From: Prochlorococcus sp. AG-686-J21 | GTDB taxonomy: Bacteria; Cyanobacteriota; Cyanobacteriia; PCC-6307; Cyanobiaceae | Length of the DNA: 64,000 nt | Reading direction: 5' to 3' | NCBI GenBank assembly: GCA_003210285.1 | Contig: QCVS01000005.1 | Location: forward strand, 1-64,000 | Part shown: one piece after another, positions 1-64,000 of the stretch | How the letters are laid out: each line of letters begins with the position of its first letter | How positions within the stretch are numbered: position 1 is the stretch's first letter | The notes under the pieces: generated by a model | Told to the model about the DNA's origin: nothing | The model's database searches: none | The model's input: the letters and a program-made list of their open reading frames with translations, nothing else | Program-made: the position numbers and the translations under genes

Positions 1-2
1 TA

Positions 3-758
3 ATTTTAGATGATATAAATTTTGAGTGGAACTTTTATTTAGAACCAATTGATGAACTTTCTCAGATTAAACATTTACTAATTAATAATAAATTTATTTT
101 TTTGTCTGCATTCAGAGAAGATAATTTTTTACAAAAGTATCTCAAAAAAGAATGTTTAAATATTGATTTGGTAATGAACTTTAGGAGTAATTTTATTGAA
201 AATCAAATCTTAGTATATGTTCCGCCTAGACAAATGCTTCCAAATAATCCAATGTTTTCAAAAAATATTTTAGATAAGTCTAAAAAATTAATTATTTTCT
301 CAAGAGGTCTGACTTTATTTTTATCTGATGACGTTGATTTGAAGCTTAAATTTGCTACTGAATTAGCCTCTATTTATGGAAAAAGAGTTTTGCTAGAGAC
401 TATACCATCGCTTAATAATGAAATTCTATGTGCTAGCTATACTTGGTGGATAAATAATTCTTATTGTATAAAAAGTCCAGAACAAATAATTATTCCAATA
501 CTACCAATCCCTAGCATTGAAGAGCCTATCAACGCATTTACTGTGTCACATAACAGAAATCTGTCTAAAGATTGGTTTCGAGAATTTTTACTTCCAGAGG
601 CAATACAAAAACTAGAACGGTCAATTTCACCTTTAAGAAAAAACGCTGGTAAATTAATCATTCTTGATGGAAGAGCAAATAAAAGAAAATGGGGTAGATT
701 TATTTTACAAAGTATTCAACCTTCAAAACAAATAAACTATATGCTCCCTTACGATTAG
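3..758 (+). CDS. DinG/Rad3-like DNA helicase, C-terminal part (5' end outside window)
   Basis: The reading frame is open to the left edge, so the gene begins before the window; internal TTG or ATG codons such as the TTG at 102 are not its start. The visible part resembles the last ~250 residues of DinG/XPD-type helicases. A FRSNF stretch is followed by a long C-terminal helicase lobe, then the typical end: SPLRKNAGKLIILDGRAN near residues 205-220 of the visible part, the arginine-bearing helicase motif VI region. DinG proteins unwind DNA 5' to 3' using ATP. The Walker A and any Fe-S cysteines would lie upstream and cannot be checked. A small DUF2839 gene follows 27 bp downstream on the same strand. 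The helicase family is a moderately confident call from the C-terminus only. Confidence 0.65.
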   Translation: MLDDINFEWNFYLEPIDELSQIKHLLINNKFIFLSAFREDNFLQKYLKKECLNIDLVMNFRSNFIENQILVYVPPRQMLPNNPMFSKNILDKSKKLIIFSRGLTLFLSDDVDLKLKFATELASIYGKRVLLETIPSLNNEILCASYTWWINNSYCIKSPEQIIIPILPIPSIEEPINAFTVSHNRNLSKDWFREFLLPEAIQKLERSISPLRKNAGKLIILDGRANKRKWGRFILQSIQPSKQINYMLPYD

Positions 759-785
759 ATTATTATTCATGAAATATCTTTAAAT

Positions 786-1031
786 ATGGGAGAAGCAAAA
801 AGGAGAAAATCATTAGGTCTTCCTCCTAAACAAAACAATACCAAATCTAAATCAGATGATTCACCTAGATTATTTGATTGGCTACCTCTTACTATTAATC
901 AGAGAGACAGTTTAATGAAATTAAGTATAAAAGCTAGTTGGTACGGAATTGGAGGTTTAGTCATCTTATGGGTAGTTGTCAGGTTTATTGGACCAGCTGC
1001 AGGTTGGTGGACTCCTGCTGACTCATTATGA
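786..1031 (+). CDS. DUF2839 small membrane protein
   Basis: The 81-residue protein starts MGEAKRRKSLGLPPK, the hallmark of the cyanobacterial DUF2839 family. It has a basic soluble N-terminus (residues 1-35) and one hydrophobic segment near residues 52-70 (GIGGLVILWVVVRFIGPAAG), ending in WWTPADSL. One inner- or thylakoid-membrane span is inferred. The function of the family is unknown. It lies 27 bp after the helicase gene, suggesting co-transcription, and its TGA stop overlaps the first base of a strong intrinsic terminator. Confidence 0.85.
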   Translation: MGEAKRRKSLGLPPKQNNTKSKSDDSPRLFDWLPLTINQRDSLMKLSIKASWYGIGGLVILWVVVRFIGPAAGWWTPADSL

Positions 1032-1051
1032 AGCAGAGCTTCTTTTTTTTT
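1030..1051 (+). terminator. Rho-independent terminator after the DUF2839 gene
   Basis: GAAGC (1030-1034), loop AGA and GCTTC (1038-1042) form a perfect 5-bp stem directly followed by nine T residues (1043-1051). This is the classic intrinsic terminator layout. It overlaps the stop codon of the DUF2839 gene and closes the helicase-DUF2839 unit. Confidence 0.75.
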
Positions 1052-1988
1052 AGAAAACTTAAAAGCCTTTTATAGTAGTGAATTGCGAAGGTATTTCCTA
1101 GTTTAAATCAAGGGTGCCTTACCAGTATGCCTTACCAATTTTTCTCTCCAACCTACCTTGCTAAGTAAATACTTTGAAATGAAAAGATGTGATGTCTATA
1201 ATAATTTTGACAAAGTCCACTAGAGTTGTAAATCTGTTAACTAAAACTTGGATATTTTCTTGCAAAGAGTGTTGGAATTTTATTTCTAAGCAAGAGAAAT
1301 ATTTTTATGGTAGAACAAGGAAATTCTAAAATTTATATAGCAACAGATCGAGAATGATAGAAATTAAAAAAAAAGAGATTTCCCCCCCCCTATTGAACTT
1401 AATACCTTTAGAATATCTTTTAAGAATTATTTGAACCCTATAGATTTCTTCATACAGATTATTCAAAAGGAAATAACTAAAGCATTTCTTCCCAGCACTA
1501 TTTTTAAAGTGCTTGTTATGTAAGAGCTATTAAGATCAATAGCTTATTAGAGTATAAATATCTATTTTAAGGGTTTAGCTTATCCAGGTCTTAATGAGAA
1601 TGGATTTGTCTAAAATAAAAGTCATGGCTGGAACTTCTTTTATGCTTCCTCTTATTGCAAAGATGGCAACTTTTTTGATATTGCACCAACTACTAATAGC
1701 TAATCTCTTAATACCTAATATTGCTTTAGATCTTTTACTTGCAAGAAGAGATTTCATTCGAGGTATGTATTTATTTTTAGGTTGGAAGTGATTTCTTTTG
1801 ATCTGTAGATTTCAAAACAGTTAATTACTACTAAACGAAAGATTTCGAAGAGGTGGTAAGGGCCCTATCTGACCATTTCACATCATTAAATATGAGCTAA
1901 TAAATGTCTTTCAAAATTAATGAATAATCAGCTTCTCACAGTTGATCTTTATATGTAACATAATATATTTACATAAAGTAACAATTAG
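1052..1988. other. Gene-poor stretch with no supportable coding gene
   Basis: This 937-bp stretch is unusually long for so compact a genome. The only ORFs above 60 codons overlap each other on opposite strands (1594-1791 plus, 1575-1757 minus) and match nothing I recognise. A third frame at about 1572-1700 has protein-like composition (AYPGLNENGFV, a stop, then HGWNFFYASSYCKDGN), which could be a decayed gene. It also holds a C9 tract (1382-1390), two copies of TGCCTTACCA and an inverted partial copy near 1854. It may be a decayed gene, a non-coding RNA region or an old insertion scar; the sequence alone does not decide. Confidence 0.5.
1115..1137. repeat. Tandem TGCCTTACCA repeat identical to a tRNA-Gln D-arm segment
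   Basis: TGCCTTACCA occurs at 1115-1124 and again at 1128-1137, a 13-bp period. The same 10 bases lie at 4587-4596 inside the tRNA-Gln gene, where the complement forms the D-arm. A shorter inverted match (TGGTAAGG) is at 1854-1861. The repeat is directly visible; a tRNA-derived origin is inference. Confidence 0.5.
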
Positions 1989-2183
1989 ATGAAAAGACTT
2001 ATTCCTTATATTTCTTTTGCATGTTTGACTGGCTTCACAGCTGCAAGTGGCTTACCAGTTATGGCAGGTGGTTGCAGCAGTCAAATAGACAAAACAGCAG
2101 AAGTCAAGTGCGCGGAAGATGATATTCAATGTCAGACTGAAAAAGCTGAAAATTACGGATTAAAAAAGACTGTTAGGTCATAA
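1989..2183 (+). CDS. Small secreted cysteine-containing protein, unknown function
   Basis: This 64-residue ORF starts MKRLIPYISFACLTGFTAASG, a good Sec signal peptide: basic N-region, hydrophobic core, and a likely cleavage site around residues 25-27 (VMA-GG). The mature part is short and polar with three cysteines (GGCSS, VKCAED, IQCQT). A periplasmic or exported peptide is inferred. I recognise no family. The next ORF starts immediately at its stop codon (TAAATG), suggesting a tandem unit of three small ORFs ahead of recA. Confidence 0.6.
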   Translation: MKRLIPYISFACLTGFTAASGLPVMAGGCSSQIDKTAEVKCAEDDIQCQTEKAENYGLKKTVRS

Positions 2184-2291
2184 ATGATGACTCAACTTAA
2201 TTTAATTATTAACGCTGCTCCAAGAGATTTAATTGAATTTATATTCTGCTTAACTATCGGTTATACAGCAGGATCTTTAGGACTTATTTAA
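2184..2291 (+). CDS. 35-residue hydrophobic small protein
   Basis: This ORF begins directly after the stop of the preceding 64-codon ORF. It encodes MMTQLNLIINAAPRDLIEF followed by a hydrophobic stretch (IFCLTIGYTAGSLGLI) consistent with one membrane span. A second in-frame ATG is at 2187. It is too short for ordinary gene calling; the case rests on tight packing, single-span composition and the similar ORF that follows. No family is recognised. It could be a chance ORF. Confidence 0.4.
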   Translation: MMTQLNLIINAAPRDLIEFIFCLTIGYTAGSLGLI

Positions 2292-2302
2292 TCAATAAAA
2301 AC

Positions 2303-2410
2303 ATGACTACAACTTCATTTTTTCTAATATTTTCAAGTTCACTATTAATTTATGTAATGGCTTGTTTGTGGAGAGATCTTATAAATCAAAAAGTAAATAT
2401 ACAGAGATAA
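2303..2410 (+). CDS. 35-residue single-span small protein
   Basis: The ORF starts 11 bp after the previous one and encodes MTTTSFFLIFSSSLLIYVM then ACLWRDLINQKVNIQR. A hydrophobic helix of about 17 residues is followed by a polar, basic tail, the usual design of very small membrane proteins in photosynthetic complexes or stress responses. I cannot name a family. Its reality depends on conservation in related genomes. It ends about 115 bp before the 3' end of the convergent recA gene. Confidence 0.4.
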   Translation: MTTTSFFLIFSSSLLIYVMACLWRDLINQKVNIQR

Positions 2411-2525
2411 AACATTAGTATTAATCAAAAATACTTTTCGACATTGTTTTGAATTTAGATTAATATTTCATTCTCTTTACTAGACTAACCCAAAACTTTA
2501 TAAGTCTCTCAGGTTCATTATGAAT

Positions 2526-3638
2526 CTAAGCTAATGTCTTTATACTATTAGCAGTTGTTTGATTTTCTGGATTACTATTTGATGCTTTAGTTGAATTAGA
2601 GCTTACTTCAGTATCTTCTGTAAGTTTTCCTTTTACTATAGATTCTACTTTATTCTTTATTTCGAGGTTCTCGTCCAACCAAATGATTGTATTATCTCTT
2701 CCTTGGCCAATATTTTCTCCTTCGTAACTATACCAAGCACCTCTTCTAATTATGATATTCGTCTCTTCTGCTAAATCTAATAAACATCCTGTTGTACTAA
2801 TCCCTTTGCCGAATAGAATATCAAATTCTGCAATTCTGAATGGAGGAGCAACTTTATTCTTTGCTACTTTCACTTTTGCTCTTATTCCATATTCTTCTGT
2901 ACCTCTTTTAAGAGTCTGAATTCTCCTGATGTCAAGTCTTACTGAAGCGTAAAACTTTAATGCATTACCTCCTGTAGTTGTCTCTGGATTTCCATATGTA
3001 ACACCGATTTTTAAACGTAATTGATTGAGGAAAATCACTGTACATCCGGATTTTCCAATATTACCGGTTATTTTTCTCATCGCTTGACTCATTAGTCTTG
3101 CCTGGCTTCCTATTACATGATCTCCCATTTCACCTTCTATTTCTGCTCTAGGAGTTAGTGCTGCTACTGAGTCAACAACTACAAGGTCTACTGCAGTTGA
3201 TCTTATGAGTTGATCAACTATCTCTAAAGCCATTTCGCCTGTATCTGGTTGCGAGACTAGTAAATTTTCAACATCTACTCCTAAAGAGGCAGCATAGACT
3301 GGATCTAAAGCATGTTCAGCATCTACAAAGGCTGCTGTACCTCCATTTTTTTGAACTTCTGCGATTGCGTGAAGCGTTAGAGTTGTTTTTCCTGAGCTTT
3401 CAGGCCCGTAAACCTCAACAACTCGTCCTTTAGGATAGCCTCCTCCTAACGCTAAATCTAATGTAAGAGCTCCTGTTGATATTGTTTCAACTTTCATTCT
3501 GGAGGCATCACCAAGCCTCATTATTGATCCTCTTCCGAAGTTTCTTTCTATCTGGCCTAAGACTAGATTTAATGCCTTGTCCTTCTCTGAAGATGACGAT
3601 TCTTTAGCATTTTTTTTTCTTTTTTCTTCAAAACTCAT
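2526..3638 (-). CDS. recA: Recombinase A
   Basis: The 370-residue RecA catalyses ATP-dependent homologous pairing and strand exchange and activates LexA self-cleavage in the SOS response. The Walker A motif GPESSGKTT is at about residues 79-87, Walker B is [10 protein letters not shown], and the DNA-binding loop L2 region reads [15 protein letters not shown]. The core ends near residue 340, followed by a Ser/Asn/Thr-rich tail typical of marine picocyanobacterial RecA. The ATG at 3638 gives the expected N-terminus [10 protein letters not shown] palindromic LexA-type box lies 83-96 bp upstream of the start, so damage induction is likely. Confidence 0.98.
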
Positions 3639-3720
3639 TTGTCAATTTATTGATAGTTTTTCATAATTATTTTTAAATCTATAAACTTTTATAAATTCAA
3701 AATTAATAACTACAATTTAT

Positions 3721-3734
3721 AGTACATGCGTACT
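3721..3734 (-). promoter_or_regulatory. Candidate LexA (SOS) box upstream of recA
   Basis: The plus strand reads AGTACATGCGTACT: two perfect inverted arms AGTAC/GTACT around four bases. Read on the minus strand it is AGTACGCATGTACT, which fits the cyanobacterial LexA consensus RGTACNNNDGTWCB at every position. It lies between the 3' end of the HAD gene and the recA start, so recA is the natural target. Confidence 0.7.
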
Positions 3735-3748
3735 CTAACCGAAGATGT

Positions 3749-4522
3749 TTAAATTGCAAGTAATTTTTCTAAATTTACCAACTTTAATAATTTAATTTCA
3801 TGGGGTAGATTAATTCTATCTATATTTTTTAAGTAGCCCCAATCAGCAAGGTAGCAAGGGATATTATTTGTTATGGGGCTTTCTTTTATATCAAGAAGTG
3901 TATTTCTCCTGTCTTCGATAAATCCAATAATTTCAAATTCTCTCGAAAGTTTTGATGCAATTTGAACTTTCGTTCCTGACTCATAACCAAAAATTAACTC
4001 TGGAAAAATATTTAATTTTTTTAGAATTTTGCTTGCAAATATCCTTCCTTTTGTTGTTATGATCGCACTCTTGATGTTGTCTTTTTTTATTCTTTCTATA
4101 AAATCTAAAACTTCATAAAATGGACGATGTAACTTTATCCAACTATCAAAATCTTTAGCTATTTGATATTTTCTTGCTTCATCAAGTCCTTTTTGCAACT
4201 CTTCGGGAACCCAAGAATTTTCTAATAAAACCTTCTGACAATTTTGATTATATTTATTTAGGAAATCACATTTATTTTGATTATTTAGAGGGTCTTCTCT
4301 TTTGATAATTTGGTTGACAATAATTAACATTTCCCATCCATATTTAACCCAAGGTCTCATTTCTATGAAGGTATTTGAAACTTGTTTATAAAAATTCTGA
4401 TCAATTAAGTTTGGAGAAGTTAGATATTTTTCAAAAGCTAATAATGAACTATGCCAGTATTCATCCATTCCATCAACAATGACCCCATCAAAATCAAAAA
4501 GAAATAGTTTTTGAGAGCTCAC
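3749..4522 (-). CDS. HAD-superfamily phosphatase
   Basis: The 257-residue protein shows HAD motif I near its N-terminus (LFLFDFDGVIVDGM; nucleophile D10, second Asp D12), motif II (AIITTKGR, with the Thr) and motif IV (IGFIEDRRNTLL). The large segment between motifs I and II is an alpha-helical cap, as in phosphoglycolate-phosphatase-like enzymes. It probably hydrolyses a small phosphorylated metabolite; the substrate cannot be read from sequence. It ends 110 bp upstream of recA on the same strand, with the LexA box between them. A tRNA-Gln gene lies just upstream on the same strand. Confidence 0.85.
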   Translation of the reverse strand: MSSQKLFLFDFDGVIVDGMDEYWHSSLLAFEKYLTSPNLIDQNFYKQVSNTFIEMRPWVKYGWEMLIIVNQIIKREDPLNNQNKCDFLNKYNQNCQKVLLENSWVPEELQKGLDEARKYQIAKDFDSWIKLHRPFYEVLDFIERIKKDNIKSAIITTKGRIFASKILKKLNIFPELIFGYESGTKVQIASKLSREFEIIGFIEDRRNTLLDIKESPITNNIPCYLADWGYLKNIDRINLPHEIKLLKLVNLEKLLAI

Positions 4523-4539
4523 TCAACTATGTTTTAGAA

Positions 4540-4611
4540 CTGGGCCGCTAGGATTCGAACCTAGGAATGTCGAGACCAAAACCCGATGCCTTACCACTTG
4601 GCGACGGCCCA
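4540..4611 (-). tRNA. tRNA-Gln (anticodon TTG)
   Basis: Read on the minus strand the gene starts TGGGCCG and ends CGGCCCA plus discriminator G, a perfect 7-bp acceptor stem. The anticodon stem TCGGG/CTCGA encloses loop TTTTGGT with anticodon TTG (Gln). The T arm carries GGTTCGAATCC, and the D arm carries AGTGGTAAGGC. CCA is not encoded. It sits 17 bp upstream of the HAD gene. Confidence 0.95.
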
Positions 4612-4717
4612 ATGAAGTTTTACTTTAATACATAACAAGATTTTTTTCTATTTAAAAATATAATTTTTTATTCAAGCTTTTTGTAATTGTTTTTTAAATT
4701 TAATTAAATAGAAGGGA

Positions 4718-5728
4718 TTAGCTGATTTTCCATGGGTTAAGTAATTTTTTTGCCTTTTTTATTGCTAAAGCCATTTTTTCTGGATATTCATATAATTTTT
4801 TATTATTTTTGTTGGCATCTTCTATAAGTGGTTGCATTATTTTTCTAGCAGAACTCCCAAAGGCAATTCCATCAGGAAAATTATTTATTTTTAAAAATTC
4901 ATGAGTTTTTTCATTCGTTCCTCCTGCTAGTTGAATTAAACCTGGGGGAAGATGAGATCCTATATTATTCCATAATTTAACTGTATCCTTTCCTGTCGCT
5001 GGAGCTAAATCCCCAGACATAGGTCTTCCATCTAGTTGCCAAATAAGCGGCACATTATGTTCAACAAGAATTTCATATCTTTCCCACAGTGCTTTTAAAA
5101 GATCTTTTGCTCCTTTTTGGGATTGATTTAAACCGCAACTTACAGATATTTTTTTTAATTTTGTCCCTGAATTCTTGAGAATATTTGCAACTTGTATAAA
5201 AGAATTTAGCCGATTGATTTCCGTATGAATTTCAACTGCATCTGGCTTTATTGTTTGTAGAGTGTGTTGTAAATCATTATTTGACAATTTATATTCATAC
5301 TCAGATATTAAGTTTAGGGGACAACTATTTATACATCTTCCACATCCATAACATTTACTTTCTTTAACCCCAGAATAATCAATTGCGAAGGTAGGGCAAA
5401 TCTTTTCGCATGGCCTAGGACAATTAGAGGGACATTTCAATGGATCAAATTTAGCTTTACGAAAATGTATATCTTTCCCATCACTTATGCTTATCATTAA
5501 TCCAGGAGATGCCCCACATACTTCTTTGGCCCATTTGATACCATTTCTCGCCGCTTCCACTATTGATTGGTCAGCAGCAACATCAATATAGTCAACTCCA
5601 GCAGCGGAATAAATAGCACACAAATCTTCTATGGCAACAATATCTTCATTGCTCGCCCCACAAATTAATTTAACCCATTTATCTAATCCCTTCTTATTTT
5701 TTTTTAATAACTCAAATTTAGAATTCAT
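4718..5728 (-). CDS. ldpA: LdpA, iron-sulfur circadian-input protein
   Basis: The 336-residue protein matches LdpA (light-dependent period), an Fe-S protein that in Synechococcus elongatus adjusts circadian period to light by sensing cellular redox. Two ferredoxin-like cysteine groups are visible near residues 99-112 ([14 protein letters not shown]) and 125-136 ([12 protein letters not shown]), enough for two 4Fe-4S clusters. A TIM-barrel-like segment follows, then a [10 protein letters not shown] region. Its start overlaps the end of ndhN by 11 bp, so the two are likely co-translated. That pairing with an NDH-1 subunit fits a role in reading electron-transport state. Confidence 0.9.
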
Positions 5729-6188
5729 TCAATATATAGTCATTTAAAGATTTCCATTCAAGTTTTCTAGAACCACCCATTTCAACAACTATTTTAAGTT
5801 TGTTATCTGTAGTACAGATTTTAATTAAGCTTTCAAGTTCAGATTGAGATAAGACTTGACCTTCTAATAGCCACAATAATTTATCCTTGTCATTTTCATT
5901 AAATAATTCAGAAGCTTGGGGGATTACTTGCTGAACTTCTCCAAGAGCACCATTTCTGCCAATACTTTGATGACCTAAATGAGGAGGTCTTATACCATGT
6001 AATTTTAGTAAAAATACTTCAGGATCTCCTAATCCTCTGGCAGAGGTTATATAAGTTTTAAATCCTTTCGCTCGCATTCTTCTTAAAAGACGAGTTTCAT
6101 ATCCACCCTCAAGAGGAGCAAACATAGCTAAACATTTATTTTTATGTAAATCATTATGAAACTTTTTTCCTGTCAGAAGTAATGGCAT
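5718..6188 (-). CDS. ndhN: NAD(P)H-quinone oxidoreductase subunit N
   Basis: The 156-residue protein begins [14 protein letters not shown] and contains the NdhN signature ([20 protein letters not shown], then [21 protein letters not shown]). NdhN is a hydrophilic, cyanobacteria- and plastid-specific subunit of the NDH-1 complex, which drives cyclic electron flow around photosystem I, respiration and CO2 uptake on the thylakoid cytoplasmic face. Length is normal. It is the first gene of a two-gene unit with ldpA and is divergent from the ribosomal operon starting at 6483. Confidence 0.95.
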
Positions 6189-6482
6189 AAAAAGATTCCG
6201 TTTATCTATATATTATTTCATTTTATGGTACTTGATGATGTACAATTTATATTCGGTGAATTTTAATAAGCTCGCAAGCTAGCCGAGCCTCTGAAACTTT
6301 CACGTTTTTTAGCGTTTCGTTAAAAAATTTGGGATGGGTTTAACCCGAAGAGAAACTTTCAAAATTTAGAAAAGTCTCACTCCCACTAATGAATTAAATT
6401 TTTGATTGAAAACATTGTTAAAACTTGAAAGAGATTTGACAATTAACCAAAAATTATTTACCAGCTAGCGTATTCAAGTCTT
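6189..6482 (+). promoter_or_regulatory. Divergent ndhN/rplC intergenic region and ribosomal operon leader
   Basis: This 294-bp region must hold promoters for ndhN and the long ribosomal operon. GAAACTTTCA occurs at 6293-6302 and again at 6352-6361. GGGTTTAACCC at 6336-6346 is a perfect inverted repeat, and the pair CTCGCAAGCTAGCCGAG near 6270-6286 can form a hairpin. A TTGACA-like hexamer lies near 6437. Structured leaders bound by ribosomal proteins are common at such operons, but which protein would bind here is unknown. Confidence 0.4.
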
Positions 6483-7136
6483 ATGTCTATAGGAATTTTA
6501 GGAAAAAAATTGGGCATGTCCCAATTATTCGATAAGGATGGGAATGCAGTACCGGTTACTCTTATAGAGGCTGGCCCTTGTCGAGTCACACAATTAAAAT
6601 CTCAACCTTTAGATGGTTATAATGCTATACAAATAGGTTACGGAATATCAAAGGATAAGCATCTGAGTAAGCCTGAAAAAGGACATTTACTAAAATCCGG
6701 GGAAATACTTTTAAAGCATTTAAAGGAATACAGAGTTGAAGAGACATCTTCTTATGAGATTGGAAAAGAAATAACTGTTACAAATTTTGAGGTCGGTCAG
6801 AAAGTTGATATTAGCGGGAAATCGATGGGTAGAGGTTTTTCTGGATATCAAAAAAGACATGGTTTTAGTAGAGGACCTATGAGTCATGGTTCCAAAAATC
6901 ATAGAGCCCCAGGATCCACAGGTGCTGGAACAACTCCTGGTAGAATTTATCCTGGGAAAAGGATGGCAGGAAGATATGGAGGTAAAAAAATCACCACAAA
7001 GGGTTTACTTGTGGTCAAAATTGATGATCAGAAAAATTTGCTTGTAGTGAAAGGTTCGGTACCAGGCAAACCTGGCTCAATAGTAAATATAAGGCCTAAT
7101 AATGTAGTTGGTAACAAAGGAGGATCAAAATCATGA
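6483..7136 (+). CDS. rplC: 50S ribosomal protein L3
   Basis: The 217-residue L3 is an early 23S rRNA binder near the peptidyl-transferase centre. The N-terminal [16 protein letters not shown] and the glycine/basic central loop ([27 protein letters not shown], residues ~136-162, part shown) are diagnostic. It is the first gene of the cluster here because rpsJ has moved to the end of the str operon, the usual cyanobacterial arrangement. Its TGA overlaps the rplD start (ATGA), indicating translational coupling. Confidence 0.98.
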
Positions 7137-7765
7137 CAACACTAGAAACTTTAAAATGGGATGGCAAAAAAGCTGGTACTGTTTCAATTGATTTGAAAGT
7201 TGCCAAAGAGACATCTTCTGCCGATTTAATACATAGAGCTGTTCTTAGACAATTAGCTAACAAAAGACAGGGTACTGCATCTACTTTGACAAGATCCGAA
7301 GTTCGTGGTGGTGGGAGGAAACCATATAAGCAAAAGGGTACTGGTAGAGCTCGTCAAGGATCAATTAGGACTCCTTTAAGACCAGGAGGGGGAGTAATTT
7401 TTGGCCCTAAACCACGTTCGTATAATTTAGATATGAACCGAAAAGAAAGGAGATTAGCACTTAGAACAGCATTAATGTCTAGGATTGCTGATATCAAAAC
7501 TGTTGAAGATTTTGGTTCAACGGTAGACCAACCAAAAACTAGTGAGATAATTAAAGGTCTCTCTAGACTAGGAATAGAAAAAACAGAAAAGGTTTTAGTT
7601 ATTCTTGATGCTCCCTCTAATGTCATCAAAAAATCTATTAACAACATTGAAAAGGTAAAACTAATTGCTGCTGATCAATTAAATGTTTTTGATATTCTTA
7701 ACGCTAATAAGTTAGTTATTGGTCAATCAGCAATCAATAAAATTCAGGAGGTTTATGCATCATGA
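7133..7765 (+). CDS. rplD: 50S ribosomal protein L4
   Basis: The 210-residue L4 is an assembly-initiator protein lining the peptide exit tunnel. The extended-loop sequence [19 protein letters not shown] (residues ~60-78) identifies it. The start overlaps the rplC stop by 4 bp and its own stop overlaps the rplW start by 4 bp. In enterobacteria L4 represses the S10 operon; whether it does so here is unknown. Confidence 0.97.
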
Positions 7766-8064
7766 GTAAATTATTTGATTCTCGTTTAGCTGATATAATT
7801 CGTAAACCTGTAATTACAGAAAAAGCGACAAATGCATTAGACCTTAACCAATACACTTTTGAGGTAGATCATAGAGCAGCAAAGCCTCAGATAAAGGCAG
7901 CAATTGAGGCCTTGTTTAGTGTTAAAGTTATAGGAATAAGCACTATGAATCCTCCAAGGAGAACAAGAAGAGTCGGTAAATTCTCCGGGAAACGTTCTCA
8001 AGTTAAAAAGGCAATTGTTCGTCTTGCTGAAGGTGACAAAATTCAACTATTCCCAGAATCTTAA
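7762..8064 (+). CDS. rplW: 50S ribosomal protein L23
   Basis: The 100-residue L23 sits at the tunnel exit and docks trigger factor and [13 protein letters not shown] near the N-terminus and the basic loop [21 protein letters not shown] are diagnostic. It overlaps rplD by 4 bp. A Shine-Dalgarno-like GGAGG lies a few bases before the ATG, inside the end of rplD. Confidence 0.97.
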
Positions 8065-8076
8065 GGAGTATTTATT

Positions 8077-8940
8077 ATGGCTATTCGTAAATTCAAACCC
8101 TATACACCTGGAACAAGACAGAGAGTTGTTACTGACTTTAGTGAGATTACAGGTTCAAAACCAGAAAGATCATTAATAGTTTCTAAGCATAGGAATAAAG
8201 GTAGAAATAATAGAGGAGTTATAACCTGTCGTCACAGAGGTGGCGGACATAAAAGACAATATAGATTAGTAGATTTCAGAAGAGATAAAAAAAATATTAA
8301 TGCAAAGGTTGCAGCTATTCATTATGATCCTCATAGAAATGCGAGGCTTGCACTTTTATTCTATGAAGACGGAGAGAAAAGATATATAATTGCGCCAGCA
8401 GGAATAAAAGTTGGCCAAAATGTAATTTCTGGTGAAAGTGTTCCAATTGAAGATGGGAATGCAATGCCGCTATCTTCTATGCCATTAGGTTCGAGTGTTC
8501 ATTGTGTAGAACTATATGCTGGTAGAGGTGCTCAAATGGTCAGATCAGCAGGAGCTAGCGCCCAACTAATGGCAAAAGAAGGAGATTATGTCGCTTTAAA
8601 ACTCCCATCTACTGAAGTTAGACTTGTACGCAAGGAATGTTATGCAACTTTAGGTGAAGTGGGTAATTCTGAAATACGTAATACTAGCCTAGGAAAAGCA
8701 GGCAGAAGAAGATGGTTAGGTAGAAGACCTCAAGTAAGAGGTAGTGTTATGAACCCATGTGATCATCCACATGGAGGAGGAGAAGGAAAAGCTCCGATTG
8801 GTAGGGCAGGACCTGTCACACCTTGGGGTAAGGCAGCGCTTGGATTAAAGACACGTAAGAAAAACAAGCCAAGTAACAAATTAGTTGTTCGAAGACGCCG
8901 TCGTGTTTCTAAGAGAAGTAGAGGAGGAAGAGATTCTTGA
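8077..8940 (+). CDS. rplB: 50S ribosomal protein L2
   Basis: The 287-residue L2 is a primary 23S rRNA-binding protein needed for subunit joining and peptidyl transfer. The conserved C-terminal motif [18 protein letters not shown] includes the key His, followed by GPVTPWGK and a strongly basic tail ([13 protein letters not shown]). The start has an AAGGAG Shine-Dalgarno sequence about 7 bp upstream. A CTATTT hexamer array separates it from rpsS. Confidence 0.98.
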
Positions 8941-8946
8941 TTACTA

Positions 8947-8982
8947 CTATTTCTATTTCTATTTCTATTTCTATTTCTATTT
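8947..8982. repeat. Six perfect CTATTT tandem units between rplB and rpsS
   Basis: Six exact copies of the hexamer CTATTT fill 8947-8982, making up most of the 50-bp spacer between the L2 stop and the S19 start. The spacer therefore lacks an obvious Shine-Dalgarno sequence for rpsS. Slippage would change spacer length in 6-bp steps. Confidence 0.9.
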
Positions 8983-8990
8983 TATAAATT

Positions 8991-9266
8991 ATGGGACGCT
9001 CATTAAAAAAAGGGCCTTTTATAGCAGATAGTTTGCTTAAAAAGGTAGAAAAACAAAATACTGATAATGATAAATCAGTCATCAAAACATGGTCTAGATC
9101 TTCGACTATCCTTCCTGTTATGATTGGTCATACGATTGCTGTTCACAATGGTAAGGCTCATATACCAGTATTTATAACTGAACAAATGATTGGCCATAAA
9201 TTAGGTGAATTTGCTCCTACTAGAACCTATCGTGGCCACCTAAGAGATAAGAAGGGGGCAAGATAA
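8991..9266 (+). CDS. rpsS: 30S ribosomal protein S19
   Basis: The 91-residue S19 lies in the small-subunit head. [19 protein letters not shown] and the later [13 protein letters not shown] are diagnostic. It follows an unusual hexamer-repeat spacer with no clear ribosome-binding site. The next gene starts right after its TAA stop. Confidence 0.97.
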
Positions 9267-9653
9267 ATGACAAAAACACCTGAAATGACAAAAACAGCTA
9301 TTGCTCACGGTAAGTATATTCGTGGTTCTGCATCAAAAGTAAGAAGAGTTCTCGATCAAATTAGAGGTAAATCTTATAGAGATGCACTTATTATGTTGGA
9401 ATTTATGCCATATAGATCTACCGATCCTATTACTAAGGTTTTAAGATCTGCCGTAGCTAATGCAGAACATAATTTGGGTATGGAACCTTCCTCCCTTGTA
9501 ATATCTTCAGCTTCGGCCGATAATGGCCCGGTGATGAAAAGGTTCAGACCAAGAGCTCAAGGTAGAGCTTTCTCTATTAAAAAACAGACTTGCCATATTA
9601 GTATTTCTGTTGAATCTGCTCCTAATCCAACTAATACGGAGGCACAAAACTAA
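9267..9653 (+). CDS. rplV: 50S ribosomal protein L22
   Basis: The 128-residue L22 has a beta-hairpin lining the exit tunnel; the hairpin region reads [19 protein letters not shown] (residues ~88-106). The first ATG follows the rpsS stop directly; a second in-frame ATG six codons later is an alternative. Its TAA shares a base with the rpsC ATG. Confidence 0.97.
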
Positions 9654-10384
9654 TGGGCAATAAAATTAATCCAACGGGATTTAGGTTAGGTATTACACAA
9701 GAACACCGTTCAAAATGGTTCGCTACTTCTAAAACTTATCCAACTCTTCTACAAGAAGATGATAAAATTCGTACTTTTATCCAAAAGAAATACAGTTCAG
9801 CTGGAATTAGTGATGTTCTAATTGCTAGAAAAGCTGATCAGTTAGAACTCGAATTAAAAACAGCTAGACCTGGAGTGATTGTAGGAAGGCAAGGAAGTGG
9901 TATTGAGGAATTGAGGTCAGGTATACAAAAAACTATAGGAGATAGAACAAGGCAAGTTCGAATTAATGTAGTTGAAGTGGAGAGAGTTGATGCGGATGCA
10001 TATTTACTTGCTGAATACATAGCTCAACAATTAGAAAAAAGAGTTGCCTTTAGAAGAACTATAAGGATGGCTTTGCAAAGAGCACAAAGGGCTGGGGTTT
10101 TAGGCTTGAAAGTACAGGTAGGTGGAAGACTTAATGGCGCAGAAATAGCTAGAACAGAATGGACTAGAGAAGGAAGGGTTCCTCTTCATACTTTGAGAGC
10201 TGAAGTTGATTATGCACTACGTGAAGCAAATACAACTTATGGTGTTTTAGGAATTAAAGTTTGGGTCTTTAAAGGGGAGGTTCTTCCGAAAGAAGAACAA
10301 ACTATTCCTGTTGGGGCTATTCCAAGAAGGAAAGGTAGTCGAAAACCTCAGCAATTTGAGGATCGTTCAAATGAGAATTCATAG
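9653..10384 (+). CDS. rpsC: 30S ribosomal protein S3
   Basis: The 243-residue S3 lines the mRNA entry channel. [14 protein letters not shown] starts the protein; a KH domain with the GxxG loop ([15 protein letters not shown]) is near residues 75-90; the C-terminal domain contains [21 protein letters not shown], shown only in part here. A tail of about 25 residues is rich in Lys, Arg and Gln. It overlaps rplV by one base. Confidence 0.98.
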
Positions 10385-10395
10385 GAGGTATAACA

Positions 10396-10878
10396 ATGCT
10401 TAGTCCAAAACGTACTAAATTCCGAAAACAGCATAGAGGTAGGATGAAAGGAGTTGCCTCTAAGGGTAATACCATTGCATTTGGTCAGTTTGCACTACAA
10501 GCTCAAGACTGTGGCTGGGTGACTGCTCGTCAGATTGAAGCAAGTAGAAGAGCAATGACAAGATATGTGAAACGTGGTGGAAAAATATGGATTCGTATTT
10601 TTCCAGATAAACCAGTCACTATGAGACCAGCTGAAACTAGGATGGGATCAGGAAAAGGTAATCCAGAGTTTTGGGTAGCTGTTGTAAAACCTGGAAGAAT
10701 ATTATTTGAAATGGGTGGTGAAGAGATTACAGAAGAAATTGCCAAAGAGGCTATGCGTTTAGCTCAATACAAATTACCAGTAAAAACAAAATTCATCTCT
10801 AGTGGTAAAGATCTAAGTAGTGATTCATCAGTAGAAGCAAAGAAAGAGAAAGAATCATCAGAGGAGGTTAAAAAATGA
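10396..10878 (+). CDS. rplP: 50S ribosomal protein L16, extended C-terminus
   Basis: L16 helps place A-site t[22 protein letters not shown] and [19 protein letters not shown] are diagnostic. At 160 residues it is about 20 longer than the common ~138-residue form; the extra tail after residue ~138 is rich in Ser, Glu and Lys. A GGAGG lies before the ATG. Its TGA overlaps the rpmC start (ATGA). Confidence 0.97.
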
Positions 10879-11093
10879 AAAACTCAGAATCTATAAAAGA
10901 ATTTAAAAAGTTAAATTCTTCTCAAATTACTGAAAAAATTGACCAATTACGTAAGGATCTATTCGACTTAAGATTCAAACAGGCAACAAGACAGCTTAAT
11001 GAAACTCATCAATTTAAAATCATTAAAAAACAAGTTGCTCAACTACTTACTCTTAGTAAAAGTCAATCCACTTATCAAAAAACCGCTGATTAA
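10875..11093 (+). CDS. rpmC: 50S ribosomal protein L29
   Basis: The 72-residue helical protein has the L29 core ([21 protein letters not shown], partial, then [12 protein letters not shown]). It overlaps rplP by 4 bp and lies 5 bp before rpsQ, the universal L16-L29-S17 order. L29 sits near the tunnel exit. Confidence 0.95.
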
Positions 11094-11098
11094 TTATT

Positions 11099-11365
11099 AT
11101 GGCACTTAAAGAAAGAATTGGTACTGTTGTAAGCGACAAAATGGACAAAACAGTTGTTGTTGCCGTTATCAATAGATATCCTCATCCAACTTATAAAAAG
11201 ATTGTAAGTAAAACTACTCGCTACAAGGCACATGATCCAGAAAACACATGTGTTTTAGGAGACAGAGTTAAAATAAAAGAAACAAGACCTCTAAGTGCTC
11301 ATAAAAGATGGGCAATTGAGGAAATTCTAAATAAAACAATAAGGATTAAGGAGGATAAAAAATGA
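11099..11365 (+). CDS. rpsQ: 30S ribosomal protein S17
   Basis: The 88-residue OB-fold protein binds the 5' domain of 16S r[19 protein letters not shown] and the later [21 protein letters not shown] are typical. It overlaps the rplN start by 4 bp, and an AGGAGG in its last codons serves rplN. Confidence 0.96.
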
Positions 11366-11727
11366 TTCAACAGGAAACTTACTTAACTGTTGCTGATAAC
11401 AGTGGCGCTAAAAGACTTCAATGTATAAGAGTGCTAGGTTCAAATAGAAGATATGCACATGTAGGAGATGTTGTAGTTGCATCAGTAAAAGATGCATTGC
11501 CAAATATGGGTGTTAAAAAATCAGATGTAGTCAAAGCAGTTATAGTTAGGACAAGACATACTTTAAGAAGAAATACAGGTAACTCTATTCGTTTTGATGA
11601 TAATGCAGCTGTCTTGATTAATGAAGATAAAAATCCTAAAGGTACTAGAGTATTTGGTCCAGTCGCAAGGGAATTACGCGATAAGAATTTTACAAAGATT
11701 GTTTCTTTAGCTCCGGAGGTTATTTAA
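11362..11727 (+). CDS. rplN: 50S ribosomal protein L14
   Basis: The 121-residue L14 lies at the subunit interface. [19 protein letters not shown] and [14 protein letters not shown]-type sequence near the end are diagnostic. It is preceded by a strong AGGAGG and is immediately followed by rplX. Confidence 0.97.
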
Positions 11728-12084
11728 ATGATGGACTCACTTAAACAAAAGAAAAACTTCAAACGAACAAAAATGAGAATAAAAACAGGAGACTTAGTAA
11801 AAGTTATTAATGGCAAAGAAAAGGGAAAGACTGGCGAAGTCTTAAAAACTATCCCTTTAGAGAATAGAGTTGTGGTTAAGGGAATAAATCTTAGAACAAA
11901 ACATGTTAAACCGACTCAAGAAGGAGAGAGTGGGAGGATATTGACAGAAGAAGCATCATTACATGCTTCTAACGTAATGTTTTTTTCCAAGGATAAAAAT
12001 CTAATAAGTAAAATCGAATATTTTATTGATAAAGAAGGTGTCAAAAAAAGGAGATTAAAAAAAACTGGTGAACTAATTGATTAA
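11728..12084 (+). CDS. rplX: 50S ribosomal protein L24
   Basis: The 118-residue protein has a KOW motif ([18 protein letters not shown], residues ~22-39) that initiates large-subunit assembly. Two ATG codons are adjacent (11728, 11731), and the protein could also begin at the internal MRIKTGD Met. The start directly abuts the rplN stop, with CCGGAGG upstream. A 75-bp gap precedes rplE, longer than most spacers in this operon. Confidence 0.95.
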
Positions 12085-12159
12085 ATTTTTCATCAAAAAC
12101 GAGATTTCAATTTTCTTATTACTCAATTCTGACAAAGACCAGAATTAACTCCAAAAATC

Positions 12160-12696
12160 ATGACTCTTAAAACTCGCTACAAAGAAGCAATAAGACCAAA
12201 GCTTTTAAAAGATCTTGGCCTTAAAAATATTCATCAAGTACCCAAGGTTATTAAAGTTAACGTAAATAGAGGTCTTGGAGAAGCTGCTTCAAATTCAAAA
12301 GCTTTAGAAGCTTCTTTAAATGAAATGGCAACTATTACCGGACAGAAAGCTTTAGTTACAAGATCTAAAAAAGCAATTGCAGGCTTTAAAATTAGAGAAG
12401 GTATGGCTATCGGTTGTACTGTTACTTTACGGGGTGACAGAATGTATTCTTTCCTAGAAAGATTTATAAATTTAGCATTACCAAGAATTAGAGACTTCAG
12501 AGGTGTGAATCCTAAAAGCTTTGATGGAAGAGGTAATTATACTTTAGGAGTTAAAGAACAATTGATATTCCCTGAAATCTCATTTGATAAAATTGATTCC
12601 ATTAGAGGAATGGATATAACAATTGTAACCAGTGCCTCAACCGATCAAGAAGGTAAAGCTCTCCTAAAAGAGCTAGGAATGCCTTTTAGTAATTAA
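12160..12696 (+). CDS. rplE: 50S ribosomal protein L5
   Basis: The 178-residue L5 binds 5S rRNA and contacts P-site t[12 protein letters not shown], the central [20 protein letters not shown] (residues ~61-80) and the later [17 protein letters not shown] are diagnostic. In many bacteria rpsN (S14) follows; here rpsH follows after 10 bp, so S14 must be encoded elsewhere. Confidence 0.97.
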
Positions 12697-12706
12697 CTTT
12701 ATAAAC

Positions 12707-13108
12707 ATGTCAAATCACGATCCTATTTCAGATATGCTTACTCGGATAAGAAATGCGAGTCAAAAAAAGCATACATCAACTTCAATTCCAGCTTCTAGAA
12801 TGATCCTAAATATTGCTAAAGTACTCCAAAAAGAAGGCTTTATAGCGGATATTAATGAGGAAGGGGAAGGCTATGAGTCAAAAATAGTTTTAGGACTTAA
12901 ATATAGTGGAAAAAATAGATTTCCTACCATCAGATCTATGCAAAGAGTAAGTAAGCCTGGATTAAGAGTTTATAAAAATACAAAGGGGTTACCAAAAGTT
13001 CTTGGGGGTCTTGGAGTTGCTATAGTATCAACCTCAAAGGGTGTAATGAGTGACCGTGATGCAAGGAAACAAGGCATCGGTGGCGAAGTTCTTTGTTATG
13101 TTTATTAA
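12707..13108 (+). CDS. rpsH: 30S ribosomal protein S8
   Basis: The 133-residue S8 binds the central domain of 16S r[17 protein letters not shown] at the start and [20 protein letters not shown] near the end are diagnostic. S8 is the autoregulator of the spc operon in E. coli; no clear S8-site mimic was found here by eye. Confidence 0.97.
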
Positions 13109-13120
13109 GGAGAATTAATT

Positions 13121-13660
13121 ATGTCAAGAATTGGAAAATGTCCAGTACAAATACCAGATAAAGTATCTGTTGATATCAATGGATTAATCATTACTGTAAA
13201 GGGTCCAAAAGGTGAACTAAAAAGACTGATGCCTGAAGGTGTAAATTTTGATCAGAAAGAAAATCAGATTGTTGTTACTCCAGCGACTACGAAAAGATAT
13301 TCAAGGGAAAGGCATGGTCTTTGTAGAACATTGATTTCAAATATGGTGCAAGGAGTTACGGAGGGCTATTCAAAGAAATTAGAAATAGTAGGTGTTGGAT
13401 CTAGAGCTCAAGTGAAAGGAAAAAACTTAGTAGTAAGTGCTGGATTTAGTCATCCAGTAGAAATGAGCCCCCCCGATGGTATAACATACAAGGTTGAAAG
13501 TAATACAAATGTAACTGTATCTGGAATTGATAAAGAAATTGTTGGAAACGAAGCAGCAAAAATCAGATCAATCAGACCTCCAGAACCCTACAAAGGTAAA
13601 GGTATTAAATACCAAGATGAGAGAATCATCAGAAAAGCTGGTAAATCCGGCAAAAAATAA
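13121..13660 (+). CDS. rplF: 50S ribosomal protein L6
   Basis: The 179-residue L6 has two similar alpha/beta domains next to the sarcin-ricin loop. [15 protein letters not shown] opens the protein and [17 protein letters not shown] (residues ~150-166) is the signature. A run of seven C bases occurs inside the gene around 13469. TAAGGAG precedes the start. Confidence 0.97.
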
Positions 13661-13674
13661 TTGCTTTAAAAATC

Positions 13675-14043
13675 ATGGCTAAAATTTCAAGGAAACTTCA
13701 AACTCAAAAAAGGCATAAAAGATTAAGGCGTTTCTTAATAGGTAGTAGCGCACGTCCAAGATTAGCTGTTTTCCGCTCAAATAATCATATTTATGCTCAA
13801 GTAATAGACGATAATGCACAACAAACTATATGTTCTGCATCTACTGTAGATAAAGAACTTAAGGAAGATGTAGAAAAACTCTCTTCTAACTGCAGTTCTT
13901 CTTCAGTTGTTGGTAAGTTATTAGCCAAACGAGCAATTAAGAAAGGTGTTAAACAAGTAATTTTTGATCGTGGGGGAAATCTATACCATGGGAGAGTTAA
14001 AGCTCTGGCGGATGCGGCCCGTGATGCAGGTTTGAATTTCTAA
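13675..14043 (+). CDS. rplR: 50S ribosomal protein L18
   Basis: The 122-residue L18 binds 5S rRNA together with L5. [20 protein letters not shown] and the C-terminal [20 protein letters not shown] identify it (residues ~28-47 and ~97-116). Spacing to rplF is 14 bp. Confidence 0.97.
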
Positions 14044-14058
14044 ATATTTATTTTTATC

Positions 14059-14679
14059 ATGACAGACACTCCAACAAAACAAGAAAATCAGTCAAAGACT
14101 GAAAACTTAGCCTCATCTAATCCTAATGAGCAGAGAAGAGGTAATCGTAATAATGACCGAAAAAGAAATCGAAGAGGTGATTCTAAAAATGAAAGAGATT
14201 CTGAGTGGCAAGAAAGAGTTGTTCAAATCAGAAGGGTATCTAAAACAGTAAAAGGTGGTAAAAAAATGAGTTTTAGGGCAATAGTTGTTGTTGGTAATGA
14301 GAAAGGGCAAGTAGGAGTAGGAGTCGGTAAGGCAGGTGATGTTATAGGAGCGGTAAGAAAAGGAGTTTCAGACGGGAAAAAACATCTTGTTAGAGTCCCT
14401 TTAACTCCAAACAACTCAATACCTACTTTATCTAAAGGCAGTGATGGAGCTGCAAATGTACTGATTAGACCTGCTGCACCTGGTACTGGGGTAATTGCAG
14501 GGGGCTCAATAAGGACCGTATTAGAATTAGCAGGTATAAAAAATGTCTTAGCTAAAAGATTGGGTAGTAAAACTCCTTTAAATAATGCTAGAGCTGCAAT
14601 GGTTGCTCTTTCCCAATTAAGAACCCACAAATCTGCCTCTAGGGAGAGAGGAATTTCTCTTGAACAGCTTTACTCTTGA
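14059..14679 (+). CDS. rpsE: 30S ribosomal protein S5 with long N-terminal extension
   Basis: S5 contributes to decoding fidelity and mRNA unwinding. The core ([18 protein letters not shown], then [18 protein letters not shown] and [17 protein letters not shown]) starts only at about residue 51. The first 50 residues are an Asn/Arg/Glu-rich, low-complexity extension, as in other picocyanobacterial S5. rpmD (L30), next in many bacteria, is absent; rplO follows directly. Confidence 0.97.
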
Positions 14680-14684
14680 ACATT

Positions 14685-15143
14685 ATGACTTCAACATTAA
14701 ATACACTAAAATCAAATACTGGTTCCAGAAAGAAAAAATTGAGGAAAGGCAGGGGTATAGCAGCTGGGCAGGGAGCTTCTTGTGGTTTTGGTATGAGGGG
14801 ACAGAAATCTCGATCAGGGAGACCTACACGCCCAGGATTTGAGGGTGGTCAAATGCCTCTCTATAGAAGAGTTCCTAAATTAAAGCACTTTGAAATTATT
14901 AATCAGAAAAATTTCTCGATAGTCAATTTAAGTAAATTAAATGAATTTAAAGATAACGAAATCGTTAATTTAGATTCACTAGTTAAAAAAAAGGTTTTAT
15001 TTAAGCCGAAATTTCCTCTTAAAATCTTAGGAAATGGAGAAGTAAAAGTGAAATTAAAAGTTCAAGCTCATGCATTCACTAAAGTTGCTAAAGAAAAAAT
15101 AGAAGCTGCAGGTGGATCTTGCGAAATAATTAATAATAAATAA
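14685..15143 (+). CDS. rplO: 50S ribosomal protein L15
   Basis: I start this 152-residue protein at the ATG at 14685, giving [18 protein letters not shown], the usual L15 start; an in-frame TTG at 14676 would overlap the rpsE stop and add three residues. [20 protein letters not shown] and [16 protein letters not shown] are diagnostic. L15 joins late in large-subunit assembly. It precedes secY, the normal order. Confidence 0.95.
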
Positions 15144-15174
15144 ATCCCATAAAAAAATTTAATTTCACTTGCCG

Positions 15175-16494
15175 ATGTTAGTTAACAAAAGTAGAAATCC
15201 AAGTGCTTCAGAAATAATTTCTCAATTATTTTTTAATAAGGAGTTAAGGAATCGAGTTTTAACAACCTTAGGACTTCTACTTTTAGTTCGTTTAGGTATT
15301 TACATACCAATGCCTGGGATAGACAGAGTTGCTTTTAAAAGTTTTATAGATCAAGGTGGACAATTAATAGGTTTTCTAGATATTTTTACTGGGGGAGGGA
15401 TTTCAACCTTAGGAATATTTGCACTTGGAATTTTACCCTTTATTAATGCTTCAATTATTATTCAACTTTTGACTGCTTCTTTACCTATTCTTGAAGATTT
15501 GCAAAAAAATGAGGGTGAAGCTGGTAGAAGAAAAATTGCTCAGATAACTAGATATGTCTCCTTGGGGTGGGGTTTTTTGCAAAGTATTATATTCTCTTTA
15601 ATTCTAAGGCAGTATGCTATCGAGGGTATAAGTGAAACCGCTTTTGTTTTGCAAACATCTATTGCTCTTGTTACAGGTTCAATGATAGTAATGTGGTTTA
15701 GTGAAATTATTACTGAGAAAGGTATAGGTCAAGGAGCCTCATTAGTGATTTTCTTAAATATTGTTGCAACTTTGCCAAAAGCTTTAAGTTCAACAATTGA
15801 AAAAGCACAAACTGGTGATCGTGGAGATGTTCTAGGTATAGCTGTTTTACTTGGAGTCTTTTTACTAACAATTGTGGGAATAATTTTTGTTCAAGAAGGA
15901 GCAAGACGTATCCCAATTGTTAGTGCAAAAAGACAGATAGGAAATTCTTCATTACTTCCAACAAGACAAAGTTATCTACCATTAAAGTTGAATGCTGGAG
16001 GAGTTATGCCAATAATCTTTGCCTCTGCTTTGATATTTTTACCAATAACGGTTGCAAATGTTACTGGTAATCCAATTCTGATCAAATTAGCTGGGAGTTT
16101 GAATCCCGGTTCTTCCAATCCATGGCCATATGCTTTAACATTTTTTGCTTTAATTTTGGGTTTTTCATACTTTTATGCTTCTCTCACAATCAATCCAGTA
16201 GATGTTGCATCTAATTTAAAAAAAGGTGGAGTTGCTATTCCTGGAGTAAGACCTGGGACTAATACAGCAAATTACTTATCAGGTATTCAAAATAGGTTGA
16301 CACTGTTAGGAGGATTATTTTTAGGTTCAGTAGCTATAATTCCCGCGGCTGTAGAAAGAGCAACTAATGTTCAAACTTTTCAAGGTTTAGGAGCAACTTC
16401 TCTATTGATTCTTGTAGGAGTTGCGATTGATACTGCTAAACAAATTCAAACTTATGTTATTTCTCAGAGGTATGAGGGATTAGTTAATAATTAA
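15175..16494 (+). CDS. secY: Preprotein translocase subunit SecY
   Basis: SecY forms the protein-conducting channel in the plasma and thylakoid membranes. Ten hydrophobic segments are visible. Signatures include [11 protein letters not shown] after TM1, the [19 protein letters not shown] region of TM2 and the cytosolic loop with REGARRIPI-like sequence ([16 protein letters not shown]). I use the ATG at 15175 (439 residues); a TTG two codons upstream is possible. The TAA shares a base with the adk ATG (TAATG). Confidence 0.97.
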
Positions 16495-17042
16495 TGAAAA
16501 AACATTTACTTTTTTTAGGACCCCCTGGAGCGGGTAAAGGTACTCAAGCTGCATTGTTAAGTGATGCTAATTCTTATTTACATTTATCTACTGGAGAATT
16601 ATTGAGAACTGAAATTGATTTGGATACTGATTTGGGGAAACAAGTAAAAGATATTATGAATAAGGGGGAACTTGTAAGTGATCAACTTGTTTTAGAAATT
16701 GTAAAAAAGAATTTGGATAAAGATAATAAAGGTTGGATTTTAGATGGCTATCCTAGGAATTTATCTCAAGTTAATTCTCTAAATGATGTTTTGATGAATA
16801 TAAATCAACCTTTAGAGATAGTATTTTATTTAGATATCCCAGACGAAGTTTTAATAAAGCGTTTAATCATGAGGGGTAGAAAAGATGATAATGAAGAAAC
16901 TATTAAAACAAGATTAAAAATATATAAGGAAACAACAGAACCATTGATCGAATACTATAAAAATCTTTCTTTACTAAAATATATTAATGCTGATAGGGAT
17001 CTAAAAACAATTTGTGCTGATATTAAACAAAAAATGGCTTGA
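16494..17042 (+). CDS. adk: Adenylate kinase
   Basis: Adenylate kinase equilibrates ATP, ADP and AMP. The P-loop [10 protein letters not shown] is at residues 9-18, the AMP-binding STGELLR near 31-37, DGYPRN near 80-85, and the lid is the short form ([15 protein letters not shown]), lacking the zinc-type LID insertion. 182 residues is normal for this short-lid class. It is coupled to secY by a one-base overlap. In many cyanobacteria infA follows adk; here rpmJ follows after 44 bp. Confidence 0.96.
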
Positions 17043-17086
17043 TGATGATGTAGAATAAAGAATTAATATTTTAATGAGTAAACCTT

Positions 17087-17203
17087 ATGAAGGTTAGAGC
17101 CTCAGTAAAAAAAATGTGTGACAAATGTCGTGTTATTCGTAGACACGGTAGGGTCATGGTTATTTGTACCGCGAGCCCTAGACACAAACAACGTCAAGGT
17201 TAA
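17087..17203 (+). CDS. rpmJ: 50S ribosomal protein L36
   Basis: This 38-codon gene is easily missed. It encodes [20 protein letters not shown] then [18 protein letters not shown]. The zinc-ribbon ligands C11, C14, C27 and H33 are all present, so this is the zinc-binding form of L36. It sits between adk and rpsM, the expected place. Confidence 0.95.
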
Positions 17204-17248
17204 TCTTTGATGACATTTATTTAAAAACCTTTTACTAATTCGAAACAA

Positions 17249-17614
17249 GTGGCCAGGATTGCAGGAATTGACATACCTCGTGAAAAACGAGTTGAAATTG
17301 CACTTACATACATTTATGGAGTTGGTCTAACTAGATCAAAATTAATCCTTTCAAATACAGGAGTTAATCCTGATGTTCGTGTAAAAGATTTATCAGACAG
17401 TGATGTACAAAAATTAAGAGGTGCTACTGAAGATTTTACTGTAGAGGGAGATTTACGTAGGAAAGAGGGAATGGCTTTGAAACGCTTGCAAGATATTGGT
17501 TGTGTTAGAGGGAGGAGGCATAGGATGAGTCTTCCTGTAAGAGGTCAGAGAACAAGAACTAATGCTAGGACTAGAAGAGGCTCAAGAAAAACAGTTGCTG
17601 GAAGAAAAAAATAA
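17249..17614 (+). CDS. rpsM: 30S ribosomal protein S13 (GTG start)
   Basis: The 121-residue S13 forms bridges to the large subunit and contacts P-site tRNA. It starts at GTG, giving [20 protein letters not shown]; the end carries [20 protein letters not shown], the basic tail. No ATG is suitably placed, so GTG is well supported. Confidence 0.96.
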
Positions 17615-17656
17615 ATTCTTTTTAAACAGAAACTAAACTTATCTATCTAAATTGTT

Positions 17657-18049
17657 ATGGCAGCTCCAGTAAAAAAAACAGGCTCAAAGAAATCAAAGAA
17701 AAATGTACCAAATGGTGTAGTACATATTCAAAGTACTTTTAATAACACCATTGTATCTATTTCTGATACTTCAGGTCATGTAATTTCTTGGTCTTCCGCC
17801 GGAGCTAGTGGATTTAAAGGCGCTCGAAAAGGAACCCCTTTTGCCGCTCAAACTGCTGCTGAAGCAGCAGCTAAAAGAGCACTTGATCAAGGGATGAGAC
17901 AAATAGAAGTATTAGTTAGAGGTCCTGGCTCAGGTAGGGAAACCGCCATAAGAGCTTTACAAGTTGCCGGTTTAGAAATAACTCTAATAAGAGATGTAAC
18001 TCCATTACCTCATAATGGATGCAGAAGACCTAAACGTAGACGCGTTTAG
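17657..18049 (+). CDS. rpsK: 30S ribosomal protein S11
   Basis: The 130-residue S11 lies in the platform near the mRNA exit. [20 protein letters not shown] and the C-terminal [19 protein letters not shown] are diagnostic. rpsD, which often follows rpsK, is absent; instead a 46-bp spacer with an 11-C tract leads to rpoA. Confidence 0.97.
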
Positions 18050-18062
18050 AACTTAACCATTT

Positions 18063-18073
18063 CCCCCCCCCCC
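18063..18073. repeat. C11 homopolymer between rpsK and rpoA
   Basis: Eleven consecutive C bases lie 14 bp after the S11 stop and 22 bp before the rpoA GTG, in otherwise AT-rich sequence. A second tract of nine C bases is at 1382-1390. Such tracts slip during replication; an effect on the rpoA leader is possible but not shown. Confidence 0.9.
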
Positions 18074-18095
18074 AAACTTTCAACCCTTTTTTTCC

Positions 18096-19034
18096 GTGTT
18101 GCAATACCAGATTGACAGAATCGATCATAAAATATCAGATGATCGCTCCCAAACAGGAACATTTTTAATTGGCCCCTTAGAAAGAGGACAAGCCACTACT
18201 CTCGGTAACTCTTTAAGAAGAGTTCTTATGGGAGGACTTGAAGGAAGTGCTGTTACTGCCGTAAGAATTGCAGGAATTAATCATGAATATGCCACTATCC
18301 CGGGAGTTAGAGAAGATGTTTTAGATATTCTTTTAAATTGTAAGCAACTTTCTATTAATAGTTCCAACCCAGAGCTTGAGATTGGAAGATTAGTTGTTAA
18401 TGGCCCAATGGAAGTAAAGGCAAATGACATTCAATTTTCTTCTCAAGTTGAAATTGTTGATGGTGAAAAACCTATCGCAACTATTCAAGATGGACATAAT
18501 CTAGAGCTAGAAATTCATGTAGAAAGAGGTGTTGGTTATAGACCTGTAGATCGAAGAAACCAAGAAACTACATCTATTGATTTGCTTCAAATTGATGCTG
18601 TTTTCATGCCTGTAAAAAGAGTTAATTTCACAATAGATGAAACTGCTGTTGCAGAAGGAGCAACTGGTAGAGAAAGATTAACAATGGAAGTTGTAACAGA
18701 TGGTTCAACGAGCCCTGATGATGCAATTGCTGAAGCAGCAAATCAGTTAATTGAACTCTTTCAGCCCCTAGCAACCGTTACTATGGTTGAAGAGATACCT
18801 GAAGAACCAGAACCTTCTCCTGAAGCTCAAATTCCATTAGAAGAACTAAACTTGTCCGTTAGAGCTTATAATTGTTTGAAAAGAGCTCAAGTTAATTCTG
18901 TTTCAGATTTAATGGGATTCAGTTATGAAGATCTTTTAGAAATTAAGAACTTCGGCTCGAAATCTGCAGATGAGGTTATTGAAGCTCTTGAGCGAATAGG
19001 AATTTCAATTCCACAAAGCAGGACATCTGTTTAA
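18096..19034 (+). CDS. rpoA: RNA polymerase alpha subunit
   Basis: The 312-residue alpha subunit initiates core polymerase assembly. The N-terminal dimerisation domain shows [19 protein letters not shown] (residues ~29-47). An acidic Pro/Glu linker near 230-248 leads to the C-terminal domain with [17 protein letters not shown] and [16 protein letters not shown], which binds UP elements and activators. The start is GTG, giving [11 protein letters not shown]; it is preceded by a T-rich stretch and the C11 tract rather than a clear Shine-Dalgarno site. Confidence 0.98.
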
Positions 19035-19049
19035 CAAACTTTTGAAATT

Positions 19050-19400
19050 ATGAGACATCAACTTAGAATTCCTCTTTTAAGCAAACCAGCTGATCAAAGA
19101 AAAGCTCTTCTTAGATCTTTAACTACACAACTTATTAGAGAAGGTAGAATAACCACTACCAAAGCAAGAGCTAAAGCTTTAAGAAATGAGGCGGAAAGAA
19201 TGATCTCTTTAGCAAAGGAGGGTACTTTATCTGCTAGAAGAAGAGCTATTGGTTATATTTACGATAAAAAGTTAGTTCACTCACTATTTGAAAAAGCCCA
19301 AGAAAGATATGGAGAGAGAAATGGTGGATATACTCGAATTGTGCGAACTGTTGCTAGAAAAGGTGATAATGCCCAAATGGCTATCATTGAACTAGTCTGA
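19050..19400 (+). CDS. rplQ: 50S ribosomal protein L17
   Basis: The 116-residue L17 lies near the tunnel exit. [23 protein letters not shown] (in part, residues ~20-42) and [17 protein letters not shown] are diagnostic. It follows rpoA by 15 bp and closes the classical alpha operon portion. Confidence 0.97.
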
Positions 19401-19437
19401 AGATAGAAAATAAAAGTTGAAAATATAAACATAACTT

Positions 19438-20244
19438 TTGAAAAGAGTAGCTCTAGTTATCCAATATGATGGCTCCTATTACTCAGGTTGGCAAAGACAG
19501 AAGAATGCAATAAGTGTTCAAGAGACAATAGAAAATTGCCTTTTTAAAATATCAAATCAAATTATAAAAACATTTGCCTCAGGAAGAACGGACGCTGGAG
19601 TTCATGCCTCTGGTCAAGTAGTTCATTTTGATATTGATTTTGTAATTCCAATTGATCGTTATTCACATTTATTAAATAGTAGATTACCTCAGACAATTAG
19701 AATCTTAGAATCAGTAGAGGTAAAAAACAGCTGGCATGCCTGCTATTCTGCGGTTTATAGACATTATAGATACGTAATTAATAATAGTAAGATACCTAAT
19801 TTGTTTTTAAATAAGTGGTCATGGCATAGATACCAGAAACATCTTGATGAATTTTCAATGTCAAATGCTTTAGATGGAATGATTGGAGAGCATGATTTTT
19901 TTGCTTTTCAAAAGAGTGGAAGTAATAGATCAACTTCTGTGACAACAATAAAACATATAAAATTAGAAAGGACTGAGGATTTGATATTAATAGATATAAA
20001 AGCCACAGGCTTTCTTTATGGAATGGTCCGTTCAATAGTGGGTCAACTTGTTTTAGTAGGAGAAAATAAAATAACAACAGATATTTTTAAAGATAGATGG
20101 GTTTTCAAAAAGAAACATGATGTTCGAGAATCAGCTCCAGCCAAAGGCTTATGTTTTGTAAATTCAGTATATGAAGAGAATATTTTCAAAAGTATTAATA
20201 AAAATGATCTTTTTCCGAAATTTGTAATTAGAGGTTACTCCTAG
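19438..20244 (+). CDS. truA: tRNA pseudouridine(38-40) synthase (TTG start)
   Basis: TruA converts U38-U40 of the tRNA anticodon arm to pseudouridine. The catalytic Asp is in SGRTDAGVHASGQVVHF (residues ~48-64). YDGSYYSGWQRQ near the N-terminus and FLYGMVRSIVGQLV later are typical. The frame starts at TTG, giving MKRVALVIQYDG; no ATG lies nearby. It sits between rplQ and rplM, as in many cyanobacteria. 268 residues is a normal length. Confidence 0.95.
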   Translation: MKRVALVIQYDGSYYSGWQRQKNAISVQETIENCLFKISNQIIKTFASGRTDAGVHASGQVVHFDIDFVIPIDRYSHLLNSRLPQTIRILESVEVKNSWHACYSAVYRHYRYVINNSKIPNLFLNKWSWHRYQKHLDEFSMSNALDGMIGEHDFFAFQKSGSNRSTSVTTIKHIKLERTEDLILIDIKATGFLYGMVRSIVGQLVLVGENKITTDIFKDRWVFKKKHDVRESAPAKGLCFVNSVYEENIFKSINKNDLFPKFVIRGYS

Positions 20245-20362
20245 CTTGGAAGATTTTATATACCTAAAATAATATATTTAGATAATCAAAAATAATTGTT
20301 TATTACTCCTTTAATAATGTAGAATTTAGAACTTATTAAATTTATTCTTGTAAAATTTATAA

Positions 20363-20794
20363 ATGAATAAAACTATTACTCCCTCTATAGAAACTATCGA
20401 AAGAAGTTGGTTTTTAGTTGATGCTAAAGATAAGACGCTTGGCAGGCTTTCTACAGAGATAGCTGCAGTTTTGAGAGGAAAGAATAAACCAACATTCACC
20501 CCTCATTTGGACACAGGTGATTTTGTTATTGTTGTTAATGCCGAAAAAATTGAGGTAACAGGTAAAAAAGCTTCACAGAAATTATACAGAAGGCATTCTG
20601 GGAGACCAGGAGGAATGAAAGTTGAAAAATTTGAATCGCTTCAAGAAAGAATTCCTGAGAGAATTATAGAGCAAGCTGTTAAAGGAATGCTTCCTCATAA
20701 TTCATTAGGAAGACAGCAATTCAAGAAATTAAAAGTTTATAAAGGCTCAGATCATCCTCATGCTGCACAAAATCCTGTATTATTAAGAAGTTAA
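20363..20794 (+). CDS. rplM: 50S ribosomal protein L13
   Basis: The 143-residue L13 is an early assembly protein. [19 protein letters not shown] and HSGRPGGMK plus the C-terminal [14 protein letters not shown] are diagnostic. The 118-bp gap upstream is the longest in this part of the cluster. It includes a weak promoter-like pair (TTGTTT at 20296, TAGAAT at 20320, 18-bp spacer), so a secondary promoter is possible. Confidence 0.97.
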
Positions 20795-20803
20795 TTTTTA
20801 ACA

Positions 20804-21214
20804 ATGAATAGTCAAATAAAAAACAAAGCAGTTTATTGGGGTACTGGAAGAAGAAAAACTTCTGTGGCAAGAGTTCGTTTAATTCCCGGCAATGGACAAA
20901 TTAAAATAAATGGTCGTTCTGGTGATGATTACTTAAACTTCAACCCATCACACCTAAATTCAGTTAAAGCACCTTTACTAACTTTAGGTCTTGAAAATTC
21001 GTATGATATATTCGTAAATGTTTTTGGTGGTGGTCTAACAGGCCAGGCAGATGCAATCAAGCAAGGAGCAGCTAGAGCTCTTTGTGGTTTATCGCCTGAT
21101 AACAGGAAGCCTTTAAAAACAGAAGGGCACCTTAGCAGAGACCCTAGGTCAAAAGAAAGAAAAAAATATGGTCTTAAAAAAGCTAGAAAAGCTGGTCAAT
21201 TCTCTAAACGTTAA
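20804..21214 (+). CDS. rpsI: 30S ribosomal protein S9
   Basis: The 136-residue S9 reaches the P site with its C-terminal tail. [19 protein letters not shown] opens the core and the tail is [16 protein letters not shown], ending in the required Lys-Arg. The L13-S9 pairing is universal. rpmE follows after 13 bp. Confidence 0.97.
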
Positions 21215-21227
21215 AACATCTTTTATT

Positions 21228-21488
21228 ATGCCTAAATCAGAAATTCATCCTAAATGGTATCCAGATGCAAAAGTTATTTGTAATGGAGAAGTTGTAATGA
21301 CTACAGGTTCAACTAAGCCTGAATTACATGTTGATGTTTGGAGTGGAAATCATCCTTTCTTTACTGGGACGCAAAAAATCCTTGATACTGAAGGTAGAGT
21401 TGATAGATTTATGAAAAAATATGGAATGGGTTCAGCTGATTCTGCTACTTCAAAAGAAACAAAAGAATCTAAAGAATCAGGTAAATAA
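21228..21488 (+). CDS. rpmE: 50S ribosomal protein L31, zinc-free type
   Basis: The ATG at 21228 gives MPKSEIHPKWYPDAKVICNG, the true L31 start; the upstream in-frame ATG lies inside rpsI. The second half carries the signature NHPFFTGTQKILDTEGRVDRF. Zinc-type L31 has four cysteines; here the matching positions read VICNGEV and DVWSGNHP, so only one Cys remains and zinc cannot be held in the usual way. An 86-residue length includes a Ser/Lys/Glu tail. Confidence 0.95.
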   Translation: MPKSEIHPKWYPDAKVICNGEVVMTTGSTKPELHVDVWSGNHPFFTGTQKILDTEGRVDRFMKKYGMGSADSATSKETKESKESGK

Positions 21489-21522
21489 AAATTTACTAAT
21501 GAAAAATTAAGCAAATTTTCAA

Positions 21523-22617
21523 TTGGAATATACAACATTAATTGCAAGGTTGAAAAATGCTTCAGAAAGTTTTGTCAATTTGGAAATGCAGTTAGCTGAC
21601 CCCGATATTGCAAATAATCCTAAAAAACTTGAATCAATAGCAAGAGAACGAGCCAAGTTAGAGCCTTTAGTTATAGATTTTAATCAATTGCTTGATACTG
21701 ATAAAGAAATTGGTGACTCCAAACAATTGCTTAAAGATAATAGAAATGATAAAGATATGGAATTATTGATCAATGAAGAATTATGTAGTCTAGAAGATCT
21801 TAAGAATCAACTTATTGAAAAATTAACAATTGCTTTGTTACCAAAAGATCCACGAGATGAAAGAAGTGTAATGTTGGAAATAAGAGCTGGAGCAGGGGGA
21901 AATGAAGCTTGTATTTGGGCTGGTGATTTAGCAAGAATGTATGAAAGATATGGCCAAAAGATTGGTTGGACAGTAAAACCTATAAGTGCTTCTGAATCAG
22001 ATATGGGAGGATTTAAAGAATTAGTTATTTCTGTAAAAGGAGATTCTGTTTATAGCCAATTGAAATTTGAGGCAGGTGTTCATAGAGTTCAAAGAGTTCC
22101 AGCAACTGAATCTCAAGGCAGAGTTCATACTTCTACTGCAACAGTTGCGGTTATGCCGGAGGCTGATCCAGTAGAAGTTAAGATTGATCCAACTGAGATA
22201 GAAATTGGTACAGCCAGATCAGGTGGTGCTGGAGGTCAAAATGTTAATAAGGTAGAGACTGCTATTGATCTAATTCACAAGCCGACAGGTATCAGAGTAT
22301 TTTGTACACAAGAAAGATCTCAGCTACAAAATCGTGAGCGAGCTATGGAAATTCTAAGAGCTAAATTATATGAGATTCAATTAAAAGAAGCTAATGCTAA
22401 GGAGAGGTCACAAAGGCTAATGCAAGTTGGAAGTGGAGATAGAAGCGAAAAAATTAGAACTTATAATTTTAAGGATAATAGAACTACAGATCATAGATTG
22501 GGATCCAATTTTTCATTAGAGCCAATTCTGGCAGGACAATTAGATGATGTTATTGATGCTTGTTTAGCACAAGAACAGAAAAGGATGCTAGAAGATTTTA
22601 GTGAGAATGAAAATTAA
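21523..22617 (+). CDS. prfA: Peptide chain release factor 1 (TTG start)
   Basis: RF1 reads UAA and UAG and triggers peptide release. The stop-codon-reading PAT tripeptide is in [14 protein letters not shown] (residues ~190-203) and the catalytic GGQ is in [15 protein letters not shown] (~232-246). 364 residues is normal. The start is TTG, giving [13 protein letters not shown]; no closer ATG exists. It ends the translation cluster, 6 bp before the convergent HNH gene. Confidence 0.97.
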
Positions 22618-22623
22618 TTAATT

Positions 22624-23130
22624 TTAAGCAGCTAACCCAATCACATACTTACTCCATTCTTTATGTTTTCCAGCGTCTATTTGCCTTGTAGCTTCGAAAT
22701 TTAGATTACTTAATGGACGATATGGCTTCCGTTTTAAAGGCATATTTGCTTCTTCAGGGGTCCTATTACCTTTTTGGACATTACATCTAAGGCATGCAGT
22801 TGTTACATTTTCCCAGCTGTCAGCTCCACCTCTGCTTCTTGGTAAAACATGATCTATAGATAAATCGCTACCTCTATGGTTACAGTATTGACATGTGTTA
22901 TTGTCTCTAAGAAGTAAATTTTTTCTTGTAAGAGCAACCTCTCTGAAAGGAACTTTAACGTAGTACCGAAGCCTTATAACAGTAGGGAGATTTTGCCCTG
23001 AATGTATGGCATATGATTGATCTTCTTCTAAACTTTCAGCTTTACCTTTGATCATTAAAATTACAGCTCTTCGCCAAGAGGTAATGTTTAAAGGTTCATA
23101 AGATGCATTTAAAACAAGAGTCTGGCTCAT
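22624..23130 (-). CDS. HNH endonuclease family protein
   Basis: I choose the ATG at 23130, giving MSQTLVLNASYEPLNITSWR (168 residues), because this N-terminus is shared by a widespread cyanobacterial HNH family; the frame extends 17 codons further upstream with unrelated sequence. The HNH core is CQYCNHRGSDLSIDHVLPRS then RGGADSWENV and CLRCNVQKGNRTPEEA, with two CxxC pairs and the catalytic DH. These chromosomal HNH proteins probably nick or cut DNA, but their role is not established. It is divergent from alr with 80 bp between. Confidence 0.85.
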   Translation of the reverse strand: MSQTLVLNASYEPLNITSWRRAVILMIKGKAESLEEDQSYAIHSGQNLPTVIRLRYYVKVPFREVALTRKNLLLRDNNTCQYCNHRGSDLSIDHVLPRSRGGADSWENVTTACLRCNVQKGNRTPEEANMPLKRKPYRPLSNLNFEATRQIDAGKHKEWSKYVIGLAA

Positions 23131-23210
23131 GCCAAAAATCAATTTACATGTCATGCTAGCGGTATATTTAAATAAGCGCATAGAATCGCGTAAACATTAA
23201 TTCAAATTCT

Positions 23211-24398
23211 TTGAATAATCGAAACAATAATTTTGATTCTCTTCCAAGTCTTGAAGGAGAAATAGATCCAACGCAAAGAGCTTGGATAGAAGTCAGTGGT
23301 AAAGCAATAGAGGCAAACGTAAGGCATTTAAGATCCAAATTAAAAAATAATTGTGAATTCATGGCAGTTGTTAAGGCGGATGGATATGGACATGATGCAA
23401 AAGTAGTATCTGAAAATGCGATTAAAGGTGGTGCTTCTCAATTAGGTGTAGCAACTTTAAAGGAGGGAATAAAACTTCGCTCTTTTGGAATAAATGTCCC
23501 AATTCTTGTCCTTGGTAATCTTTATGCAAAAAAAGATTTATTAATTTGTTTTAAAAATGATTTGATGCCAACTGTTAGTACTTTTAGGGAGTGTTTGATT
23601 TGTAATAACATTGGAAAGAGTAATAATTTCAAATTCTCGTTACATCTAAAAATTGATACTGGGATGTCAAGATTGGGATTTGAATGTAATCACTTTGTTC
23701 AACAATTTAATAAAATTAAATCTCTTGAAAATATTGCTCTTAAGGGAATATATAGTCATCTCGCCTGCGCAGATGAAAAGAATGCCTTGAATCCAAAAAG
23801 TAGTACCCAATTACAAAGAGAAAAATTTCAAGAATTATTGAAAATTATAGATATCGATAATACACAAAATATTAAGACTCATCTTGCTAATTCTGCGGGC
23901 ATGATTCTTGGCAAAGATTTTCATTTTGATATGGTACGCGTTGGCCTTTCCATGTATGGCTATGACCCATTAGTAAAGATAAATGAAAATTTAATTCTTC
24001 AACCTGCTTTGTTTTTAAAGGCTAAAGTGACTTTTGTTCGAACTATAGAAAAAGGTATTGGAGTAAGTTATGGAAATAAATTTGTGAGTGATAGAAAAAC
24101 AAAGTTAGCGGTTTTAAGTATTGGTTATGCTGATGGCATCATTAGAAATTTATCTGGTAAATTAAGTTTGATTCATAATAAAAAACTTTATCCCCAGGTT
24201 GGATCTATAACAATGGATCAAATGATGGTAGATATTACAAATTCTAATGATATTGAAGTTGGTAGTACAATGCTATTACTAGGATCTGAAGGAGATAAAT
24301 CAATTTCTCCGATTGATTGGGCAGATAAATGTAATAGCATTCCTTGGGAAATTCTTTGCTCTTTTAAAAATAGATTGCCAAGAGTCCAAGTTGATTAG
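23211..24398 (+). CDS. alr: Alanine racemase
   Basis: The enzyme makes D-alanine for peptidoglycan using PLP. The PLP lysine is in MAVVKADGYGHDA (residues ~49-61), and the second-domain catalytic Tyr lies in GVSYGNKFVSDRK (near residue 285). GYADGIIRNLSG and SITMDQMMVDIT match the C-terminal domain. 395 residues is slightly long; the TTG at 23211 adds an Asn-rich leader before DPTQRAWIEV. The exact start is uncertain. Confidence 0.94.
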   Translation: MNNRNNNFDSLPSLEGEIDPTQRAWIEVSGKAIEANVRHLRSKLKNNCEFMAVVKADGYGHDAKVVSENAIKGGASQLGVATLKEGIKLRSFGINVPILVLGNLYAKKDLLICFKNDLMPTVSTFRECLICNNIGKSNNFKFSLHLKIDTGMSRLGFECNHFVQQFNKIKSLENIALKGIYSHLACADEKNALNPKSSTQLQREKFQELLKIIDIDNTQNIKTHLANSAGMILGKDFHFDMVRVGLSMYGYDPLVKINENLILQPALFLKAKVTFVRTIEKGIGVSYGNKFVSDRKTKLAVLSIGYADGIIRNLSGKLSLIHNKKLYPQVGSITMDQMMVDITNSNDIEVGSTMLLLGSEGDKSISPIDWADKCNSIPWEILCSFKNRLPRVQVD

Positions 24399-24459
24399 AC
24401 ATTTCGATTAAATAAATAATTTTGAATGTTTGCTCAAAAATTGATAATGTAGAAGAACT

Positions 24460-24548
24460 GGAGAGGTGGCTGAGTGGTTGAAAGCGGCTCCCTGCTAAGG
24501 AGTTACAGGAGGTAACTTTTGTCGAGGGTTCGAATCCCTCCCTCTCCG
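24460..24548 (+). tRNA. tRNA-Ser (anticodon GCT)
   Basis: The gene runs GGAGAGG to CCTCTCC plus discriminator G. The D arm reads TGGCTGAGTGGTTGAAAGC, the anticodon stem-loop is CTCCCTGCTAAGGAG with anticodon GCT, and a class II long variable arm (TACAGGAGGTAACTTTTGT) precedes the T arm GGTTCGAATCC. It decodes AGC and AGU. CCA is not encoded. Confidence 0.95.
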
Positions 24549-24570
24549 TAATTATTTATAAGAATTATTT

Positions 24571-25374
24571 TTATTCTTGGAATTTTTTAAAAAAATCAAT
24601 ATCTATATTTTTAAGATCATTTAATGTATTTAGAATTAAATCAGCTCCTGCCTCTTTAAGTTTTGATTCATATGAAATACGTTCTTTCATCCTAGATTCT
24701 AAATGGAGATGAGGAGGAGCTACTCCAATGCTTATAAATTTTTGACTTGGAATTCTTTTTTTTGCATTAGAAACAGTATTGATATCAGCAATTGTGTCAC
24801 CTACATATGCAATGGGTACATTTTTATCACCTAAATTATTTTCGGAAAGCTTGCTTGCCAAGTAAAGAAAACCTTGAGGATCTGGCTTATCAGGAGCATC
24901 ACCCATTGCTATTAAGGGGGGAGACTCTAATTTTAGTCTCTTTTCTAAAACAAATTTTGCAGATGCAGATTCAGCTCCACTAACAAATCCCCAAATAATC
25001 CTATTTACACTTAATGAGGTGAAAAATTCTTTTTCCACTAATAACTCCTCATTTCTTATAAAACCTGACCATTCATTACTATCTTTATTTGGATTCCCAC
25101 CAAAGTAGAAGTCTTCAAAACATAGAATTATATCTTCTCTTTGAGGTGGTTTAAGTTTTAAATTCTTGCTTTTAATATGCCTCTTTATTAGTTCTAAACT
25201 TAAATCCCAATCGTTATTCCAGATACCTTCGTTTTTTGCATTATCTATATCTCGATAACTAGGTTCCCAACCACAAAATCGATAAACTGTTTTTTTTAGT
25301 GAAAGTCTATAACTGTTTTCTACGCTTCGTATAACACCGTCTATATCAAATAAAATAATACCAATATTATTCAA
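24571..25374 (-). CDS. HAD-superfamily hydrolase (TIGR01548-like)
   Basis: The 267-residue protein has HAD motif I IILFDIDGVIRSVENSYR (nucleophile D10), a helical cap domain, a motif II-like region (IIWGFVSGAESASAKFVL), the Lys region DAPDKPDPQGF and motif IV IAYVGDTIADINT. It resembles the cyanobacterial group related to the phosphatase part of histidine biosynthesis. The substrate is unknown. It ends 22 bp after the tRNA-Ser gene on the opposite strand. Confidence 0.85.
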   Translation of the reverse strand: MNNIGIILFDIDGVIRSVENSYRLSLKKTVYRFCGWEPSYRDIDNAKNEGIWNNDWDLSLELIKRHIKSKNLKLKPPQREDIILCFEDFYFGGNPNKDSNEWSGFIRNEELLVEKEFFTSLSVNRIIWGFVSGAESASAKFVLEKRLKLESPPLIAMGDAPDKPDPQGFLYLASKLSENNLGDKNVPIAYVGDTIADINTVSNAKKRIPSQKFISIGVAPPHLHLESRMKERISYESKLKEAGADLILNTLNDLKNIDIDFFKKFQE

Positions 25375-25478
25375 GGAATTAATCTCAATACTGTTTATTA
25401 AACATTAATATTCTCTTGCAAAAAAAGCAAAAACTAAATATTTAATGATCAATATAAGATGTAGTTTGGAATTACTTT

Positions 25479-27293
25479 TTATAAATATCCTCTTGGAGTT
25501 AAAAATATTTCATCAACTAAAGTGGTTTTAGAATTACCAATAATAATGATTGATAGCATATCTATATCCTGAAAAGGTATGCTATCTAAATTAAAAAAGC
25601 TCTTGGATTGATTTTCCCTGCCTACTTGTCTTCCTACTAAGACTGGAGTATTTCCTGGTCTATATCCTAAGCATAGCTCTATAGCTCTTTTCAATTGCCA
25701 ATTCCTCTCAAGCGATTGTGGATTGAAAATGGCAATTACAAAGTCTCCCAATAAAGCGCCTGCAATTCTTTTTTCTATAGATTCCCAAGGGGTTAACTTA
25801 TCACTCAAGCTTATTGAACAGAAGTCATTCATCAAGGGGGCTCCACCCAGTGCCGCAGCCAACTGCATGCTACTTATTCCTGGATGTACTTCAAATGAAG
25901 GCCTAAAATCTTTATTAATTTTTTGAATTAATTCTAAAAGTAGGCCAGCCATACCATAAAAACCTGCATCTCCTGAGGATATTAGTGCTACTTTTATTCC
26001 CTCTTCAGCAAGTTTTATAGCTTTCTCACATCTCTCTTTTTCTTCAGTAAGATTGCTTTCAATCATTACTTGATCTTTTCTTTTAAGAGGTTTAATTAGA
26101 TCTAAATACATTTTGTATCCAATCCAAATTGAACATTTTGATAAAGCTTTTCTAGCATCATTTGTTAAATAGGAAATATCTCCTGGTCCACTACCTACAA
26201 CATGAATCTCACCAGTTAATGGAGAATATTGATTTTTAGATTCACAGACTGCAATAGTTACTGCTCCAAAAGTACTTTTTGAAGAATCGGTACTTTTAAA
26301 AATTATCTTTTCTTTCAATAGTTTTGAACCTTTTCCTGCAGCCAGAATGCAAGATGCCTCAGCAACTGAAGGTGTACCAATTTCATTTAGGACTACATTT
26401 GATGGGTTTGGGGTATTGATTGCGGAGAGTTCTTGAGATGTAAAAAATTTTATAGGTAAATTTTTTTCTTTTGAGATCTCTAAAATTGCCTGCTCATCTT
26501 TTTTTAAATCAACAGTTGCGAAACCAGCTATTGATAATGGAGATAAATTATTAGTGGTTAAAAAATTTTGTAAAGATTCTTCAATTAATTCTTTGCTAGT
26601 ATTTCTCTCACAACCTAAACCGATCCATAAAGTTGGTGGATGCCAAGTATTTTTATGATTACCAAATACAGATATATGAAAACTTGATTTCTTTTTCTCA
26701 TAATCTTTATCTGATAAGTGCTTAATAGTATTTCCAGCTGCAGAATTTCTCCATAAATTATTGCCTGATAATTGGCTACAAAAAATCTCTTTATTGTTAG
26801 ATTGCTTTATTACTAATTTTGACCAGTCTTTTATATCTCCAGATCTTTTCCATCCCCATTGATTTCCAAACGAGTCAATATTCAAGTAATTCTGGTCAAT
26901 TGAATTATTAGTCTCTATAATTTCGCCACCAAATAAATTACATATCTGAAATGCAATGTTTTGGATATTTGATTGATGAGCTCCAATGATAGGAACAATT
27001 TTTGATCCATTCTTATCAATAACAACTACTCCAGGATCTTTATCTTTCGAGGATAATAAAGGAGAAATAAGTCTAATTGATGCACCTACTGATCCGATAA
27101 ATATAATCAAATCCAATTTGTCCCATTTTTCTCGCAGAATTGATTTTGGCTTTATTGATAAAATATTATGGTCTTTCTTTAAAGTTTTAAGAGATGAACT
27201 CGCGACATAAATCTCATTGATAAATTCTGTTTTTATTAGTCTCTTTAAAATCTCTTGTGAAGTATCTGAAAAACCTATTGCAATTCCTTTCAA
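25479..27293 (-). CDS. cobJ: CbiG-CobJ fusion: cobalamin ring-contraction enzyme
   Basis: The 604-residue protein joins two B12-pathway enzymes. Residues ~1-345 match CbiG (precorrin/cobalt-precorrin-5A hydrolase): FIGSVGASIRLISPLL and PIIGAHQSN in the N-terminal part, and WIGLGCERNTS then TPSVAEASCILAAGK in the C-terminal part. Residues ~360-604 match CobJ/CbiH (precorrin-3B C17-methyltransferase): GEIHVVGSGPGDISYLT is the SAM-binding start and VALISSGDAGFYGMAGLL follows. Picocyanobacteria make pseudocobalamin, needed here by methionine synthase and B12-type ribonucleotide reductase. The gene is divergent from psaA. Confidence 0.92.
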   Translation of the reverse strand: MKGIAIGFSDTSQEILKRLIKTEFINEIYVASSSLKTLKKDHNILSIKPKSILREKWDKLDLIIFIGSVGASIRLISPLLSSKDKDPGVVVIDKNGSKIVPIIGAHQSNIQNIAFQICNLFGGEIIETNNSIDQNYLNIDSFGNQWGWKRSGDIKDWSKLVIKQSNNKEIFCSQLSGNNLWRNSAAGNTIKHLSDKDYEKKKSSFHISVFGNHKNTWHPPTLWIGLGCERNTSKELIEESLQNFLTTNNLSPLSIAGFATVDLKKDEQAILEISKEKNLPIKFFTSQELSAINTPNPSNVVLNEIGTPSVAEASCILAAGKGSKLLKEKIIFKSTDSSKSTFGAVTIAVCESKNQYSPLTGEIHVVGSGPGDISYLTNDARKALSKCSIWIGYKMYLDLIKPLKRKDQVMIESNLTEEKERCEKAIKLAEEGIKVALISSGDAGFYGMAGLLLELIQKINKDFRPSFEVHPGISSMQLAAALGGAPLMNDFCSISLSDKLTPWESIEKRIAGALLGDFVIAIFNPQSLERNWQLKRAIELCLGYRPGNTPVLVGRQVGRENQSKSFFNLDSIPFQDIDMLSIIIIGNSKTTLVDEIFLTPRGYL

Positions 27294-27631
27294 TTTTAAA
27301 AAGTTCTTTTATATCTTCTAAAAATTATATCTTGTTGCTGTAATTAAAGAATATGGACTGAAATATAAAAAGAAATTTAAGATTTATTCGAGCTTAATGA
27401 GTAAATATACTTAGAACCTAGTTATGTAAAGGGATTTAATAGAAATATTGAAAAGTAACAATCAATGAAACATTTGTTACTTTCCTGCATGATCAAAGAA
27501 TCTTTAGCCTATTATTTTTGGTAACGAAAATCTTAAGTTTTGATTCGCTCGTTCCTTAAAAGCCTACTATTAATAAGTAGCTTTATAGGTGTGATAAATC
27601 TACTTAAGGGTCAATTATTTAGAGGTGCTAG
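27294..27631 (+). promoter_or_regulatory. cobJ/psaA divergent intergenic region
   Basis: This 338-bp region holds the start signals of psaA. Besides the 10-bp inverted repeat at 27452-27483 I see a short hairpin CTACT/AGTAG at about 27563-27579 near the likely 5' UTR, and GAGGTG close to the psaA ATG as ribosome-binding site. Photosystem I promoters in cyanobacteria are repressed at high light through RpaB-type sites; no clean HLR1 direct repeat was found by eye. Confidence 0.45.
27452..27483. promoter_or_regulatory. 10-bp perfect inverted repeat upstream of psaA
   Basis: AAAGTAACAA (27452-27461) and TTGTTACTTT (27474-27483) are exact reverse complements separated by 12 bp. The centre lies about 165 bp before the psaA ATG. 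The arms are AT-rich and not followed by a T-run, so this is more like a dimeric regulator site than a terminator. Which protein binds is unknown. Confidence 0.5.
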
Positions 27632-29935
27632 ATGACCATTAGCCCACCAGAAAGTGGAGAAAAAGACAAAAAGATTTTGGAATCTCCCGTCAAGGCTGAT
27701 CCCAGACCTATTGATTTTGCCAAATTAGATAAACCAGGTTTCTGGTCTAGTAAATTATCCAAAGGTCCAAAAACCACAACTTGGATTTGGAATCTGCACG
27801 CAGATGCCCATGATTTTGATATACACACAGGAGATGCTGAAGAAGCTACAAGAAAAATATTCTCAGCTCATTTCGGACATCTTGCTGTCATTTTTATATG
27901 GATGAGCGCTGCATTTTTCCATGGAGCAAGATTTTCAAATTATTCAGGATGGTTAGCTGATCCTACTCATGTAAAACCTGGAGCTCAACAAGTTTGGGCA
28001 ATAGTTGGGCAAGAGATGCTTAATGGTGATTTGGGTGCTAACTATAACGGTATTCAAATAAGTTCTGGAATATTCCACATGTGGCGAGCTTGGGGTATTA
28101 CAAATGAAAGTGAATTGATGGCATTAGCTATTGGGGCAGTAGTAATGGCTGCACTAATGCTTCATGCAGGTATCTTTCACTATCATAAAGCTGCTCCAAA
28201 AATGGAATGGTTCCAAGATGTTGAGTCAATGATGAATCATCATCTCGCAGGTCTTTTAGGACTTGGTTCTTTAGCTTGGGCGGGTCATGTTATTCATATT
28301 GGTGCTCCTACAGCAGCTCTTTTAGATGCTATTGATGCTGGAAGCCCACTACTTATTAATGGTAAAGAGATAGCGACAATTGCTGACATGCCAATGCCTC
28401 ATCAATTGTGTGATCCTCAAATTGTTGGTCAAATATTTCCAGGACTTGCAAGCGGTACAGGTAATTTCTTTAGTTTAAACTGGTTTGCTTTTTCAGATTT
28501 CTTAACTTTCAAGGGAGGACTTAATCCAGTGACAGGAAGTTTATGGATGACTGATATTGCACACCATCATGTTGCAATTGCTGTTTTATTTATAATTGCT
28601 GGTCATATGTATAGGACTAACTATGGAATTGGTCATAGTATGAAAGAAATATTAGATGCACAACAAGGAGATCCTATTCTTTTCCCAGCACCTAAGGGGC
28701 ACCAAGGTCTTTTTGACTTTATGGCTGAAAGTAGACATGCACAGCTTTCTGTTAACTTAGCAATGCTCGGTTCTCTTAGTATCTTGATCTCTCATCATAT
28801 GTATGCGATGCCTCCGTATCCATATATTGCGACTGATTACATGACTGTGCTTGGTTTATTTACTCATCATATGTGGATAGGTGGTTTATTTATAGTTGGA
28901 GCTGGAGCCCATGCAGGTATAGCGATGGTAAGAGATTACGATCCAGCAAAACATATAGATAATGTTCTAGACAGGATTTTAAAAGCTAGAGATGCGTTAA
29001 TAAGTCACCTTAATTGGGTTTGTATGTGGTTAGGTTTCCATAGTTTTGGACTCTATATTCATAACGACACAATGAGAGCTTTAGGAAGACCTCAAGATAT
29101 GTTTAGTGATTCCGCAATTCAGCTTCAACCAATATTTGCTCAATGGGTTCAAAGCATTCAAGCTTCCGCCGTAGGTACTTCAATATTGGCAGGTACAGCA
29201 GAAGCCTTACCTCATAAAGCTATAAGTGAAGTATTTAACGGAAGTTTAGTTGAAGTAGGTGGCAAGGTTGCGATTGCCCCAATTCCTTTGGGAACAGCTG
29301 ATTTGATGATTCACCACATACACGCATTCCAAATACATGTAACAGTTTTGATTCTTCTTAAAGGTGTCCTTTATGCCAGAAGCTCAAGATTAATCCCTGA
29401 TAAAGCATCACTAGGGTTCAGATTCCCATGTGATGGCCCTGGTAGAGGAGGTACATGCCAAGTTTCCTCTTGGGACCATGTTTTCTTAGCACTTTTCTGG
29501 ATGTATAACTGTCTATCAATTGTTATTTTCCATTTTTCTTGGAAAATGCAAAGTGATGTTTGGGGGCTAACAGGAGGGAATTTTGCACAAAGTGCAATCA
29601 CTATAAACGGATGGTTACGAGACTTTTTATGGGCTCAGGCAGCACAAGTATTGACAAGTTATGGTCAAGCAATAAGTATGTACGGCTTAATGTTCTTAGG
29701 TGCTCACTTTATTTGGGCATTTAGCTTAATGTTCCTTTTCAGTGGAAGAGGTTACTGGCAAGAGCTATTTGAATCAATTGTTTGGGCACATAATAAATTG
29801 AAAGTTGCTCCAACAATTCAGCCAAGAGCACTATCAATTACTCAAGGTCGTGCAGTTGGTGTAACTCACTTCTTAGTGGGCGGCATAGCTACTACTTGGG
29901 CATTCTTCCATGCTCGCCTTTTCGGGATTGGCTAA
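27632..29935 (+). CDS. psaA: Photosystem I P700 apoprotein A1
   Basis: PsaA and PsaB form the heterodimeric photosystem I core that carries P700, the chlorophyll antenna and the electron-transfer chain. The 767-residue protein has eleven hydrophobic segments with many His ligands. The FX iron-sulfur site is [20 protein letters not shown] (residues ~590-609) with its two Cys. The protein starts [14 protein letters not shown] with a GAGGTG upstream. psaB follows 28 bp downstream in one transcript. Confidence 0.99.
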
Positions 29936-29963
29936 ATAACCTGAACTTCACCTTTTTAATTCA

Positions 29964-32192
29964 ATGGCAACAAAATTTCCAGCATTTAACCAGGGTCTAG
30001 CTCAGGACCCAACAACCCGCCGAATATGGTACGGCATAGCTACTGCTCATGACTTTGAAAGTCATGATGGGATGACTGAAGAAAAGCTCTATCAAAAGTT
30101 ATTTTCTACACATTTCGGACATCTAGCAATAATTGCCCTTTGGGTAGCCGGTAATCTTTTCCATATCGCTTGGCAAGGTAATTTTGAGCAATTTGTACTT
30201 GATCCAACTCATGTTCGTCCTATAGCTCATGCTATTTGGGATCCTCATTTTGGATCAGGTATTACCGAAGCAATGACACAGGCAGGAGCCAGCGGACCTG
30301 TAAATATAGCTTATTCAGGCTTATATCATTGGTGGTACACAATTGGAATGAGAACTAACGAGCAACTGTTCCAAGCTTCAATTTTTATGAGTATCTTGGC
30401 TTGTTGGACCTTATTTGCTGGTTGGCTACATTTGCAACCAAAATTCAGACCATCACTTGCATGGTTTAAAAACAACGAATCTAGATTAAATCATCATCTT
30501 GCCGTTTTATTTGGTTTTAGTAGTATTGCCTGGACAGGACATTTAGTTCACGTTGCAATTCCTGAATCTAGAGGTATTCATGTAGGTTGGGATAATTGGT
30601 TAACAGTTCTTCCTCATCCTGCAGGTTTAGCTCCTTTCTTTACACTTAACTGGGGAGCATATGCTCAGAATCCAGATACATTAGAACAAGTATTTGGAAC
30701 ATCAGAGGGTGCTGGCACAGCAATATTTACTTTTTTAGGTGGGCTTCATCCTCAAAGTGAAGCTTTATGGTTAACTGACATAGCTCACCATCATATTGCA
30801 ATAGGTACTGTATTTATAATTGCTGGACATATGTATAGAAATACCTTCGGTATTGGACATAGTCTAAAAGAAATTACAGAAGCACATAATACAAGACATC
30901 CACTAGATCCTCATAAAGGTAGTTTTGGAATTAATCATGATGGTATCTATGAAACTGTTACTAATTCTCTTCACTTTCAACTAGGTTTAGCGTTAGCTGC
31001 TCTTGGTGTAGCTACTTCCTTAGTTGCTCAACATATGGGAGCTCTTCCTTCGTATGCCTTTATTGCAAGAGATTACACGACACAGTCAGCTTTATACACC
31101 CATCATCAGTACATAGCCATGTTTTTAATGGTTGGTGCTTTTGCTCATGGAGCAATATTCTTTGTTAGAGACTATGATCCCGAACTGAATAAAGATAATG
31201 TATTGGCTCGTGTATTAGGAACAAAAGAAGCTCTTATAAGTCATTTAAGCTGGGTGACTATGATCCTAGGTTTTCATACATTAGGAATATATGTACATAA
31301 CGATGTTGTTGTAGCTTTTGGAAATCCTGAAAAACAAATTTTGATCGAACCTGTATTCGCTCAGTTTGTTCAGGCTGCTCAAGGTAAGATGATGTATGGA
31401 TTTAACGCTCTTCTTTCGGATCCTACTAGTGCAGCTAGTGTTGCCGCAAACTCTTTGCCAGGAAATCATTACTGGATGGATTTAATTAATAGACAAGATG
31501 CATTAAGTGCTTTTTTACCAATTGGACCAGCGGATTTCTTAGTTCATCATGCTATTGCTCTTGGACTTCATACAACTGCACTAATCCTTATTAAAGGAGC
31601 TTTAGATGCTAGAGGAACAAAACTAATTCCTGATAAGAAAGATTTGGGTTATGCATTCCCTTGTGATGGACCTGGTCGTGGAGGTACATGCGATAGCTCA
31701 TCATGGGATGCTATGTATCTAGCAATGTTCTGGGCTTTGAACTTGATTGCATGGGTAACTTTCTACTGGCATTGGAAACATTTAGCCATATGGCAAGGTA
31801 ATGTAGCTCAATTTAACGAGTCTGGGACTTATTTAATGGGTTGGTTTAGAGATTATCTTTGGTTAAACTCTGCTCAGCTAATTAATGGTTACAATCCTTT
31901 CGGTGTGAATTCACTTTCTGTTTGGGCTTGGATGTTCTTGTTCGGCCACCTAGTATGGGCTACTGGATTCATGTTCTTGATTTCATGGCGCGGTTACTGG
32001 CAAGAATTAATTGAGACTTTAGTTTGGGCACATCAGCGTACGCCAATTGCTAACCTTGTAGGCTGGAGAGATAAGCCGGTTGCACTTTCAATTGTACAAG
32101 CAAGATTAGTTGGATTAGCGCATTTCACAATTGGAAACATCCTTACTTTCGGAGCATTTGTAATAGCATCTACTTCAGGTAAGTTTGGATAA
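29964..32192 (+). CDS. psaB: Photosystem I P700 apoprotein A2
   Basis: The 742-residue partner of PsaA starts [20 protein letters not shown]. The FX motif is [20 protein letters not shown] (residues ~566-585), supplying the other two cysteines of the shared 4Fe-4S cluster. Eleven membrane spans and many chlorophyll-binding His residues are visible. It is followed by a clear intrinsic terminator, so psaA-psaB form a closed two-gene operon. Confidence 0.99.
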
Positions 32193-32210
32193 ATTTTTAT
32201 CAAATAATTC

Positions 32211-32239
32211 AAATCACCACATTTGTGGTGATTTTTTTG
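32211..32239 (+). terminator. Rho-independent terminator of psaAB
   Basis: AAATCACCACA (32211-32221) pairs with TGTGGTGATTT (32224-32234), with a tight loop around TT, followed by a T run (32232-32238). It lies 18 bp after the psaB stop and before the next gene on the same strand. Confidence 0.85.
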
Positions 32240-32296
32240 TTTATTTTTATTGTTCTAGTTTAAGTTAAAATTATAAGATTATTAATCGTTAATCAA

Positions 32297-33259
32297 ATGA
32301 ACAATATTACTCAGTTGATTTCTATTATTATTCCTGTTTTTAATGAAGGTGAGAGTATTGGTTACTTATTAGATGAAGTTTTGAATGTTATGCAAAATAA
32401 TAAATTAAATTGTGAGTTAATAGTAGTTAATGACGGTTCGAATGATAATACTTCAACAGTATTGGATGAATTAACTAAAAAAATTAAGGAATTATCAGTT
32501 ATTTCACTTCGAAAAAATTACGGACAAACTGCCGCAATGGCTGCAGGTTTTGATACTTCTAAGGGCGAAATTGTTATTACTTTAGATGGAGACTTACAAA
32601 ATGATCCTAATGATATTCCAAAATTAATTTCACATATAAATGAAGGTTATGATTTGATTTGTGGATGGAGATATGAACGAAAAGATAAATTAATTAGTAG
32701 GCGCATACCATCAAAAATTGCTAATAAATTGATAGCTAATGTTACTGGCCTTAAGTTGCATGATTATGGATGTTCATTAAAGGCTTTTAAAAAAGAGATT
32801 GTAGATGACATTAAACTATATGGAGAACTTCATAGGTTTTTACCAGTTTTAGCGAATATAGAGGGAGCTAAAATTAAGGAAATCAAAGTTAATCATCGAA
32901 GTCGCAAATATGGTTCTAGTAAATATGGGATTGACAGAACTTTTAGGGTTTTAATGGATTTACTTACTGTTTGGTTTATGACTAAATTTTTAACAAGACC
33001 TATGTATGGATTTGGTTTCTTTGGGATTGTGAGTATTTTAATAAGTTTTGGAATGACATCCTACTTATTTATTATCAAACTCCTAGGAAATGATATTGGC
33101 AATCGGCCGATGTTAATGTTTGCTTTGATATTGGGAATTGCTGGAGTTCAATTATTTAGTTTTGGATTATTGGGTGAACTATTAATTAGAACTTATCACG
33201 AGAGTCAAAATAGGCCAATTTATAGGATTAGAAAAATTCAAAGTACTTCTAATGACTAA
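32297..33259 (+). CDS. GT2 glycosyltransferase, polyprenyl-phosphate sugar synthase type
   Basis: The 320-residue protein is a family 2 glycosyltransferase of the DPM1/GtrB type, which load a sugar from a nucleotide donor onto a polyprenyl phosphate for later use outside the membrane. IIPVFNEGESIGYLLDEV starts the domain; VVNDGSNDNT and ITLDGDLQNDPNDI give the donor and metal-binding Asp residues. Two C-terminal hydrophobic segments (residues ~235-260 and ~272-298) anchor it. A partner such as the ArnT-like enzyme at 58315-59862 could use its product; that link is inference. Confidence 0.88.
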   Translation: MNNITQLISIIIPVFNEGESIGYLLDEVLNVMQNNKLNCELIVVNDGSNDNTSTVLDELTKKIKELSVISLRKNYGQTAAMAAGFDTSKGEIVITLDGDLQNDPNDIPKLISHINEGYDLICGWRYERKDKLISRRIPSKIANKLIANVTGLKLHDYGCSLKAFKKEIVDDIKLYGELHRFLPVLANIEGAKIKEIKVNHRSRKYGSSKYGIDRTFRVLMDLLTVWFMTKFLTRPMYGFGFFGIVSILISFGMTSYLFIIKLLGNDIGNRPMLMFALILGIAGVQLFSFGLLGELLIRTYHESQNRPIYRIRKIQSTSND

Positions 33260-33263
33260 ATCT

Positions 33264-33653
33264 TTACTTAAACTTTCTAATAAGTTCAGCTGAACGTTCA
33301 ACTATCTGTAGATCCATATCTTTTAAACCACGTTTGAGTATTGGTAAGGTAGATTTATCTGCTAATTCTTCTGCAATCTTTAAAGATTGTAATTTATCTG
33401 CTGTACTCCCTTTTGATAGTTTTAACATTTTTTCTCTAAGAGTTTTTTTATAAAACTCTGAGTACTTATTAGAGCTATTTTGATAATGATTATGTTTTGT
33501 TAATGAAGGCTTAATTATATGATTTTTATTAAGTATTTCTTGTCTTAGATATAATTTCTTTTTATTAAAAGCATTGGATATATATTTTCTCTTGAAAATT
33601 ACTATAAAAAATAGTATTAAAATAATGAGAACTATTGCGAGAAAATTCAGCAT
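33264..33653 (-). CDS. Membrane-anchored small protein with HEAT-like C-terminus
   Basis: The 129-residue protein has an N-terminal membrane span (LNFLAIVLIILILFFIVIF), a basic polar linker and a helical C-terminal part (KLQSLKIAEELADKSTLPIL, then KRGLKDMDLQIVERSAELIR) that looks like one or two HEAT-type repeats. Such repeats bind other proteins. I know no named family. It converges with the glycosyltransferase gene (4-bp gap) and is divergent from psaI. Confidence 0.6.
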   Translation of the reverse strand: MLNFLAIVLIILILFFIVIFKRKYISNAFNKKKLYLRQEILNKNHIIKPSLTKHNHYQNSSNKYSEFYKKTLREKMLKLSKGSTADKLQSLKIAEELADKSTLPILKRGLKDMDLQIVERSAELIRKFK

Positions 33654-33745
33654 ATAAAAAGTTAATAATTTTTATATCATCCAGTAATAAAATTAACACT
33701 ATTTCTCCGATAAATATTAGAGTGTTTCAAGAAGTTTAAAGAATT

Positions 33746-33859
33746 ATGCCATCTGATTTAGCAAATCTCCTTCCTCCGATCTTTGTTCCATTAATTGGGA
33801 TAGCTATGCCTGCAGTCTTTATCGTACTGATAGGAAGATTAATTACTGCAACTGATTAA
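33746..33859 (+). CDS. psaI: Photosystem I subunit VIII (PsaI)
   Basis: This 37-residue single-span protein encodes MPSDLANLLPPIFVPLIGIA then MPAVFIVLIGRLITATD. The form matches PsaI, which sits at the trimer interface and stabilises PsaL binding. It is too short for common ORF cut-offs, but its placement 29 bp upstream of psaL, as in other cyanobacteria, settles the call. Confidence 0.92.
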   Translation: MPSDLANLLPPIFVPLIGIAMPAVFIVLIGRLITATD

Positions 33860-33888
33860 ATTAACTCAAAAATAACTATCAAAAAAAA

Positions 33889-34488
33889 ATGAGCGACTTT
33901 CAAAAATCATTCTCAGAATCAACAAATTCTATTAAATTTGATGATAAATATATAGATAACTCTGTCCAGCCTGATGACATTGGGGTGGCAAACCAATGGG
34001 CTGTTAAAACTGTTTCTGATCCATGTGTTGGAAATTTAGCCACGCCAGTCAATAGCGGTTATTTTACAAAAGCTTTTATTAATAACTTACCTTTTTATAG
34101 GGAAGGGATTTCTCCAAACTTTAGAGGTTTAGAGACAGGGGCAGCATTTGGTTATCTGCTATATGGACCATTTACAATGACAGGTCCACTAAGAAATTCT
34201 GAGTTTGCAATAACTGCAGGACTTCTGGCAGCTATTGGAGCGGTTCACATAATGACAGCACTTTTAGTTCTTTATAATGCACCAGGAAAGGCACCTAATG
34301 TTCAGCCTCCAGATGCCACCGTATATAATCCTCCCGCAGACTTATTTACTAGAACAGGTTGGGCTGATTTTACAAGTGGATTTTGGTTAGGTGGTTGCGG
34401 CGGAGCCGTATTTGCATGGCTTCTTGTAGGTACTCTTCATTTAGATACAATAATGCCAATTATTAAAAATATTTGGACTGCAGGTTAA
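33889..34488 (+). CDS. psaL: Photosystem I subunit XI (PsaL)
   Basis: PsaL links photosystem I monomers into trimers. The 199-residue protein shows [20 protein letters not shown], then [18 protein letters not shown], and hydrophobic spans ending with [20 protein letters not shown]. An N-terminal extension of about 35 polar residues ([14 protein letters not shown]) is longer than in most cyanobacteria, as known for Prochlorococcus. psaI lies directly upstream. Confidence 0.97.
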
Positions 34489-34537
34489 CTTCACATCCAA
34501 AAAAATTAAAAATAAAAAATAAAAATTCTATAAAAAA

Positions 34538-35293
34538 TTATCTAATAGCTTTATTCCATCTGTATGATCTTGTGATTCTTCCTGCTGAAATAAGTTTTGA
34601 TTGATAATGCAGAGAAATTTTGTCATTAGTGTCTTTTAAAGTGTCTATTCCTATGCCATTTCTTCCGTAATCTTTACCCGAACTATGGTAATAAAATCCA
34701 TCTCCTTTATAAATACCAACATGATCACATTTATTTTTGTTTCCAAAAAATAAAATATCTCCTTTTTTAAGTGATTTATTTTTTTCTTTGAAATTGAAAA
34801 TATGTCTACAAAAACTTTTAATTTGATAAGAATCTCTAGGTATATAAATTTTATGATTTAAAAAAGCCGTTTGAATTAAGCCAGAACAGTCAAAATTAGG
34901 ACCCAACGTACCACCCCAAAGATATATATTTTTTACCTTAGATCGATCTTTTATCCAATTAAGAACTAATGGAATTTTTGCTTTTATTAACATTTGATCA
35001 GATTCAACAAAACTGTTTTTAAGATCAAATCTCTCAATAAATAATTTATCTAAATCAATCCAGCATATATAACCATCTTCATAAAATTGAACTAATATCC
35101 TCGATAATTTATTTTTCCTCTGATAAAGACTTGGATAAATAAGTCTAAAAACTCTATTTTTGATTATTTCCGTCACTAAATTATTTTCAGTTTCATTTTG
35201 ATATCCAGAAATATTAATTTTTACTTTCCACCAAATAGTGTTTGAAAAATTAGTTTGCTTAAATAGTGAGATAGGGTCTATATGTTCTTTCAT
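34538..35293 (-). CDS. NlpC/P60 (C40) cell-wall peptidase
   Basis: The 251-residue protein carries a C-terminal NlpC/P60 domain. The catalytic Cys is in NFDCSGLIQTAFL, the His in CDHVGIYKGDGFYYHSSG, and GDILFFG is the usual strand between them. The first ~120 residues resemble the SH3-like bacterial domain of cyanobacterial C40 enzymes (the AvPCP type), which cleave gamma-D-Glu-diamino-acid bonds in peptidoglycan stems. No signal peptide is evident, so export or a recycling role is unclear. Its start overlaps the 5' end of the divergent serine hydrolase frame. Confidence 0.85.
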   Translation of the reverse strand: MKEHIDPISLFKQTNFSNTIWWKVKINISGYQNETENNLVTEIIKNRVFRLIYPSLYQRKNKLSRILVQFYEDGYICWIDLDKLFIERFDLKNSFVESDQMLIKAKIPLVLNWIKDRSKVKNIYLWGGTLGPNFDCSGLIQTAFLNHKIYIPRDSYQIKSFCRHIFNFKEKNKSLKKGDILFFGNKNKCDHVGIYKGDGFYYHSSGKDYGRNGIGIDTLKDTNDKISLHYQSKLISAGRITRSYRWNKAIR

Positions 35294-36196
35294 AAAATGT
35301 CTTTTTATTGTTTACAAGAAGAAATGGGTTTAGCCTTAAATGATATTTTAGAGAGAGTTTGCTCTAACAATATAGAAAATTTAAGGAATGATATCGCAAT
35401 AACTTGGATCAATTATAAAAGTGAAAACAATCATATAAATAAAGGCTTTGGATTTGGTATCAATAATAGAAAACTCATTTATCCTGCAAGCATCGTAAAG
35501 CTAATTTATGGCCTTGCTGCATACTCATGGATTGATACAAAAAAAATATTATTAACCCAAGAAATAAGTGATGCAGTCAACAAAATGCTTTTTTACTCAA
35601 GTAATGATGCAACAAGCTTTTTAATCGATATTATCACTGGGACTACAAGCGGTCCATGTATAGAAGGAGATCCTTGGGAGAATTGGAAATATCAAAGATC
35701 AATAATTAATGATTGGTTAAAAGAGTTTAATTGGAATGAATTAAATGAAATAAATTGCTGCCAAAAAACTTGGGATGATGGACCATTTGGTCGAGAAAAA
35801 GAATTTTACGGAGCTGAAAACAGTAATAGAAATATGATGACAACAGATGCCACTGCTAGGATTTTGGAGGAGATAATGATAAAGATTGATTATCAAAAAG
35901 ATAATTTAGATTTAAGAAGTTTTTTAAAAAGAAATTTAAATAAGAATGTTCTTAATAATGATCCTCTTAATCAAGTAGATGGTTTTTTAGGAGAGGGATT
36001 ACCGGAGAATATTAATTTCTGGAGTAAAGCAGGCCTCATGTCACAAGCTAGACATGATGCTGCTTGGTGGGTTAATAACGACTCTGTACAGACTTTATTA
36101 GTTGTTTTTGGTAATGGAGAAAAATACTTCAAAGATGAGACCTTATTTCCCGAAATAGCAAAGGCTGTGTATAAATATAATAATAATTTTGTTTGA
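35282..36196 (+). CDS. Beta-lactamase-like serine hydrolase
   Basis: The 304-residue protein shows three active-site motifs of class A beta-lactamase and DD-peptidase folds: SxxK (SIVK, residues 70-73), SxN (SSN, 106-108) and KxG (KAG in FWSKAGLMSQ). It may act on peptidoglycan peptides or be a general esterase. No signal peptide is seen. The first ATG overlaps the divergent C40 gene by 12 bp; ATGs at 35297 or 35324 would remove this overlap and are plausible. Pairing with a C40 peptidase suggests shared cell-wall work. Confidence 0.75.
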   Translation: MFFHKMSFYCLQEEMGLALNDILERVCSNNIENLRNDIAITWINYKSENNHINKGFGFGINNRKLIYPASIVKLIYGLAAYSWIDTKKILLTQEISDAVNKMLFYSSNDATSFLIDIITGTTSGPCIEGDPWENWKYQRSIINDWLKEFNWNELNEINCCQKTWDDGPFGREKEFYGAENSNRNMMTTDATARILEEIMIKIDYQKDNLDLRSFLKRNLNKNVLNNDPLNQVDGFLGEGLPENINFWSKAGLMSQARHDAAWWVNNDSVQTLLVVFGNGEKYFKDETLFPEIAKAVYKYNNNFV

Positions 36197-36198
36197 TA

Positions 36199-36411
36199 TT
36201 AATTTAAATCATCTAAGAAATCTCTATCTAATTTATTTGTATAGGCTTCGTAAGGTAACATCATAACCTCAGCAAAATCTAAGTCATTCAGAATCCATTC
36301 TTTATATTCAGCTATTAAACTATTTCTATCTTTATGATCTAATTCATGAATGCGTAATGCAGTATCTTTAAGGTTTTCTTTAATCAGGTTTTCAAGTTCT
36401 TTTTTATTCAT
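36199..36411 (-). CDS. Small acidic protein coupled to recombinase-like gene
   Basis: I place the start at the ATG at 36411 (70 residues, MNKKELENLIKENLKDTALR); it lies one base after the TGA of the upstream recombinase-like gene, with GGAGAAG about 11 bp before it. An ATG at 36429 would add six residues and overlap that gene. The protein is helical, acidic and Leu-rich (YKEWILNDLDFAEVMMLPYE). I recognise no family. The coupling suggests the two products work together or share regulation. Confidence 0.6.
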   Translation of the reverse strand: MNKKELENLIKENLKDTALRIHELDHKDRNSLIAEYKEWILNDLDFAEVMMLPYEAYTNKLDRDFLDDLN

Positions 36412-36412
36412 A

Positions 36413-37099
36413 TCAGCTTGCTTCTCCATCTAAAATTATTCTTCTAATTGTTGATAAAGCAATTCCAGTTTGAGTTCTGATTGATCGATATGAGCAACCC
36501 TCATTACGTAACCTCATGACTAATGATTCTTTTAAAGGACTAATTTTCGGTCTGCCACCTAAATTATTTCCATTTAATCTTCTTTGCGAAATAAGTTCTT
36601 TTTTCCTTTCTCCCAAACACTCATTATCTAAATTATCTAACTCATATAAAATATTAAAGATAGACAAAGATATCTCTGATGAATGTTTGGGGGATAAAAA
36701 ACCAGATAAAGTTCTCAACCTAATATCATTATTCAAGAGTTTATGAATTGTTTTTATACATTCATTCCTATTAGCAAATGCTCGATCTAGTTTTGTTACG
36801 ACTAATTCATCTCCTTTTGATAAATAATTTAGAGCTTTTTTAAGTTCGGGTTTTGTTTCTTCATCTAAACTTACGATTTCAGAAAATATTAAGCTGCAAC
36901 CCTCATTTTTAAGGCATGTTATTTGTTCTTTTAAGTAGTCAAATTCACTATCTATAGCTCTTGCATATCCAATGGTTTTAGATTTTTTATTTTTTTCAGA
37001 TAAAAGAAAACGTTTTCTTTTAAATTTAATAGTCAATGTTTTAATACATATATTTTTAACTGTATCAAATACTTTAAAAAAAAACACTTTATAGAACAT
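36413..37099 (-). CDS. Serine-recombinase-like protein, catalytic serine missing
   Basis: The 228-codon frame has a resolvase/invertase-type N-terminal domain followed by a Gly-Arg-Pro hinge (NNLGGRPKISP) and a helix-turn-helix (MRLRNEGCSYRSIRTQTGIA, LSTIRRII). In active enzymes the motif is YARVSTxxQ with a nucleophilic Ser; here it reads IGYARAIDSEFDYL, with Ile in the Ser position. The KLDRxxR motif reads KLDRAFANRN, so its second Arg is also displaced. It is therefore probably a DNA-binding regulator rather than a recombinase. The first ~40 codons are AT-rich and the true start may be downstream. Confidence 0.7.
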   Translation of the reverse strand: MFYKVFFFKVFDTVKNICIKTLTIKFKRKRFLLSEKNKKSKTIGYARAIDSEFDYLKEQITCLKNEGCSLIFSEIVSLDEETKPELKKALNYLSKGDELVVTKLDRAFANRNECIKTIHKLLNNDIRLRTLSGFLSPKHSSEISLSIFNILYELDNLDNECLGERKKELISQRRLNGNNLGGRPKISPLKESLVMRLRNEGCSYRSIRTQTGIALSTIRRIILDGEAS

Positions 37100-37148
37100 T
37101 ATTCTGTAATAAAATATAGAATATTACCTAAAAAGTAATAGAATATTA
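37092..37148. promoter_or_regulatory. Three TAGAAYATTA direct repeats at the recombinase-like gene start
   Basis: TAGAACATTA (37092-37101), TAGAATATTA (37117-37126) and TAGAATATTA (37139-37148) lie in the same orientation at spacings of 25 and 22 bp. The first copy covers the annotated ATG of the recombinase-like gene. Related TTCTA/TTCTG elements in the other orientation follow at about 37174-37193. Spacing near two helical turns suits repeated protein binding; autoregulation is inference. Confidence 0.4.
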
Positions 37149-37405
37149 TGTATTTAAACTATACTAAAAATGACGTTCTGTATATTGTTCTATTTTATGT
37201 TATGAGAACAATTAGCACATTATATAATTAGTTTGTATTGGAAAATACTAAAAAAATTTAATACTTCTTTTTTTTTTTCTAAAAGTAATATTTAAATTTC
37301 TTCCAGATTTAATTAGAAATTTAATTGCTATATTGAAGTAAATAAAACATAGTAAAATTTGATTTTTTGATTAAAATTAGGGTTAATTAAGTTGAATAAA
37401 TTAAT
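37100..37405. other. AT-rich divergent region between recombinase-like gene and lipA
   Basis: The 306-bp stretch holds no ORF of note. It contains the TAGAAYATTA repeats near its left end, an AT-rich centre with a T11 run (about 37269-37279), and the promoter area of lipA at the right. No hairpin-plus-T-run terminator or tRNA is visible. Confidence 0.5.
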
Positions 37406-38299
37406 TTGACTAATATTTCTAATAATGCGGTTTCGAAGCCTGACTGGTTAAGAGTAAAAGCACCTCAAGTTGAGAGAATAGGAAATACTGCGAATTTGTT
37501 GAGTGATTTAAAATTAAATACTGTATGTCAAGAAGCAAGCTGTCCTAATATTGGCGAATGTTTTGCTAGTGGAACTGCAACTTTTCTAATCATGGGCCCA
37601 GGCTGTACTAGAGCTTGTCCATATTGCGATATTGATTTTGATAGATCCCAGAGAGATTTAGACCCAACAGAACCTGATCGTTTGGCAGAGGCTGTTTTTA
37701 GAATGAAACTTAAACATGTTGTGATTACCTCTGTTAATAGAGATGATCTAGGTGATGGGGGAGCTTCACAGTTTTATAAATGTGTTTCGGAAGTTAGAAA
37801 AAAATCTCCTGAAACAACTATTGAATTATTAATTCCAGATTTATGTGGTAAATGGTCAGCACTTGAAAAGATTTTAGATTCTAAACCAAACGTTTTAAAT
37901 CATAATATTGAGACTGTCCGAGCTTTGTATAGGAAAGTCCGACCACAAGGAAACTATCAAAGAACTTTAGAATTACTTAAAAGAACAAGAGAATATTTCC
38001 CAAGTGTTTATACCAAATCTGGCTTTATGTTGGGATTAGGAGAAAAGGATGATGAAGTTTTAAATCTTCTAATGGATTTAAGAAAAAATGATGTAGATAT
38101 AGTTACTATTGGCCAATACTTATCTCCAGGGCCAAAACATCTTCAGGTCCAAAGATTTGTCACCCCTTCGAAATTTAATTATTTTAAATTATTTGGAGAA
38201 AATGAATTAGGTTTTATGCAAGTTGTCAGTTCTCCTTTAACTCGTAGTAGTTATCATGCTGAAGAGATCCAGAAACTTATGAAAAAGTTTCCAAGATAA
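37406..38299 (+). CDS. lipA: Lipoyl synthase (TTG start)
   Basis: LipA inserts two sulfurs into octanoyl groups on lipoate-dependent enzymes, using radical SAM chemistry. All cluster ligands are present: the auxiliary cluster [12 protein letters not shown] (CX4CX5C, residues ~42-53), the radical SAM cluster CTRACPYC (CX3CX2C, ~68-75), and the C-terminal RSSYHAEE. 297 residues is normal. The frame opens with TTG ([20 protein letters not shown]); no closer ATG exists. Confidence 0.96.
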
Positions 38300-38311
38300 T
38301 TAACCGTTTTA

Positions 38312-38602
38312 TTAATTGATATTAATCCATTCATTTAATTTCCATTCAACAATATTATTTTTTATCATCGGATCGTTTTTTATAATTTCTAGCGCTTCTT
38401 TATAGGTTCCAATTTCAAGAATAAGTAACCCACCAGCGCCTGACTGTTTTAATTCGTCTACTAAAAAACCGCTTTTGATATTTATTCCTTTTTCCTTTAA
38501 TTGTTCTATCCATTGGATATGTTCATTGATTATTTTCTTCCTTATATCTTTTTGAATTAAGTATTCTTTTTTTATGAGTTCAGTCTTAATAAAAGTAGGC
38601 AT
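38312..38602 (-). CDS. YCII-related small protein
   Basis: The 96-residue protein resembles the YCII family, dimeric ferredoxin-like-fold proteins. Supporting features are the HIQWIEQLKEKGINIKSGFL segment, SGAGGLLILEIGTYKEALEI and a final WKLNEW. The function of such proteins is often unknown. It follows the Fd-GOGAT gene on the same strand after 9 bp, so it is likely co-transcribed, and converges with lipA. Confidence 0.7.
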   Translation of the reverse strand: MPTFIKTELIKKEYLIQKDIRKKIINEHIQWIEQLKEKGINIKSGFLVDELKQSGAGGLLILEIGTYKEALEIIKNDPMIKNNIVEWKLNEWININ

Positions 38603-38611
38603 TCATTAACT

Positions 38612-41600
38612 TTATAAACCAAGCATTTCTTCTTCACTTGGAGGAATAACTATTTTAAAAATTTCTTTAAACTTAGACCAATTATTGATTATTTTGAATG
38701 CTTTTAAGCTCTTTGTTTTCTCTTGATATTCACCAAGAATTCCTAATAAAATCTCTTCTTGCTTTAGATTAGTTATTTTATGGATACTGACTATTTCCTT
38801 ATTCACTTTATTTTCTAAATCATTATGTTCGTCAAGTATATAAGCTATTCCACCAGTCATTCCTGCTCCAATATTTCTTCCTGTTGAACCTAAAATTACT
38901 ATCTTGCCACCAGTCATATATTCACAACAATGGTCGCCCGAACCCTCTGTAACCGCAGTAGCCCCACTGTTTCTAACGGCAAATCTTTCTCCGGATTTAC
39001 CTAAAGCAAACAACTTGCCACCTGTTGCTCCATAAAGACAGGTATTACCCAATATTACTTGCTCTGAAGATTTCTCATCTACTTGTGGAGGAACAATAGT
39101 AAGTACACCTCCATTCATTCCTTTGCAAACATAATCATTAGCTTCTCCAATTAATTGGATATGCATTCCTTTTAATAAAAAAGCACCAAAACTCTGTCCT
39201 GCATATCCCTTGAAATTGAGATTTAGTTCACCATTAAATCCATTATTTCCATAAAGTGCTGCAATTTCTCCTGATATTTTTGCACATACACTTCTGTCAG
39301 TATTCTTAATTTCAATTTCTTTAATTAATTTTCTATGATTCTTAATAGAATTCATGAATTCATTATCAGACAAAAATTGATCCTCTAATACATATCCATT
39401 GGTATGAGCAGTCTTGGAATGCTTTAACCATGACCTATCTTTATTTTGAGTTCCTTTTTTAATTAGAGAACTAAGATCAATATTTGCAGTTTTTGGAAGA
39501 TTAATATCTCTTGCTGTTAGAAACTCCTGATTACCAATCAATTCCTCCATATTAGAGACGCCAATGCTACTCATTATTTGTCTTATCTCTTCAGCAATAT
39601 ATAAGAAAAAGTTCACTACATTTTCAGGTAAACCTTTAAACCTTTTTCTTAATTCTTCTTTTTGAGTAGCTATACCCACAGGACATTTGTTTGTATGACA
39701 AACACGAGCCATTATGCAGCCTTCAGCAATCATTGCTACTGAACCAAAGCCAAATTCTTCCGCTCCTAAAAGAGCTGCGATTACAACATCCCATCCTGTT
39801 TTAAGTCCCCCATCAGTTCTCAAAAGTACTCTCTCTCTAAGATTATTTTCAATAAGGGATTTATGGACTTCTGCAACACCTAATTCCCAAGGTAAACCAG
39901 CATGTTTAATAGAACTTAGAGGTGAAGCCCCAGTACCTCCATCATGTCCGGAAATTTGTATTACATCAGCATTAGCTTTGCTAACTCCAGCAGCGATAGT
40001 ACCTATCCCAATTTCAGAAACAAGTTTTACACTTACCTTCGCTTTTGGGTGCACTTGGTGCAAGTCATGAATTAACTGAGCTAAGTCTTCAATAGAGTAA
40101 ATATCATGATGTGGGGGTGGAGATATTAAGGCTACTCCAGGTTTGCTGTTTCTTAGCTTTGCGATATATGAATCAACTTTTGGTCCTGGTAATTGGCCAC
40201 CTTCGCCTGGCTTAGCTCCTTGAGCCATTTTTATTTCAAGTTGCTTCCCGCTTCTTAGATATTCTGGGGTAACCCCAAATCTTCCAGAGGCTATTTGTTT
40301 AATAGCTGAGCAAGCAGTATCCCCATTTTCTAGACCTTTTATAGATGGTAATATTGCCGATTGAGTATTTTTATCAATATCATTCAATACATTAAAACGA
40401 GCAGGATCTTCTCCTCCTTCCCCGCTATTACTTTTCCCACCAATTCTATTCATTGCAACGGCTAACACTTCATGTGCTTCTCTTGATAATGCTCCTAAAC
40501 TCATTCCTCCAGTACAAAACCTTTTACAGATTGATTCAACACTTTCAACCTCATCAATGGGGATACTTTTTCTTGTCGAGTTGATTGAGAGTAAATCTCT
40601 TAACGAAGTAATTGGCCTATTGCGAATAAGTTTTTTATAAGTCTCAAAATGATCGTATCCTGGCCCATGCTTTAAGGCGGAATGTAAAACCTTTGACATT
40701 TCAGGATTATTAGAATGATATTCCCCATTATTTCTAAACTGAACAAATCCTAAAAATTCTAATTTTTTTAAATTGATTTCTGGAAAGGCTTTGCTATGAA
40801 TTAGGAGTGATTCATTTGCTAGTTCTTTTATTGTGATCCCTGCAATTCGACTCGTTGTTCCATCGAAAGCTATTTTAATTAAGTCTGAACCGAGACCTAC
40901 AGCTTCAAATATTTGAGCACCATGGTAACTAGATAATAGAGAAATTCCTATCTTAGAAAGTATTTTTCTTAATCCATCTTCCAAAGCTTTTTTGATATTT
41001 TTCTGAACGTCATCGATTGATAGTGGATTAATTTTCTTACTATCAATAAGCTTTTGAGTTTTTGGATGATGCAACCAATGTCTTCCAGATTCAAGTGTTA
41101 ACCAAGGACAAACAGCACTAACTCCATAACCAATTAAACAGGCTAAGTGATGTGTGCTCCAACATTGACCAGTCTCAATAATTAGCGAGGCCTTTAATCT
41201 TATTTCTTTTTTAAGAAGATAATGATGAATCGCACCTACAGCTAATAAAGGTGGAATAAAACTTTGTTTTGAACTAACTCCTTTGTCAGAAATGATTATT
41301 AAAGAGCAGCCCTCATTTATTGCTTTCTCGCTTAATTTACAAATATCATCTAACTTTGTTTTAAAGCTTATAATTCCTTTCTCAATATCAAATAAACTTG
41401 AAATAGTTTTTGATTTAATTTCTGATTCTTTTAATGAAATTAATTCTTCTTCATTAATAATTGGACTTTTTAAATGAATAAAAGGCTTAATACTATTAGA
41501 TTCAAAGGGGGAGCACCTTTCACCTAAATGCATCTCTAAACTCATTACTAATTTTTCTCTTAAAGGATCTATTGGAGGGTTGGTAACTTGTGCAAATCTT

Positions 41601-43177
41601 TGTTTGAAATAGTCATATAAAATATGAGGTTTTGAAGAGAGAACCGCTAATGGGATATCGTCACCCATGCAATATGTTGGTTCCTTAGATAGAGAAGCCA
41701 TTGAATCAAGAATGAGGTCATTATCTTCTGAGGAAAAACCATAAGCGGTTTGCTGTTGAAGCAACTCTAGATCTTTTAAAATACTGGTATTAGACCATTC
41801 ATTTTTGTTGAGTTTTACAGTTCTTTTTTGTATAAGGTTTTTATAATTTTTTCTTTTAGCAGCTTCTGCTTTAACTTCCCAATTTCTTAAAATTTTGTTT
41901 TGGGAAAGATCCACTGCAAGCATTTGGCCTGGCCCCAAACGTCCTTTTTCTATAACTCTATTTTCTTCAATATCCACTACCCCTGTTTCTGAACCCATTA
42001 TCACAAACCCATCATTGGTAATTGAATATCTAGCAGGTCTTAATCCATTCCTATCAAGAGTCGCTCCAACATAGTTTCCATCTGCAAATACTAATAGAGC
42101 AGGGCCGTCCCAAGCTTCTTGGAGAGTAGCTGAATATTCATAAAAAGCTTTAATATCTTCTCTATTTTCTAATTCTGGTTGATCTCGGAATGCTTCTGGA
42201 ACAAGTTTTAATAAGGAATCAGTTATTGGTTTGCCTGAACGAATATTAATTTCTAGAGTTGCATCAAGATTTGATGAATCGCTTTTGTTTATATCTACGA
42301 TTGGCTTGATATCTTGAGATAATTCTCCCCAGTACTCATCAATATGTTTTTCTGATGCTTTCGCCCAATTGATATTGCCTAAAAGGGTATTAATTTCTCC
42401 ATTATGACCCAAATATCTCATTGGCTGGGCAAGAGGCCATTTTGGTAAGGTATTTGTGCTAAATCTTCGATGATAAACAGAAAAAGAAACTTTAAAATCT
42501 TCTTTCCTTAAGTCTTCGTAAAATTCTGATAAAACTTCAGATCTAACCATACCTTTGTAAACAACGGTTTTGGAACTCAGTGATGCGAAATAAAATTCGC
42601 ATTCCCCAACGGCATTTTTAAAACTATCTCTTATCCTTTTCTCAATTCTTTTTCTTAGTTGAAATAAGAGCATTTCAGTTTCTCTATTATCATCTTTTTC
42701 GAGACAAACGATCCATTGACTTATATATGGTGCATTTGCTTTTGCTAGTAATCCTAATTTTTCATTTTTAGTCGGTACATTTCTCCAAAATGTTTCTTTG
42801 AAATTTAATTTTTTTGCTTCCTCATCACATATAAGTTTTGATTCTTTAACTTTTGATTCATTATTTGGCATGAAAATCATACCTAAACCCCTGTCTTTAG
42901 AGATTTGGGTATTTAAATTCAATTCTTTTTCTAAAAATGTCCATGGAATTGAACATAAAATCCCTGCCCCATCACCAGAATCACTATCTCCTCCGCATCC
43001 ACCCCTATGCTCCATACAATTAAGCCCTTTTAAAGATTGCTTAAGTATCCAATTACTTTCTTTGCCATTAATATTTGCAATGAAGCCCACCCCACAAGCA
43101 TCTTTCTCTCCAATAATTCCATTGGGAGAGTAACTATCTTGATATGGCTCGTTGCTTCTTTTGATACTCTCTAGCAT
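38612..43177 (-). CDS. gltS: Ferredoxin-dependent glutamate synthase (Fd-GOGAT)
   Basis: Fd-GOGAT turns glutamine and 2-oxoglutarate into two glutamates with photosynthetic ferredoxin as reductant. At 1521 residues it is full length. A 27-residue propeptide precedes the amidotransferase nucleophile C28 (DACGVGFIANI). The central part leads to the FMN synthase domain (GGMSLGALSREAHE, SGHDGGTGASPLSSIKHAG). The 3Fe-4S ligands are CIMARVCHTNKCPVG (CX5CX4C). The C-terminal beta-helix has many GG repeats. It is the key ammonium-assimilation step with GlnA. Confidence 0.97.
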   Translation of the reverse strand: MLESIKRSNEPYQDSYSPNGIIGEKDACGVGFIANINGKESNWILKQSLKGLNCMEHRGGCGGDSDSGDGAGILCSIPWTFLEKELNLNTQISKDRGLGMIFMPNNESKVKESKLICDEEAKKLNFKETFWRNVPTKNEKLGLLAKANAPYISQWIVCLEKDDNRETEMLLFQLRKRIEKRIRDSFKNAVGECEFYFASLSSKTVVYKGMVRSEVLSEFYEDLRKEDFKVSFSVYHRRFSTNTLPKWPLAQPMRYLGHNGEINTLLGNINWAKASEKHIDEYWGELSQDIKPIVDINKSDSSNLDATLEINIRSGKPITDSLLKLVPEAFRDQPELENREDIKAFYEYSATLQEAWDGPALLVFADGNYVGATLDRNGLRPARYSITNDGFVIMGSETGVVDIEENRVIEKGRLGPGQMLAVDLSQNKILRNWEVKAEAAKRKNYKNLIQKRTVKLNKNEWSNTSILKDLELLQQQTAYGFSSEDNDLILDSMASLSKEPTYCMGDDIPLAVLSSKPHILYDYFKQRFAQVTNPPIDPLREKLVMSLEMHLGERCSPFESNSIKPFIHLKSPIINEEELISLKESEIKSKTISSLFDIEKGIISFKTKLDDICKLSEKAINEGCSLIIISDKGVSSKQSFIPPLLAVGAIHHYLLKKEIRLKASLIIETGQCWSTHHLACLIGYGVSAVCPWLTLESGRHWLHHPKTQKLIDSKKINPLSIDDVQKNIKKALEDGLRKILSKIGISLLSSYHGAQIFEAVGLGSDLIKIAFDGTTSRIAGITIKELANESLLIHSKAFPEINLKKLEFLGFVQFRNNGEYHSNNPEMSKVLHSALKHGPGYDHFETYKKLIRNRPITSLRDLLSINSTRKSIPIDEVESVESICKRFCTGGMSLGALSREAHEVLAVAMNRIGGKSNSGEGGEDPARFNVLNDIDKNTQSAILPSIKGLENGDTACSAIKQIASGRFGVTPEYLRSGKQLEIKMAQGAKPGEGGQLPGPKVDSYIAKLRNSKPGVALISPPPHHDIYSIEDLAQLIHDLHQVHPKAKVSVKLVSEIGIGTIAAGVSKANADVIQISGHDGGTGASPLSSIKHAGLPWELGVAEVHKSLIENNLRERVLLRTDGGLKTGWDVVIAALLGAEEFGFGSVAMIAEGCIMARVCHTNKCPVGIATQKEELRKRFKGLPENVVNFFLYIAEEIRQIMSSIGVSNMEELIGNQEFLTARDINLPKTANIDLSSLIKKGTQNKDRSWLKHSKTAHTNGYVLEDQFLSDNEFMNSIKNHRKLIKEIEIKNTDRSVCAKISGEIAALYGNNGFNGELNLNFKGYAGQSFGAFLLKGMHIQLIGEANDYVCKGMNGGVLTIVPPQVDEKSSEQVILGNTCLYGATGGKLFALGKSGERFAVRNSGATAVTEGSGDHCCEYMTGGKIVILGSTGRNIGAGMTGGIAYILDEHNDLENKVNKEIVSIHKITNLKQEEILLGILGEYQEKTKSLKAFKIINNWSKFKEIFKIVIPPSEEEMLGL

Positions 43178-43310
43178 AGATTATTTAACTATATAAGAAA
43201 ATTAATTTATTACTATTATAAAAATGAATTTCAAAATACAAAGCAAAAATAATGAAGAATTACTAAACAAATTAAAATTAATTTATAAATCAAACAAAAT
43301 AAAAAAATAC

Positions 43311-43339
43311 TTTAGTTATGCCTCGTAAAAGGTTATGAT
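43311..43339 (+). promoter_or_regulatory. Candidate sigma-70 promoter of the str operon
   Basis: TTTAGT (43311-43316) and TATGAT (43334-43339) are separated by 17 bp, with the -10 differing from TATAAT at one base. It ends 32 bp before the rpsL ATG. The -35 is weak. This is a pattern match only. Confidence 0.35.
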
Positions 43340-43371
43340 GATGAGATATGTATTTTTATTTATAAATATAG

Positions 43372-43749
43372 ATGCCGACCATTTCCCAATTAATTGGATC
43401 AGAAAGAAAACGTCTGACAAGAAAAACAAAATCTCCTGCACTGAAATCTTGTCCAGAGAGAAGAGGTGTATGTACAAGGGTTTATACATCTACTCCTAAG
43501 AAACCTAATTCTGCCCTAAGAAAAGTTGCCAGAGTTAGATTAACTTCAGGTTTTGAAGTCACCGCATATATTCCTGGAATCGGACATAATTTACAAGAAC
43601 ACTCTGTAGTCCTGCTCAGGGGAGGAAGAGTTAAAGATCTCCCGGGGGTAAGATACCATATAATAAGAGGAACTTTAGATACTGCAGGAGTCAAAGATAG
43701 GCGTCAATCCAGATCTAAATATGGTGCTAAAGCTCCTAAAAATGATTAA
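43372..43749 (+). CDS. rpsL: 30S ribosomal protein S12
   Basis: The 125-residue S12 controls decoding accuracy. [20 protein letters not shown] holds the Lys associated with streptomycin resistance in other bacteria, here in the wild-type Lys form; [16 protein letters not shown] is the second conserved site. It is the first gene of rpsL-rpsG-fusA-tuf-rpsJ and is divergent from Fd-GOGAT. Confidence 0.98.
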
Positions 43750-43775
43750 TTTTTTAACCTCAATCCTTTTCTAAA

Positions 43776-44246
43776 ATGTCACGTCGTAATGCAGCAGTAA
43801 AAAGACCGGTTTTACCAGACCCTCAATTTAATAGTCGTCTCGCCTCAATGCTTATCTCTAGATTGATGAAACATGGTAAAAAATCTACTGCACAAAAAAT
43901 ATTATCAGATGCTTTCTCTCTAATCAGTGAGAGAACAGGGGGAAATGCTGTGGAGTTATTTGAAACAGCTGTAAAGAATGCAACCCCTTTAGTAGAAGTG
44001 AGAGCCAGAAGGGTTGGAGGGGCTACTTATCAAGTTCCTCAGGAAGTTCGTCAAGAAAGAGGAATTGCGATGGCACTAAGATGGATTGTTACTTTTTCAA
44101 GAGGAAGAAACGGAAAGAGTATGTCACAAAAATTAGCGGGTGAATTAATGGATGCAGCAAATGAAACTGGCAGCGCAGTAAAGAAGAGAGAAGATACTCA
44201 TAAAATGGCAGAAGCTAATAAGGCTTTTGCTCACTACAGATACTAA
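43776..44246 (+). CDS. rpsG: 30S ribosomal protein S7
   Basis: The 156-residue S7 nucleates the small-subunit head. [20 protein letters not shown] opens the protein, and [20 protein letters not shown] (residues ~70-89) is the signature. S7 represses the str operon in E. coli; the spacers here do not show an obvious binding site. It is 26 bp after rpsL. Confidence 0.98.
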
Positions 44247-44350
44247 TTTCGACCCAAAATGGTCCTTATTTAGTTTATTATTAAAAAAAAGTTTATTTGA
44301 TTAAATAAACTGTAGCTATTTAGCAATTCATTCTATTTGGAGTTTTAAAA

Positions 44351-46426
44351 TTGGAACGCGACTTTCCCCTTGAACGAGTCAGGAATATAGGTATAGCCGC
44401 TCATATTGACGCTGGTAAAACAACTACTACTGAAAGAATACTTTTTTATTCAGGTGTTGTTCATAAAATCGGAGAAGTACATGATGGTGCTGCAGTAACA
44501 GATTGGATGGCTCAAGAAAGAGAGAGAGGAATTACTATCACAGCTGCTGCGATATCAACAAGTTGGCAAGATCATAGAATTAATATTATTGATACTCCTG
44601 GCCACGTTGATTTTACAATTGAAGTTGAAAGATCAATGAGAGTTCTGGATGGAGTTATAGCTGTGTTTTGTGCGGTAGGAGGAGTTCAGCCACAGTCAGA
44701 GACTGTTTGGAGACAAGCTGATAGATACTCTGTTCCTAGGATGGTTTTCGTCAATAAGATGGATAGAACAGGAGCAGACTTCTTAAAAGTTAATGAACAA
44801 ATTAAAGATCGTCTTAAAGCAAATGCTTTTCCTATTCAACTTCCAATAGGAGCTGAAGGTGATCTTTCAGGAATTATCGATTTAGTAAGTAATAAGGCTT
44901 ATTTATACAAAAATGATTTAGGAACTGATATTGAAGAATCTCCAATACCAGATGACATGAAAGATGAGGCATTGAAATGGAGAAGTAAATTAATGGAAAG
45001 TGTCGCAGAAAATGATGAAGAATTAATTGAAATATTTTTGGATAAGGGAGAATTATCTGAAGATCAGTTAAAAAAAGGGATTAGAGATGGAGTTCTCAAT
45101 CATGGTTTAGTTCCTGTTTTATGTGGATCAGCCTTTAAAAATAAAGGAGTTCAATTAGTTCTAGATGCAGTAGTTGATTATTTACCAGCTCCAATTGATG
45201 TAAAACCAATTCAAGGTGTTTTACCAAATGGTAAAGAAGATTTTAGACCTGCGGATGATAATGCTCCTTTCAGTGCACTAGCTTTCAAAGTTATGTCCGA
45301 TCCTTATGGGAAACTAACTTTTGTAAGAATGTATTCTGGAGTGCTTTCTAAGGGTAGTTATGTTTTGAATTCAACTAAGGATAATAAAGAAAGGATCTCA
45401 AGGTTAGTTATCTTAAAAGCTGATGAAAGGGAAGAAGTTGATGAATTACGAGCAGGAGATTTAGGTGCTGTTTTGGGGTTGAAGAATACAACAACAGGCG
45501 ACACCTTATGTACTACAGATGACCCAATAGTTCTAGAAACTTTATTTATCCCCGAACCAGTTATCTCAGTTGCTGTAGAACCAAAAACTAAAGGAGATAT
45601 GGAAAAGCTTTCTAAAGCTTTACAAGCCTTGTCTGAAGAAGACCCAACTTTTAGGGTAAGTACAGATCAAGAGACGAATCAGACTGTTATAGCTGGTATG
45701 GGGGAACTACATCTAGAAATACTTGTAGACAGAATGTTGAGAGAGTTTAAAGTTGAGGCAAATATAGGAGCCCCTCAGGTTTCTTACAGAGAGACAATAA
45801 GATCAAGTTCCAAGGGTGAAGGTAAATATGCAAGACAAACAGGAGGTAAAGGTCAATATGGACACGTAGTTATTGAAATGGAACCTGCCGAAGTCGGTAA
45901 AGGTTTTGAATTTGTTAACAAAATTGTGGGCGGAACAGTCCCAAAAGAATATATAGGACCAGCCTCAAATGGAATGAAAGAAACCTGTGAATCAGGGGTT
46001 CTTGCCGGTTATCCGCTGATTGATGTAAAAGTAACACTAGTCGATGGTTCGTTCCACGATGTAGACTCATCTGAAATGGCCTTCAAAATTGCAGGTTCAA
46101 TGGCTTTTAAAGATGGGGTTAAAAAATGCAATCCTGTCCTATTAGAGCCTATGATGAAAGTCGAGGTCGAAAGTCCCGATGATTTTCTTGGATCTGTAAT
46201 TGGTGATCTTTCTTCAAGGAGAGGTCAAGTCGAAGGACAATCTGTCGATGATGGGTTGTCTAAAGTACAGGCCAAAGTGCCCTTAGCCGAAATGTTCGGT
46301 TATGCCACTCAACTCCGATCAATGACTCAAGGTCGGGGTATATTCTCAATGGAGTTCGCAAATTATGAGGAAGTTCCTCGTAATGTTGCTGAAGCTATCA
46401 TTTCCAAGAATCAGGGCAACTCCTGA
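44351..46426 (+). CDS. fusA: Elongation factor G (TTG start)
   Basis: EF-G drives translocation. GTP-binding motifs are [16 protein letters not shown] (G1), RGITIT (G2), DTPGHVDFT (G3) and NKMDRTGAD (G4). 691 residues with domains II-V complete is full length. The start is TTG, giving [18 protein letters not shown], preceded by TTTGGAG 8-13 bp upstream. The 104-bp gap from rpsG is AT-rich without a clear terminator. Confidence 0.98.
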
Positions 46427-46469
46427 TCTCTAAACTAAACACTCTTTAACCCTCGATTCTTTAATTCAA

Positions 46470-47669
46470 ATGGCTCGCGAGAAGTTCGAAAGGAACAAAC
46501 CACATGTCAACATAGGTACTATTGGCCACGTTGATCATGGAAAAACAACCCTGACTGCTGCTATAACTAATGTTCTAGCTAAAAAAGGTCAAGCACAAGC
46601 TCAAGATTATGGAGACATCGATGGTGCTCCAGAAGAAAGAGAACGTGGTATTACAATTAATACTGCACACGTTGAATACGAAACAGATGGCAGACATTAT
46701 GCCCACGTTGACTGTCCTGGTCACGCTGATTATGTGAAAAACATGATTACTGGTGCTGCTCAAATGGATGGTGCAATCTTAGTTTGTGCGGCTACTGATG
46801 GCCCTATGGCTCAAACAAAAGAGCATATTCTTTTAGCAAAACAAGTTGGAGTTCCTGCTTTAGTTGTGGCATTGAATAAATGTGACATGGTAGATGATGA
46901 AGAAATCATTGAACTTGTTGAAATGGAAATCAGAGAACTTCTTGATAGTTATGATTTTCCAGGAGATGATATACCCATCGTTCAAGTTTCAGGTCTAAAA
47001 GCTTTGGAAGGAGATTCTACTTGGGAATCTAAAATTGAAGAATTAATGACTGCTGTTGACGCTAGTATTCCTGAACCTGAGAGAGAAATTGATAAGCCAT
47101 TTTTGATGGCAATTGAAGATGTATTTTCTATCACGGGTAGAGGAACAGTTGCTACTGGAAGAATAGAGAGAGGAAAAGTCAAAGTTGGCGAAGAAGTTGA
47201 AATAGTTGGAATAAGAGATACAAGATTGACTACTGTCACGGGTGTTGAAATGTTCCGTAAACTTCTTGATGAAGGTATGGCGGGAGATAATGTTGGACTA
47301 CTTTTACGTGGTGTTCAGAAAGAAGATATTGAACGAGGCATGGTTCTTGTTAAAAAAGGTTCGATTACTCCTCATACAAAATTTGAAGGAGAAGTTTATG
47401 TTCTTAAGAAAGAAGAGGGTGGAAGACATACTCCATTCTTTGCTGGTTATAGACCACAATTTTATATAAGAACTACAGATGTAACTGGACAAATCACAGC
47501 ATTTACGTCTGATGATGGTGCCAATGTGGAAATGGTAATGCCAGGCGATAGGATTAAAATGACTGGTGAATTAATTTGTCCAGTTGCTATTGAACAAGGT
47601 ATGCGCTTTGCTATTCGCGAAGGTGGCCGTACTATTGGAGCTGGTGTTGTTTCTAAAATTATTGAATAA
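46470..47669 (+). CDS. tuf: Elongation factor Tu
   Basis: EF-Tu delivers aminoacyl-tRNA. [20 protein letters not shown] starts the protein; [14 protein letters not shown] (G1), RGITIN (G2), DCPGHADYV (G3) and NKCDMVDD (G4) are intact. 399 residues is normal. A second tuf is not seen in the window. A strong hairpin lies between tuf and rpsJ. Confidence 0.99.
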
Positions 47670-47728
47670 TTTTTTTAATTTTACGAAGTTAACCTTTGAT
47701 AATCTAAAATAGTTAAATAAAAAGTTAT

Positions 47729-47751
47729 GGGTTATTGATTATCAATAACCC
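47729..47751 (+). terminator. 10-bp hairpin between tuf and rpsJ (partial terminator or processing site)
   Basis: GGGTTATTGA (47729-47738) and TCAATAACCC (47742-47751) form a perfect stem with loop TTA. The following sequence is TTCTACTAAG, not a long T-run, so full termination is doubtful. It could dampen read-through from the very abundant tuf message into rpsJ or protect the tuf 3' end. Confidence 0.5.
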
Positions 47752-47777
47752 TTCTACTAAGAGATTAATTTAAACTT

Positions 47778-48098
47778 ATGACAGCTTCACTTACTCAACA
47801 AAAAATACGCATCAGATTGAAAGCCTTTGATAGAAGAATGCTTGATTTGTCTTGTGACAAAATAATTCAAACTGCTGATACAACTGCCGCTTCTGCTATC
47901 GGACCTATTCCATTACCAACTAAGAGAAAAATTTATTGTGTTTTAAGATCTCCTCATGTAGATAAGGATTCTAGAGAACATTTTGAGACCAGAACTCACA
48001 GAAGAATAATTGATATTTATAGTCCTTCTGCTAAAACAATAGATGCTTTAATGAAATTGGATCTTCCTAGTGGTGTAGATATAGAAGTCAAATTATAA
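47778..48098 (+). CDS. rpsJ: 30S ribosomal protein S10
   Basis: The 106-residue S10 belongs to the small-subunit head and, as NusE, to antitermination complexes. [15 protein letters not shown] and the later [19 protein letters not shown] identify it. Location after tuf rather than before rplC is the cyanobacterial and plastid arrangement. Confidence 0.98.
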
Positions 48099-48154
48099 TA
48101 AATCCCGAATAGAACTTTAATTCATTAAAATAAGATAAACAATTTGAGGTTTAA

Positions 48155-48811
48155 ATGGGAGAGCTGTCAGTAAGGGAATTACCATTATTCCCTCTCCCAG
48201 AAGTTGTTCTTTTCCCTCAAGAAGTACTGCCACTACATATTTTTGAGTCGAGATATAGAATTATGCTTAAATCTGTACTCGAATCAGATTCAATGTTTGG
48301 AGTAATTAAATGGGATCCGAACAAAAAGAGTATGGCTAACGTTGGCTGTTGTGCCCAGATAATTAAACATCAAACGGCCGAAGATGGTAGAAGTAATATA
48401 ATTACATTGGGACAGCAAAGATTTCAAGTTCTTGAAATTGTGCGATCAACTCCCTTTTGCTCAGCAATGGTAAGTTGGATCACTGATGAAAATATTGATA
48501 GTTTTCAAAGCTTAGACCTTTTAAGAGATTCAGTTACTGAAGCATTAAATGATGTTGTGAAATTAACTAGTAAACTAACTAATTCTCAAAAAGTCCTTCC
48601 TGATAAGTTACCTGAAAACCCTATGGAACTTTCTTTTTGGATCGGCGCTCATTTGGGAGGGCCAGTAGCTGAAGAACAGCAAAAACTATTAGAAGAGAGG
48701 AATACACATACTCGTTTACAAAGAGAGTTTGAAATGTTAGATCATACTAGAAAACAATTAGCAGCTAGAACTGCTTTAAAAGAAAGCTTTCCTGATATCA
48801 AAGAAAACTAA
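48155..48811 (+). CDS. LON substrate-binding-domain protein (no protease part)
   Basis: The 218-residue protein matches only the N-terminal LON domain: LPLFPLPEVVLFPQEVLPLH then IFESRYRIMLKSVLESD. There is no ATPase or Ser-Lys protease domain. Such stand-alone proteins are common in cyanobacteria and plants; their role is unknown, perhaps binding unfolded proteins. A helical C-terminal end (LQREFEMLDHTRKQLAARTA) may be a coiled coil. The methyltransferase gene starts right after its stop (TAAATG). Confidence 0.85.
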   Translation: MGELSVRELPLFPLPEVVLFPQEVLPLHIFESRYRIMLKSVLESDSMFGVIKWDPNKKSMANVGCCAQIIKHQTAEDGRSNIITLGQQRFQVLEIVRSTPFCSAMVSWITDENIDSFQSLDLLRDSVTEALNDVVKLTSKLTNSQKVLPDKLPENPMELSFWIGAHLGGPVAEEQQKLLEERNTHTRLQREFEMLDHTRKQLAARTALKESFPDIKEN

Positions 48812-49747
48812 ATGTCTATATTTTTGATATCTTCTCTTTTTTTAATATTAACTTTATTATTTTCCTCTTTAATACTTTGGAGAATTAATACTAGAAAATA
48901 TATTTCTTCGGGAACTGTAGCTTCAGCTTATGATTCATGGACTCAGGATAAATTACTAGAAAGATTATGGGGAGAGCATATACATTTAGGTTTCTATCCT
49001 CCAAATAAAAATATTGACTTTAGAGAAGCTAAAGTGCAATTTGTTCATGAGTTAGTAAGTTGGAGTGGTTTAGATAAATTGCCCAGAGGTTCTAGGGTTC
49101 TAGACGTAGGTTGTGGAATAGGTGGAAGTTCTAGGATTCTCGCTAATTATTATGGATTTAATGTTACTGGAATAACTATTAGTCCAGCTCAAGTAAAAAG
49201 AGCTAAAGAACTTACTCCTTATCAATGTACATGTAACTTTAAAGTTATGGATGCTTTGGATTTAAGATTTGAAGAGGGGACCTTTGATGGTGTTTGGAGT
49301 GTTGAGGCAGGAGCCCATATGAATAACAAAACTAAATTTGCAGATCAAATGCTAAGAATTTTAAGACCTGGAGGATATTTAGCTTTAGCTGATTGGAATT
49401 CAAGAGATTTACAAACGCAACCCCCATCCATGCTTGAAAAAATAATTTTAAAACAATTACTTGAACAGTGGGTACATCCTAAATTTATGAGTATCAATGA
49501 CTTTAGTAGTATTCTTATCGATAACAAAAATAGTTCAGGTCAGGTTACCTCTGAAAACTGGAATTCTTTTACAAATCCATCTTGGTTTGATTCGATATTT
49601 GAAGGAATGAGAAGACCTAATGCAATTTTGTCCCTTGGCCCAGGAGCTATCATAAAGTCAATAAGAGAAATACCTACAATATTATTAATGGATTGGGCCT
49701 TTAAAAAAGGTTTAATGGAATTTGGAGTTTATAAATGTAGAGGTTAA
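48812..49747 (+). CDS. MPBQ/MSBQ methyltransferase-like enzyme (plastoquinone/tocopherol)
   Basis: The 311-residue protein closely resembles the cyanobacterial 2-methyl-6-phytyl/solanyl-benzoquinol methyltransferase (Sll0418 type). An N-terminal membrane span (residues 1-23) is followed by YDSWTQDKLLERLWGEHIHLG, SAM motif I VLDVGCGIGGSS (96-107), NVTGITISPAQVKRAKELTP and WSVEAGAHM. The product would be a methylated quinol, the precursor of plastoquinone and possibly tocopherol. It directly follows the LON-domain gene (zero gap) and converges with pheA. A gamma-tocopherol methyltransferase is the alternative within the same family. Confidence 0.8.
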   Translation: MSIFLISSLFLILTLLFSSLILWRINTRKYISSGTVASAYDSWTQDKLLERLWGEHIHLGFYPPNKNIDFREAKVQFVHELVSWSGLDKLPRGSRVLDVGCGIGGSSRILANYYGFNVTGITISPAQVKRAKELTPYQCTCNFKVMDALDLRFEEGTFDGVWSVEAGAHMNNKTKFADQMLRILRPGGYLALADWNSRDLQTQPPSMLEKIILKQLLEQWVHPKFMSINDFSSILIDNKNSSGQVTSENWNSFTNPSWFDSIFEGMRRPNAILSLGPGAIIKSIREIPTILLMDWAFKKGLMEFGVYKCRG

Positions 49748-50593
49748 TTAATCTAAATTAATCTTTTCTGATAAATAACAACCGAAATCGACTAAATGTT
49801 CACATAAAGGTTTTAGTTTTTTCTTCAATTTATTAAAGGCTTCAATATTAGTCTCACTATTTATTTCAACATCAACATAGATTATATATTCTCCTAGTTC
49901 TCTCTTTGAAGGTCTAGATTCTATTTTGCTCATATTGAACCCAAATTCTGCAATAAAATTTAAAGCTTCTAGTAAAGTGCCAGGATTGTTTGAGAGTAAT
50001 GAGAAGGCAAAACTGGCAATATTGGATCTATCTACAATGTATTCTTTACTCAACAAAACAAATCTTGTACAGTTACCTGGAACATCATTAATAGGAAAAG
50101 CTAATTCTTTAAGTCCTTGCATTTCAATAAGAGATTTCGATCCAATAGCTGCTCTAAATGAACTCCCTTTTACCATATTCACAGCTTCTGAAGTTGAATT
50201 AGTTGATAAAGTAATAGCTTCTGGCAGGTTCTCAGATAACCATTCTGAGCATTGAGCTAAAGCTTGTGGATGAGATAATACCTCAGATATCTCTGAAATC
50301 TTGCCATCACTAATTAATGCATGTTTTATTGGTAAAACAATTGCTTTGTTTATATTAATATCAGAAAATTTCCAAAGTGCATCTAAAGTCGTTGTTACTC
50401 CTCCTTCAACAGAGTTCTCAATTGGTACTATTGCTGCATCACAATTGTTGTAGGCTATTGATTTAATAACAGAATATAGCCCGTTACATGGTACAAATAA
50501 AGGTGACTTAAAATTAGCAAGCTTTGATAAAATATGAGCTGCTTTTTCAGCGTATGTCCCTTTAGGGCCTAAATATGCAACTTGTTTGCTCAT
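49748..50593 (-). CDS. pheA: Prephenate dehydratase
   Basis: The enzyme converts prephenate to phenylpyruvate in phenylalanine synthesis. YLGPKGTYAEKAA is the N-terminal start, the catalytic-site TRF is in NDVPGNCTRFVLLSKE (residues ~172-187), and a C-terminal ACT domain (SKIESRPSKRELGEYIIYVD) gives Phe feedback control. 281 residues fits the monofunctional form; no chorismate mutase domain is present. It ends one base beyond the methyltransferase stop on the other strand. Confidence 0.95.
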   Translation of the reverse strand: MSKQVAYLGPKGTYAEKAAHILSKLANFKSPLFVPCNGLYSVIKSIAYNNCDAAIVPIENSVEGGVTTTLDALWKFSDININKAIVLPIKHALISDGKISEISEVLSHPQALAQCSEWLSENLPEAITLSTNSTSEAVNMVKGSSFRAAIGSKSLIEMQGLKELAFPINDVPGNCTRFVLLSKEYIVDRSNIASFAFSLLSNNPGTLLEALNFIAEFGFNMSKIESRPSKRELGEYIIYVDVEINSETNIEAFNKLKKKLKPLCEHLVDFGCYLSEKINLD

Positions 50594-50645
50594 GATTAAT
50601 TGTAAGAAAAAAAGAGATCAAATAAGCATTGGAGGTATATAGAAA

Positions 50646-51164
50646 ATGCTTTTAGCTTTTGATGCTAAACAGAAACTTAAGCTTTCTGTTACTAGAAATA
50701 AAGAATATCTTTCTAAATATCTTTTGGAGGAAGAAAGAGTTGTTGGAGCAATGCTAGACCCCAATAAATTAGAATCTGAAGGGAAAGGAATGTATAAATA
50801 TACTGTAACAAGTTTCAAGGTTTTTCAATTAGATGTTAATCCTGTTGTATCAATTGCAGTTGAGAATAATGAGGGCGTTTTAAAAATGAGCGCACTTGAT
50901 AGTAAGTTAGATGGTTTAGGTATAGTTGAAGATTTTAATTTAATTTTGAAAGCAAATTTGGAGGCAACTAATTTTGGGTTAGAAGGTGAGGCCCTACTTG
51001 GAGTTTCAGTAAGTCAACCTCCTCTTTTGAAACTTTTGCCAAAGAAAATTTTGGAATCTACAGGTCATTCAGTATTGAATGGAATTTTATTAGGAATAAA
51101 ATCTAGAGTTCAACAACAATTAATAAAAGATTTTTTAAATTGGTGTGAATTAAATCAGATTTAA
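50646..51164 (+). CDS. DUF1997 family protein
   Basis: The 172-residue protein matches DUF1997, found in cyanobacteria and plants. Typical parts are [35 protein letters not shown], and a C-terminal stretch with [21 protein letters not shown] lipid-binding-like fold has been suggested for related domains, but function is unknown. It is divergent from pheA (52 bp) and its last 15 bp overlap the convergent rnhB 3' end. Confidence 0.8.
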
Positions 51165-51779
51165 CTTATTCAAGAAACTTTTTCTATGGAGATTCGTTAG
51201 TCCATTTTCTTTAAGACTTGAAAAATGTTGTTTAGTGCCATATCCTTTATTTTTAAATATGAAATATCCAGGATATTTGCTTTCTAATCTTTCCATCAAA
51301 GAGTCACGCGTTACTTTAGCAATTATGCTTGCAGCAGCAATTGAAATAAATTTAGAATCACCCGAAATTATATTTCTTTGATTACCTTCCCAAAGTCTTA
51401 ATGATAAGGGACCATCAATTATTAGTTCAGATGGCATAAGTTTTAACTTTTTAACTGCTCTAATCATTGAAAGTTCTGTTGCATATCTTATCCCCAACAA
51501 ATCTATTTCTTTTACTGAAGACTGCCCTAATCCGTAATCTGATGATAATTCAATAATTTTAGGAAAAATATCTTTTCTTTTTTTTGGAGTTAATTTTTTA
51601 CTATCATTTACTCCCAATCTCTTGAGAGTTAATCCATCTTTTTCAGTAAGAACTATAACAGCAGAAAAAACAGGTCCAAAAACTGAACCACGACCTACTT
51701 CATCAATACCTATCTCAGAAACTTTATTCAATAATTGCAGATGATCTTCTTCTTTTCCTTCTTGAATTATCAATTTCAT
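51150..51779 (-). CDS. rnhB: Ribonuclease HII
   Basis: RNase HII removes ribonucleotides from DNA and RNA of RNA-DNA hybrids. Catalytic acids appear in [18 protein letters not shown] (Asp-Glu pair) and in LIIDGPLSL, with [10 protein letters not shown] nearby. The ATG at 51779 gives 209 residues but overlaps rne by 56 bp. A TTG at 51731 ([15 protein letters not shown]) would overlap the rne stop by only 8 bp and is an equally likely start. Co-expression with rne is clear either way. Confidence 0.93.
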
Positions 51780-53544
51780 CTGTTATTTCTATTTCTTGGT
51801 TATCATCTGTTATTTTCGGTAATTTATTTCCGGGACTGACTTCTTTAGGGTCATCTACTTCAACCTCTCCTTTTGAATAAGAATTTAAGGTTTTTTGATT
51901 TGCTTTCTTACTTGAAGCTTTATTATTTGATTTTTCATTATGCTCAGAAGTTATTTGTTTTTCTTTGTTATTAATATCTTCTAAACGTACTACTTGATTA
52001 CTACTTAGATATTCTTTTCCTAATTTAATTAATGGATTAATACCTAATTGGCTATAAACAATTTTTTCATCACTACTGAGCTCAACAGTTATTACTTTCT
52101 TTTCTCTGCGATTATTTGTAATAAGTACTTCATTATCATTTTCCCTTTTATTGGAATAGTCATCCTCTTTATTAAAAAATTTGGTTTTTGTTAAATCATC
52201 CTTAATTATCTTTTCCTGATTTTCAACTACTTGAATGGGGGCTAAATCTGGAAGCTTTGTATTATTTAATTTATTAGATTTCTTTGTAGTTTGATTCGTT
52301 TTTAAAATATTATTTTTATAATTTGGTAGATTTTCTATATGCCCTAATCCATTGCAAAATTTACATTTATTGCCAAATAATTCATATATATTTTGACCTT
52401 GCCTTTTTCTTGTTAATTCAACTAAACCTAACTCAGTTAATTGAGCTATCTGTGGTCTTGCTGAATCATCTTTAATAGCTAAGGTGAAATGTTCAAGTAA
52501 CTGAAATTGATCTCTTCGAGATTCCATATCTATAAAATCTATTACTAAAACTCCCCCAATATTTCTTAATTTCATTTGCCTAGAAATTTCTATAGCTGCT
52601 TCACAGTTCGTCCATAAAACAGTTTGTCTTGAATTAGCTGATCTTGTGAAAGATCCAGAATTAACGTCAATTACTGTCAATGCTTCAGTAGGTTCAATAA
52701 TTATGTATCCTCCTGAAGGTAAATCTACTCTAGGCTGAAGCGCCTTTTGAATAGTTTTATTAATTTGGTATTTTTCTAAAATATGTTCATTTATTTCATT
52801 ATTATGAAAAACAAGATCTACATTAGAGTCATTATTAACTAAAAAGTCTTTTGCTTTTTCGAGAGCGATTTTATTATCAATTACAATTTTATTAGTTGAT
52901 GATTTGATGCAATCTCTTAAAATTTTCAATGAAAAATCTTCATCTCTACTTATTAAATTTGGTGGATGAGTACTCTCCGAATTTTTTAAAACTTGATCCC
53001 ATTGTTGAATTAAATTTTCTAAATCTTCAATAAGTAATTCTTCTTTGATATGTTCGGCTTCAGTTCGAAATAATAATCCTGTGGTGGGAGGTTTAATTAA
53101 AACTCCAAGAGCTCTTAAACGACTTCTTTCAGTCTCAGTATTTACCTTTCTAGAAATATTGACTCCTTGTCCGTATGGTTGCAGTATTAAATATTTACCA
53201 GGTAATGAGATATTCCCTGTAAGTCTAGGCCCTTTATTTCCAGTAGGTTCTTTCATTACTTGTACGAGAACTTTTTGTCTTGGTTCAAGAAGTTCAGTAA
53301 TTCCTACAACACCTTTTTTTAATCTCAATGGTCCTAGATCTGATACATGAATAAAGCCGTTTTTTTCACTTTCTCCAATATCTATAAAGGCAGCATCAAT
53401 TCCTGGCAGGACATTTTCAACAGTTCCTAAAAAAATATCCCCGATTTGATATTGACCTTGTGCGACGATTAATTCATCAACCTGATCATCTGTGAGTAGT
53501 GCTGCAATACGCGCCTGCTCAGCTATTACAATTTGCTGAGACAT
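51724..53544 (-). CDS. rne: Ribonuclease E/G
   Basis: The 606-residue endonuclease controls mRNA decay and processing. The S1 domain is at [20 protein letters not shown], the DNase-I-like catalytic site at [14 protein letters not shown], and the zinc-link CKFCNG near residues 391-396. The rest (~410-590) is disordered and Lys/Asn/Glu-rich. The C-terminal end has RRKRRRSSA, matching the short basic motif through which cyanobacterial RNase E recruits PNPase. A 301-bp AT-rich region lies upstream, suitable for 5'-UTR autoregulation. Confidence 0.96.
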
Positions 53545-53845
53545 AAAATTTTTTAAAGTATGTTTTGAGTTTTTGAAAATCGATAAAAAGTAAATAATTA
53601 TATATTTAATTATTCACCAGCAATTTCTTGATAGCTAAATTTATTAGATTTTTTAAAATAATTAGTAGCGGTTTAACTTGCTAAGTGTTTAAGTTTTAGA
53701 CGACTTTCAAACGATTTGAAATTTATTAAATAGCTATGATTATTTCTTTAATTAAATCATAACCACTTCTATATTAACATCTAATTCCCGCTTAAGTACA
53801 TTGATCCATTATTCTTATGTAGGTTAAGTTTTCAAATTTTATAAA
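53545..53845. promoter_or_regulatory. rne/dapL divergent region with AT-rich rne leader
   Basis: This 301-bp region lies between rne (minus) and dapL (plus). On the rne side, AATAATTA (53593-53600) and TAATTATT (53607-53614) form an AU-rich hairpin about 50-70 nt before the rne ATG. Cyanobacterial and proteobacterial rne genes autoregulate through AU-rich leaders. No clear promoter boxes were identified for dapL. Confidence 0.45.
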
Positions 53846-55072
53846 GTGGTTAAAGTAAACGAAAATTATTTAAAACTCAAAGCAGGATATCTATTCCCTG
53901 AAATTTCTAAAAGAGTTAGTCATTATACTCAAGCTAATAGCAGTTCGAAACTCATTAAGCTTGGAATAGGGGATGTAACCGAGCCACTTCCTAAAGCTTG
54001 CATTAATGCTATGAGAGAAGCATTAAATGAAATGGGAACAAATAACGGATTTAAAGGTTATGGCCCAGAGCAAGGGTATGGATGGCTTAGGGAAAAAATT
54101 TCTGTAAATGATTTTATTTCAAGAGGGTGTCATATTTCTCCTGAAGAAATATTTGTTTCTGATGGTTCAAAATGCGATAGCAGCAATATTTTAGATATTC
54201 TTGGGGATGAGAATTTAATTGCCGTTACTGATCCTGTTTATCCTGTTTATGTCGATACTAATGTGATGACTGGGAGAACTGGTGAAACACTTCAAAATGG
54301 CACTTATCTAGGATTAGTATACTTAGCGATCAATGAAGATAATAATTTTCACCCTGAAATCCCAAAAAATAAGGTTGATATTATTTATCTTTGTTTTCCT
54401 AATAATCCAACTGGGGCAACAATTACAAAACAAGAATTAAAAAAATGGGTTGACTACGCTATTGAAAATAAATCTTTGATTCTTTTCGATGCAGCTTATG
54501 AAGCTTTTATTCAAGATAAAGATATTCCTCATTCAATATACGAGATTGAGGGGGCAAAAAATTGTGCTATCGAATTTAGATCTTTCTCAAAAAATGCAGG
54601 ATTTACCGGTGTTAGATGTGCTTATACAGTAATACCAAAAAATCTATTAGGACAAAATTCAAAAGGTGACAAAATTGATTTATGGTCATTATGGAATAGG
54701 CGTCAATGTACTAAATTTAACGGTGTAAGCTATATCGTACAAAGAGGAGCTGAGGCGGTATATTCTTCGCAAGGTAAAAAAGAGGTTAATTCTTTAATAA
54801 GTTTTTATATGGAAAATGCAAAGATTATGCAAAATAAGCTTAGAAGTGCAGATTTTACAGTTTATGGGGGTGACAATGCCCCATATGTATGGATCAAAGT
54901 ACCACCTAGTATGACTTCTTGGGACTTTTTTGATTATTTACTTGAAAAAGCTGATGTCGTGGGCACACCTGGAAGTGGATTTGGATTAGCAGGAGAGGGC
55001 TATTTTCGATTATCTGCCTTTAACTCGAGATTGAATGTTATTAATGCAATGGAACGAATAATTAATATATAA
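53846..55072 (+). CDS. dapL: LL-diaminopimelate aminotransferase (GTG start)
   Basis: DapL makes LL-diaminopimelate from tetrahydrodipicolinate in one step, for lysine and peptidoglycan. The 408-residue PLP enzyme shows [12 protein letters not shown], the substrate loop [20 protein letters not shown] in part, [12 protein letters not shown], and the PLP-lysine in [17 protein letters not shown] (residues ~248-264). The start is GTG ([15 protein letters not shown]). Its stop overlaps the next frame (TAATG). Confidence 0.97.
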
Positions 55073-55428
55073 TGATCAATGAAATTTCTTGTAATTACAA
55101 TCAAAAGGTAATGTTAAATATAAAGTTAGAAAAAGGGGGAAATAATAACGCAGTAGTGTTAGAGAAAAAATCATCTGCGTTAAAAAATAAATCACCAAAA
55201 TATAAAGTCTTACTTCACAATGATCCAGTTAATTCAATGGAGTATGTGACTAATGCACTTAGAGAAGTAGTACCACAATTAAGCGAGCAAGATGCTATTA
55301 GTATTATGCTTGAGGCTCATAATACTGGTGTTGGTTTAGTTATCGTATGTGATTTAGAGCCCGCTGAATTTTATTCAGAATCATTGAAATCAAAAGGGAT
55401 CTCAAGTTCAATTGAAAAAGAAGATTAA
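55072..55428 (+). CDS. clpS: ClpS adaptor protein
   Basis: ClpS hands N-degron substrates to ClpAP/ClpCP. The core is SPKYKVLLHNDPVNSMEYVT then NALREVVPQL, with the Clp-ATPase-binding and substrate-pocket Asn-Asp. The frame starts at the ATG overlapping the dapL stop (118 residues), giving a long N-terminal tail; an ATG at 55111 would shorten it. The sequence YVTNALREVVPQLSEQDAIS fits the family. Cyanobacteria have two ClpS types; I cannot say firmly which this is. Confidence 0.88.
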   Translation: MINEISCNYNQKVMLNIKLEKGGNNNAVVLEKKSSALKNKSPKYKVLLHNDPVNSMEYVTNALREVVPQLSEQDAISIMLEAHNTGVGLVIVCDLEPAEFYSESLKSKGISSSIEKED

Positions 55429-55463
55429 TTATCCTTTTAGTAATAAATTTATTTTAAATTCTT

Positions 55464-57083
55464 TTAAGCTTTTGCTGCGGTAAGCTTCCTATCTGCTAAT
55501 TTACGAACTTTTAGAGAATCATCTAAGGATGCTTTACCATAATTTCTTTCTAAAATATTAATAACTGTTTTTCCAAATTCATCATCTTTATTATCAAAAG
55601 CTTCTAAACATACCTCTCCCAGCTTTTTACCAAGAGGACCAGGATTCCATAAAAGTTTTCTTGCTGTCCAAGGCATCATACTCATCGGATTATAATTAGG
55701 TTTTAATATATTATTTTCTAAAGCGTACTTCTCTAAAAGAGTATGTGGTTGTAAACCTATAAAAAATATGGCTGGGTCTACTAAACCTTGCCCAAAGATA
55801 TTTTCTAACTCTCTATGATAAGCAATAGTTTGTTTAATTGTATTAGGAGTTTCATCAAAAACATTAAATGAGTAATTTACTGATACATGATTTTTAAATC
55901 CTGCCTCTACAAGCATTCTGCAATTCTCAAGTACAGTTTTAAGGTTATATGCTAGTTTCATTTTTCTAACAAGTTCCTGAGAACCTGATGTAATCCCTAT
56001 CTCAAAATAGCTCATTCCTGTATCAACCATTAATTGAGCTAAATCGCGATCAATATTGTCGGCCCTAATATATGCCGCCCACTTAATATCTTTCCAACCT
56101 TGGTCTTTTATAGCTTGAAGAAGTAATTTCGCATCATGAATGTGTTTCTTTGATGGAATGAATTGAGCATCAGTAAACCAAAAACCTCTAACGCCCATTT
56201 CATAAAGTTGTCTCATTTCTTCAATAATTTCATCTACGGGATTAACTCGAACTTTTTTACCCTCAACAACTCCATAAACGCAAAAACAACAATTATGCGG
56301 ACAACCTCTTTTGGTTTGAACTCCTACATAATAATCACCACCTTCTATATACCAATCAAATTCAGCCCAAATAGATTTGATATATTTGTAGTTACAAGCT
56401 GTTTTAATTGTTCCGGATGGCTGTTCATGTATTAATCTGTTTCTAGGTTTTTGACCAGCAAGATAACATCTTTCTTCGGCAATCGAATTACCATTAATAA
56501 CTTTTTCGATAAGGTTCTCACCTTCCCCAACAGAAATTATTGTACCTTTGGGTAATAAATTTCCTAGTTGCTCGTAGAAAACGCTTACAGCCCCTCCCCC
56601 TAAAATCACTTTTACAGATTTATTATATTTTTGAGCTCTTTTGAGACCCGTCTTGACTAAGGATGTATTTCTATTTATTTCTTCATAATGTGATGTTATT
56701 AATTTTAGACCTCCCCAAGCACCTCTAATCTTTTTTAGGATATTGTTAGAGTAGAAAACTTCAAATGAGTTCTGCAAAGGGTTGCCGCTTCTTCCGTCAA
56801 CTGGTGCATAGATTTGTATGTCTCTCCAAGAATAAACGATTAAATGAGGTCTGAATTGATCGATTTTTCTTTTTAGGTATTTAGAAACGTTATTCAGAGG
56901 TACTATCGCTAAATCTATGAATTGTTGTTCTATATCTGGGAAACATTTATGTATATGATCTGCTAAATATATAGGACCTATAGGAAATATTGGATTGCAT
57001 GGAAGTCTAACAATGAGAACTTTTCTAAAAGATTCTCTATTGGACTCTTTAGTTATTTTTTCTAAAGGAAAGTTAAATTCCAT
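55464..57083 (-). CDS. B12-binding-domain radical SAM protein
   Basis: The 539-residue protein has an N-terminal cobalamin-binding-like region (VRLPCNPIFPIGPIYLADHI through VILGGGAVSVFYE) and a radical SAM domain with cluster ligands CPHNCCFC (CX3CX2C, near residues 263-270). GVRGFWFTDAQFIPS and FEIGITSGSQELVRKMK match the Elp3/MiaB-type core. BchE-like enzymes, methylases and hopanoid-modifying enzymes share this plan, so the substrate is open. It lies downstream of two glycosyltransferase genes on the same strand. Confidence 0.82.
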   Translation of the reverse strand: MEFNFPLEKITKESNRESFRKVLIVRLPCNPIFPIGPIYLADHIHKCFPDIEQQFIDLAIVPLNNVSKYLKRKIDQFRPHLIVYSWRDIQIYAPVDGRSGNPLQNSFEVFYSNNILKKIRGAWGGLKLITSHYEEINRNTSLVKTGLKRAQKYNKSVKVILGGGAVSVFYEQLGNLLPKGTIISVGEGENLIEKVINGNSIAEERCYLAGQKPRNRLIHEQPSGTIKTACNYKYIKSIWAEFDWYIEGGDYYVGVQTKRGCPHNCCFCVYGVVEGKKVRVNPVDEIIEEMRQLYEMGVRGFWFTDAQFIPSKKHIHDAKLLLQAIKDQGWKDIKWAAYIRADNIDRDLAQLMVDTGMSYFEIGITSGSQELVRKMKLAYNLKTVLENCRMLVEAGFKNHVSVNYSFNVFDETPNTIKQTIAYHRELENIFGQGLVDPAIFFIGLQPHTLLEKYALENNILKPNYNPMSMMPWTARKLLWNPGPLGKKLGEVCLEAFDNKDDEFGKTVINILERNYGKASLDDSLKVRKLADRKLTAAKA

Positions 57084-57187
57084 TAAAGAGACTTTGAAAT
57101 TGATCTCGCTTTAAGAATCTAGCTATTTTATTACCCTTTCGGTGATTTTTTTAAATTTAATTCTGAAACAATTTAACTCTTTTTTCG

Positions 57188-58279
57188 TTAGATGTCTGAA
57201 ATCATATATTTCCAACAAACATTTAGAAGTTTAATACCATCTATCCATCTTGATATATTTGGTGCTCCAGACCGCCTTGCATAATATCTGACAGGGTAAT
57301 TTAAAATTTTAATATTATTATTGGCCGCTTCAAAGATTATTGTAAAATCGCCAAAAGGATCTGACTTTGATTCCCAACTACCATTTTTTTTCATCAAATT
57401 AAAAAACTTCCTTGAGAAAACTTTTGTTCCACACAGCGAATCAGATATAGGTTTGTTAATTAAAATTGATAAAAATATTGCAAAACATCTATTGCCAATA
57501 TAATTTGCCCATCTCATGGCATCTTTTTCCATTGGGAAAGTTGTCCTAGAGCAATTTATTAGTATATTTTCATTTTTTGTGGATTCCATTATGGCATCAA
57601 TACTATCGTCAATATCTACGGTTAAGTCAGAATCAATAATTGCTAGAGTATCTCCAGTTGATATATTAAATCCTTCAACAACTGCGTTTTTCTTTCCCTT
57701 CGAAGTTTGTTTTAAAAGGGATATTTTAAAGTTTTTTGAGAAGTCTTTAGTAAGATCTTCCAACATTTGAAAAGTATTATCTTTACTATTTCCCTCTACA
57801 AATATGATTTCGATTTTATTTGGTATTTTTTTAAATTTATTTAAGGCTTTGATTAAAAGTTCTCTATTACCTTCTTCATTTCTTGCAGGGATAAGTATTG
57901 AAATCATATGATCATTTAAAGTTTCATAATATTTATAAAATGTGATTTCTATTTCAAATGCAAGGTGCTTAATTATTGGTAACTTTCGCAAAGTATTTTT
58001 TATAGACTGGGGAACTAATTTGGTTTGTATTGGAGTTAATTTTTTTGCTCTCCATCTGATAGATTTGTAATTATAGATTTCTGCTAATGATTCAACATCA
58101 CATAAAGTAATTCTTGCTGTATTTGTTGTTCCCCTAAATATTCTGGAATCTAATCTAAGCCATCTTGTAATTGGTTCCCAAGTATTGCCTCTTACTTTAA
58201 GAGAAATAAATTCTTTATCATCTTTAAATAATTGGTGGAGTTTATTGTTTGTTAAATTCCAAGTATTTACTGAGTTCAT
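57188..58279 (-). CDS. GT2 glycosyltransferase with unusual N-terminal segment
   Basis: Residues ~122-363 form a family 2 glycosyltransferase: SILIPARNEEGNRELLIKAL, FVEGNSKDNTFQML and IIDSDLTVDIDDS (donor/metal site), then SDSLCGTKVFSRKFF. Related proteins often follow or fuse with a methyltransferase; the first ~120 residues here (GNTWEPITRWLRLDSRIFRG) have no SAM motif and I cannot assign them. No transmembrane anchor is clear. The upstream ArnT-like gene ends 35 bp before its start, so they probably act together on a surface glycan or lipid. Confidence 0.78.
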   Translation of the reverse strand: MNSVNTWNLTNNKLHQLFKDDKEFISLKVRGNTWEPITRWLRLDSRIFRGTTNTARITLCDVESLAEIYNYKSIRWRAKKLTPIQTKLVPQSIKNTLRKLPIIKHLAFEIEITFYKYYETLNDHMISILIPARNEEGNRELLIKALNKFKKIPNKIEIIFVEGNSKDNTFQMLEDLTKDFSKNFKISLLKQTSKGKKNAVVEGFNISTGDTLAIIDSDLTVDIDDSIDAIMESTKNENILINCSRTTFPMEKDAMRWANYIGNRCFAIFLSILINKPISDSLCGTKVFSRKFFNLMKKNGSWESKSDPFGDFTIIFEAANNNIKILNYPVRYYARRSGAPNISRWIDGIKLLNVCWKYMISDI

Positions 58280-58314
58280 TTTTTAAAAATTTAACCGTAA
58301 TTAATATTAACCTA

Positions 58315-59862
58315 TTAGATTTTTTTGATTAATTTCCAAGGAAATATAACTTCATTTTCATAAATAATTTTAATGGAGTTATCTTTTTTTTGATCTTCTT
58401 TTGGAAAGATGGACCAAGCTATTTCTGAGGATTTTAAACTTTTGATGTTATCGATCCCTTCGCCTAAATTAGGGGTTAATAGAGCAATTCTTATAATTTT
58501 TGAGTGTGTTGTAGCATTTATAATGCTGCTTTTATCAACTTTAATTATTCGATTATTGAATGTTTTCAAAGAAGAGATATTCTCCATAGTTTCTCTTATT
58601 TCTCTTGATCGGTCTGTAAAAAGACCTGATTGCAAAAAACAGGATGTCATTAAATAGGGTCCAATAATTAATATAGAAATCATTTTTGAGGAGTTTTGAG
58701 TTTTTTTGATAAAACTCCAAGCCAATGCAAATAGTATTAATCCACTTATTAAAAATGTATTTTCTCTGAGATTAAAATTGATCGTAGCTTTGAGAAAGAG
58801 GAAATATATAAAAATTATCGTTACCACAAATAATGGAATTACTCTTGATGATATAAAAATAAATAGAAATTTAAATCTTTTTTCTTCTATTAAATAATTG
58901 ATACCTATAAATGCATTTAAGGATAGTATAGAAGAGATTTGTAAAGGATAGTATGGCGTTTTTGTAGAAAAACTACTTATCAAAATTATTAGAATTAAGG
59001 GGAAGTAAAATAAAATAAAACCTTGTGAATGTTTGCTTTTTAAACCATGAACTAATCCAATAATGGAAAATATGCTCCATGGAAGAAAAGTTACTGGTAT
59101 GTTCCACAAATAATAGTAAAAAGGATTTGTAAAAGTATTTTCTTTAGATAAATTATTAAATTTATCTAAAAGGTGAAAAATAATATTTTTATCAAGAAAT
59201 GTATTTATAGATGTTGACCATACAATGAATGGAGTAAAACCAATTATTAATCCAAGCCAAAAATATTTTGAAGTAAAAATATATTTTTTTTTAATCAGAT
59301 AGGGTAATAATGATGTAATTGGTACCGCTACTAGAAAAGTCTTCATCATAAAAGCTAAACCTATCCAAATTCCAAAAAGAGATATGTAAACTAATTCTTT
59401 TTTACTATTTGTTTTTACAATGGAAAATATTCCAATAGTCACTAAACAACTATATATTAAATCTTGAGTAGCTAAGTGAGAATAATCAAACCACAAAAAA
59501 GTTGTTGAAAGAATAAGTGGTGATGCGATTGCAAACTTTTTACCTATTAATTCTTCATGTAATTTATAGGTTATTATTAACATCACTATTGATGAAATAG
59601 TTGTTGGTAAATAGGCTGCGAATAAATTTTCCCCAAATATTTCTTGTGATTTGGCAATTAGAAATTGTATACCTATTGTTCTATCTAAATTAAAATCTCC
59701 CCACCATAATGGAATTGTCCAATTTCCTTTTTCCAATACCCATCTAGCTTGTAAAGCATAGAATCCCTCATCATAAGCTAAGTAACTTCTTTTACCAAAG
59801 TAGAAAATTAATGGAAAAAATATAAGTAATTTTAAAAATAATTTGAAATTAATTTTCCACAT
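58315..59862 (-). CDS. ArnT/PMT-type integral-membrane glycosyltransferase
   Basis: The 515-residue protein has about 10-12 hydrophobic spans. After TM1 the first loop has the GT-C acidic motif in AYDEGFYALQARWVLEKGNW (Asp-Glu pair), typical of ArnT/PMT_2 enzymes. These move a sugar from a polyprenyl phosphate onto lipid A or protein on the periplasmic side. The acceptor is unknown. The polyprenyl-phosphate GT2 at 32297-33259 would provide a fitting donor. It is first in the unit with the GT2 and radical SAM genes. Confidence 0.8.
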   Translation of the reverse strand: MWKINFKLFLKLLIFFPLIFYFGKRSYLAYDEGFYALQARWVLEKGNWTIPLWWGDFNLDRTIGIQFLIAKSQEIFGENLFAAYLPTTISSIVMLIITYKLHEELIGKKFAIASPLILSTTFLWFDYSHLATQDLIYSCLVTIGIFSIVKTNSKKELVYISLFGIWIGLAFMMKTFLVAVPITSLLPYLIKKKYIFTSKYFWLGLIIGFTPFIVWSTSINTFLDKNIIFHLLDKFNNLSKENTFTNPFYYYLWNIPVTFLPWSIFSIIGLVHGLKSKHSQGFILFYFPLILIILISSFSTKTPYYPLQISSILSLNAFIGINYLIEEKRFKFLFIFISSRVIPLFVVTIIFIYFLFLKATINFNLRENTFLISGLILFALAWSFIKKTQNSSKMISILIIGPYLMTSCFLQSGLFTDRSREIRETMENISSLKTFNNRIIKVDKSSIINATTHSKIIRIALLTPNLGEGIDNIKSLKSSEIAWSIFPKEDQKKDNSIKIIYENEVIFPWKLIKKI

Positions 59863-60014
59863 ATAAAAGTTTGTCTTATTTTAGATAAATATCGATAATT
59901 TGAACTGAACAAATGACCTAATGTTTACGAAACAGTTGCAGTTCCACTGACTATATCGGCGATATTAAATTTTAGTTTTTTCATATAGACTTAATCTTAT
60001 ATTTTAAAGAATTA

Positions 60015-60254
60015 ATGTCAAAAATTGACCCTGAATTAAAAAAAAAGTTACTAAAGGAGACTCAAGCTCCATTCAAAGGTTTAAGGAGAATATTATGGAT
60101 CGCCTTCTCTGGTTCAGCTTTTTTAGGTCTTCTAATAATGGTTTCTAAAATTGCTGGTGGAAATGAAATACAGCAAAATAATCTTTTAATACAACTAGGA
60201 GCTTGTGCATTATTTCCTATCTTATTTTTCCTCGATAGAAATAAGGAAGATTAA
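60015..60254 (+). CDS. DUF3493 family small membrane protein
   Basis: The 79-residue protein begins MSKIDPELKKKLLKETQAPF, then KGLRRILWIAFSGSAFLGLL. It contains two membrane spans (residues ~27-46 and ~57-74) and ends DRNKED. DUF3493 is found in cyanobacteria and in chloroplast photosystem II assembly factors (LPA1/REP27) as a domain. A role in thylakoid protein assembly is therefore possible. It converges with infB (4-bp gap). Confidence 0.85.
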   Translation: MSKIDPELKKKLLKETQAPFKGLRRILWIAFSGSAFLGLLIMVSKIAGGNEIQQNNLLIQLGACALFPILFFLDRNKED

Positions 60255-60258
60255 GTTT

Positions 60259-63200
60259 TTATTTATTTAGAGTCCTTTTTTTTGTTACAAATTTGAATGC
60301 CGAAATGATATCTCCTTCACTCCAAGTTGAGAACTTATCACATCCAACTCCACATTCGAAACCAGTATTAACTTCTTTTACATCATCTTTCGATCTTTTT
60401 AGAGAATCTAAATTACCTTCAAATATTACTTTATCGGATCTAAGTACTCTTAAAGAACAATTTCTTTGGAGCTTACCACTTTGTATGTAGCATCCAGCAA
60501 TTGCTCCTTTCCCAACCGCAAATGTTGCTCTTACTTCAGCTTGACCTAAAGATTCCTCAACCAAATCAGGTTCAAGTAATCCTTCCATAGCAGATTGAAT
60601 ATCTTCTAGAAGTTTATAAATGACTTCATACTCTCGTATATCAACATCATTTGCGTCGGCCGCTCTTTTGGCTCCAGAGGCTAATGATGTGTTGAAGCCT
60701 ATTATTACTGAACCAGAGGCAGCAGCAAGATCTATGTCAGTCTCAGTTATTTCTCCAGGTGCGGAGAGTAGGACTCTGACTTGAACTTCATTCTTTGGTA
60801 ATTGCTCTAATGAACCTAATATGGCTTCTACACTACCTTGGACATCTGCTTTAAGAATTAGATTTAATTCTTTGAGTTCTCCATCATTTGCTTGAGTAGA
60901 TAAAGATGATAAGCTTACTCTTCTAGATGCCATTTGCTGGGCTAATTTTGTTGCTCTTGCATCAGTCGCTCTATCTCCAACAATTGCTCTAGCAGATTTC
61001 TCGTCAGGATAAACTTCAAATTCATCGCCTGCAGTTGGGACTTCACTAAATCCAAGTGCCTCAACTGGACATGAAGGCCCAGCCTCCTTAATTCTATTAC
61101 CATGCTCATCAACCATTGCTCTAACTTTCCCAAGGACTGAACCTGCTGCTAAAACATCCCCAGCTTTTAATGTGCCATTTTGTACTAATAAAGTTGCAAC
61201 AGGACCTTTGGCTTTATCTAAATGGGCTTCAATGACTGTCCCTTTAGCCAATCTTTCTGGATTTGCTTGGAGATCTTCAACTTCAGAAACCAACAGAATC
61301 ATCTCGAGTAATTTATCAATATTTTGTTTTTTGATTGCACTGACTGGGACCATAACTACGTCCCCACCCCAGTCTTCTGCAATTAGATCTTTTTCTGATA
61401 ATTCCTGTTTAACTCTATCTGGAGAGGCACCTTCTTTATCAATTTTATTTATAGCTACCACTATTGGTACTTTTGCTGCTCTTGCGTGACTAATAGCTTC
61501 AAGTGTTTGAGGTCTGCAACCATCATCAGCCGCTACAACAAGTACTGCTACGTCAGTAACTTTTGTACCCCTTGCACGCATGGCAGTAAATGCTTCATGA
61601 CCTGGAGTGTCGAGAAAAGTTAGCTTTTTCTTTTTTGATTCGTGCTCAAATTCAACTTGATAAGCCCCGATATGTTGAGTTATTCCACCTGCTTCTCCAG
61701 AGGCTACTCTGGATTCTCTTATGGAATCTAAAAGACTTGTTTTACCATGGTCAACATGACCCATTACTGTAATAACTGGAGGTCTTTTGATTAGACTTTC
61801 AATATCATCGGTTTCAATCATGTCTACTGTTTTCTTTGCAGCCTCTTCAACATCATCTTGTAAAACAGGCACTCCAAATTCCTCAGCCACTGTTTCAATA
61901 GTTGCCAAGTCAAGTGATTGAGTAACTGTAGCTGTAATCCCCTTAAAGAAAAGAGATTTGATTATTTCAGAACTTTCAAGACAAAGCTTATCTGCTAATT
62001 CTTGTACTGTTAAATTACCTTCGGGTATTATTATCATCTCTGGCCTTACTTGTTTTGCATCTTTCGCTGCTCTTAGTTCCATAGCTCTTCTCTTTTGTCT
62101 TTGCCTAGTAGTCTCTTTTTTCTTTTTCTTGAATTGTCTTAAAGCTTTTTGTGATTTGATCTCTTCAGACTTTTCTTTTTTTGGACGAGCTAAACTAGCT
62201 GACAGTATTGAAACCTTCTCTCCTGAGTAGCCGCTAGTCTCAGAGGTTAATGAATCATCATTTTCTCCAATAATATGGACCTTTTGTCTTTGTTTCTGTG
62301 GGTTTTTATTTCTTAATGCTTCTAGCTTGGCACTATCATCCCAATCTGATCTCCCAGGCTTCTTAGAGTTGCTTGCGAATGTTCTATGAGGTGGTTTCTT
62401 GGCCGTAGGAGATGCATTTAAACGACTAATAGGAGCTTTCGCCTTCTGATTGGACTTCTCGAGTTTTTGTTTGTTTACATTAGGGTTATTGGGTTGTTCT
62501 TTATTTGATGCATTAGTTTTTTGTAGCTGCATCAGCTCATTAGGTGCTACTGGCTTTCTTATTCCGGAAGGATTTTGATTACTAAATTTTGAACCGCCCT
62601 TGTTGAAATCTCCCTGTCTATAGGTCCCACCTTGTTTATTTAGAACACCCTGCCTATTCTGCCCCCCAGTTCTATAAGGTGCACCTGGTCTATTAGCACC
62701 TGTTCTATTAGGAGCACCTGGCCTAAAAGTGCCGGCTTGTCTGTTTGAAACTCCTTGTCTATTCTGTTCCCCTATTCTGTTTGGAGTGCTATCTCTATAA
62801 GGGCTGCCTGGTCTGTTAGGAGCACCTGACCTGTTTGGCACATTTTGACGGCTTGGTCTATTGGAATTTGCTTGTCTGTTAGGCATACCAGGCCTATTTG
62901 CAGAAATTTGTGTATTAGATGAGGGTTGCCTGCTATTAGAATTTGATCTATTTGAATTAATTTTAGGATCTTCTTTTCTAATCGGGGCGCCTACTAGTTC
63001 AGGTGTGTTTTTTATATTGGGACTATTTAAATTCTTTTTAGGAAAATTATTATTATCAATTCTATTTGAGAGTTGAGCCCTTTGATTTACTGAGTTATTT
63101 ATTTTGTTTGGGTTAATATTCCTATTGGAATTTGCCAAATTTTTTGGTTTTTCGATTAGTTGAATAGGAGGTCTTGCAGTAGTTTTTGTGGGAGATAGTG

Positions 63201-63753
63201 AAGAATTTTTTAAATGATTTTTGTCTTGTACAACTCTTGGATCTTTTCTATCTTTTAGATTTGGAGTTGTTTTTGTTGAATTACTAGTTTTATTTTGAGT
63301 TTTTGAATGCGCTTGAGATTTAAGGTTAGAAACAATCGTAGGGGGATTTGGATTTTTAAGTTTATTTAGATCTTTTTTGTTTGAACTTACTAGTGAATTT
63401 TCTTGTTTATTAATAGGCTTAATTAAAAGGGGTTTTTTATTTAAACCTTCTTTTGATGACTTCTCTGCATGCAAGGTATTAGAAAAAGCTTTACTATTTT
63501 TGTTTTGATTAGAATTATTTTTTTGGGTTTCACTTTTTGCTTTATTTGTAGCATTACTTACAGATAGAATTTTATTACTTTGATTTTTGTTATTTATAAG
63601 ATTTTTTATTTTTTTTGCATCATCTAAACTTATTGAACTGCTGTGACTTTTAACTGTTATGGAGAGTTTTTGTGCAGCATCCAATATATCTTTATTTTCC
63701 AGTTTTAGATCTCTGGAAAGTTCATAAACCCTGATTTTATCGCTGATAGTCAT
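60259..63753 (-). CDS. infB: Translation initiation factor IF-2, long repeat-rich N-terminus
   Basis: IF-2 places initiator tRNA on the 30S subunit and promotes subunit joining. The GTPase domain starts near residue 658: [11 protein letters not shown] (G1, 665-675), [10 protein letters not shown] (G2), DTPGHEAF (G3) and NKIDKEGA (G4), followed by domains II-IV to residue 1164. The N-terminus has an IF2-N fold (1-50) and then ~500 disordered residues, with an Arg/Gly/Pro/Asn repeat at ~285-390. This is longer than E. coli IF-2 (890). ylxR lies upstream on the same strand. Confidence 0.98.
62584..62901 (-). repeat. Degenerate NRPGAPNR-type repeat region inside infB
   Basis: Residues ~285-390 of IF-2 repeat short units such as [39 protein letters not shown] and NRQGVSNRQ. 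The DNA shows matching degenerate units of about 24-33 bp. The region is Arg/Gly/Asn-rich with very few acidic residues, so it is a positively charged, disordered segment likely to touch RNA. Copy number could vary between strains. Confidence 0.8.
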
Positions 63754-63824
63754 TTAATCTAGATTTTACCCTTTTTTAGAATTTTAAGAGAATGTAATTT
63801 TAATTATATGCCCTTTTGGGATAG

Positions 63825-64000
63825 TTATTTATAGTTTGCAATTTCCCTTTCAAAGATATCAAAAAAATTAGGATTTAAAATGCCTTTTAAAGCTTTTTGA
63901 AGCTTTTTTTTAAGTTTAGAATCTGTGTAACACTTTTTTGATTTACAAATGTAAGCAGAACGACCCATTCCTTGGTTAAGCATTATTCCTAACTTATGAT
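63825..64000 (-). CDS. YlxR-like (DUF448) RNA-binding protein, C-terminal part
   Basis: The frame is open to the right window edge, so the start lies outside. The visible 57 residues read HKLGIMLNQGMGRSAYICKS and on to SKKCYTDSKLKKKLQKALKG, ending IANYK. GRSAYIC followed by a Lys-rich helix is the YlxR signature, a small RNA-binding protein encoded between nusA and infB in most bacteria. It is 71 bp upstream of infB on the same strand, consistent with a nusA-ylxR-infB operon. Confidence 0.88.
   Translation of the reverse strand, partial: HKLGIMLNQGMGRSAYICKSKKCYTDSKLKKKLQKALKGILNPNFFDIFEREIANYK

Follow-up and report, generated by a model that had tools for sequence, protein, structure and literature searches.

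A resolvase-like Prochlorococcus gene that has lost its catalytic residues and was probably kept as a DNA-binding autoregulator

The Tn3 resolvase, TnpR, represses transcription of its own gene and of tnpA from the res sites, and in the serine recombinase family the long-helix region carries the contacts between subunits. Catalytic residues are designated here as S10, R8, R45, R68, R71 and D67, which we take to be gamma-delta resolvase numbering. In the window, a 64,000-nucleotide stretch of Prochlorococcus sp. AG-686-J21 (contig QCVS01000005.1, positions 1 to 64,000), a gene of the resolvase/invertase type, here named X, is followed by a small gene, sml (Table 1). A first-pass annotation had read X as a recombinase without chemistry that was kept as a DNA-binding regulator, and the shared loss of residues, the conserved sml and the predicted sites described below support that reading at the level of sequence. 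We regard X as probably a resolvase without chemistry that was retained as a DNA-binding autoregulator of the X-sml operon. The label HL is used for the window's own genus, taken to be high-light Prochlorococcus from the MED4 match and named loci, and Ser+ denotes copies with R8, S10, R68 and R71. The gene names psaA, psaB, psaL, lipA, gltB and cobJ were assigned by sequence appearance, and NlpC/P60, beta-lactamase-like protein (bla2) and YCII were taken from Pfam.

Table 1. Positions of X, sml and candidate control elements in the window, and chemistry-less copies in other genera.
Feature	Positions	Strand	Basis
X, catalytically dead small serine recombinase (resolvase/invertase type), 207 aa	36413..37036	minus	profile, fold, relatives' starts, catalytic-site counts
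Ile28 codon, position of the nucleophilic Ser	36953..36955	minus	alignment with Ser+ relatives
Lys62, position of R45	36851..36853	minus	K in 95/95 HL-type proteins
Ala88, position of R71	36773..36775	minus	R in 0/95 HL-type proteins
Helix-turn-helix part of X, residues 160-207	36416..36559	minus	dN/dS, identity, structure model
sml, small acidic, probably helical protein, 70 aa	36199..36411	minus	conserved order; homologue behind Ser+ X
Promoter-like TTGATA-16-TATTAA directly before the TTG start	37041..37068	minus	by eye; not picked by the consensus scan
Near candidate site TGTTCTATAAAGT, 62 bases upstream of X start	37086..37098	minus	matrix from relatives' sites
Far candidate site TGTTCTCATAACA, 174 bases upstream of X start	37198..37210	minus	matrix from relatives' sites
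Three TAGAAYATTA repeats, only the first overlapping a conserved site	37092..37148	plus	counts in window and relatives
Chemistry-less other-genus copies: L077, L133, L161, L170, L246, L251, L252, L253, L255, L257, L258, L262, L263, L264, L271

X matches the Pfam Resolvase family (PF00239) with 57 bits against a cut-off of 23.3 (E 3.1e-15), and the AlphaFold2 model, a check proposed with the first-pass annotation, showed a serine recombinase fold (pLDDT 84) with Tn3 resolvase on site III, Sin and gamma-delta resolvase as best fold matches. The frame is open and includes a helix-turn-helix (HTH), as had been claimed, on which the Pfam HTH_7 model scored 13.4, under its cut-off of 23.8. Among the features by which a small serine recombinase is recognized, X has the resolvase N-terminal domain, the fold and the C-terminal HTH, and lacks the nucleophilic Ser (S10) and the full Arg cluster R8/R45/R68/R71. 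An earlier start, the ATG at 37099, gave way to the TTG at 37036, because many relatives carry in-frame stops between the counterpart of that ATG and the conserved part of X, and because a start codon stands at one homologous place in all 82 loci with X and lipA (TTG in 80, GTG in 2; 79 distinct intergenic sequences). The N-terminal coding sequence of X contains a perfect 20-base palindrome (37009-37028), which was set aside because many of the relatives listed lack it.

According to the excerpted text of PMC7852597, PMM1515 of strain MED4 is annotated as 'Site-specific recombinase'; the primer printed there for PMM1515 encodes ELDNLDNECLGE of X, and the printed coordinate falls inside G015:C1:1456993-1457676, so that G015 is probably MED4. 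X is, by these sequence matches, the orthologue of PMM1515, whose annotation implies an enzyme, yet X is without the catalytic set. Among the matches listed for the open-licence literature (titles and abstract starts), there was no paper on X or PMM1515 as a regulator, nor on Ser-less resolvases in Prochlorococcus. In 11 of 12 HL genomes tested, X is the sole PF00239 gene, and there it is therefore not a helper subunit of another such recombinase. One HL genome (G050) carries, besides X, three more resolvase-domain genes with better scores, at G050:C1:142280, 629948 and 1575885. Matches that cover only the HTH of X were seen in short open frames of 43-119 aa (G214:C9, G282:C27, G219:C32 and G210:C21), which may be HTH-only remnants or small DNA-binding proteins. 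For a phage source of X, 138 phage records matched, those displayed being mostly enterobacterial invertases with identity of at most 31%.

The loss of catalytic residues is shared across the genus. Ser+ relatives have Ser where X has I28, and the second Arg of the LDRxxR motif is gone in X (LDRAFANR), so that both substitutions named in the first-pass annotation were confirmed. The homologue alignment it had called for was made with 95 distinct HL-type proteins, defined as those adjoining lipA or preceding sml. The Ser position holds T in 55, I in 36, S in 2, V in 1 and A in 1; the R45 position is Lys in all 95, and the R71 position is never Arg (Lys 61, Ser 26, Ala 4, Tyr 2, Cys 1, Leu 1). 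R8 and R68 are still present in 95/95 and D67 in 94/95. The two HL copies with Ser likewise lack R45 and R71. The concern that this copy might be a lone mutant within a Ser-bearing set does not apply within the genus, the loss being common to the 95 distinct proteins. In other genera, R8, S10, R68 and R71 are intact in 61 of 80 distinct copies. In the tree, the HL copies cluster together with full support at the end of a long branch. Strand cleavage would, in the reading that we prefer, have been lost before the HL genus diversified. That X is still a recombinase using another nucleophile, e.g. Thr, is suggested by the Thr in 55 and the Ser in 2 of the 95 proteins, but we hold it to be scarcely credible, with Ile in more than a third of the proteins (36/95) and both R45 and R71 replaced throughout.

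Loss of chemistry could also mean decay. The Ser position accepts diverse residues (T, I, S, V, A) and the catalytic part evolves faster than the HTH, as expected of a recombinase that is decaying without function. X was nevertheless matched (E 0.001 or better) in 161 of 200 genomes of the HL genus and in 64 of the 67 small HL genomes that are at least 90% complete. A near-complete genome with no X match, G038, is also without bla2 and without the close lipA copy, so the X locus is probably missing from its assembly. After the TTG, no internal stop was found in the fetched HL copies, five copies with stops or shorter than 150 aa having been dropped. The dN/dS ratio (Nei-Gojobori, related pairs pooled) was 0.225 for X, similar to its neighbour bla2 (0.21), and 0.193 for sml, 0.194 for YCII and 0.093 for lipA. 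Within X it was 0.28 for the first 22 residues, 0.24 for the catalytic part, 0.43 for the long helix and 0.055 for the hinge and HTH (residues 156-207), placing the HTH under tighter constraint than lipA. Against this evidence decay is highly improbable, and X is, as judged from the substitution ratios, under purifying selection that acts most strongly on the HTH. Between HL and Ser+ copies, identity is 70% in the HTH, 34% in the catalytic part and 23% in the long helix. Among Ser+ copies it is 78% in the HTH vs 62% in the catalytic part, so a strongly kept HTH is not peculiar to HL, whereas the wide gap between HTH and catalytic part is.

Computation supports the residue loss and the purifying selection, and likewise the conserved gene pair and the conserved sites. 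The sml gene stands directly behind X in 86/86 fetched HL loci, the distance from the X stop to its ATG being 1 base in 72 loci, 4 in 9 and 0 in 3, with an overlap in 2. In the window, the ATG (36411-36409) begins one base past the X stop (36415-36413), a GGAG lies 12 nt upstream (by eye) and the product has 17 Asp/Glu vs 10 Lys/Arg in 70 aa (hand count), in agreement with the small acidic protein and ribosome-binding site first described. The possibility that the small ORF might be unconserved is answered within the genus by the 86 loci. The structure model of sml was helical and of low confidence (pLDDT 70, pTM 0.38). A homologous small gene, its start codon in overlap with the Ser+ X stop, was found in another Prochlorococcus genus (L061, L062, L080 and L127-L130; profile comparison probability 93%, E 4e-7, from a single comparison of shallow profiles), and the two families have E-W and M-P positions in common. 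The X-sml pair is therefore probably older than the loss of chemistry. Weak look-alikes of sml occur in other genomes (E about 1e-6 to 1e-3), and no match was found in phage records. A partnership of the two proteins is suggested by the conserved gene order, and modulation of X by sml is our guess.

Copies of X in other genera lead a run of small ORFs, the first of which often has a start codon overlapping the X stop and belongs to different families in different loci, giving the appearance of a modular array behind a serine recombinase. Such runs were seen at L061, L062, L064, L067, L069, L080, L127-L132, L138, L140, L142, L143, L145, L151 and L153.

The upstream region was examined for sites that X might bind. 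TAGAAYATTA occurs 5 times in the window vs 1.25 expected (0/100 shuffles reached 5), with three of the 5 copies upstream of X. In the 79 homologous intergenic regions, 68 have no copy, nine have one, one has two and one, the window's own, has three. The copy at 37092-37101 overlaps the conserved near site. The operator that the first-pass annotation had drawn from the three repeats therefore stands only in part: two of the three repeats are not conserved, but the region has two candidate operator-like sites that resemble those upstream of Ser+ relatives. Upstream of other-genus relatives, TGTTCCAwwAAs gave 20 forward matches in 19 regions (L076 left out) vs 0.22 in shuffles. In a wider other-genus set, 26 of 50 copies carry at least one such site and 19 carry two, spaced by 80-82 bases in 13 of the 19; the other 24 copies are without this site type altogether. 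Of 24 other-genus loci scanned, 18 have a third copy, inverted and placed at the start codon, and five other matches lay elsewhere in these loci; no counterpart of this inverted site, which many Ser+ relatives have close to the start, was found in HL.

A matrix built from 31 other-genus sites alone placed its best match at about -174 or -62 in 67 of 78 HL regions, the intergenic sequence of L116 having been left out of the 79 for its length. Restricting the search to the ranges -75 to -50 and -200 to -150 located the near site at -61 to -64 in 77/78 and the far site at -172 to -176 in 75/78. The median best HL matrix score is reached by 7% of shuffles, and the HL regions are related, not independent; the two-site sum gave p 0.001 to 0.062 in seven HL regions tested. 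In the early-branching L092 and L093, the TTGATACAGT block is kept and the near site is degraded. In the window, the far site forms the left arm of TTGTTCT-N13-AGAACAA. A scan of the own genome with the 13-base motif returned 3 matches vs 9 for the reversed control, the two others lying inside ORFs; the motif is not enriched there, so no regulon was seen. A search of the same genome for a dispersed regulon found the 21-base near block, with up to 3 mismatches, once. The promoter-like block is conserved in the 79 intergenic sequences, largely so in L092/L093, and since it directly precedes the TTG, the X transcript may be nearly leaderless. A consensus promoter scan returned 8 sites vs 9.5 expected, and Rfam gave no match at gathering scores.

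Taken as a mechanism, X would have been retained as a sequence-specific DNA-binding protein whose C-terminal HTH would recognize sites of the TGTTCYAwwAAs type near -62 and -174, next to its own promoter, and it would control, most likely repress, its own two-gene operon X-sml. The retained resolvase fold may serve to form dimers or tetramers, possibly looping the two sites. We infer binding, autoregulation and looping from the conserved features above, and the long helix of HL X, as its least constrained part, counts against the contribution of fold contacts. The same helix bears on an architectural role, in which X forms a resolvase-like synapse on two sites without cutting, looping or marking the stretch, with gene control coming second. 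The two window sites, 112 bases apart, the fold and long helix that are kept, and resolvase-DNA complexes among the best fold matches are consistent with this; the weak constraint on the helix and its low identity to Ser+ copies are not, and we consider such a role unlikely.

The gene order in the window is cobJ, psaA, psaB, a glycosyltransferase-like gene, psaL, NlpC, bla2, sml, X, lipA, YCII and gltB. Among the 86 fetched HL loci, 82 have lipA as the divergent neighbour of X, and two of the remaining four end at a contig edge; these counts hold a few duplicates, some genomes being present twice (e.g. L001/L031 and L005/L032), and the loci are best matches, not a random draw, with 40 further HL places picked by hand. 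This pairing, together with the far site and the conserved AGAACGTTATTTTTAATACAG block in the shared X/lipA region, might indicate that X regulates lipA. The history of the locus argues otherwise. In five genomes of other genera (L231, L232, L233, L235 and L236), the order is gltB-YCII-lipA-cobJ-psaA-psaB-...-NlpC-bla2, and no X match was found in the 19.5-19.8 kb taken from each. In a sixth genome, G078 (L234), X-sml lies beyond bla2, with lipA about 11 kb away in its other-genus place. Compared with these five genomes and with G078, the window has the block from cobJ-psaA-psaB to X (25479-37036) inverted relative to lipA-gltB, and the inversion placed X beside lipA. X-sml seems, from this comparison of gene orders, to have arrived next to bla2, its divergent pairing with lipA being secondary, which weakens the idea that X exists to control lipA. 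An AGAACG/CGTTCT block that appears similar by eye is still upstream of X in L234, and other-genus copies have a far site with no lipA alongside. Control of lipA by X is accordingly improbable in our judgement, and autoregulation of X-sml remains the preferred reading.

Several other features of these loci were observed. In the window, the longest ORFs of the NlpC/P60 gene and of the divergent beta-lactamase-like gene overlap by 12 bases (35282-35293); with the later Met at 35297, which relatives suggest, just a few bases separate the two start codons. In other genera (L231, L233, L235 and L236), bla2 has close to its 3' side a long ORF that encodes Ala/Glu/Lys-rich repeats. A tRNA gene (Ser-cga, Cys, Thr/Tyr and others) was found, in an island-like arrangement, in 20 of 48 scanned loci with an other-genus X, a count made without control and with some genomes represented twice (L062, L063, L066, L067, L070-L072, L074, L075, L077, L079, L080, L136, L139, L140, L142, L150, L151, L155 and L161).

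Chemistry-less copies are also present outside the genus. In fifteen copies, those named being from Prochlorococcus single-cell genomes, the catalytic part is ruined and the HTH preserved. Identity to the Ser+ consensus in the catalytic part and the HTH averaged 67/78% for intact, 39/78% for HL and 46/81% for degenerate copies; for this comparison the HL copies were thinned from 94 to 24, L259, L261 and L273 (internal stop) were left out, and of the 19 copies in the degenerate set one is partial and three have one or two residues altered. On a tree without those four rows, the chemistry-less state requires at least 5 changes, two of which are forced by well supported branches. A single origin of all 19 chemistry-less tree rows was rejected (p-AU 0.0015), as was joining HL with L161 (p 0.0035); a single origin without L133 and L161 (p 0.107) and HL joined with L133 (p 0.18) were not, the tested groups having been defined with the first tree already in view and long branches being involved. 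Rejection of one common origin points to at least two losses, i.e. in other genera chemistry disappeared, by these sequence trees, at least one further time. Paired sites are still present at L133 and L161. It is quite possible that picocyanobacteria have more than once turned this small serine recombinase family into regulators, with the chemistry lost, the HTH kept, the multi-site landing region kept in HL and some other copies, and small genomes left with a local transcription factor and its inherited small partner.

Nearly all genomes of this very abundant photosynthetic lineage of the surface ocean have X, whose MED4 orthologue is labelled as an enzyme. Should X prove to be a regulator, a recombinase would have supplied one to a streamlined genome. 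The active relatives and the other chemistry-less copies form a natural series (active, half-dead, dead) for the question of how a recombinase becomes a transcription factor. The Gin/Hin DNA invertases are related to X by Gin, which gave its best PDB sequence matches, and by PHROG 125 'DNA invertase', its best phage family; X differs from them in having lost the chemistry. The Ser+ small serine recombinases of other Prochlorococcus genera, Synechococcus and relatives (L047-L060 and many of L126-L169) have an HTH about 70% identical to that of HL X, share its site type in about half of the copies and, in one genus, have a homologous next gene, but they keep R8, S10, R68 and R71 and are located elsewhere. 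The Tn3/gamma-delta TnpR has the fold and domain order of X, and on res it has several sites upstream of its own gene, as do other-genus copies of X, most of the 24 loci scanned there having the inverted third at the start codon. HL X differs from TnpR in lacking Ser, R45 and R71, in having no transposon in view and in the number of sites found, two and not three. By this analogy, self-repression of Tn3 TnpR from res is the closest working model for X.
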